Translations under genes and position numbers: made by a program
Notes under the pieces: generated by a model
What the model was told of the DNA's origin: nothing
The model's database searches: none
Seen by the model: the letters and a program-made list of their open reading frames with translations, nothing else
Assembly (NCBI GenBank): GCA_945787955.1
Contig: CALZKF010000007.1
Span: 12,057-47,080, forward strand
DNA length: 35,024 bases
From: an uncultured Acidobacteriota bacterium
GTDB taxonomy: Bacteria > Acidobacteriota > Polarisedimenticolia > Polarisedimenticolales > Polarisedimenticolaceae
Direction: 5' to 3'
Shown here: piece by piece, positions 1 through 35,024 of the stretch
Numbering within the stretch: the stretch's first letter is position 1
Layout: every line of letters starts with the position of its first letter

Positions 1-684
1 GCGGTCCAGCGCTGCAACCTGGAACACCACCGGGGATATGGGGTAGTGCGCCAGGGTCCGGCTCGGCGTCCGTTCCCCGGGCTCCACGATCACCGGCACA
101 TCCAGGCTGTCGAACAGACTCTCCCGCGTATTGCGGTCACCCGGCAGGGTCTCGAAGCGTCGGATCAGGAAGCCGGCGTCCCCTTCCATCGGGCCTTTCA
201 ACCGGGCCAGCCACACTTTTGCCGACCGGTCCACCAGGTCGAGAGCCGGCGTTTCGGAATACGGCAGGAGCAACGGCAGGACCTGTTCCACGAGACGCTT
301 CGGTCCCTCCGGCTTCCACCACGACCAGTCCACATGGAGATTGGCGGGCCATTTCTTCGCCAGCCAGCGGGCGGTGGGCCAGAAGAACGGGAACTGGATC
401 TCGGTGCCGGCGATGGCTGTCTGCCCCAGGTACCGGCGGAACCTTTTCAGGTCACTGCGCCGCGAGAATCCGGTCAGCATCGTCTCGACCTGGGCCAGGA
501 CCTCTCGGTTGTCCGGGTAGGCCCGTGCAAAGCAGAGGCACTCGTGAAGCCGCTCCACGTCTTCCGGTTCCGGCAGGCGGCGGCTATCCAGCTTGACCAG
601 CAGCTCCAGTCGCCTGTCGGCCACATCCCCGCCATGGACGGTCTTGATCCGTTCCAGGTCGTTCAGGATTTCAAGCGCTTTCAC
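1..684 (-). CDS. Hypothetical protein, C-terminus cut off by window edge
   Basis: Manual reverse-strand translation is open from a GTG at 684 to position 1 (VKALEILNDLERIKTVHGGDVADRRLELLVKLDSRRLPEPEDVERLHECLCFARAYPDNREVLAQVETMLTGFSRRSDLKRFRRYLG...). It starts 2 nt after the stop of the cytochrome gene. No family recognised. Confidence 0.7.
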   Translation of the reverse strand, partial: MKALEILNDLERIKTVHGGDVADRRLELLVKLDSRRLPEPEDVERLHECLCFARAYPDNREVLAQVETMLTGFSRRSDLKRFRRYLGQTAIAGTEIQFPFFWPTARWLAKKWPANLHVDWSWWKPEGPKRLVEQVLPLLLPYSETPALDLVDRSAKVWLARLKGPMEGDAGFLIRRFETLPGDRNTRESLFDSLDVPVIVEPGERTPSRTLAHYPISPVVFQVAALDR

Positions 685-686
685 CT

Positions 687-1265
687 TCAGGATGCCGGCT
701 TGTGCTCGTGAGCCGCTTCCAGCATGCCGTCGTCCCAGTCGTCGGTGTGGCATTTTTGGCAGAATCCCGCTGCCGGGAGCACCAGGCCTGCGGCGACGGC
801 CTGATCCCGGTCCTTCATGATCGACATCTTCTTGTATTCGCTTCCCGGGCCGTGGCAGGACTCGCAATCCAGAACCGGATCCAATTCCGCGTGGGCGGTC
901 CCGGACCAGGAAGCATGCTGGATCTTGTGACAGACCTTGCACTTGGCGTCGCCGATGCGGGTCAGACCCGGCTTAGTCGCGGCGACCTCAATTCGTGCTG
1001 CGGCATCGGCAACAACCTCGGCCGCGGCGGCCGGCGGAGGCGTTGGTGCCGGCGTCGGCGCCGGCGTCGGGGCCTCAGGCGACTCTGCCACCGGTGCATC
1101 CACGACAGTTTCAGTCGGTTCGACGGCAGCTTCGTTCTCCACCTTCTCAATGACGGGAGCGTCCGGCTCCGCAACTTCCGGCTCGTCCGCTTCTTTCGCC
1201 GCGCAGGCGGCGGCGAGGACCATGAGACCTGCAACGAGGATCAACAACAGGGATTTCTTCATCAT
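687..1265 (-). CDS. Tri-haem c-type cytochrome lipoprotein (cytochrome c554-like)
   Basis: Three CxxCH motifs (CKVCH, CESCH, CQKCH), lipobox-like LAAAC after a hydrophobic signal, and a Pro/Ala-rich PTPAPTPAPTPPP linker. Start assigned to MMKKSLL rather than the longer ORF start at 1289. Confidence 0.8.
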   Translation of the reverse strand: MMKKSLLLILVAGLMVLAAACAAKEADEPEVAEPDAPVIEKVENEAAVEPTETVVDAPVAESPEAPTPAPTPAPTPPPAAAAEVVADAAARIEVAATKPGLTRIGDAKCKVCHKIQHASWSGTAHAELDPVLDCESCHGPGSEYKKMSIMKDRDQAVAAGLVLPAAGFCQKCHTDDWDDGMLEAAHEHKPAS

Positions 1266-1267
1266 TC

Positions 1268-1993
1268 TCACTCCTCTCGTCCAAACCACTTTCGCAGAAG
1301 TTCGGTAGTACGGGCCACAGGATCGGTGCGAATGCGCTCCTCCTCCCGGGCCAGCATCAGGAACAGACCGTCCAGCGCCTGGCCGGTCACATAGTCGTTC
1401 AGATCGATTACCGGTCGGCTCACCAGCGGCAGATCATCGACCTTCCGCATCAGGTCGTTGAACGACCGTGTCGCCCCCACCGATTCCAGTTTGTCGTCGA
1501 CTATCGGCCGGAACATCCGCTCCAGTTCCGGTCCGGCGGAACCGCGGAAGTAATCTGTTGCCTCGTGGCCGTTCCCGCGCAGGATCGTCATGGCGTCCTC
1601 GAAGGTCATCCGCCGCACCGCGTCCAGGAATACATCTTTCGCCACCGGCGCCGCCGCTTCCGCCGCCCGGTTCAGGCTGGTTGTGAACTCGTCCACCATC
1701 CGGTCCGCGCCGACGAGGCGCAGGGCCTTTTCAACATTCTCCAGTTTTTGCGGCACCGGGATCTTGATGTCCGGGTTTCCCAGGTAGCCGTCCAGCCGGC
1801 CCACCGAACCGACCGCCCGGTCGGTGCCGACCCTTAGCGCCTCCCGCAGACCGTCGGACGGCGAGGTGGATGGGGTGGTCTCCAACTTGTCCAGTTCGGC
1901 GAGGAGTTCGGCGCACCCGGTGAGTGCAACCATCAGGAACAGGAGAACGGCAGCTGCGAGCCACCTGTTATTTTCTTTATGTACTTTCGTCAT
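1268..1993 (-). CDS. DUF4197 family lipoprotein
   Basis: Signal peptide with lipobox (VALTGC). Body resembles DUF4197 proteins (GLREALRVGTDRAV...NPDIKIPVPQKLENVEKALRLVG...FTTSLNRAAEAAAPVAKDVF). Confidence 0.8.
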   Translation of the reverse strand: MTKVHKENNRWLAAAVLLFLMVALTGCAELLAELDKLETTPSTSPSDGLREALRVGTDRAVGSVGRLDGYLGNPDIKIPVPQKLENVEKALRLVGADRMVDEFTTSLNRAAEAAAPVAKDVFLDAVRRMTFEDAMTILRGNGHEATDYFRGSAGPELERMFRPIVDDKLESVGATRSFNDLMRKVDDLPLVSRPVIDLNDYVTGQALDGLFLMLAREEERIRTDPVARTTELLRKWFGREE

Positions 1994-3456
1994 TTCGATC
2001 TCCCGTTCTCTGGAGCCTCCGACCCGCCCATCATACCTTTACCGACAGTCGACGACCCCCGAAACGTTTCGGCGGAGCCTGTCTCCTGCATCGTGAACTC
2101 TTCCCCACCGAGCTTCGCACGCACCGTCCAGACCCCCCGCATCTGCAGCAGATCCATGGCAGGCGCCCGGCCGTCGCCCAGGAACGATGTCCGGGTGCGG
2201 TCAGCACCGGACACCTGAAACTCCATCCGTATCTCCGCATCCGGCCCGCTGCCCCGGACCAGGATACGCTGCGGCGCCTCACCTTCCGCGCCGCCCTGCT
2301 CTTCGATCTTGACATCCCGCAGGAATCGGCGCTCGCCGTCCACTCCCCGAAAAACAAGGACCGGCGGCATCTGATCGGGATCGGCAGCATCTTCCGGCGG
2401 AATCACCCGGCCGTAAAGGAACGACCCCTCCGCGCCGGCGACCTGGCCCCAGCGCCAGGTGACCCCGGCCCAGTAGCCCCAGTTGTGGTCGTGGTATCCC
2501 CTTCCCGCCTGAAGCGGCACGATGACGCCGTCCACGTTCAGAGTCCCCTCCAGGCGACCATCCGAAACCGGCACCACATATCCGGAAACCCAACCATGGG
2601 CACCGTACAGCTGCAAAGGCGGGATGAGCCCTTCGATCCCGCCCTGAATCAATAGGCTTCCTCGCAAGGGACGCGGATCGTTCTCCCGATGGTTCGAACC
2701 GGGGAAGTCCAAAGTGATGCGGTACCCGGTCGCATCGAGACGAACGCTGCAGCCGGCGATATCCAGGTCCGGCGCAGAACGCAGCAGTTCGGTTCCGTCC
2801 AGCATGTCCTCGGCCCACCAGCTTCCTTTCCATTCATCGGTTTCCAGCTGCAGACGGACTCCGGCGGGGCGACGGTCACCCGGTTCACCCTCGCCTACGA
2901 GGAAAGTCAGATAGAACCGGGTATCACCGGCGGTTCCGTTGAAGTACAACCATTCGGCCCAGGATCCTTGCCAGCGGGATTCCGCCGGGTGTTCGTGGAA
3001 GCGATCCGACTCCCTGAGAATCCATTCCAGGTCCGGGTTCAACCATGGGTCGTCCTGGGGGCCATCGGCCCAGAGCGCCTGGTCGCCGGTCTCCGGATCC
3101 CCCAGCGCCTGCTCCAGACTCGGAATACCACCCCTTGCTACGACCCGCAGCGGTCCGCCCTGTTGCCGCACGACATGGAACAGTCCGCCTGCCCTCGGGG
3201 AGGCCACCGCAATCCCTTCACTGGCGCGCAGAGGTCCGGCCAGGGCACGCAGGGCATGAGAACCGCGGTCGCCGGCAACTCCTACGAGAACGTCCCCGCC
3301 CCCTGCTAGTTCCGGTGAGCGGGCCTGTTCCAGGATCACCGCTCCGACGCCCAGGAGGCCGGCCATGGCTCCGACTCCAATACCGAATCCACCTGCCAGA
3401 ACCGCGGTTCGCAGCGGGCGGGTCATCAGGGACCTGACGGCCAGACGGATCATCAT
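1990..3456 (-). CDS. AttH/CrtC-type lipocalin-like protein with MacB/FtsX-like N-terminal transmembrane segment
   Basis: The C-terminal two thirds contain the AttH/CrtC hallmark GRGYHDHNWGYW and related segments. The N-terminus (MMIRLAVRSLMTRPLRTAVLAGGFGIGVGAMAGLLGVG) looks like the first helix of an ABC permease. Overlaps the downstream gene by ATGA. Confidence 0.75.
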   Translation of the reverse strand: MMIRLAVRSLMTRPLRTAVLAGGFGIGVGAMAGLLGVGAVILEQARSPELAGGGDVLVGVAGDRGSHALRALAGPLRASEGIAVASPRAGGLFHVVRQQGGPLRVVARGGIPSLEQALGDPETGDQALWADGPQDDPWLNPDLEWILRESDRFHEHPAESRWQGSWAEWLYFNGTAGDTRFYLTFLVGEGEPGDRRPAGVRLQLETDEWKGSWWAEDMLDGTELLRSAPDLDIAGCSVRLDATGYRITLDFPGSNHRENDPRPLRGSLLIQGGIEGLIPPLQLYGAHGWVSGYVVPVSDGRLEGTLNVDGVIVPLQAGRGYHDHNWGYWAGVTWRWGQVAGAEGSFLYGRVIPPEDAADPDQMPPVLVFRGVDGERRFLRDVKIEEQGGAEGEAPQRILVRGSGPDAEIRMEFQVSGADRTRTSFLGDGRAPAMDLLQMRGVWTVRAKLGGEEFTMQETGSAETFRGSSTVGKGMMGGSEAPENGRSK

Positions 3457-4148
3457 CGATCGACCCCGGGCTCGTGAAGTCGGTGATCCCGGCCTCCAAG
3501 CACCAGTCGGCGATGGGCCGAAGAGGCCAGATTGCGGTCATGGGTGGCGATCAGGACCGTGGTGCCGTCCAGATGGACGCGATGCAGCAGCGCTGCGATC
3601 TGCTCTCCCGTCACCTCGTCCAGCTCCCCGGTCGGTTCATCGGCCAGGACGATACGGGGCCGGTTCGCCAGGGCCCGGGCGATGGCCACCCGCTGCATTT
3701 CGCCCCCGGATAGTTGGGACGGCCTGTGTCCGACCCGGTCGGCGAGTCCGACATAATCCAACAGCTCCAACGTCCGGCGGCGACAATCGCGGCGGATTGC
3801 CCCGGCTTCGAGCTGTGGCAGATCCACGTTTTCCCCGGCGGTCAGCATCGGCAACAGAAAGAAGCGCTGGAACACGAACCCGATGGTAGTCAGCCGCAGC
3901 CTGCTCCGGGCAGCATCGTTCAGGCCTGCAACGTCTACTCCGTCAATCAGGACCTGGCCGGAGGTCGGAGTATCCACACAGCCTAGCAGGTGCAGCAGGG
4001 TCGACTTGCCGCAACCGGATGGCCCGGTGATCGCCACCGACTCACCGGGATCAAGAAGCAGGTCAACTTCCTGAAGCGCCGTCACCGCACCGGACGGCAT
4101 CGGGAAGATCTTCGTCAGGCCGCGGGCTTCCACCACAGGTCGGCTCAT
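3453..4148 (-). CDS. ABC transporter ATP-binding protein, LolD/MacB type
   Basis: Walker A GPSGCGKSTLL, signature LSGGEMQRVAIARAL, Walker B IVLADEPTGELD, H-loop ATHD. Confidence 0.95.
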   Translation of the reverse strand: MSRPVVEARGLTKIFPMPSGAVTALQEVDLLLDPGESVAITGPSGCGKSTLLHLLGCVDTPTSGQVLIDGVDVAGLNDAARSRLRLTTIGFVFQRFFLLPMLTAGENVDLPQLEAGAIRRDCRRRTLELLDYVGLADRVGHRPSQLSGGEMQRVAIARALANRPRIVLADEPTGELDEVTGEQIAALLHRVHLDGTTVLIATHDRNLASSAHRRLVLGGRDHRLHEPGVDR

Positions 4149-5347
4149 GTCGTGATCTCCTTCCGCAGAGTGGCGGCGATCGGAAGCCGGGCGGCGATCC
4201 AGGCCGGGTACACCAGCGACAACAGCCCCGTGCCGAGAATCAGGCCGACGAATCGGACCAGGACCCCATGGCGGTAGACGAAGAAGTGTAGCCGGTCGGG
4301 CAGCCCGGGCATGTCATGGAGTATCCCATCCAGAACCACCGCCAGGGCGGCTCCAACAGCCACTGCCAGCACCAGCCCGACAACCACCGTGACCGCCGTC
4401 TCCCACATGAGCATCGCCACGATCCGCCGACGGCGGAACCCCAAAGCTCGCAATCCGGCCACCTCCCCCAGGCGCTGGTTGACGGAGACGGTGAGTAGCG
4501 CAGTCAACAGCAGGAAGGTGAAGAACACGGTAAGGGTCGAGATCACCACGGCGATCTGACGGAAGTACGAGAAGTCGTGCGCCTGGAACTGCTGCACATA
4601 CTGGGCGTTGGAATACGCGTGCAGGTTTGGGAAGCGATCGCGGATCGCCTGCACCGTCTCGATGTCGGCGGATGCCGGCGCGGAAGAGACCATGAGGAAC
4701 GCCGCACGGTCCGGCTTCCGGCCCGCCAGGCCCTCCATGGTGTCCAGATCCATGGCGGCAGACGGGGTATGTCCTTGTTCGAACACGAACTCCACGATCC
4801 CGGTGATCCGGCAACGCTGTGGTGGCGCAGACCAGCGGTCGCGTATCTTCAATCCCCCCAAAAGGAGCTCATCGCCCGGATCAAGGTCAAGCTGCTCCGC
4901 GGCGGCACGGTTGATCACGACAGTTCCACTGGAGGCCGGTTCCCGAGGCAGGTCGTCCCCTTCCAGGACCTTCCAGCCTCCTCGAACCGTTCCCAGGTAA
5001 CCTTGAATCGGCAATGAGATCGCATCCTGATCTTCGGAACCTCGGGCGGCTATGGTTCCCAGCGCCACGGCGGCGACGTCGGCCACATGGTCGAGTTCGT
5101 CGATGTCGGCCACCAGGTCGCGCACCCCTTCAAGATACGGCCCCATTCCCGGAAGCGCCTCGGTGGCAGTGACCCGAACATCGAATCCGGTGCTGTCCAG
5201 GAGATCCCGGAATGAGGTCGCCAACCCGCCGGCCAGGAGCAGCATATCGAACAGCAGCGCCGCCACCGCCGCCACACCGAACACGCCGAGCACCGCCCGC
5301 GCCGGCTGGCGCAGCAGGGTCCGCCAGGCCAGGATCGCCAGTGTCAT
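4145..5347 (-). CDS. FtsX/MacB-like ABC transporter permease
   Basis: MTLAILAWRTLLRQPARAVLGVFGVAAVAALLF... plus C-terminal FtsX TM region (GEVAGLRALGFRRRRI). Start moved from the ORF-track 5497 to ATG 5347, which overlaps the upstream stop (ATGA). Confidence 0.9.
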   Translation of the reverse strand: MTLAILAWRTLLRQPARAVLGVFGVAAVAALLFDMLLLAGGLATSFRDLLDSTGFDVRVTATEALPGMGPYLEGVRDLVADIDELDHVADVAAVALGTIAARGSEDQDAISLPIQGYLGTVRGGWKVLEGDDLPREPASSGTVVINRAAAEQLDLDPGDELLLGGLKIRDRWSAPPQRCRITGIVEFVFEQGHTPSAAMDLDTMEGLAGRKPDRAAFLMVSSAPASADIETVQAIRDRFPNLHAYSNAQYVQQFQAHDFSYFRQIAVVISTLTVFFTFLLLTALLTVSVNQRLGEVAGLRALGFRRRRIVAMLMWETAVTVVVGLVLAVAVGAALAVVLDGILHDMPGLPDRLHFFVYRHGVLVRFVGLILGTGLLSLVYPAWIAARLPIAATLRKEITT

Positions 5348-6210
5348 CGCTGTACCATGCTCAGGGGATCCTGGCGCAGAATCGACCAGGAGGCAGCCAG
5401 GCCTGCAACGACACCCAGCGGGATCGACAGGGCCAGGCATTTCGCGGCCAGGAGCGGAGTGATCTGCACGAACACCAGCGCCGTGTCGTATTTCCATTGG
5501 AAGAAACGGTTGATCGATCCCTGGGCCGCGGCAGCCAGCACGATGCCGAACAATGCGCCGGGAACGGCGATCAGAACCCCCTCTACCAGAACCTCGCCGA
5601 GGATGCGGCTTCGCCGGACTCCCAGGATCCGCAGGATGCCGGCCGTCTCACGCCGCTCCTCGGCCCGCATGACCATCAACGCCAGCAGGAACGCGCAGCT
5701 CCCCATGAGGGCGATAACGGCGATGGCCAGGTGGAATCGTTCCAGGACCGCAAATACGTCGATGTCGCCTCCCGCTCCCCTGGCCGGCCTGGCGTACAGG
5801 AACGGGTCCTGATTCAACTGATCCGCAACCTCACCGGCCCGGTCGGGATCGACCAGGCCGACGTTGATGTACTGGGCGTAGCGGCTCGGTTCGTCTCCAT
5901 CGGAAGACTGTTCACGATCCAGCAGGTCCTGGAGGTGCATCCTGATCTCGTAGCGCTTCCGGGTGATCTTGATCGGGTCCGGGATCGGCTCGTAGATGCC
6001 GACAATGCGATACGGCCAGGGGTCGGAACCGTCGCGGGTCCGTGCAAGCCGAATCGGATCTCCGGCCGCCAGATCCAGCGCTTCCGCCAATGGCCGGGAG
6101 ACAAGGATGTCCCCCCTGGAAGCGCCCTCCACCTCAACGCCGGAAATCGGCAGGAAAACGCCAAGCAGGAAAGCCGCAAGCACAAGTACCTTGACATCTC
6201 GCCGGATCAT
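5344..6210 (-). CDS. FtsX-like ABC transporter permease (short N-terminal region)
   Basis: MacB-PCD-like segment (GDILVSRPLAEALDLAAGDPIRL) and FtsX segment (RRETAGILRILGVRRSRILGEVLVEG) with three C-terminal hydrophobic helices. ATG 6210 overlaps the upstream stop (ATGA). Confidence 0.85.
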   Translation of the reverse strand: MIRRDVKVLVLAAFLLGVFLPISGVEVEGASRGDILVSRPLAEALDLAAGDPIRLARTRDGSDPWPYRIVGIYEPIPDPIKITRKRYEIRMHLQDLLDREQSSDGDEPSRYAQYINVGLVDPDRAGEVADQLNQDPFLYARPARGAGGDIDVFAVLERFHLAIAVIALMGSCAFLLALMVMRAEERRETAGILRILGVRRSRILGEVLVEGVLIAVPGALFGIVLAAAAQGSINRFFQWKYDTALVFVQITPLLAAKCLALSIPLGVVAGLAASWSILRQDPLSMVQR

Positions 6211-7085
6211 AACCCTCGTGACCATTCCGGACGGAAAGGCGCATGCTCCGGATCATTCAGCACATCATCCAGGGCCTGCACCATGCGGTCCCTGTCCTTG
6301 GGAAGCGTGCCGGCCAGAGCCAGGTAGTTGCTGGCATGGTTGGAGCGGAAAATGCTGCCGGTCAGTTCCAGGCCGGCCAGGAACACCCGGAGCTCCGCCG
6401 CCAGTTCGATCGGGGTCAGGTGCTCGAACTCGCCCTTGTCGTCCAGGTCTCCCAGCGGTGTTCCGGGAACAGGGCTCATAACCAGGGTCGACACGAACCG
6501 GGGCTGGATGGCGTTCACCACCCGGGCCGAGGCTTCGGCGTGGCGCCGGGAGCCTGCACGTCCTGCAGCGCCCAGCAGGATCATGGTGGAGAGGCGCACT
6601 CCGGACTCGTTAACCTTTCGGCCGCATGCGATCATCTCGGATGCGGTCACACCTTTCTTCATGTCCAGCAGCGCCGCGTCGTCGCCGGACTCGATCCCCA
6701 GGTAGTACAGGCCGAGGCCGGCCTCCCGGAGAGAGCGCATCTCCTCCACGGTGCGAACCTGGATCGATTGGGGCGAGGCATACGCACTGACCCGCCGCAA
6801 AGCCGGAAAAGCCCGGTTCAGTTCGTCCAGGATCCGGTGCAGGAAGGACGCCTTCGCAACCAGGGCATCGCCGTCGGCCAGAAAGACCTTGCGGACCCCG
6901 GGCACATGATCCCTGGCCCAGGCGATCTCTTCCCTGAGCTCGTCGAAAGGCCGGACCCGGAACTTTTTGTCCCGGTACATGGCGCAGAAGGTGCACTCGT
7001 TGTAACTGCAACCGATGGTGGCCTGCAGAATCAGGCTGTCTGCCTCCGAAGGCGGGCGATACATCTGGCCCTCGTAACGGATCAC
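6207..7085 (-). CDS. Radical SAM protein
   Basis: CxxxxCxxC-type cluster site (CSYNECTFC) near the N-terminus, plus YYLGIESGDDAALLDMKKGVT and other Elp3/HemN-like core segments. Confidence 0.9.
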   Translation of the reverse strand: MIRYEGQMYRPPSEADSLILQATIGCSYNECTFCAMYRDKKFRVRPFDELREEIAWARDHVPGVRKVFLADGDALVAKASFLHRILDELNRAFPALRRVSAYASPQSIQVRTVEEMRSLREAGLGLYYLGIESGDDAALLDMKKGVTASEMIACGRKVNESGVRLSTMILLGAAGRAGSRRHAEASARVVNAIQPRFVSTLVMSPVPGTPLGDLDDKGEFEHLTPIELAAELRVFLAGLELTGSIFRSNHASNYLALAGTLPKDRDRMVQALDDVLNDPEHAPFRPEWSRGL

Positions 7086-7522
7086 TTCGGAAGGTCCTCC
7101 TCGAACGGCCGCCGCCAGTCGTCGGCCAGCGGTACGGTGCAGTGGGCGCCGTAATCGTACTGCACCTGCACCGAATTACCGTCGCAAACCAGGCGTCCGT
7201 CGGACCGGGCCCGGAACTCGTAGGCCAGTTCCCAGGACTTGTTGCCGACCCGGACCGGGCCGCAGTACAGATCCACCACCTCCAGCATCTGCACCGGGGA
7301 GCGGAAGTTCAAGGTGGCCGACGCCATGATGAAGCTGATCTCCCCGGCCGACATCCGTCCGATGCGGTCGACCACGTAGCAAGTGCGAACTTCTTCGAAC
7401 CAGTTCAAGTAAACACCGTTGTTGACATGGCCGACCAGGTCGGTGTCCCGCAGGGTCGCCTCCACGGCGAGATGACCGGGGAACGGCCGGGACGGAGCTG
7501 CAGGCTGTTTCGGATCAGTCAC
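7082..7522 (-). CDS. Acyl-CoA thioesterase (hotdog fold, 4HBT)
   Basis: RDTDLVGHVNNGVYLNWFEEVRTCYV is a typical 4HBT segment (D..GHVNN..Y..WFE..R). Confidence 0.9.
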   Translation of the reverse strand: MTDPKQPAAPSRPFPGHLAVEATLRDTDLVGHVNNGVYLNWFEEVRTCYVVDRIGRMSAGEISFIMASATLNFRSPVQMLEVVDLYCGPVRVGNKSWELAYEFRARSDGRLVCDGNSVQVQYDYGAHCTVPLADDWRRPFEEDLPK

Positions 7523-8300
7523 CGGATTTCCCTCCCCCGGTCAATTGCCGTACCAGTCCCCGAATCCGTTCCTGGGTTCCGGTTGAGAACCAGCAGTCCA
7601 GGAACTCGTCGTGGTGCTCCGCCTCCCGGGACGCGATCCGTTCCGCCGTGGCGGAGCGCAGGTAGCGTTTGGTTACGGCGAAGGAGGCCAGGTCTTTGGA
7701 GGTCATCTCCACCAGACGCTCCCTTGCCCGGGCCGGCAACTCGTCCGGCTCGCACAGTTCATGGACCAGGCTGCTTGCCAGCGCTTGGTCGTCCTTGTAG
7801 TTGCGGCCGAACAGGGCGACCTCTTCCAGCCTGGGGCTGATGACCGCATCCCGCAGGATCATGGACACGCCGAACGGCAGCGGCACACCGACCTTGAGCT
7901 CGTTGAGGCCGATCATCGCCCCGGCCTGAAGAATTCTCCAGTCGGCCGCCAGGGAAATGACGGCGCCGCCGGCGAGAGTATGTCCGGACAGCGCCGCCAC
8001 CATCGGCTTCGGGAAGCGATAGAGCTGCAGCAGGCAGGCGGCGAACTTCTCCATGAACCGCTTCATTCCAGGCCGGTCCATGGCTGAAAGGTAGACCAGG
8101 TCCAGGCCGGGGCAGAACAGCTTCCCGGCAGCGGTCAATATGACTCCCGCTATCTCCGGATCGTGCTCCGCCTCCCCGGCGGTCAGCATCAGGCCGTCCA
8201 GGACGCTGTCGTCGATCGCATTGCCCCGCCGGCCGGAAAGGTGGATCTGCGCGCAGCCGCCATCCCGGTGAATCGTAACCGCATCTTGTTGCACGCTCAA
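7515..8300 (-). CDS. Enoyl-CoA hydratase/isomerase family protein (crotonase)
   Basis: Crotonase segments CPGLDLVYL, KPMVAALSGHTLAGGAVISLAADWRI and LNELKVGVPLPFG. Start codon is TTG preceded by GGAGG. Confidence 0.9.
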   Translation of the reverse strand: MSVQQDAVTIHRDGGCAQIHLSGRRGNAIDDSVLDGLMLTAGEAEHDPEIAGVILTAAGKLFCPGLDLVYLSAMDRPGMKRFMEKFAACLLQLYRFPKPMVAALSGHTLAGGAVISLAADWRILQAGAMIGLNELKVGVPLPFGVSMILRDAVISPRLEEVALFGRNYKDDQALASSLVHELCEPDELPARARERLVEMTSKDLASFAVTKRYLRSATAERIASREAEHHDEFLDCWFSTGTQERIRGLVRQLTGGGKSGD

Positions 8301-8318
8301 ACCACACCCTCCAAAGGT

Positions 8319-8330
8319 CGATTATAATCG
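8319..8330. promoter_or_regulatory. Perfect palindrome CGATTATAATCG carrying TATAAT on both strands, between divergent genes
   Basis: 12-bp self-complementary sequence in the 31-bp gap between the divergent crotonase and dinB genes. Confidence 0.5.
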
Positions 8331-8331
8331 G

Positions 8332-9519
8332 ATGATGGTCTCCCACCACCAGCCCCGAGTGATCCTGCACCTGGATATGGATGCATTCTTCGCTGCGGTT
8401 GAAGTGCGGGACAACCCGGATCTGGCCGGTAAGCCGGTGATCATAGGCCATCCCGGCCCCAGGGGCGTCGTGGCGACCTGTTCCTATGAGGCCCGGAAGT
8501 TCGGGGTTCGATCGGCCATGCCTTCGACTACGGCGCTGAGGCTGTGTCCCGACGGGATCTGGGTCCGGGGACGGATGGATCGGTATTCCGAGATATCGAA
8601 AGCGATCCGGGAACGGATGAGGGCGTGCACACCGCTGGTGGAACCGCTTTCCATCGACGAGGCCTTCCTGGACCTGACCGGGATCGCCGCGGACCTGGCA
8701 GGTGGCGGAGATATCGGGCGAAATCTGAAAGCGATGATTGTTCAGGATCATGGTCTCACTTCATCGGTGGGGGTCGCCCCCAACAAGTTCCTGGCGAAAA
8801 TCGCCTCGGATCTTGAGAAGCCGGACGGGTTGGTGCTGTTCCCCCTTGAAGCGGTCAAGATCCGGCTGTGGCCGATGCCGGTGGAACGGCTATGGGGGGT
8901 GGGGCCAAAAACCGGTGAACGGCTCAAGGCAGGGGGTGTGCACCGGATAGAAGATCTGGCCGGCCGGCCTGAATCAGCCATCGCTTCCCTGGTTGGCGAG
9001 CGTGCCGGCCGACACCTGCAGGCTCTGGCCCGGGGAGAAGACGACCGGCCGGTAGTCCCCTCCCGGGAGGCGAAGTCGACCTCTTCGGAGAGGACCTACG
9101 AGACCGACCTGACCGATGCGGACGAACTCGACCGCGCGCTCCTGGCCCGCTCCGAGCACGTGGCCCGGGAACTGCGCAAGGACAGGTTGGCGGCCAGGAC
9201 AGTGCATATCAAGATCCGGACCGGCGATTTCAGGACCTGGACCCGGGCGGTGACCTTGGTGGAGCCGACTTATCTGGCGGAAGTGATCGTGAAGGCGGCA
9301 CGGGAAATGTACCGGGCGCGAATCGACCTCCACGGCAAGGGCATCCGGCTCCTGGGAGTCGGCGCCAGCCACCTGTTCCCGGCCGACTCCGGGCAGCCGT
9401 CCCTGTTCCCCGACCCTGTGGAGGAGCGGGCTCGGAAAGTGGCCAGGGCCACCGACGCGATCCGCGACCGCATGGGCGAAAAGGCAGTCACCCGAGCCAG
9501 GCTCTTAAAGAAAAAATAA
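8332..9519 (+). CDS. dinB: DNA polymerase IV (Y-family)
   Basis: ILHLDMDAFFAAVEVRDNPDLAGKPVIIG, CSYEARKFGVRSAMPS and EPLSIDEAFLDLTG are Y-family polymerase motifs. ATG at 8332 or 8335. Confidence 0.95.
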   Translation: MMVSHHQPRVILHLDMDAFFAAVEVRDNPDLAGKPVIIGHPGPRGVVATCSYEARKFGVRSAMPSTTALRLCPDGIWVRGRMDRYSEISKAIRERMRACTPLVEPLSIDEAFLDLTGIAADLAGGGDIGRNLKAMIVQDHGLTSSVGVAPNKFLAKIASDLEKPDGLVLFPLEAVKIRLWPMPVERLWGVGPKTGERLKAGGVHRIEDLAGRPESAIASLVGERAGRHLQALARGEDDRPVVPSREAKSTSSERTYETDLTDADELDRALLARSEHVARELRKDRLAARTVHIKIRTGDFRTWTRAVTLVEPTYLAEVIVKAAREMYRARIDLHGKGIRLLGVGASHLFPADSGQPSLFPDPVEERARKVARATDAIRDRMGEKAVTRARLLKKK

Positions 9520-9520
9520 T

Positions 9521-9578
9521 TGGGGACATTCCGCTTTTCCACTCCGGAGCTGAGCCATGGAAAAGCGGAATGTCCCCA
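9521..9578. repeat. Long palindromic element (21-bp perfect arms, 16-nt loop) with GGGGACATTCC ends
   Basis: TGGGGACATTCCGCTTTTCCA (9521-9541) is the exact reverse complement of TGGAAAAGCGGAATGTCCCCA (9558-9578). The loop contains the palindrome CTCCGGAG. Confidence 0.95.
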
Positions 9579-9582
9579 TTTC

Positions 9583-10800
9583 TCAGAACTTGACCGGTTC
9601 TTCCCGACCGGTGCTCCCGGTTCGATCCATGACCTGTTTCGCCGCCTCGATGCCGGCCACCAAGGTGGCCGGATCTCCCGGAGGTACGATCTGGGGCGTA
9701 TCCGGCAGGGAAGAGACATGCAGGGTCTGGGTCGGGAAAGCGAACTCCACCCCCAGTTTTTTGGCCAGGTGCAGGATATCGATGTACAACCGCTGCCGCT
9801 CCCGGAGTTCGGTCCCCCAGTCCGGGACCTCGTGAAAGCAGTACAGACGGATCCCCAGGGAGAAGGCGTCGAAGCGGTCGAAGTACACCATGTAGAAATC
9901 TTTCCGGGTGTAGGGATGATTCCGGATCAGTTCCCGGATCCCTTCGCAGAACGCTTCAATGGTTGCAGGCGGCGTGTCGTACTGTACACCCAGTGCAGTG
10001 CTGATGCGGCGGTACTGCCGCTCACCGTAGTTGTCCACGGCGGTATTCACAAGGTTGGAGTTGGGTATGGTGATCAGGGAGTTATAGAACGTCCGGATCC
10101 GGGTCGACCTGAGCCCCAACTCCTCCACCGTTCCCTCCAGGTCCCCGATCACCACCCAGTCACCGATCTTGAACGGCCGGTCGGCCAGCACCGTAAACGA
10201 TCCGAACAGGTTCTCCACCGTGTCCTTGGCCGCTAGTGCGAATGCCAGACCACCGATGCCGAGACCGGCCAGCAGGCTGGTAACGTCTACGTCCAGGTTC
10301 TGGGCGATGAATACCAGGCCGAAGGCGGTGACGATAATCTTCAACGCGCGACGGATCATCGGAACCAGCAGGTCGTCCAGAGTCGATTCGGTTCGGGCGG
10401 CCATGGTCGCCAGCCAGGCCCCCAGCAGGTCGGCGACACGGTAAGAGGCCCATACTCCGGCCACCGCAATGATCAGCTTCACCGCCACGGTCAGGATGCT
10501 GACTGCTCCAACCGGCAGATCCAGGAGGTGCAGCATCCCGGACCAGGCAATCGCCATCGCCAGGATTCCCAGCGGCTGCTCCAGATGGATCTCCTTTTCC
10601 AACTCCAGTGCGGCGGTGTTATTCGCCAACAGTCGGCGAAGCCAGAAGGCGGCGGCATAACGGACAATGCGGTCGATGATGACACCGGCGAGGACGATTG
10701 CCACCAGTCCCAGCCACTGCCAACCCTCCAGCACAAAGAACGGGCTCCGCAGGAACTCCGGCACCCGCTCCCGGATCCAGTCTGCAAACGTGTTCGACAT
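9583..10800 (-). CDS. Mechanosensitive ion channel family protein (MscS-like)
   Basis: LLAGLGIGGLAFALAAKDTVENLFGSFTVLADRPFKIGDWVVIGDLEGTVEELGLRSTRIRTFYNSLITIPNS is the canonical MscS domain. Confidence 0.95.
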   Translation of the reverse strand: MSNTFADWIRERVPEFLRSPFFVLEGWQWLGLVAIVLAGVIIDRIVRYAAAFWLRRLLANNTAALELEKEIHLEQPLGILAMAIAWSGMLHLLDLPVGAVSILTVAVKLIIAVAGVWASYRVADLLGAWLATMAARTESTLDDLLVPMIRRALKIIVTAFGLVFIAQNLDVDVTSLLAGLGIGGLAFALAAKDTVENLFGSFTVLADRPFKIGDWVVIGDLEGTVEELGLRSTRIRTFYNSLITIPNSNLVNTAVDNYGERQYRRISTALGVQYDTPPATIEAFCEGIRELIRNHPYTRKDFYMVYFDRFDAFSLGIRLYCFHEVPDWGTELRERQRLYIDILHLAKKLGVEFAFPTQTLHVSSLPDTPQIVPPGDPATLVAGIEAAKQVMDRTGSTGREEPVKF

Positions 10801-10885
10801 TGGAACTCTCCATTTTGGGAAGATAATCGGCACCAAGGATACAACGCCGGATGGTAAAGTTCAGGTCCCACGATGAGGAACCCTC

Positions 10886-13822
10886 ATGAAACGTCTTTTA
10901 TTGATTCTTGTGATCTCCTGCACCGTCTTTGCGGCAACAGCCGCAGACGGCACCCCGGACGAGTGGCGGACCTGGACCGAGTCCCACGACTTCCGCTCCA
11001 CCGGTTCTTACAGTGAGACATTGGAGTATCTGAAGAAGATCGAGGCCGCGCTGCCGGAGATGAATCTGACTACCTTCGGAATTTCCGGCCAGGGCCGTGA
11101 CATGCCGCTGGTGATCGTCTCAAAAGACCGGGCGTTTACGCCAAGAACCGCCGCCGCAACCGGCAAGCCGATCATCCTGATCCAGAACGGCATCCACGCC
11201 GGTGAAATCGACGGCAAGGACGCATCCCTGATGATCCTCCGGGACATGGCGCTGGGCCGTGGCAAGGAACTGCTGGACAACGCCATCCTGCTGATCATCC
11301 CGATCTACAACGTGGACGGCCACGAACGGGTCTCGCCGTACTGGCGGCCGGCCCAGAACGGCCCGGTGGACGGCATGGGGTTCCGTACCAACGCTGCAGG
11401 ATTGGACCTGAACCGGGATCACCTGAAACTGGACAGCCCGGAAGCCCGGGCGGTCATCGACCTGTTCAACCGCTGGCGCCCCCACCTCCATGTGGACAAC
11501 CACGTTACCAACGGCGCCCACCACGACTGGGTGCTGACCTACGCCTTCGTGAAGGCGCCCCAGGCGGCGCCGCCCATGGCGTCCTGGGTGGAGCCGGCCA
11601 TGAACCGGATCGTGGAAGCGACCCGCAAACGCGGCCACAGCCTGGGCCCCTACGTCGATCTGCTGGACTACTCGGACCCGACGAAGGGGTTCAGCTCCTA
11701 CGTCGGCCGGGCCTGGTACGCCACCGGCTACTACCCGCTGCGCAACGTCCCTTCCATTCTGGTGGAGAACCACGCGCCCAAGCCGTACAAGGACCGGGTC
11801 CTGACCAACCGGGCATTCCTTGAAGAGATCATCCGGGAGGTCAACCGGGATCCGAAATCGCTGATGGATGCCGTCGTAGCCTCGAAGGACTACATCACCT
11901 CCGGATCATCTGAAAACATCACACTGTCCTGGTCCCGTGACGAGGAACACCCTTCTTCCATCCAGTACCCCGGCAGGGACTGGAACATCGAAACCAGCGT
12001 CGCCACCGGCGACCCGGTGCTGCTGTACGACGACTCCAAACCGAAACCGATGGATGTTCCCTGGGTGAACCGGGCCAGAGCCGACAAGACGGCGCCGCGG
12101 CCACTGGGGTATCTCATCCAGCCCGGCTGGCCGGAGATCGAAGAGCGTCTTCGGCGCCATGATCTGGAATTCGTCAAACTCACCCGACCTGCAACTCTCG
12201 AAGTCGACACCCTGCGGGTATCCAACTCCCTGTATCGTCCCGGGTCCTACCAGGGCCGCAACATGGTTGGCTACGATCTTGAGGTGCGACGGGAAACCCG
12301 CACCGTACCGGTCGGCACCCTGTTCATTGCAGCAGGCCAACCGGACTTTGCACTGGCCGTGCAGCTTCTGGAACCGGACAGCCCCGACTCCCTGGCTTCC
12401 TGGGGAATGATGGCTTCTGCCCTGGAGTGGAAGGAGTACATCTCCCCGTCGGTGCTGGAACCGAAGGTCCGCAGATTGCTGGAGGAGGATCCCGCGCTCC
12501 GGACCGAGTGGGAAGCGGCCCTGAAAGACGAAACGTTCGCCGCCGACGGCAACGCCAGGTTCTTGTGGTGGTACACCCGCACGCCGCACTGGGATGAACA
12601 GGTCGGCATGCTGCCGGTGATGCGTCTGCCGCTTTCCGGAGATCATGAACAACTGCTGGACGCGCTGCCGCCGCTTCTCCCCGGTCCCTGGACTGCATCT
12701 CTTAAAACACCTGGTGGAATGCTCCCCTTCATGCTTGAGTTTATCCACAGCGACACCGGCCTGCAGGCGATCATCAGCAATGGGCTTGAGCGGCGGGATC
12801 CTGTTCCGGTAACGCTCACGGCAGGCGACACCTTCAGAATCACTCTGGAACCGTACGAGGCGTTCCTGAGCTTCAAAGTTCATGGTGGGCACCTGCAGGG
12901 CGAGTACAGGAAGCGACTGGGCGACAACAAATGGCGCAAGCTTCCGCTGGACGCCACCGTGGGGAGCGCTGCAATGCCTTCACTGCTTGACTGTGAGGAG
13001 GATGCGCTATCGGGCCGCTGGCAGGTTCAGTTCGAGAACGATCCCGTGCCTTCGGTCGGCATGTTCAGGCCGGCGCCGGGAGAGTGCCGCATCCAGGGCA
13101 CCTTCCTCAATGCCACCGGCGATTACCGCTATCTTGCTGGAGATGCCTATGGCGGCCACCTCTCTCTCTCCACCTTCGACGGCGCCCACACCTTCCTGTT
13201 CAAGGCAGAGCTGCAGGATGACGGCACCCTGAAAGGCGATTTCTGGTCCGGCGATTCGTACCACGAGACATGGACCGCCAGGAAAGATCCGGACGCCGCG
13301 CTGCCCGACCCGTTCGGGCAGACAACATGGTCCGGCACAGTGCAGCTATCCGAACTGAAGTTCCCCGACCTTGATGGGAATATCCGGTCCCTGGCCGATC
13401 CGGCGTTCCACGGGAAGGCCCGGATCATCGAGGTCATGGGGACATGGTGCCCCAACTGCAACGACGCCACCGCCGACCTGGTGAAGCTGGACAGGAAGTA
13501 CCGGGATCGGGGGCTGTCCATCGTTGCCCTGGCGTTCGAAGTCAGCGGCGAGTTCGCTACCGACTCCGCCCAGGTAAAACGATATGTGGAGCACCATGGG
13601 ATCGAGTTCCCGGTATTGCTCGCCGGAGAAGCGGACAAGGACACAGCCACCGAAGCGGTCCAAGGTCTGGACCAGGTGCGCTCGTTCCCCACGACGATCT
13701 TCCTGGATCGGGACGGCAACGTCCGTGCGGTGCACTCAGGCTACAGCGGACCGGCCACCGGCGATGCGTACCAGGATCAACTGAAAAAATACGAAACGCT
13801 CATCGAGTCGCTGTTGCAGTAG
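10886..13822 (+). CDS. M14 family zinc carboxypeptidase fused to TlpA-like thioredoxin domain
   Basis: Signal peptide. M14 zinc site HAGE with downstream His region (VDNHVTNGAHH) and DLNRD. C-terminal TlpA/redoxin domain with WCPNC and FPTTIFLDRDGN. One uninterrupted ORF. Confidence 0.9.
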   Translation: MKRLLLILVISCTVFAATAADGTPDEWRTWTESHDFRSTGSYSETLEYLKKIEAALPEMNLTTFGISGQGRDMPLVIVSKDRAFTPRTAAATGKPIILIQNGIHAGEIDGKDASLMILRDMALGRGKELLDNAILLIIPIYNVDGHERVSPYWRPAQNGPVDGMGFRTNAAGLDLNRDHLKLDSPEARAVIDLFNRWRPHLHVDNHVTNGAHHDWVLTYAFVKAPQAAPPMASWVEPAMNRIVEATRKRGHSLGPYVDLLDYSDPTKGFSSYVGRAWYATGYYPLRNVPSILVENHAPKPYKDRVLTNRAFLEEIIREVNRDPKSLMDAVVASKDYITSGSSENITLSWSRDEEHPSSIQYPGRDWNIETSVATGDPVLLYDDSKPKPMDVPWVNRARADKTAPRPLGYLIQPGWPEIEERLRRHDLEFVKLTRPATLEVDTLRVSNSLYRPGSYQGRNMVGYDLEVRRETRTVPVGTLFIAAGQPDFALAVQLLEPDSPDSLASWGMMASALEWKEYISPSVLEPKVRRLLEEDPALRTEWEAALKDETFAADGNARFLWWYTRTPHWDEQVGMLPVMRLPLSGDHEQLLDALPPLLPGPWTASLKTPGGMLPFMLEFIHSDTGLQAIISNGLERRDPVPVTLTAGDTFRITLEPYEAFLSFKVHGGHLQGEYRKRLGDNKWRKLPLDATVGSAAMPSLLDCEEDALSGRWQVQFENDPVPSVGMFRPAPGECRIQGTFLNATGDYRYLAGDAYGGHLSLSTFDGAHTFLFKAELQDDGTLKGDFWSGDSYHETWTARKDPDAALPDPFGQTTWSGTVQLSELKFPDLDGNIRSLADPAFHGKARIIEVMGTWCPNCNDATADLVKLDRKYRDRGLSIVALAFEVSGEFATDSAQVKRYVEHHGIEFPVLLAGEADKDTATEAVQGLDQVRSFPTTIFLDRDGNVRAVHSGYSGPATGDAYQDQLKKYETLIESLLQ

Positions 13823-14765
13823 ACCGGTGCAACGCCGGCATGGATGAGCGGTGCATTCGAGGCATGAGGTCCTCGGCGCTATCCTCTGGAATTGCCGCCG
13901 ACAGGCTCAGGGTGCGGCCGGCCCGGATCACGTCCAGATCCAGGCTGCCGCCGGCCGCTTCATGGATCGCTTTTAACAGATCGCCTGTATTGGAGATCGT
14001 CGTACCCCCCGCGGAGACGATTAAATCGCCGACCTGGATACCGGCAGCTTCCGCAGGCGATTGCGCAATCACTTTGCCCACCAGGACACCTGCATCCGGA
14101 TCACCACCCAGGTGCTCCCGGAGCTCAGCGGTGGCCCGAACCAGTTCCACGCCCAGTTTCGGGCGTGCGAACGGCAGCACCAGCCGCTCCTCCATCACGC
14201 CGTGCCAGTCCATATCCCCCAGACGCTCTTGCAGCTCCTCGGCATATTGCTCCCAGCGCTCGGCATAGTCTTCTCCGAACCGATCCACCAACGGAGCGAA
14301 ACTGTCCTCGTCGAACTCGAAGTTGAAATTGAAGTTCTCACCGAAGCCATCCTCGAATCGGAGACCGGACTCGGGCCGCTCCGCCAGAGTCGCCGTCAGG
14401 TTCAGCCGGTCGCCGCCCCGCATGACGGTGACTTTGACCTTGTCTCCAGGTTTGGCGTCACCGACCAAGTCAGCCACATCCCCGGTGTCTGCAACATCGT
14501 TGCCCCCGATAGCAACAATCAGGTCCCCTGTTTCGAGGCCGGCCTCTTCCGCAGGTGAGCCGTCCATGACCGACAACACCTTCACGCCTACAGCATCGTC
14601 GTCGCGCCCCATCATTATTCCTAGATACGCACCATCGCCGTCTCCGCGGATGACGATGACATTCCGATCAATCTTCCGGTTTTCATCGGCCAGGAGTGCG
14701 TTGGTTCCCAGGGCCAGACCGACCAGCACCAGGACGAGTACCGGAATCCAGATCTTTCTATTCAT
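13800..14765 (-). CDS. PDZ domain protein (two PDZ domains, no protease domain seen)
   Basis: GSPAEEAGLETGDLIVAIGGNDV and QSPAEAAGIQVGDLIVSAGGTTI are PDZ carboxylate-binding and core segments. N-terminal signal anchor. Confidence 0.85.
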   Translation of the reverse strand: MNRKIWIPVLVLVLVGLALGTNALLADENRKIDRNVIVIRGDGDGAYLGIMMGRDDDAVGVKVLSVMDGSPAEEAGLETGDLIVAIGGNDVADTGDVADLVGDAKPGDKVKVTVMRGGDRLNLTATLAERPESGLRFEDGFGENFNFNFEFDEDSFAPLVDRFGEDYAERWEQYAEELQERLGDMDWHGVMEERLVLPFARPKLGVELVRATAELREHLGGDPDAGVLVGKVIAQSPAEAAGIQVGDLIVSAGGTTISNTGDLLKAIHEAAGGSLDLDVIRAGRTLSLSAAIPEDSAEDLMPRMHRSSMPALHRSTATATR

Positions 14766-14849
14766 TGCAAGTTCCCTCTCCAGTGGAAGTTGGGTCTGTT
14801 CTCACCCTGGTATACGCTTGGTGCCCCGAAAAGACGCAGGAGCGGCACC

Positions 14850-15356
14850 ATGAGTCAAAACTCACCGGAACTTGTCTCCATCCGGCCTGCCGAGGTCGGA
14901 GAAGCAGGGCTGATCCTGGATATGATCCGGGAACTGGCCGACTACGAAAAGCTGCTCCACGAGGTTACCGCCACCGAGCAGGATATCCGCGCCACCCTGT
15001 TCGGGGAAGATCGCAGGGCCGAAGCGCTCCTGGTCTGCGTAGCCGATGAACCGGCCGGTTTCGCCATCTTTTTCCACAACTATTCCACATTCCTGGGAAA
15101 GAACGGCCTGTACCTGGAGGACGTCTATGTCAGACCGGAATTCCGCCACCAGGGGGTAGGCAAGGCGATCCTGAAACACCTGGCCGGCATCGCAAAGGAC
15201 AGGGATTGCGGCCGGTTCGAATGGGCGGTGCTGGACTGGAACCAGCCGGCGATCCGGTTCTACAAGTCGATGTCCGCTAGACCGCAGAAAGACTGGACCG
15301 TCTACCGGCTGGACCGGAACGGGATCGAGAAGCTGGCGGACGGCGTCAACCCGTAA
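14850..15356 (+). CDS. GNAT family N-acetyltransferase
   Basis: LYLEDVYVRPEFRHQGVGKAILKHLAGIAK is the GNAT acetyl-CoA binding motif. Start at MSQNSPEL rather than ORF-track 14790. Confidence 0.9.
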   Translation: MSQNSPELVSIRPAEVGEAGLILDMIRELADYEKLLHEVTATEQDIRATLFGEDRRAEALLVCVADEPAGFAIFFHNYSTFLGKNGLYLEDVYVRPEFRHQGVGKAILKHLAGIAKDRDCGRFEWAVLDWNQPAIRFYKSMSARPQKDWTVYRLDRNGIEKLADGVNP

Positions 15357-16374
15357 CCGCCCCGTACAGCAGCGGCAGCGACCGATCCAGGCGGTAGTCC
15401 AGGCCCAGGTGATCGTCGTCGAACTCCTCGTGGACATGTTCGACGCCGTGTTCCTTCAGCTTCCTGGACAGCACCCGGGTGCCATACTGGATGTGGTACT
15501 GGTCCCGGCTGCCGCAATCCAGGAACAACACGCTCAGATTGTTCAGCGCATTGCGGCACTCTTCACGATCGGCCATCACCAGCGGATCATGGTTCAGCCA
15601 GTTGTTCCAGCGCTCCGGGATCAGCTCGCAGGTCTCCACGTCTACCGGCAGGCGGATCCCCATGGGTGAATCCGGGTCCGGATCGTAGCTGGCCGCCATG
15701 GCCAGGGTCATGAGAGCGTGGAATTCGCCGCCGCCGATCTTGCGCTGTTCCTTCAGCGCCTCGATGAACACAGCAGGGTTCCCGTCGAATGCCGCCAATG
15801 CGCCCAGGCACTTGGGAAAGTCGCCGCGGTAGACCCAGTCGAAGCCGGCGTCGCCGGAATGGCTGGCGATCGCTCCCCAGTGTTCTCCGTGGAGCATGCC
15901 CTGGATCAGGGCGCCGTAACCGCCGGAGGATTTGCCGTAAATGGCCCGGTGCCTGGCGCCTTTTCGGACGCGGTAACGATCCTCAATCCGGGGGATAAGT
16001 TCGTCGGCAATGAACCGTTCCCAGTTTCCCATCACCGGCGTGTCCACGTACTGGTTGCCCCCCAGTGAAGTGAAGCCGTCAGGGAAGGCGTAGATCGCCG
16101 GGCCGATCTCGCCGGATGCGACCAGTCGATCCACGCGCTGGGGAACGCTCTCGCCGAATGACTGCCAGCCGATCCGCTTGAGACCGGATCCGGTGAAACC
16201 GGCAAGTTCCACCAGCACAGGGTAGTCGGCGTCGGAATCGTCGTAACCTTCGGGAAGGTACACGGCGACGGTGCGGACATGCGGATCGCCCAGCAGGTTG
16301 CCCTTGATCGCGTCCGAGTCGACGGTGAACTCAGTCAGCCTTCCCCTAGGACGCTCGAAGTTGTGCTGTGGCAA
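15346..16374 (-). CDS. Alpha/beta hydrolase, enterochelin-esterase-like (putative esterase family)
   Basis: VAVYLPEGYDDSDADYPVLVELAGFTGSG and AIYGKSSGGYGALIQGMLHGEHWGAIASHSGDAGFD (GxSxGG nucleophile elbow). Likely TTG start at 16374 with GGGAGGAG upstream. Confidence 0.8.
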   Translation of the reverse strand: MPQHNFERPRGRLTEFTVDSDAIKGNLLGDPHVRTVAVYLPEGYDDSDADYPVLVELAGFTGSGLKRIGWQSFGESVPQRVDRLVASGEIGPAIYAFPDGFTSLGGNQYVDTPVMGNWERFIADELIPRIEDRYRVRKGARHRAIYGKSSGGYGALIQGMLHGEHWGAIASHSGDAGFDWVYRGDFPKCLGALAAFDGNPAVFIEALKEQRKIGGGEFHALMTLAMAASYDPDPDSPMGIRLPVDVETCELIPERWNNWLNHDPLVMADREECRNALNNLSVLFLDCGSRDQYHIQYGTRVLSRKLKEHGVEHVHEEFDDDHLGLDYRLDRSLPLLYGAVTG

Positions 16375-16385
16375 TGACTCCTCCC

Positions 16386-18296
16386 TCAGGCCGGCCGGAT
16401 GCGCACCGGTGTTTCGTAATACGCGGCGCCGCCGCCGGCGTCGGTCTCCCAGGCCGGGGTGATGGCGTTGGCCGACCTGCCCGACGACAACCAGCCGCAT
16501 TTGTCCACCAGAACCAGGCCGGGACGCTGGCGATCGTCGAACTTCAGCCGGACGCCGAGGGTTCCGATCTCCGATTCCACGACGGCGACATCGCCCTCGG
16601 CGAAACGTGCGGCCGAGTCCGGATGTACGGTGGCGACTATCGGACCTTGCGGCTCCTCCCCTTCCCACTGGGCGCACTGGGCCTTGCGTGTAGACAGCGC
16701 CATGAGTTGCAGGGGGAAATCCGGCGGCGGCTCGGGGATCGCCAGGTCCGGGTCGTGGAGCAGGTTGACCTTCCCGGAAGCGGTGGGGAACTTCCTGTCA
16801 TGGAAAAGCACCCGGGGGGCGGCCGGGTTCCTGACGGCGCCGGCCGGAAGTGCATCCAGGGTATCCTTGCTCAGCATCCGCTCCTTCCAGGCCCGGACCG
16901 GTTCCTGGAACTCCCCGTTCAGTCCGACCCTGGGAGCCAGAGCCTGGACGATTCCATAGTCGGTTTTGACTTCTCCGGGAGCATCCGCCACCGGCGTCAC
17001 CTCCGCCAGCCAGTGATGGCCATAAGCCCCGATCAGGTCGTCGTCCTCCAGCATGGTGGTCACCGGCAGGACGATATCGGCGCAGCGGGCGGTATCGGTC
17101 AGGAAGGAATCGACCACAACGGTCAGGTCCCGGGTTCGCAGCGCCTCCCCCGTAGCATGGGAATCGGGCAGTGTCGCCACCGGGTTGCCGCAGGTCACCC
17201 AGACCATCCTGACCTGCGGCTCGGCGCTCAGTATCGACCTTCCCAGGCTGTGCTCCGGGATCAGCCGGGGCGCCGCCGCCTTCCCTTTCTGGAAGGAGGT
17301 ATCGAACGCCGCCCTGCGCTGAAAGTAGAACGACGCGCCGCCGCCGGGAACCCCGATGTTTCCGGATACGGCCGCCAGTGCATCCACCGCCCGGACGATG
17401 GTGGAGCCGTTGCGCCTGCGCTGCATCCCCCAGCCGATCTGGATCGCCGAGGGGCCGTCGGCATACATCTCAGCAAACGCCTCCAGACCGTTCACCGGCA
17501 CATCGGCCATGGCGGCCCATTCCGGCAGGGTCCGGGAATGCACCAGCCGTTGGTACTCAGGCAGATGGTCGCAGTATTCACCCGCCGCCGGATCGATACC
17601 GACGTTATTGAAGAGCCGGTAAGCCACACCCAGAGCCAGGGCCAGATCGCCACCGGTTCTCGGCTGGAGCACCAGGTCGGCCAGGTCGGCCCCCTTGTGG
17701 CGCACCGGATCGATGCTGACGATCCGTGCGCCTCGTTCCTTCGCTTCCTTCAGGACCGGCAACAGGTGGACGTTGCTGACGTACGGGTTCTTGCCCCACA
17801 GCACGATGGTCCGGCTGTTGAGCAGATCGGACAAATCGTTGCTGTCGGACAGGCCGAAATCGGTCTCCTGGGCAGCCTCCCCGGCGCCGCTGCAGATGTC
17901 CCCCCCTTTGACCGCCGTGGGGCCGAACCGTTCGAAAAAAGTGTCGGTGACGTGTTTCATCAAGCCGAGGGAGCCTCCTGAGCGGTAGTGCAGGATCGCG
18001 GCAGGGCCGGACTCGTCCCGAACGGTCAGCATGGTCGAGGCGATGCGGTCCAGGACCTCGTCCCAGGAAGCTATGCGGAAACTGTCGCCTTCGCGGATCA
18101 GCGGCGCAGTCAACCTGTCGGGGTGGTACTGGCGCTTCAGGAACCGGTTGGTGCGGTAGCAGAGAAACCCCCGGGTCACCGGATGGTCAGGATCGCCTTT
18201 CAGTTCCACCACCCGGCCGTCTTCCACCGCGGCGATCATGCCGCAAGCGTCGGGACAGTCCCGGTTGCAGGCGGTTTTGATTTCTTTGGTGCTCAC
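16386..18296 (-). CDS. Molybdopterin-dependent oxidoreductase (DMSO reductase/formate dehydrogenase-like superfamily)
   Basis: N-terminal 4Fe-4S site (CNRDCPDACGM...GFLCYRTNRF), molybdopterin-binding segments (GGDICSGAGEAAQ, LWGKNPYVSN, VTCGNPVATLPDS) and C-terminal molydop-binding domain. GTG start at 18296. Confidence 0.9.
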   Translation of the reverse strand: MSTKEIKTACNRDCPDACGMIAAVEDGRVVELKGDPDHPVTRGFLCYRTNRFLKRQYHPDRLTAPLIREGDSFRIASWDEVLDRIASTMLTVRDESGPAAILHYRSGGSLGLMKHVTDTFFERFGPTAVKGGDICSGAGEAAQETDFGLSDSNDLSDLLNSRTIVLWGKNPYVSNVHLLPVLKEAKERGARIVSIDPVRHKGADLADLVLQPRTGGDLALALGVAYRLFNNVGIDPAAGEYCDHLPEYQRLVHSRTLPEWAAMADVPVNGLEAFAEMYADGPSAIQIGWGMQRRRNGSTIVRAVDALAAVSGNIGVPGGGASFYFQRRAAFDTSFQKGKAAAPRLIPEHSLGRSILSAEPQVRMVWVTCGNPVATLPDSHATGEALRTRDLTVVVDSFLTDTARCADIVLPVTTMLEDDDLIGAYGHHWLAEVTPVADAPGEVKTDYGIVQALAPRVGLNGEFQEPVRAWKERMLSKDTLDALPAGAVRNPAAPRVLFHDRKFPTASGKVNLLHDPDLAIPEPPPDFPLQLMALSTRKAQCAQWEGEEPQGPIVATVHPDSAARFAEGDVAVVESEIGTLGVRLKFDDRQRPGLVLVDKCGWLSSGRSANAITPAWETDAGGGAAYYETPVRIRPA

Positions 18297-18640
18297 TATG
18301 AGTTGTCTTCGAGGATCTTCATCAGCGGTGCAACAATCAGGGGAGGATCCTCCTGGACCGTTTTCCAGACGATGCTGTAATCAACCAAGAAATAGCCATG
18401 TGACAGGAAATTCCGCATGGCACGCATTTCATTCCATGGAAGCGAGGGATACTCCTTGCGAGTCTCCTCTGGAATGTGGCGGGAAGCTTCGCCGATAATT
18501 TCCAGGTTTCGGAGCACCGCATCAATAGTCAGCTGGTCGTTTGCAAACGTCTCATAATCCAGCTTCTCGACATAGGTCCGGATGCGCTCAACCGCCTGCA
18601 GCGTGTCCTCGATCCGAAGGAGCCAGGACCTACGCGGCAC
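18296..18640 (-). CDS. HepT-like HEPN ribonuclease toxin
   Basis: HEPN motif RNFLSHGYF (R-X4-H-X-Y) in a DUF86-like 114-aa protein adjacent to an MNT antitoxin. Confidence 0.9.
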   Translation of the reverse strand: MPRRSWLLRIEDTLQAVERIRTYVEKLDYETFANDQLTIDAVLRNLEIIGEASRHIPEETRKEYPSLPWNEMRAMRNFLSHGYFLVDYSIVWKTVQEDPPLIVAPLMKILEDNS

Positions 18641-18920
18641 GGACAGCCTCGCGGCGGATCGTGTCCCGCATGGACTCCCGGAGAGCCGCCGGTGTCACTA
18701 GATCAACTCGCGTACCCAGGAGTTCCTCCAGAAAGTCTCTCAGCCGTGCAAATTCGAAAAGTCCTACCGGCTCAGAAAACTTTACAAGAAGATCGACATC
18801 GCTGTCTTTCCCGGCGTCACCCCGAGCCACGGATCCGAATATCGACAGGGAATCGACATGGAACTCGCGAAGAGCCTCTCTCCGGGTGCCAAGCTTTCCT
18901 TTTACTTCACTCAGCGTCAT
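18630..18920 (-). CDS. MntA-like minimal nucleotidyltransferase antitoxin
   Basis: GSVARGDAGKDSDVDLLVKF (GSx10DxD motif). Overlaps the HEPN gene by 11 bp. Confidence 0.9.
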   Translation of the reverse strand: MTLSEVKGKLGTRREALREFHVDSLSIFGSVARGDAGKDSDVDLLVKFSEPVGLFEFARLRDFLEELLGTRVDLVTPAALRESMRDTIRREAVRAA

Positions 18921-19046
18921 GATGGGAGTTCCTTATTTAAGCTCAAGGTTATTTTATACGACAAGACCGGCATTCGTGCAGTGTCTTGATCTTATGTCGA
19001 TATTTCCCTTTTTCATCAACAGCTCCTTCATGTGCATAATACCGCC

Positions 19047-20318
19047 ATGAACTGGATGAACCTTGGGTCCCTGGCAGGTTGGTGCACAATGGCCGTTCTG
19101 GCATGGCTGATCGGCGGCTGCCGCCGGCCGGTGCCGTGGCGGACGGTTCGGGGTGGGACGGCGCTGGTCTTCGGTCTGGGGGGACTGGTGTTCCTGTTCC
19201 CTCCGACCCGCACGGTTTTATTGTGGGTCAACGACGGCGTGATGGCCGCTCTCCAGGCCGGACTGGCCGGATCTTTGTTCGTGTTCGGCCCTTTGGCGGC
19301 GGGGCCGGGCCAAAGCACCGCCGCCGGTGAGCCGTCGGTCGGCTTCGTCCTGGCCACCCAGGCGCTGCCGGCGGTGATCTTCTTCGCCGCCTTGATGGCG
19401 CTGCTGTACCACCTGCGGGTGGTGCAGCCGGTGATCCGGCTGTTCGCCCTCCTGTTTCGGAAAACCCTGGGACTGTCCGGCGTGGAGGCGCTGGCCGGTT
19501 CGTCCAACATCTTCGTCGGCGTCGAATCGGCCGCCACGGTCAGGCCGTATCTCGCCACCATGACCCGGTCCGAACTGCTGACCCTTCTGACCTGCGGCAT
19601 GTCCACGGTTGCATCGTCCACACTGGCGCTGTACGTCCTGTTCCTCAAGGATGCTTTTCCCCTGATAGCAGGTCATGTGGTTTCCGCTTCTGTACTCTCG
19701 ATCCCCACGGCGGCGATGGTCAGCAAACTGCTGCTGCCGGAGACCGCGACCGCCGGACACGGAGCCATTCCGAAGGAAGATGAATCCGCCCGGGCCGGCA
19801 ACCCGATATCCGCCCTGTCCGCCGGCGCCATGGACGGCCTCAAGCTGGCCGCCGGCATCGCCACCCTGCTCATTGCGGTGCTGGGACTGGCGGCCCTCGT
19901 CGATCTTCTGCTGGGACTGGTTGCCCTGGACCTGGGGACGCTGCTGTCCTGGCTGTTCACACCGCTGGCCTGGCTTCTGGGGATCGAAGCGGCAGACCTG
20001 CCCGAGGCTGCCCGGCTCCTGGGGGAGCGGGCGGTGATGACCGAAGTGGTGGCCTACCGCAACCTGGGACATCTGGCTGAAGCCGGCACGCTGGCGCCGC
20101 GAACGATCCTGGTGCTGTCCTACGCCCTGTGCGGTTTCGCGCATCTGGCCTCGGTAGGGATATTCATCGGAGGAATTTCCGCCCTGGCGCCGGAGCGGCG
20201 CGAGGACCTGGCCGCCCTGGCCTGGCGCGCGCTGGCAGGGGCCACCCTGGCTACCCTGATGACCGGCGCCCTGGCCGGAGTGTTCTACTACGGGCAGAAA
20301 GGAATCCTGGGACTCTAA
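19047..20318 (+). CDS. Concentrative nucleoside transporter (CNT/NupC family)
   Basis: Highly hydrophobic. SSNIFVGVESAATVRPYLATMTRSELLTLLTCGMSTVASSTLALYV matches the CNT core. ATG at 19047 used. Confidence 0.85.
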   Translation: MNWMNLGSLAGWCTMAVLAWLIGGCRRPVPWRTVRGGTALVFGLGGLVFLFPPTRTVLLWVNDGVMAALQAGLAGSLFVFGPLAAGPGQSTAAGEPSVGFVLATQALPAVIFFAALMALLYHLRVVQPVIRLFALLFRKTLGLSGVEALAGSSNIFVGVESAATVRPYLATMTRSELLTLLTCGMSTVASSTLALYVLFLKDAFPLIAGHVVSASVLSIPTAAMVSKLLLPETATAGHGAIPKEDESARAGNPISALSAGAMDGLKLAAGIATLLIAVLGLAALVDLLLGLVALDLGTLLSWLFTPLAWLLGIEAADLPEAARLLGERAVMTEVVAYRNLGHLAEAGTLAPRTILVLSYALCGFAHLASVGIFIGGISALAPERREDLAALAWRALAGATLATLMTGALAGVFYYGQKGILGL

Positions 20319-21091
20319 CGATTGTTCCAGTTCGGTTTGCGCTTCTCCATGAAGGCGTTGAGCCCTTCTTGAGCGTCTTCGGTCTGCATCAGCTCCTTGA
20401 TGTACTGCTTCTCGACCTTCGCCAGTTCCTTGCGAAATCGTTTGGCGTATCCGGTGCGCACCGCCCGGACGGCGTGGCGCAGCGACGATGCCGACTTCGG
20501 CAGGAGGTGCTCCTGGATGTACACCAGTGCAGAGGTCCACGGGTCGTCGGACAGGTCGTCCACCAGGCCGATGCGGTGGGCCGTTTCGGCGTCGATACTG
20601 CGGCCGCTGATACACAGGTCCTCGGCCCAGCCCCGGCCGACCCTTTCGGTCAGCGCCACGGAGGCGACCGGCGGGATCACGCCCAGGACGATCTCCGGCT
20701 GGCCAAGACTCGCGTCCGGTGACGCGAAAATGCGGTGGCAGACCATGGCCAGTTCCAGACCACCACCGAGACACTGGCCCCGAACCACCGCCAGCAGAGG
20801 GACGTGGCAGTTCAGGATCTTGTAAAACATGCCGTGGAAGCCGTGGAGCATCGCCACGTATTTTCCAGGCAGATGCTCCGGCACCGAGGCGCCGAAGGAG
20901 AAATGCGGCCCCTCACCTTCCACCACCATCGCCTTGAGCTCCGGTGTGCCCGCCGCCTCTTCGAACAGCCGGGTCAACTCGGCGCACTTCGCGCCGTCCA
21001 GGATATTCGCCTTCGGCGTATTCAGCCGGATCCTCCAGACCTGACCGTCTTCCAGTTGCTCAACCTTGATGATGTCGCTGTTCGCACTCAT
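20315..21091 (-). CDS. Enoyl-CoA hydratase family protein, cyclohexa-1,5-dienecarbonyl-CoA hydratase-like
   Basis: Crotonase fold with HFSFGASVPEHLPGKYVAMLHGFHGMFYKIL and VRGQCLGGGLELAMVCHRIFASPDASLGQPEIVLGVIPPVAS. Confidence 0.75.
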   Translation of the reverse strand: MSANSDIIKVEQLEDGQVWRIRLNTPKANILDGAKCAELTRLFEEAAGTPELKAMVVEGEGPHFSFGASVPEHLPGKYVAMLHGFHGMFYKILNCHVPLLAVVRGQCLGGGLELAMVCHRIFASPDASLGQPEIVLGVIPPVASVALTERVGRGWAEDLCISGRSIDAETAHRIGLVDDLSDDPWTSALVYIQEHLLPKSASSLRHAVRAVRTGYAKRFRKELAKVEKQYIKELMQTEDAQEGLNAFMEKRKPNWNNR

Positions 21092-21103
21092 GACGCCACC
21101 CCC

Positions 21104-22528
21104 CTATGCCATCCGGATCCACTTGATCAACGTTTTGAAGTTCGGCGGTTTGCCGTACATCAGGAGGCCGATGCGGAACACCTTGGCGGCTACCCTGAGA
21201 GCGACATAAACGCCTGCAATACCTATCAGAATCGACAGCCAGACCTGCCAGACCGGCGGCGGCGTGGACGAGGTCAACCTCAGGATCATGACGAACGGGT
21301 TGATCGGCGGCATGAAGCTCAGAACAACTGCGTAGGTGGCGTTCGGATCCCGGGAGATCGGCATCCAGAGCATGTACGGGATCATGATGGTAATGATTAC
21401 CGGCATCATAAGAGTCTGGGCCTCTCGGACCTCGTTCACCGCGGCGCCGATCGCCGCCATCCCGGAGGCGATCATGAAATACGCGATAAGGAAGAACAAC
21501 ATGGCATAGGCCAGGGTGGAGATCTCCACCAGGCCGAACAGGCTTGAGACCATCAGACCAACGATCCCCACACCGCCGTACAGCAGCATGATCAACAGCC
21601 CGACCCCAAGCTGTCCGATGATCTTCCCGGTCATCAGCTCCATGGGAGAAACCGCCGACAACAGCATTTCCACCACTCTGCTTGATTTCTCCTCGATGGT
21701 GTTGGTCATGAGTTGCTGCCCGCTGGTCATCACCGACATCATCAGTAGTGCCATGAACGCCACCGGCACCAGGAACCGAATGATTTCATCCTTCTTGGAG
21801 GCTTTCTTCTCACCGGCTTCGCCCACCGTCATGGTTGTTTTGGGCCTCACCGAGGTGATCCGGCCGATGTCTCCCCGGTCCAGGCCCCGGGCCTGCACTC
21901 GGGCTTCCACGATCGCCTCCCGCATCCCGCCTCGGATCTCATCCACGATGCGGTCGTCCAGTTTGTCGGCGGTGTACAGATCGTAGCTGCCGTAAGCCGG
22001 GTCGCCGGTCTCCGGGTCTTCCTTCGGGGTGACGGCGTGATCTTCCACCACTACAAGGGCCAATCTGCCGCCGGCCTCGCTTTCCTCCATCTTGAAATCA
22101 CGGATCGGCAGCTTCTCTGCCTCGACATCCGCCCCGCTACCCACATCAAGCACACCCAGTTGGGGGACCTTCCCCAGAATCAGGTCGAGGGTTTGCTGCT
22201 GCTGCTCGGCCATGCGCTCCCCGCCGATCTGCCTGACCGCTTCCGGCATTGCCTCATCGGTAGCGGCGGTCAGATCGCCTCGCCGTTTCGCGATCGCCTC
22301 AGGCCGGAGGTAACTCAGCAAGGCCGGGGCGATCTCACCGGTGGAGTCGACGATCGCGACCTCACCGACCACTCGCGGCGCCTTCTCCGCGCTCCGGATC
22401 AGTTTCGGGAACACCATCACCAGGAACAGGATCATCAATGGCAGGATCAGAAGGCCGATAAGAAATCCTTTGGTGAGAACCGTCGTCTTGAACTCGCGTG
22501 CTGCGATATAGAGGGTCTTCTTCATCAT
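21104..22528 (-). CDS. ABC transporter permease (NatB-like, ABC-2 type)
   Basis: N-terminal TM (LYIAAREFKTTVLTKGFLIGLLILPLMI) and TMTNTIEEKSSRVVEMLLSAVSPMELMTGKIIGQLGVGL-like segment. Adjacent to its ATPase by ATGA overlap. Confidence 0.9.
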   Translation of the reverse strand: MMKKTLYIAAREFKTTVLTKGFLIGLLILPLMILFLVMVFPKLIRSAEKAPRVVGEVAIVDSTGEIAPALLSYLRPEAIAKRRGDLTAATDEAMPEAVRQIGGERMAEQQQQTLDLILGKVPQLGVLDVGSGADVEAEKLPIRDFKMEESEAGGRLALVVVEDHAVTPKEDPETGDPAYGSYDLYTADKLDDRIVDEIRGGMREAIVEARVQARGLDRGDIGRITSVRPKTTMTVGEAGEKKASKKDEIIRFLVPVAFMALLMMSVMTSGQQLMTNTIEEKSSRVVEMLLSAVSPMELMTGKIIGQLGVGLLIMLLYGGVGIVGLMVSSLFGLVEISTLAYAMLFFLIAYFMIASGMAAIGAAVNEVREAQTLMMPVIITIMIPYMLWMPISRDPNATYAVVLSFMPPINPFVMILRLTSSTPPPVWQVWLSILIGIAGVYVALRVAAKVFRIGLLMYGKPPNFKTLIKWIRMA

Positions 22529-23502
22529 GCACCCCCTTCCGCGGCGCCGGCACGCACCGAGGCCCGCAACTGCTCCGCCGCCTCGGCGTCCGCCGCATCT
22601 TCCTGGACGATGGCGATGAAGATGTCCTCCAGGCTGGGCCTGCGCAGTTCGATGCCCATGGCCGGCACCGCGGCTGCCAGGCGGGCGATCGCCTCCGATG
22701 GGTTCAAACCGTCGGTCAGGACGATCTCGAACGCTCCGTTCTCCCGGCGAACCTCCGTGACCCCCTGCACCGCCTGGAGCGCCGTTATGTCGATTGCGGA
22801 ATCCAGCGGCTCGAACCGGATCGACCGGGGATCGAATCGCCGCCGGACGTCGGCTAGTGAATCGTTCAAACGCATTCTCCCTTCATGGATCATGACAACG
22901 TGTTCGCAGATCTGCTCCGCCTGTGTCATGACATGGGTGGAGAAGATCACCGTGGCGCCTCGCCGATGTTCCTCGAGGACCAGATCCCGCAGGAGACGCA
23001 TGTTCACCGGGTCCAGGCCGGAGAACGGCTCGTCCAGGATCAGCAGATCCGGCTTGTGGATGACCGCGGCGATGAACTGGATCTTCTGCTGCATACCCTT
23101 GGACAGTTCCTCACACTTCTTCTGCTCCTCCTCGGCCAGGCCGACCTTTGCAAGCCAGCCTTTGACCCGGCCCCTGGCTTCAGAACCGTCCACACCCTTC
23201 AGGAGCGCCATGAACTGCAGGAACGCCCCGACCTTCATTTTTTTGTACACGCCACGTTCTTCCGGCAGGTACCCGATACGGTCCTTGGCATCCAGGGCGG
23301 AATCGTGGCCCAGGACCTGCACGTCTCCCTGATCGGAGAACAGGATCGACATGATCATCCGGATGGTGGTGGTTTTCCCCGCGCCGTTGGGGCCGATGAA
23401 CCCGTACAGACCACCCTTGGGCACGGTGAGATCCAGGTTGTCCACCGCCACCTTCTCACCGAAGGTCTTGCGCACCCCCCTCAGTTCAATCGCCGCCGCC
23501 AT
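22525..23502 (-). CDS. ABC transporter ATP-binding protein (NatA-like)
   Basis: GPNGAGKTTTIRMI, LSKGMQQKIQFIAAVIHKPDLLILDEPFSGLDPVN, C-terminal DUF4162-like region. ATG 23502 with AAAGGAG upstream preferred over ORF-track 23526. Confidence 0.92.
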   Translation of the reverse strand: MAAAIELRGVRKTFGEKVAVDNLDLTVPKGGLYGFIGPNGAGKTTTIRMIMSILFSDQGDVQVLGHDSALDAKDRIGYLPEERGVYKKMKVGAFLQFMALLKGVDGSEARGRVKGWLAKVGLAEEEQKKCEELSKGMQQKIQFIAAVIHKPDLLILDEPFSGLDPVNMRLLRDLVLEEHRRGATVIFSTHVMTQAEQICEHVVMIHEGRMRLNDSLADVRRRFDPRSIRFEPLDSAIDITALQAVQGVTEVRRENGAFEIVLTDGLNPSEAIARLAAAVPAMGIELRRPSLEDIFIAIVQEDAADAEAAEQLRASVRAGAAEGGA

Positions 23503-23515
23503 GCCGTCTCCTTTA

Positions 23516-23639
23516 AATGGGGACATTCCACATTTGATTTCAATTCTTTTACTTACGCGGGATCGTCATCCAGGTTTAAACAGGAACCAGGAATTTATTC
23601 AGGTTCAGGAATTGCAAGATAAAGTGGAATGTCCCCATT
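23516..23639. repeat. Inverted-repeat element with GGGGACATTCC ends (16-bp arms, 92-bp interior)
   Basis: AATGGGGACATTCCAC (23516-23531) and GTGGAATGTCCCCATT (23624-23639) are exact reverse complements. They share TGGGGACATTCC with the element at 9521-9578. Confidence 0.9.
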
Positions 23640-24921
23640 AAATGATGGTGTTGTCCGGGATGATCGCTCCCCGGCGAACCACAACCAGACCATCACGAAT
23701 CACCCAGCCGCCGCCTTCCGCCTCCTGGACGCCGTCCTTGTTGATCACCTGGACGTTGTTCCCGATCCGGCTGTTCTTGTCGATGATGGCGTTTTCAACA
23801 ACCGTGCCTGTGCCGATGCCGATCGGCGGCGCCCATTTGGGAATTTTCCCGCTCTGTAGCTGCAGGCCGCTGCCCATGATCAGCGCCCGTTTCACCTTGA
23901 CGCCATGCAGCCGCGTGCCGATACCCAGCACCGCCTCCTCCACGTGGCTGTCGGTGAGGATCGCTCCCTCCGCCAACATCGTCCGGGACAGGGTGCAGTT
24001 GTCCAGCCGGGAAGCGGGCAGGTACCGAGGCCTGGTGTAGAACGGCCAGTCCGGATCGTTGAACCGGAACGGCGGGTTCGGGATCACCATGTCCATATGC
24101 GCTTCAAAGAACGACCGGATCGTGCCGATGTCCCGCCAGTAATCATCGAAGAAGTACGACTGTACCCGGTGGGTCCCGACACAGGCGGGAATGATGTCCC
24201 GGCCGAAATCAGTCAGGTCACTGTCCAGACACTGCAGTAATGTCTTCTTGCGGAACAGGTAGATCCCCATGGAGGCGATGTACGGGCGTTCGGAGCCGAT
24301 CCCGCGCTTCTCCATCAGCTCCGGATCGACATCCATCCCTTGCCGGTCTTCAGGGGTCGCCGGCTTCTCGCGGAATTCCATAATCCTGCCGTCACCGTCC
24401 ACACGGACCGCGCCGAAATCGGCGATCTCGCTCTCCGAGCAAGGCAGGACGCCGATGGTGATGTCGGCTTCTTTATCCAGGTGCTCCCGTAGCATCAGGC
24501 GGTAGTCCATGCGGTACATGTGGTCGCCGGACAGGATCAGCACCAGATCGCCTGGAACCCCGGCGATCAACCGCAGGTTCTGCCGGATGGCGTCGGCGGT
24601 GCCCATGTACCAGGTCTGGTTGTCCGGGGTTTGCTGGGCGGCCAGTATCTGGACGTAACTCGGCGTGAACTGGTCAAACTTGTAGGTCAGGTTGATATGG
24701 CGGTGCAGCGACGTGGAGTTGAACTGGGTCAACACCAGGATCCGCCGCATCTCGGAGTGGATGGCGTTGCTGATGGGGATATCGATGAGACGGTACTTAC
24801 CGGCGATCGGCACGGCCGGTTTGCTGCGCTCGTCGGTCAGGGGAGACAGCCGGGATCCCTGTCCGCCTCCCAGCACAGCGACGATCACGTCCCGGGCACG
24901 GTCATTCAATTCCTTCATCAT
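23638..24921 (-). CDS. glgC: Glucose-1-phosphate adenylyltransferase
   Basis: VIVAVLGGGQGSRLSPLTDERSKPAVPIAGKYRLIDIPISNAIHS, WYMGTADAIRQN, LSGDHMYRMDY: GlgC signature segments. Confidence 0.95.
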   Translation of the reverse strand: MMKELNDRARDVIVAVLGGGQGSRLSPLTDERSKPAVPIAGKYRLIDIPISNAIHSEMRRILVLTQFNSTSLHRHINLTYKFDQFTPSYVQILAAQQTPDNQTWYMGTADAIRQNLRLIAGVPGDLVLILSGDHMYRMDYRLMLREHLDKEADITIGVLPCSESEIADFGAVRVDGDGRIMEFREKPATPEDRQGMDVDPELMEKRGIGSERPYIASMGIYLFRKKTLLQCLDSDLTDFGRDIIPACVGTHRVQSYFFDDYWRDIGTIRSFFEAHMDMVIPNPPFRFNDPDWPFYTRPRYLPASRLDNCTLSRTMLAEGAILTDSHVEEAVLGIGTRLHGVKVKRALIMGSGLQLQSGKIPKWAPPIGIGTGTVVENAIIDKNSRIGNNVQVINKDGVQEAEGGGWVIRDGLVVVRRGAIIPDNTII

Positions 24922-24942
24922 CCGCCTCCCATCCCGTTCGGC

Positions 24943-25539
24943 TCAAAGACTCATGGTGCCTGTGGACAACCACCGCCAGCACGGTGCGCACAACCGGATC
25001 TTTTTGGTATCGAGATCCTGGAGGTTTCTGGTGGACGCATTGCCGCAGCGCGGATCGCCGCAATCCGGCAGGCCGACCAGTTGCCCTGCGCACCGCAGGA
25101 TCTCCTTGGCAAGCCTGGCCTTCTGTTTGTCCGGATCCGATTTCCGCCGATAAAAAGCTTCCCGCATCCGTTTTACCGAAACCAGCCCGGCCTTTCCCGC
25201 CGCTCCGGTCAGGCTGAAGACGAACTCCGTGTCATGCGTGTACATGTCCACGTCGGTGACCAGGACCAGGCAGGCCCTGCCCGCCCCTTCGACGCCTGAA
25301 TCGTCAACACCGATGTCCGATACTTTGCCCGCCCGCCCGCCGGCCAGGCTCAGCGAGGTCAGCAGTACAGCCGCCTTGTGTTGCCCCCGGGCAACATCCT
25401 CGGACCCACGTGGAAGGGGCACCACCTCCCGGAACTCCACCGGGCCTTTCAGCGCCTTGGCCACCAGGTGCAAGGCTGCTGCCACATCGGCCGGATCGAT
25501 CCGGCCCGCCGGCGCCACCGCAAGTTGGATTACCGCCAT
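24943..25539 (-). CDS. Archaemetzincin-like protein with degenerate zinc-binding motif
   Basis: CLVLVTDVDMYTHDTEFVFSLTGAAGKAGLVSVKRMREAFY resembles the archaemetzincin core. AKEILRCAGQLVGLPDCGDPRC...LCAPC aligns with KExxHELGHxxGLxHC..xxC...FCxxC. ATG at 25539 with GGGAGG upstream. Confidence 0.7.
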   Translation of the reverse strand: MAVIQLAVAPAGRIDPADVAAALHLVAKALKGPVEFREVVPLPRGSEDVARGQHKAAVLLTSLSLAGGRAGKVSDIGVDDSGVEGAGRACLVLVTDVDMYTHDTEFVFSLTGAAGKAGLVSVKRMREAFYRRKSDPDKQKARLAKEILRCAGQLVGLPDCGDPRCGNASTRNLQDLDTKKIRLCAPCWRWLSTGTMSL

Positions 25540-25586
25540 CGGAAACCTCCCGAAGATTGAACAGCCATTGTACCCCGACCGGGGAC

Positions 25587-25592
25587 TATAAT
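25587..25592 (+). promoter_or_regulatory. Candidate -10 element (TATAAT) for the mega-protein operon
   Basis: TATAAT 27 bp upstream of the preferred ATG at 25619. A well-spaced -35 was not obvious. Confidence 0.4.
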
Positions 25593-25618
25593 TGTTTGAT
25601 CCAACCAGCGGGGAGATC

Positions 25619-28600
25619 ATGGACGGCGCCAACACTGAACTGACCACCGCCCTCGAAATCGTGCTGGACCGCTCGCCGCAGGATGCGGCGGAGATTCTGG
25701 GCCAAGCCCTCAGGCAGGCCGCCGCCGACCCGGTAGCGGCCTCCGGTCTGGACCCGGCGATCATCACAGGCCTCGTGAACCATCGCAAGGTTGACGATGT
25801 ATTGGCGCTACTGGATCTAAAGCACCTGGCGCCCTTGGTCAAACGCTGCTGCACCCGCCTCGAGTCGGCCGGCAAGGCGCCGGCACTGCATCTGCGGGAG
25901 CAGGGCTGGGCCCTGCTGGACATCCTGCGCAGGTCCAGCCTGCTCCGCCGTCGCCCACGTGAAAAAACCGGTTGTTGGGCCGACAACATACTCGCCCTGG
26001 TGGAGCAATCCGACTTCCCCGTCGGTCCCCTGTTCCGCCTGCGGGTGGCGGCCTACGGGTCCAAGGTCCTGTTCCGAATCCACGAGCAAGGCGAAGTCCG
26101 CGCCCTGCACTGGCGGCAGGTCGCCCTGCGGGTCGAGGCGATCGCCCGAGGCCTGGTTGAACTGCACCCGGATCACGATCCGGGGCCGGTGGCGATCCTC
26201 TCGGAAAACCGATTGGAAATGGCCCTGGTAGACCTGGCCTGCCTGACCTCGGGCATCTATAACGTCATGATCCCGGCCAACTCCACCCCGGAGGATGTCG
26301 GCTTCATCCTGGACCATTCCGGGGTCGAAACGGTGGTGGTCTCCGGCACCCGGCAGTTGGCCAAGCTGGCCGGCGCCCGGGAGGCCCATGCAACGTTGAA
26401 ACATGTAGTGCTCATGGATTCGACGGCGGATCAGGCCCGGGACCTTCTGACCCTGGACATGTTGTCGGCACGAGGCAACCGGGTGCCTGCGGCGGAAATT
26501 CGGGAGCGTTCCCTGGCGGTGTCCATCGACGATCTGGCCACTACCATGTACACCTCGGGAACTACCGGAAAACCGAAAGGTATCCAGTTCACCCAGCGCA
26601 ATATCGTTTTCAAGCGCTTCGCACGGGCCCTGGCCCTTCCGGAGATTGGTGACGAAGACGTCTTCGTCTGTTACCTGCCGCTGTTCCACACTTTTGGACG
26701 ATTTCTGGAAATGCTCGGGGCCGTATTCTGGGGTGCGACTTACAACTTCGTCTTGAACCCGTCCGTTGAGACGCTGATGCGTGTCATGCAGAGCACTCTC
26801 CCCACCGTCTTCATCAGCGTGCCGAAAAAATGGATACAGCTCCACGATGCCATCATGCAGCAGGTCGACCCGATCACTGCCGGCGACGATGAGCTCAAGG
26901 CGGCGATCCGGGCGGTCACAGGCGGCCGGCTGCGCTGGGGTCTTTCCGCCGCCGGACACCTGAATTCGGAAATTTTCCGGTTTTTCCAGAGCCAGGGAGT
27001 GGAGCTGATGAGCGGTTTCGGCATGACCGAGGCCACCGGCGGCATCACCATGACCGCACCAAAAGAATACAAGGACGACTCCCTGGGGACGCCGCTTCCC
27101 GGGATTGAAATACGATTGGCCGCCGACGGCGAACTCCTGATTCGGGGCCCGTACGTCATGGCCGGATACCTCAACCCCCCTGAAGGTGAAGCTGAAATCG
27201 ATTCCGAAGGATGGTTCCCCAGCGGTGATCTGATGGAGATGGACCGGGACGGCTACATCAGGCTGGTGGACCGCAAAAAGGAAATCTACAAGAACATCAA
27301 GGGGGAAACGATCGCTCCCCAGAGAGTCGAGAACCCTTTCAGGGATTTCGAGTCCGTGGGCCGCGTGTTTCTGGTAGGTGACCACCGGGAATACAACACA
27401 GCCTTGATTTGGCCGAATCCGGAATACGCCGCCAAGGAGCTGGCCGGCCTGGATATCGGCGAAGTCAAGGCTCACTTCCGCTCGGTTGTGATCTCCGTCA
27501 ACAAGTTCCTGGCGCCGTTCGAGCGGATCGTTGATTTCGCCATCATCGATCGGGACCTGGACCCTGAAAAGGGCGAACTGACCCCTAAGGGCACACCCCG
27601 GCGGCGGACGGTAGAGGCCAATTTCGCCGAGGTCATAAAACGACTCTATCGCCGGACCATCCTCCACGTCGGCGGTCAGGACATAATCGTACCGAACTGG
27701 CTGTTCCAGGCTCTCGGTCTTGTGGCCCAGGACCTGGTGATCCGGGACAACCGCATCAGCCTCCCGTCCTCCGACCGCATGCTCACGGTGGAACGGATCG
27801 AAGACGGCCTGACCCGGGTCGGATCGTGCATTTACCGCCACCGCCCCGGCCCGCTGGAGATCGGTTCCCTGCTGACCGTGACGGCACTGTGGCTGGGCAA
27901 CGGGGAGATGGTCGATTTCATAGGGCTGGATCTGGCCCCCTTCGAGCGGCCGGGCCGGATCCGGGAGGGATTGTCCTGGCAGGGGTACTCCGACGATCTG
28001 GACGCCCCGCCGCAGATCGGCGAACGGCTCAGTGAACTCATCAATCTGGACAGCCCGGACATGGCGGACCTGCATATCGCCGCCATCGCCATATCCGCCG
28101 GGAGCAGCCATGACGGCCTGACCGCCATCGACTTCCTGAACAAGACGGTGACCGGCCAGGACGGCATCCTGGCCGACCCGGCTCGCCTGTTGCTGGCTCG
28201 AGCGGCCTATTCCGGCCACGAGGCGGTTCGTAAACGAAGTTTCCAGGTCCTGGCGCCGGTAGAGAAGGACGCCGCATTCCCGGAAACCCTGGGGATCTAC
28301 TTGACCCACGCCGGTGATGTGTTGGACGCCGAGACCCGGGAGAGTGTCTGCGAGGGAACGCTTTCTTCCGCAAAGCTGAGGGCGTTCTTCGCAGCAGCCA
28401 CCGAACTGTGTGAGGCCGATTCGATCGCCCCCGGCAACCAGGACCTGACCCGCCGGATCCTGCGGTTGCTGAGCGATTACGGTACGTTCCATCCCACCAG
28501 TTACTCAGAGGTCCGTGCGTTCCTGGCAAGGGAGATGATGTTCGCCGTCAGCGAGGATGTGAGGAACTATGCCGGTGATGCCTTCCAGCACCTGGTGGAC

Positions 28601-30379
28601 GGGTTCCGCCAGTGGCTGGGGCCACCCTCCCGCATCGCCGTCGACCCGGAGACCGGCCAGGAGTATCGCTGGGCCGATGTAGTGGTATTCGATGACATGG
28701 TCCCGGAAAACGACCGACTGAGAATGCTCAGCGCCCTGCAGAAAACCCCGTTCCTACGCGAGGCGGTATTTTTGTTCTCGAAAGGCGTTACCATCCGTCT
28801 CAACGACATTCCCCCCGGAGGAGTATTCATCCGCCTTCTGGGAAGCAATCACGGTAAGTCGGTATATCGCGCCACGGTCCAAACCCGCTTCAAAGGCTCC
28901 TTCGACCTCGCCGTGAATATCAACCACGACCTGACCCAGGAAGAGGTCCGGGAAGAGATATTCTGGCTGATCCTGTGCGGCGAGTCGCCTCAATTGCCGG
29001 CCCTGGCCGAGGAATTCGGCGGCTACTGGCAGGCCCAGGATCTCTGGAGCGAGGAGTTCATCGCCGGCGAAACCCTGGACCGGGCGATGCGGCGGCTGTC
29101 CCGCCGAGGCGCCGGCGGCGAACGGCTGGAAAACATCTGGCCGTTCCTGGCCTGGACCACCTTGAACGCCTATGTGGACTTCTGGCACCGTACCGGAACC
29201 CGCTGGGAAATCAGTGATCCGGAGATGCCCAACGTGGTCGCGTCGACACACGATTACCAGACCAGTGCCAGGCTGGTATCGGTCACCCGCCGGCAGAGGC
29301 ACCGGGGACTCGGCCCGATGCTGATCCGACTCATGGACCGCCTGCTGCTGGGGGTCGAGGACACCTACCCCCGCCTCAAGGGTCTGGTCGGGTGGCACAC
29401 AGTCCTGTCCTCGGTGCTGGAAGTGCTCGGGGAGGCTGAAGGTCTCACCGCTCTGAAGGAATTGGCGGGCAACCCGATCCGGGAAGACCTGGACGAGGCT
29501 TTGCCCCGGTTCCTTGAAGAGGTGGAACAGGACGGTTTCACGCCCCTGAAGGTTTTCTTCGCCATAGAACGGTACCGCCGGTGGGCCGAGCTGAGCTCGG
29601 ATCCGACGCCTGAGGCACGGGCCCGGACACTCCGGGAACTGTTCGAGACCTACGGTCTGGCCGCAGTCGTCGGAAACCAGCCGGAGACCCGGGTGCGGTT
29701 CTTCCGCAAAACGGTGTTCCAGAGTGGCGGGCAGTTGGAGACCGGCCTCAGGGAGATTGAAGCACGCCTTCGCAACCGGGCCATCCCACCTGACGATGTC
29801 GCCGACAGCATCGCCGACCTCAGGGGCAACAAGGAGTTGAGCGACGACGAGGACTACTTCCTGGCGCGTCTTTCATTCCCCCACCTCCGACCGGAAGACG
29901 CCGCCACCTTCGTGGAAGCCGATTTCGGTGGCCGCCAAACGAGCGAAGTGGTGGTCAAACAGGAGGACCGGGAAGGGAACCCGTTCCGGATTCGACATGC
30001 TCTGAATCCAAGGGAAGTCGGCCGGCTGCACCGCCTGTTCCTGGCGGCCAAACTGGACGTTCGATTCCGAATGGAGCACCAGTACCTGGTCGCCCTCAAT
30101 CAACGCACCCAGGTCATCGGCGGCATCTTCTACGAGGTCGGCGAGGGGGAGGATACCGCCCATCTCGAGAAGATCGTCGTAGCTGAGGCGTACCGCCGCG
30201 CCGGCGTGGCCGACGCCCTGATGCACGAGTTGTTCAACCGGTTGCAGGCCGCCGGATATCAGACCGTCACCACCGGCTTCTTCCGGCCGGAGTATTTTTA
30301 CGCCTACGGCTTCACCATCGAGAAGCGGTATGCCGGGTTGGTCAAAACGCTGCATTCGGCGGAAGAAGAGAAAGGCTGA
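25619..30379 (+). CDS. Multidomain protein: AMP-dependent acyl-CoA synthetase domain, ~600-aa uncharacterised region, C-terminal GNAT acetyltransferase
   Basis: TTMYTSGTTGKPKGIQFTQRN, SGFGMTEATGGIT, SEGWFPSGDLMEMDRDGYIRLVDRKKEIYKNIKGE (ANL family). C-terminal EKIVVAEAYRRAGVADALMHELFNRL...FYAYGF (GNAT). Start at MDGANTEL with GGGGAG upstream. Confidence 0.88.
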   Translation: MDGANTELTTALEIVLDRSPQDAAEILGQALRQAAADPVAASGLDPAIITGLVNHRKVDDVLALLDLKHLAPLVKRCCTRLESAGKAPALHLREQGWALLDILRRSSLLRRRPREKTGCWADNILALVEQSDFPVGPLFRLRVAAYGSKVLFRIHEQGEVRALHWRQVALRVEAIARGLVELHPDHDPGPVAILSENRLEMALVDLACLTSGIYNVMIPANSTPEDVGFILDHSGVETVVVSGTRQLAKLAGAREAHATLKHVVLMDSTADQARDLLTLDMLSARGNRVPAAEIRERSLAVSIDDLATTMYTSGTTGKPKGIQFTQRNIVFKRFARALALPEIGDEDVFVCYLPLFHTFGRFLEMLGAVFWGATYNFVLNPSVETLMRVMQSTLPTVFISVPKKWIQLHDAIMQQVDPITAGDDELKAAIRAVTGGRLRWGLSAAGHLNSEIFRFFQSQGVELMSGFGMTEATGGITMTAPKEYKDDSLGTPLPGIEIRLAADGELLIRGPYVMAGYLNPPEGEAEIDSEGWFPSGDLMEMDRDGYIRLVDRKKEIYKNIKGETIAPQRVENPFRDFESVGRVFLVGDHREYNTALIWPNPEYAAKELAGLDIGEVKAHFRSVVISVNKFLAPFERIVDFAIIDRDLDPEKGELTPKGTPRRRTVEANFAEVIKRLYRRTILHVGGQDIIVPNWLFQALGLVAQDLVIRDNRISLPSSDRMLTVERIEDGLTRVGSCIYRHRPGPLEIGSLLTVTALWLGNGEMVDFIGLDLAPFERPGRIREGLSWQGYSDDLDAPPQIGERLSELINLDSPDMADLHIAAIAISAGSSHDGLTAIDFLNKTVTGQDGILADPARLLLARAAYSGHEAVRKRSFQVLAPVEKDAAFPETLGIYLTHAGDVLDAETRESVCEGTLSSAKLRAFFAAATELCEADSIAPGNQDLTRRILRLLSDYGTFHPTSYSEVRAFLAREMMFAVSEDVRNYAGDAFQHLVDGFRQWLGPPSRIAVDPETGQEYRWADVVVFDDMVPENDRLRMLSALQKTPFLREAVFLFSKGVTIRLNDIPPGGVFIRLLGSNHGKSVYRATVQTRFKGSFDLAVNINHDLTQEEVREEIFWLILCGESPQLPALAEEFGGYWQAQDLWSEEFIAGETLDRAMRRLSRRGAGGERLENIWPFLAWTTLNAYVDFWHRTGTRWEISDPEMPNVVASTHDYQTSARLVSVTRRQRHRGLGPMLIRLMDRLLLGVEDTYPRLKGLVGWHTVLSSVLEVLGEAEGLTALKELAGNPIREDLDEALPRFLEEVEQDGFTPLKVFFAIERYRRWAELSSDPTPEARARTLRELFETYGLAAVVGNQPETRVRFFRKTVFQSGGQLETGLREIEARLRNRAIPPDDVADSIADLRGNKELSDDEDYFLARLSFPHLRPEDAATFVEADFGGRQTSEVVVKQEDREGNPFRIRHALNPREVGRLHRLFLAAKLDVRFRMEHQYLVALNQRTQVIGGIFYEVGEGEDTAHLEKIVVAEAYRRAGVADALMHELFNRLQAAGYQTVTTGFFRPEYFYAYGFTIEKRYAGLVKTLHSAEEEKG

Positions 30380-30380
30380 C

Positions 30381-30956
30381 GTGGCCGATCACGAAGCAAC
30401 CGCCCTGCTCTCGCAATGGAGAAAAGGAGACGACAAGGCGCTGGACGAGCTCATGCCGCTGGTTCACGCCGAATTGCACCGGCTCGCATCCGGCTACATG
30501 AGGCACGAGAACAAGAACCATACCTTGCAGGCGACCGCCCTTATCCACGAGGCTTACATCCGGCTGATCGATCAACGCAACGTGGAATGGAAAAACTCGG
30601 TGCACTTCATCGCCCTGGCAGCCAATACCATGCGCAGGATCCTCGTGGACCATGCCCGTGGCCGGGGCAGCGCCAAACGGGGCGGCGGAATACGCGACAT
30701 ACCTCTTGAAAACGTTCACGAGGTCGCGACGGAACACAATCCGGATCTGGTTGCCCTGGACGATGCGCTCCAGGAACTCACCGGGTTGGATCCGGATCTT
30801 GCCAGGATCGTGGAACTTCGTTATTTCGGCGGATTGAACAGTGATGAAATAGCGGAGGCGATGGAGATATCCTCGCCGACCGTTACCCGTCGCATGAAAA
30901 TGGCCAGGGCCTGGTTGCACCGGTACCTGAAGGGAGATCCGGGCGATGGACGCTGA
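30381..30956 (+). CDS. ECF-family RNA polymerase sigma factor
   Basis: ALDELMPLVHAELHRLASGYMRHENKNHTLQATALIHEAYIRLIDQ... and sigma4-like LNSDEIAEAMEISSPTVTRRMKMARAWLHRYL. GTG at 30381 preferred over ATG 30330, which lies inside the upstream gene. Confidence 0.9.
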   Translation: MADHEATALLSQWRKGDDKALDELMPLVHAELHRLASGYMRHENKNHTLQATALIHEAYIRLIDQRNVEWKNSVHFIALAANTMRRILVDHARGRGSAKRGGGIRDIPLENVHEVATEHNPDLVALDDALQELTGLDPDLARIVELRYFGGLNSDEIAEAMEISSPTVTRRMKMARAWLHRYLKGDPGDGR

Positions 30957-33543
30957 AAGGTTCGCACGGGTTGAGGCGATTTTCCAGGAGGCGCTCCCCC
31001 TTTCGGGACTGGAGCGGGATGACTGTCTGGCCCGCAGGTGCGGGGACGATTCGGACCTGAAACAGCAGGTCCTGTCCCTTCTGGCCGCTCACGACCAGGC
31101 GGGCGACCTGCTGGACCGGCCGGTAGTACCCCGCAGGCCCGACCAGGGACGGCTGGCGGAAACCAGGATCGGTCCTTACAAGCTTCTGAGAAAAATCGGC
31201 GAGGGCGGTATGAGCGAGGTCTACCTCGCGGTGCGCGCCGATGACGAATACCAGAAGCGGGTCGCACTGAAGATCATCCGCCAGGACCTGGACCGTGATG
31301 AGATGCTGCGGCGGTTCCGGATCGAACGACAGATCCTGGCCGGCCTGAATCATCCCAACATCGCCACCCTGTTCGACGGCGGCACCACCGAAGACGGGCT
31401 ACCGTTTTTCGTCATGGAGTACATCGACGGCACGCCGATCGACCTGTACTGCGACGAAAACGGCCTGACCCTTCCCCGGCGCGTGGAGCTGTTCCGGTCG
31501 GTCTGTTCGGCGGTGCAGTTCGCCCATCAGAACCTGGTCATCCACCGGGACATCAAGGCGTCCAATATCCTGGTCACCGCCGACGGTACGCCCAAACTGC
31601 TGGACTTCGGGATCGCCAAGCTGATCAACCCGGACCATCTGGCCGGCGACATGGAATTCACCATCACCGGAGTCCGGCCGATGACCCCCCGTTACGCCAG
31701 CCCGGAACAGATCGAGGGACGCCAGGTTGGAACGCCCAGCGACATCTATTCCCTGGGAGTCCTGCTGTACATCCTGCTGACCGGAGTACGCCCCCACCGG
31801 CTCAAGGGCCGCCCCGCCACCGAGCTGAGCAGGATCATCCTGGAGGAAGACGCCGAACGACCAAGCACCGCCGTGGCCCGCGCCGGCAGCTCCGTGCCCA
31901 ACATCGAACCGGGGCAATTGCAGCGGCAACTGACCGGGGATCTGGACAACATCATCCTGAAGGCGCTGCGTAAACAGCCTCAGAGGCGCTACCCGTCGGT
32001 GGAACATTTCGCCGAGGATCTCCGCAGGCACCAGGCCGGGTTGCCGGTGATGGCCCGCAAAGACACCTTCGGCTACCGGGCACACAAGTTCATCCGCCGC
32101 AACCTCCTGGGCGTCAGCGCCGCGGCGGTCATCATGGCGCTGGTTGTGGCGTTCGGCGTGGTCATGGCGATCCAGGCCAACCGCATCCGCCATGAGCGGG
32201 ACCAGGCCCAGCTGGAGCGTGACCGGGCGGAGCAGGTGGTCGGCTTCATGGAAGAGATTTTCGGCGTCACCGATCCGTACGAGGCGGACGGAGAAGAATT
32301 GACGGCGTCGGAAATCCTGGAGCGCGGGGCGGCCCGTGTCACCGGCGAACTGAACGATCAGCCGATCGTTCAGGCCACTCTGTTGCAGAAGATCGGCAAC
32401 GTGTACCTCCACCTGGGGCGGTACGACCAGGCGGAACCGGCCATGAAGCAGGCCCTTGAGATCCGGCGGCGGGAACTGTCCCCCGGGCACCACGATATCG
32501 GCAGATCCCTTCAGAGCCTCGGCCTCCTCCACGCCCAGAAGGGCGATCTCGAGAAAGGCGAGCAACTGATCCGGGAGGCGGTCCGGATCCTGGTGGCCGC
32601 CGAGACGACTCCCGGTGAGTACTCGGTCAAGCCCCGGCTGGAACTGGGGGTAGTTCTACGGAAAAGCGGCCAGTACGAGGAAGCCGAACAGGTGTATACC
32701 GCCGTTCTGGAGCTGCAGCACAACTTCAAAGACGACGACGTCCTGGCGTCGGCAAAGAACAACATGGCTGCGCTTCTGGCAAGCACCGGCCGGCTGGAGG
32801 AGGCCGAGCTGATGCTCCAGGAAACCCTGGCCCTTCGCAGGAAGGTCCATAGTGACCTCCATCCCCAGACCGCCCAGGCTCTCAGCAACCTGGGCGCGGT
32901 GCTGGGCATGCAGGGAAAATACGACGAGGCGGAGCCGCACCTGCGGGAATCGCTGGCATCGTTCAGGGAAGTGCTGCCTGCCGGACATCCGTCCCTGGTG
33001 GAAGCGCTCAACAACCTGGGGAAGCTGCTGCGCAGGATGGGTAAAACGGTCGAGGCTGAACCGCTGGTGCGGGAGGCGCTGGAGATCCAGCAGTCCACAG
33101 CCGGACCGGGACATCCCCAGGTGGGGATCCTGTACGCCACACTGGCCGAACTGCTACAGGCCCAGAAGCGCTATGACGAGGCGGAAGACAGTATCCGCAA
33201 GGCGGTCGCCATCTCCAAAGCGGCCTATTCCGGGCCCCACGTCAGCACGGGCAACGCCCTCATCCGCCAGGGCATGCTCACCATGGACCAGGGGATGCCG
33301 GAAGATGCCGAGCCGCTTTACCGGGAGGCACGGGAGATTTACCAGGCGACCCTGGCGGAAGGCCACTGGAAGCATGGCGGCGCTGAGAGCCGGCTGGGCG
33401 AAAGCCTGGCCGCCCAGGGCAAGCTGGAAGAAGGACTGGCCCTCATGCGGTCCGGACTGGCCACCCTGGAGGCCGGACTGGGCCCGGATCACCCCGGCAC
33501 CCGGGAGGCCAGGGAGCGGTTGGATCGGATCCGCCACCCATAA
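30946..33543 (+). CDS. Serine/threonine protein kinase with TM segment and C-terminal TPR repeats
   Basis: KIGEGGMSEVYLAVRADDEYQKRVALKII, VIHRDIKASNILVTADGTPKLLDFGIAKL; TM (LLGVSAAAVIMALVVAFGVVMAI); many TPR units of the type GRYDQAEPAMKQALEIRRR. Confidence 0.95.
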   Translation: MDAERFARVEAIFQEALPLSGLERDDCLARRCGDDSDLKQQVLSLLAAHDQAGDLLDRPVVPRRPDQGRLAETRIGPYKLLRKIGEGGMSEVYLAVRADDEYQKRVALKIIRQDLDRDEMLRRFRIERQILAGLNHPNIATLFDGGTTEDGLPFFVMEYIDGTPIDLYCDENGLTLPRRVELFRSVCSAVQFAHQNLVIHRDIKASNILVTADGTPKLLDFGIAKLINPDHLAGDMEFTITGVRPMTPRYASPEQIEGRQVGTPSDIYSLGVLLYILLTGVRPHRLKGRPATELSRIILEEDAERPSTAVARAGSSVPNIEPGQLQRQLTGDLDNIILKALRKQPQRRYPSVEHFAEDLRRHQAGLPVMARKDTFGYRAHKFIRRNLLGVSAAAVIMALVVAFGVVMAIQANRIRHERDQAQLERDRAEQVVGFMEEIFGVTDPYEADGEELTASEILERGAARVTGELNDQPIVQATLLQKIGNVYLHLGRYDQAEPAMKQALEIRRRELSPGHHDIGRSLQSLGLLHAQKGDLEKGEQLIREAVRILVAAETTPGEYSVKPRLELGVVLRKSGQYEEAEQVYTAVLELQHNFKDDDVLASAKNNMAALLASTGRLEEAELMLQETLALRRKVHSDLHPQTAQALSNLGAVLGMQGKYDEAEPHLRESLASFREVLPAGHPSLVEALNNLGKLLRRMGKTVEAEPLVREALEIQQSTAGPGHPQVGILYATLAELLQAQKRYDEAEDSIRKAVAISKAAYSGPHVSTGNALIRQGMLTMDQGMPEDAEPLYREAREIYQATLAEGHWKHGGAESRLGESLAAQGKLEEGLALMRSGLATLEAGLGPDHPGTREARERLDRIRHP

Positions 33544-33678
33544 CTCCCCAAAAAAGCCTTCAATAAAAATGTTTTTAGTTTAAATTACATTTTTGCGTTC
33601 CGGCTGATCAGTTTCGGTCCGGGTTTTCGCCTTACCAGGTGAACTCGGGAATACGAAACTGTAATGGAGGGACTCAAA

Positions 33679-35024
33679 ATGAAGAGCATCACGCACAAAT
33701 TACTGATTTTGGTAGTAGTTGCCCTGGCAACCACACTGATCCTGGCAGCACCGGGCTCCGGAAACGGAAAGGTTTCCCGGGATCTGGCCGATCTGCTTGA
33801 ACAGGGTTCCCCCCAGGCCCGAATCATCGTCACCTATACCAGCAACATGGACGAAGCGGACCTGAACCGTGCCAGGAGCAACGGCAACAAGCTGCACCGC
33901 TCGTTCAAAGGCGGCCGCGGTTTCGCCGGCACCCTCTCGAAACTGGACATCGAAGAACTGACCCTTGATCCCAGGGTTGCTTCCATCTCCCCGGACCGCA
34001 AGGTTTTCGGCAGCATGGATATCGCCGTCGAAGCGACCGGCGCCGGCCGCATTCAGCAAAACCTGGGTCTCACCGGCAGCGGCGTGACCATCGCCCTGCT
34101 CGACTCGGGCCTGACTCCAGGCGCAGCGGTGACCGGGAACCGGATTATCGCGTCCGAGGACTTCACAGGCAGCAACGCCGCCTCACACGACGGCTTCGGT
34201 CACGGCACCCACGTGGCCGGCATCATCGGCGGCTCGGGAAAAAACGGCGCGGTGGCCGGCGTGGCCCCGGGCGTCCGGTTCGTGAACCTCAAGGTGCTGG
34301 ACGATGAAGGCGCCGGATATGCCAGCAACGTCATCGCCGCCCTGGACTACTTGATCGAGAACCGCAGGGAACTGGATGTCCGCGTCGTGAATTTGTCCCT
34401 GGGCCACCCTGTGATGGAGTCGTACCGCACCGATCCTCTGACCCAGGCGGTGGAACGGGCCTGGGCAGCCGGCCTGACCGTCATCGCCTCCGCCGGCAAC
34501 CATGGCCGGGAAGGGTACATGACCATCAACTCACCCGGGAACGATCCGTATGTTCTGACCGTCGGAGCGATGAACGACCTGAACACGGAGGTCCGGGCCG
34601 ACGACATCATCACCACCTTCAGCAGCCGGGGACCGTCCTACGGTGACCACGTTCTGAAACCGGACATGGTCGCTCCCGGCAACCGCATCCTCTCTACCCT
34701 GGCCCCTGGAGCCCGTCTGGCCGAACTGCTTCCCGAACGGGTCGAAGGCCAAAGGATCGAACTGTCCGGCAGCAGCATGGCCACCGGTGTGGTCAGCGGC
34801 GCCGCCGCGATCCTGCTGGAACGGCAACCATACATGACCAACGATCAGATCAAGGCGACCCTGATGTTCTCCGCCGACAAGATCGGCGATGAAGACCCGT
34901 TCACCGTCGGCGCCGGGTACCTGCAGCTCGTGCGCGCCCTGGCCTTCACCGGCCCGAACCCTCCGATGCGTTTCGACAGCTCCTCGCCGATCGTTCAGCG
35001 CAACCCGGAAGGCGGCGAGGTCGA
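33679..35024 (+). CDS. Subtilisin-like S8 serine peptidase with I9-like propeptide, truncated at window edge
   Basis: Manual translation from ATG 33679: signal peptide, ALLDSGL (Asp), GHGTHVAGIIGG (His), SGSSMATGVVSGAAA (Ser). Reads open to 35024. Confidence 0.93.
   Translation, partial: MKSITHKLLILVVVALATTLILAAPGSGNGKVSRDLADLLEQGSPQARIIVTYTSNMDEADLNRARSNGNKLHRSFKGGRGFAGTLSKLDIEELTLDPRVASISPDRKVFGSMDIAVEATGAGRIQQNLGLTGSGVTIALLDSGLTPGAAVTGNRIIASEDFTGSNAASHDGFGHGTHVAGIIGGSGKNGAVAGVAPGVRFVNLKVLDDEGAGYASNVIAALDYLIENRRELDVRVVNLSLGHPVMESYRTDPLTQAVERAWAAGLTVIASAGNHGREGYMTINSPGNDPYVLTVGAMNDLNTEVRADDIITTFSSRGPSYGDHVLKPDMVAPGNRILSTLAPGARLAELLPERVEGQRIELSGSSMATGVVSGAAAILLERQPYMTNDQIKATLMFSADKIGDEDPFTVGAGYLQLVRALAFTGPNPPMRFDSSSPIVQRNPEGGEV

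Follow-up and report, generated by a model that had tools for sequence, protein, structure and literature searches.

An archaemetzincin relative without a catalytic zinc site, conserved next to glgC in the sampled genomes of Candidatus Polarisedimenticolales

What can an archaemetzincin still do after it has lost the residues with which its family binds the catalytic zinc? This question is raised by a gene, here called dAMZ, in the window, which is the whole stretch of 35,024 nucleotides of Acidobacteriota DNA that was analysed. A sequence-only reading had described dAMZ as an archaemetzincin with a dead zinc site and had proposed for it a non-peptidase function such as binding or scaffolding. 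Its open reading frame, strand, length and motif were all borne out; the motif does start at 25060, and its end is corrected here from 25110 to 25107. The features on which the argument rests are as follows.

24943..25539, minus strand: dAMZ, pseudo-archaemetzincin gene of 198 aa (open reading frame, M54 profile, orthologues in 10/10 genomes of the order, dN/dS ~0.1)
25546..25551, minus strand: Shine-Dalgarno sequence GGGAGG, 6 nt 5' of the dAMZ ATG, read directly
25114..25173, minus strand: basic segment specific to the clade, residues 123-142, KRMREAFYRRKSDPDKQKAR, (near-)invariant in the ten orthologues and not in canonical members
25060..25107, minus strand: former zinc-binding and catalytic motif KEILRCAGQLVGLPDC, residues 145-160, in the place of KExxHExGHxxGxxHC
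25045..25062, minus strand: first half of the predicted Cys4 structural zinc site, C160-X4-C165, with Cys in 10/10 orthologues and likewise in each canonical row that has letters there
24979..24990, minus strand: second half of the predicted Cys4 structural zinc site, C184-X2-C187, with Cys in 10/10 orthologues
23638..24921, minus strand: glgC, ADP-glucose pyrophosphorylase of the plant/cyanobacterial type (Pfam NTP_transferase and LbH_GLGC, PDB match, adjacency in 10/10)
25592..30379, plus strand: divergent neighbour, AMP-binding ligase fused to a GNAT domain, a neighbour in most, not all, of the order

The relationship of dAMZ to the archaemetzincins was confirmed by profile searches. In a direct hmmscan it matches Pfam PF07998 (M54) with 38.8 bits and E=1.3e-9, above the gathering score of 24.4, and all ten orthologues match this profile at E <= 0.01. 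A genome-wide search with PF07998 gave 0 matches and missed dAMZ, presumably because of its prefilter. The match to NCBIfam NF033823 (archmetzin; E=1.6e-23) reaches 83.5 bits and lies under the curated cut-off of 145 bits. Among known structures, dAMZ matches 3lmc (E=1e-10) and 2x7m (E=4e-6), and a profile built from the ten orthologues matches 3lmc at 6.7e-22. The archaemetzincin motifs DxxRgQ, VDL[YF], SxxRL and KE are retained together with the Cys4.

Alignment of the motif upheld the four substitutions that had been read from the letters. The family pattern HExxHxxGxxH has become R-C-xx-Q-xxGxx-D in dAMZ, with R149, C150, Q153 and D159 in the places of H, E, H and H, while the structural cysteines C160, C165, C184 and C187 are kept in the spacing CX4C-X18-CX2C. 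The methionine of the Met-turn (CxM) is also gone and is replaced by Asn167; it is retained in three of the ten orthologues and absent from the other seven. None of the four catalytic residues is present in any of the ten orthologues, whereas all four cysteines are present in every one. The former catalytic positions vary across the clade as R/M/Q, C/A/M/T/V, Q/R/S/K and D/E/K/A; the first former histidine is Arg in 8/10 and the third is Asp or Glu in 8/10. The two metals of the family therefore come apart in dAMZ, in that the structural Cys4 is kept and the catalytic site is not, and it follows that the archaemetzincin fold is useful without catalysis. Mutation of the Cys4 destabilises MkAmzA and inactivates CarG (PMC3427221), which may explain why the cysteines survive in dAMZ in the absence of catalysis. 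By analogy with AfAmzA, MkAmzA and CarG, the Cys4 would still hold one structural zinc that keeps the C-terminal domain together.

Orthologues were searched for in the class and in 396 genomes of the phylum Acidobacteriota. Full-length dAMZ orthologues with 32-88% identity are present in all ten sampled genomes of Candidatus Polarisedimenticolales, and none was found elsewhere among the 396 genomes, where other matches score far lower and are canonical wherever their motif was read. When all fetched homologues were tabulated, H-E-H-H was present in 81 distinct rows and missing from 11, namely the ten dAMZ orthologues and one distant RHS-type protein. Further homologues with the motif loss, which the sequence-only reading had left to a wider search, thus exist throughout the sampled order, and the motif of the close relatives is not intact. 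A scan of GTDB contigs, which reaches close relatives only, returned as its sole match the same-genus copy of Candidatus Polarisedimenticola svalbardensis, the named relative by which the window is assigned to Candidatus Polarisedimenticolales, and no dAMZ relatives were found in viral contigs or plasmids.

In a maximum-likelihood tree, the ten dAMZ proteins form one group with support of 99/96, which is intact in 200/200 bootstrap trees. Its stem is long, with about one change per column, and the sister group is obscured by long branches. Besides dAMZ, families f2 and f3 carry canonical copies at another locus, and the group stands apart from these in the tree. In family f1 (six genomes, one of them a single 6-Mb contig that is 99% complete), dAMZ is the only archaemetzincin homologue found. 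Two further observations came from the same material. A separate, well-supported group of archaemetzincins with the canonical motif HExGHxFxxxHC (L088-L101, from family f30 and others of the phylum) lies distant in the tree from the other canonical archaemetzincins of Acidobacteriota. The distant RHS-type protein (L106, G255:C1, minus strand, 2-1633) is an RHS/YD-repeat-like membrane protein whose archaemetzincin-like N-terminal part reads FTDADMY...AAVISSNRM...RRILLKDVGIVY and has neither HExxH nor Cys4; this part is a further archaemetzincin-like domain that is inactive and does not belong to the glgC-linked clade.

Comparison with the same-genus copy gave a dN/dS of 0.10 (NG86) and 0.08 (YN00), similar to the values of neighbouring genes on the same contig pair (glgC 0.03-0.13, ABC ATPase 0.09). 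The purifying selection for which dN/dS had been named as a check was thus found, with no sign of neutral decay. Together with the missing motif in 10/10 orthologues, the open frame and the Shine-Dalgarno sequence, these values bear out a non-peptidase function, and it is well supported by sequence comparison that dAMZ is a constrained pseudoenzyme and not a peptidase. The automatic label "Zn-dependent protease" would mislead for these genes.

The gene downstream of dAMZ is constant. In 10/10 genomes of the order, dAMZ is directly followed by a codirectional glgC, across junctions that range from -4 to 58 bp; in the window, glgC starts 21 bp past the dAMZ stop. At one locus (L031), the glgC match begins 12 nt past the dAMZ stop, and no ATG, GTG or TTG start was readable by script. 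The best PDB match of the dAMZ-linked GlgC is 1yp2, the potato small subunit (4.3e-106). This glgC is the only one found in f1 and one of two in f2 and f3; the order also has glgA (glycogen synthase), which in one genome is a fragment at a contig end. The outer neighbours, a CNT-type nucleoside transporter and the AMP-ligase/GNAT fusion, are in many cases shared, though not in all. Since they vary between genomes, it is the dAMZ-glgC pair that is most stable in this locus. The adjacency may partly be inherited synteny, because the order of the transporter and the AMP ligase is partly conserved too. The glgC operon and its conservation across the order were missed by the sequence-only reading and are new here, and no paper pairing an archaemetzincin with glgC was found in the library searched. 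On the other side of dAMZ, the fusion protein of the window has 1595 aa, with the AMP-binding ligase, a long middle part without an assigned domain and a C-terminal GNAT acetyltransferase. At 30330-33543 (plus strand), a gene for an ECF sigma factor (PF07638) overlaps with one that encodes a Ser/Thr kinase carrying TPR repeats.

Several comparisons bear on how close the tie to GlgC is. No dAMZ was found in the short flanks of the unlinked orthologues of this plant-type glgC in the class. The distances of dAMZ and glgC are correlated (r=0.66) over 45 non-independent pairs, at a level indistinguishable from shared phylogeny. Between linked GlgC proteins and their unlinked relatives, just two weak columns were specific to dAMZ linkage, so this comparison gives no reason to assume a dedicated interface with GlgC. 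A consensus search for a promoter-like site found none.

The clade also differs from its canonical relatives in charge. The dAMZ proteins have a pI of 8.8-10.3, against a canonical median of 6.5 calculated from the aligned part only. The basic segment has the clade consensus RRLREAFYRRKADPxKQRAR and leads into the former active-site helix. Clade-specific invariant residues are R37, P41, E127 and R132, and R131, K133 and K138 are nearly invariant; they cluster ahead of or at the start of this helix (REAFYRRKADPxKQRxRL), apart from R37/P41. A structure model of dAMZ with two sequences was unusable (pLDDT 36, pTM 0.28), and the placement of the basic residues rests on alignment with 3lmc. Because the clade is basic and its invariants concentrate near the former helix and at R37/P41, these data suggest that a surface of positive charge surrounds the emptied cleft and serves in binding.

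Taken together, dAMZ may be a functional non-peptidase archaemetzincin that serves as a co-expressed, zinc-stabilised adaptor or regulator and couples glgC expression or GlgC activity to a signal, a reading to which a probability of roughly 0.5 is given. The catalytic ligands, the general-base Glu and mostly the Met-turn have been lost, while purifying selection has preserved the scaffold and the Cys4 in all sampled genomes of the order. The old cleft, lined by Arg/Lys and acidic at the third ligand position, could together with the basic segment now form a surface that binds an anionic ligand, an acidic protein or a nucleic acid. Through it, dAMZ would link glgC expression or GlgC activity, and hence glycogen synthesis, to a signal, in a role modelled on CarG, which is active only via a partner encoded next door. 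This role appears the most likely one because dAMZ consistently comes first in a glgC operon whose junctions are short or overlap. The functional link between dAMZ and GlgC is inferred from gene order only. The binding or scaffolding function proposed earlier is likewise still conjecture, and it is strengthened by the CarG precedent (PMC3427221, PMC8156234).

Other functions can be imagined for such a protein. dAMZ could be a CarG-like transcriptional adaptor whose RNA-polymerase-associated or DNA-binding partner is encoded elsewhere, with its place ahead of glgC being incidental or autoregulatory. CarG itself is an archaemetzincin without proteolytic activity, its Cys4 spacing is identical and it works through CarD alone, and the profile NF033824, named "non-proteolytic archaemetzincin-like", weakly matches all ten members. 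However, the dAMZ score of 59.9 bits is far under the curated cut-off of 250 bits, and CarG retains the three zinc histidines with only Glu changed to Gln, whereas dAMZ retains none. In addition, the CarD-CarG pair is known in the literature from Cystobacterineae only, and the CarD_TRCF proteins of the order, judged by the lengths of untranslated frames, are apparently limited to Mfd-length and short standalone forms, of which the short one was not located near dAMZ. This possibility is regarded as unlikely.

The charge of the clade allows a nucleic-acid binder that would use its basic segment and former cleft to contact RNA or DNA, such as the mRNA leader of its own glgC, and exert post-transcriptional control. 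The high pI and the invariant Arg/Lys segment agree with this, as do the tight dAMZ-glgC junctions, one of which has a 4-nt overlap. Basicity by itself is weak evidence, however, CarG has no DNA-binding capacity, and we know of no nucleic-acid-binding archaemetzincin; such a function is doubtful. Just as tentative is a direct role in which dAMZ has been recruited to ADP-glucose pyrophosphorylase as its dedicated protein regulator or as a subunit, and in which the lost zinc site of dAMZ has turned into a basic pocket that would sense sugar phosphate, phosphate or pyrophosphate. ADP-glucose pyrophosphorylase is generally described as being under small-metabolite control, and dAMZ is a concrete candidate for control of GlgC at the protein level.

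It is improbable that dAMZ is still an enzyme that has gained a new metal site or another active centre on the same scaffold. Unlike in canonical members, D96 and D175 never vary within the clade, but no former catalytic position is conserved across the clade as a metal-binding or catalytic residue, and no invariant new cluster of His, Cys or Asp is seen besides the Cys4. The loss of the catalytic residues might also indicate a pseudogene in progress, which is hardly credible and is contradicted by conservation across the order, dN/dS of ~0.1, the retained Cys4, the open frame and the ribosome-binding site.

The co-expressed adaptor or regulator, as the preferred reading, can be set beside the known systems. 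dAMZ shares by profile the scaffold of the M54 archaemetzincins (AfAmzA, MkAmzA; PDB 3lmc, 2x7m, 3zvs, 4axq). Unlike these near-neutral or acidic proteins, it is basic, lies in a glgC operon and lacks the three zinc histidines and the Glu, with the Met-turn lost in 7/10. In human AMZ1, which is described as an aminopeptidase, only the third zinc ligand is changed (PMC3427221), whereas dAMZ has lost every ligand. Among characterised proteins, the nearest precedent is found in Myxococcus xanthus with CarG, a non-proteolytic archaemetzincin with the motif HQx2Hx2Ex2HCx4CxMx16Cx2C, two zinc ions and no protease activity (PMC8156234). It functions only via a tight complex with CarD, the product of an adjacent, translationally coupled gene (PMC8156234, PMC9304148). 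CarG and dAMZ are alike in the spacing CX4C-X18-CX2C and in being encoded beside another gene; they differ in that CarG keeps HQx2Hx2Ex2HC with its two zinc ions (PMC8156234) while dAMZ has no His ligands, and in that the neighbour of CarG is carD and that of dAMZ is glgC in 10/10. NF033824 (Myxo_non_zincin) is probably the CarG family, to judge from its name, and by score, motif and neighbourhood dAMZ is not in the CarG equivalog family. Dead archaemetzincins were thus already known from CarG, and dAMZ represents a second, far more disabled clade that is fixed throughout a bacterial order and linked by its gene neighbourhood to glycogen synthesis.
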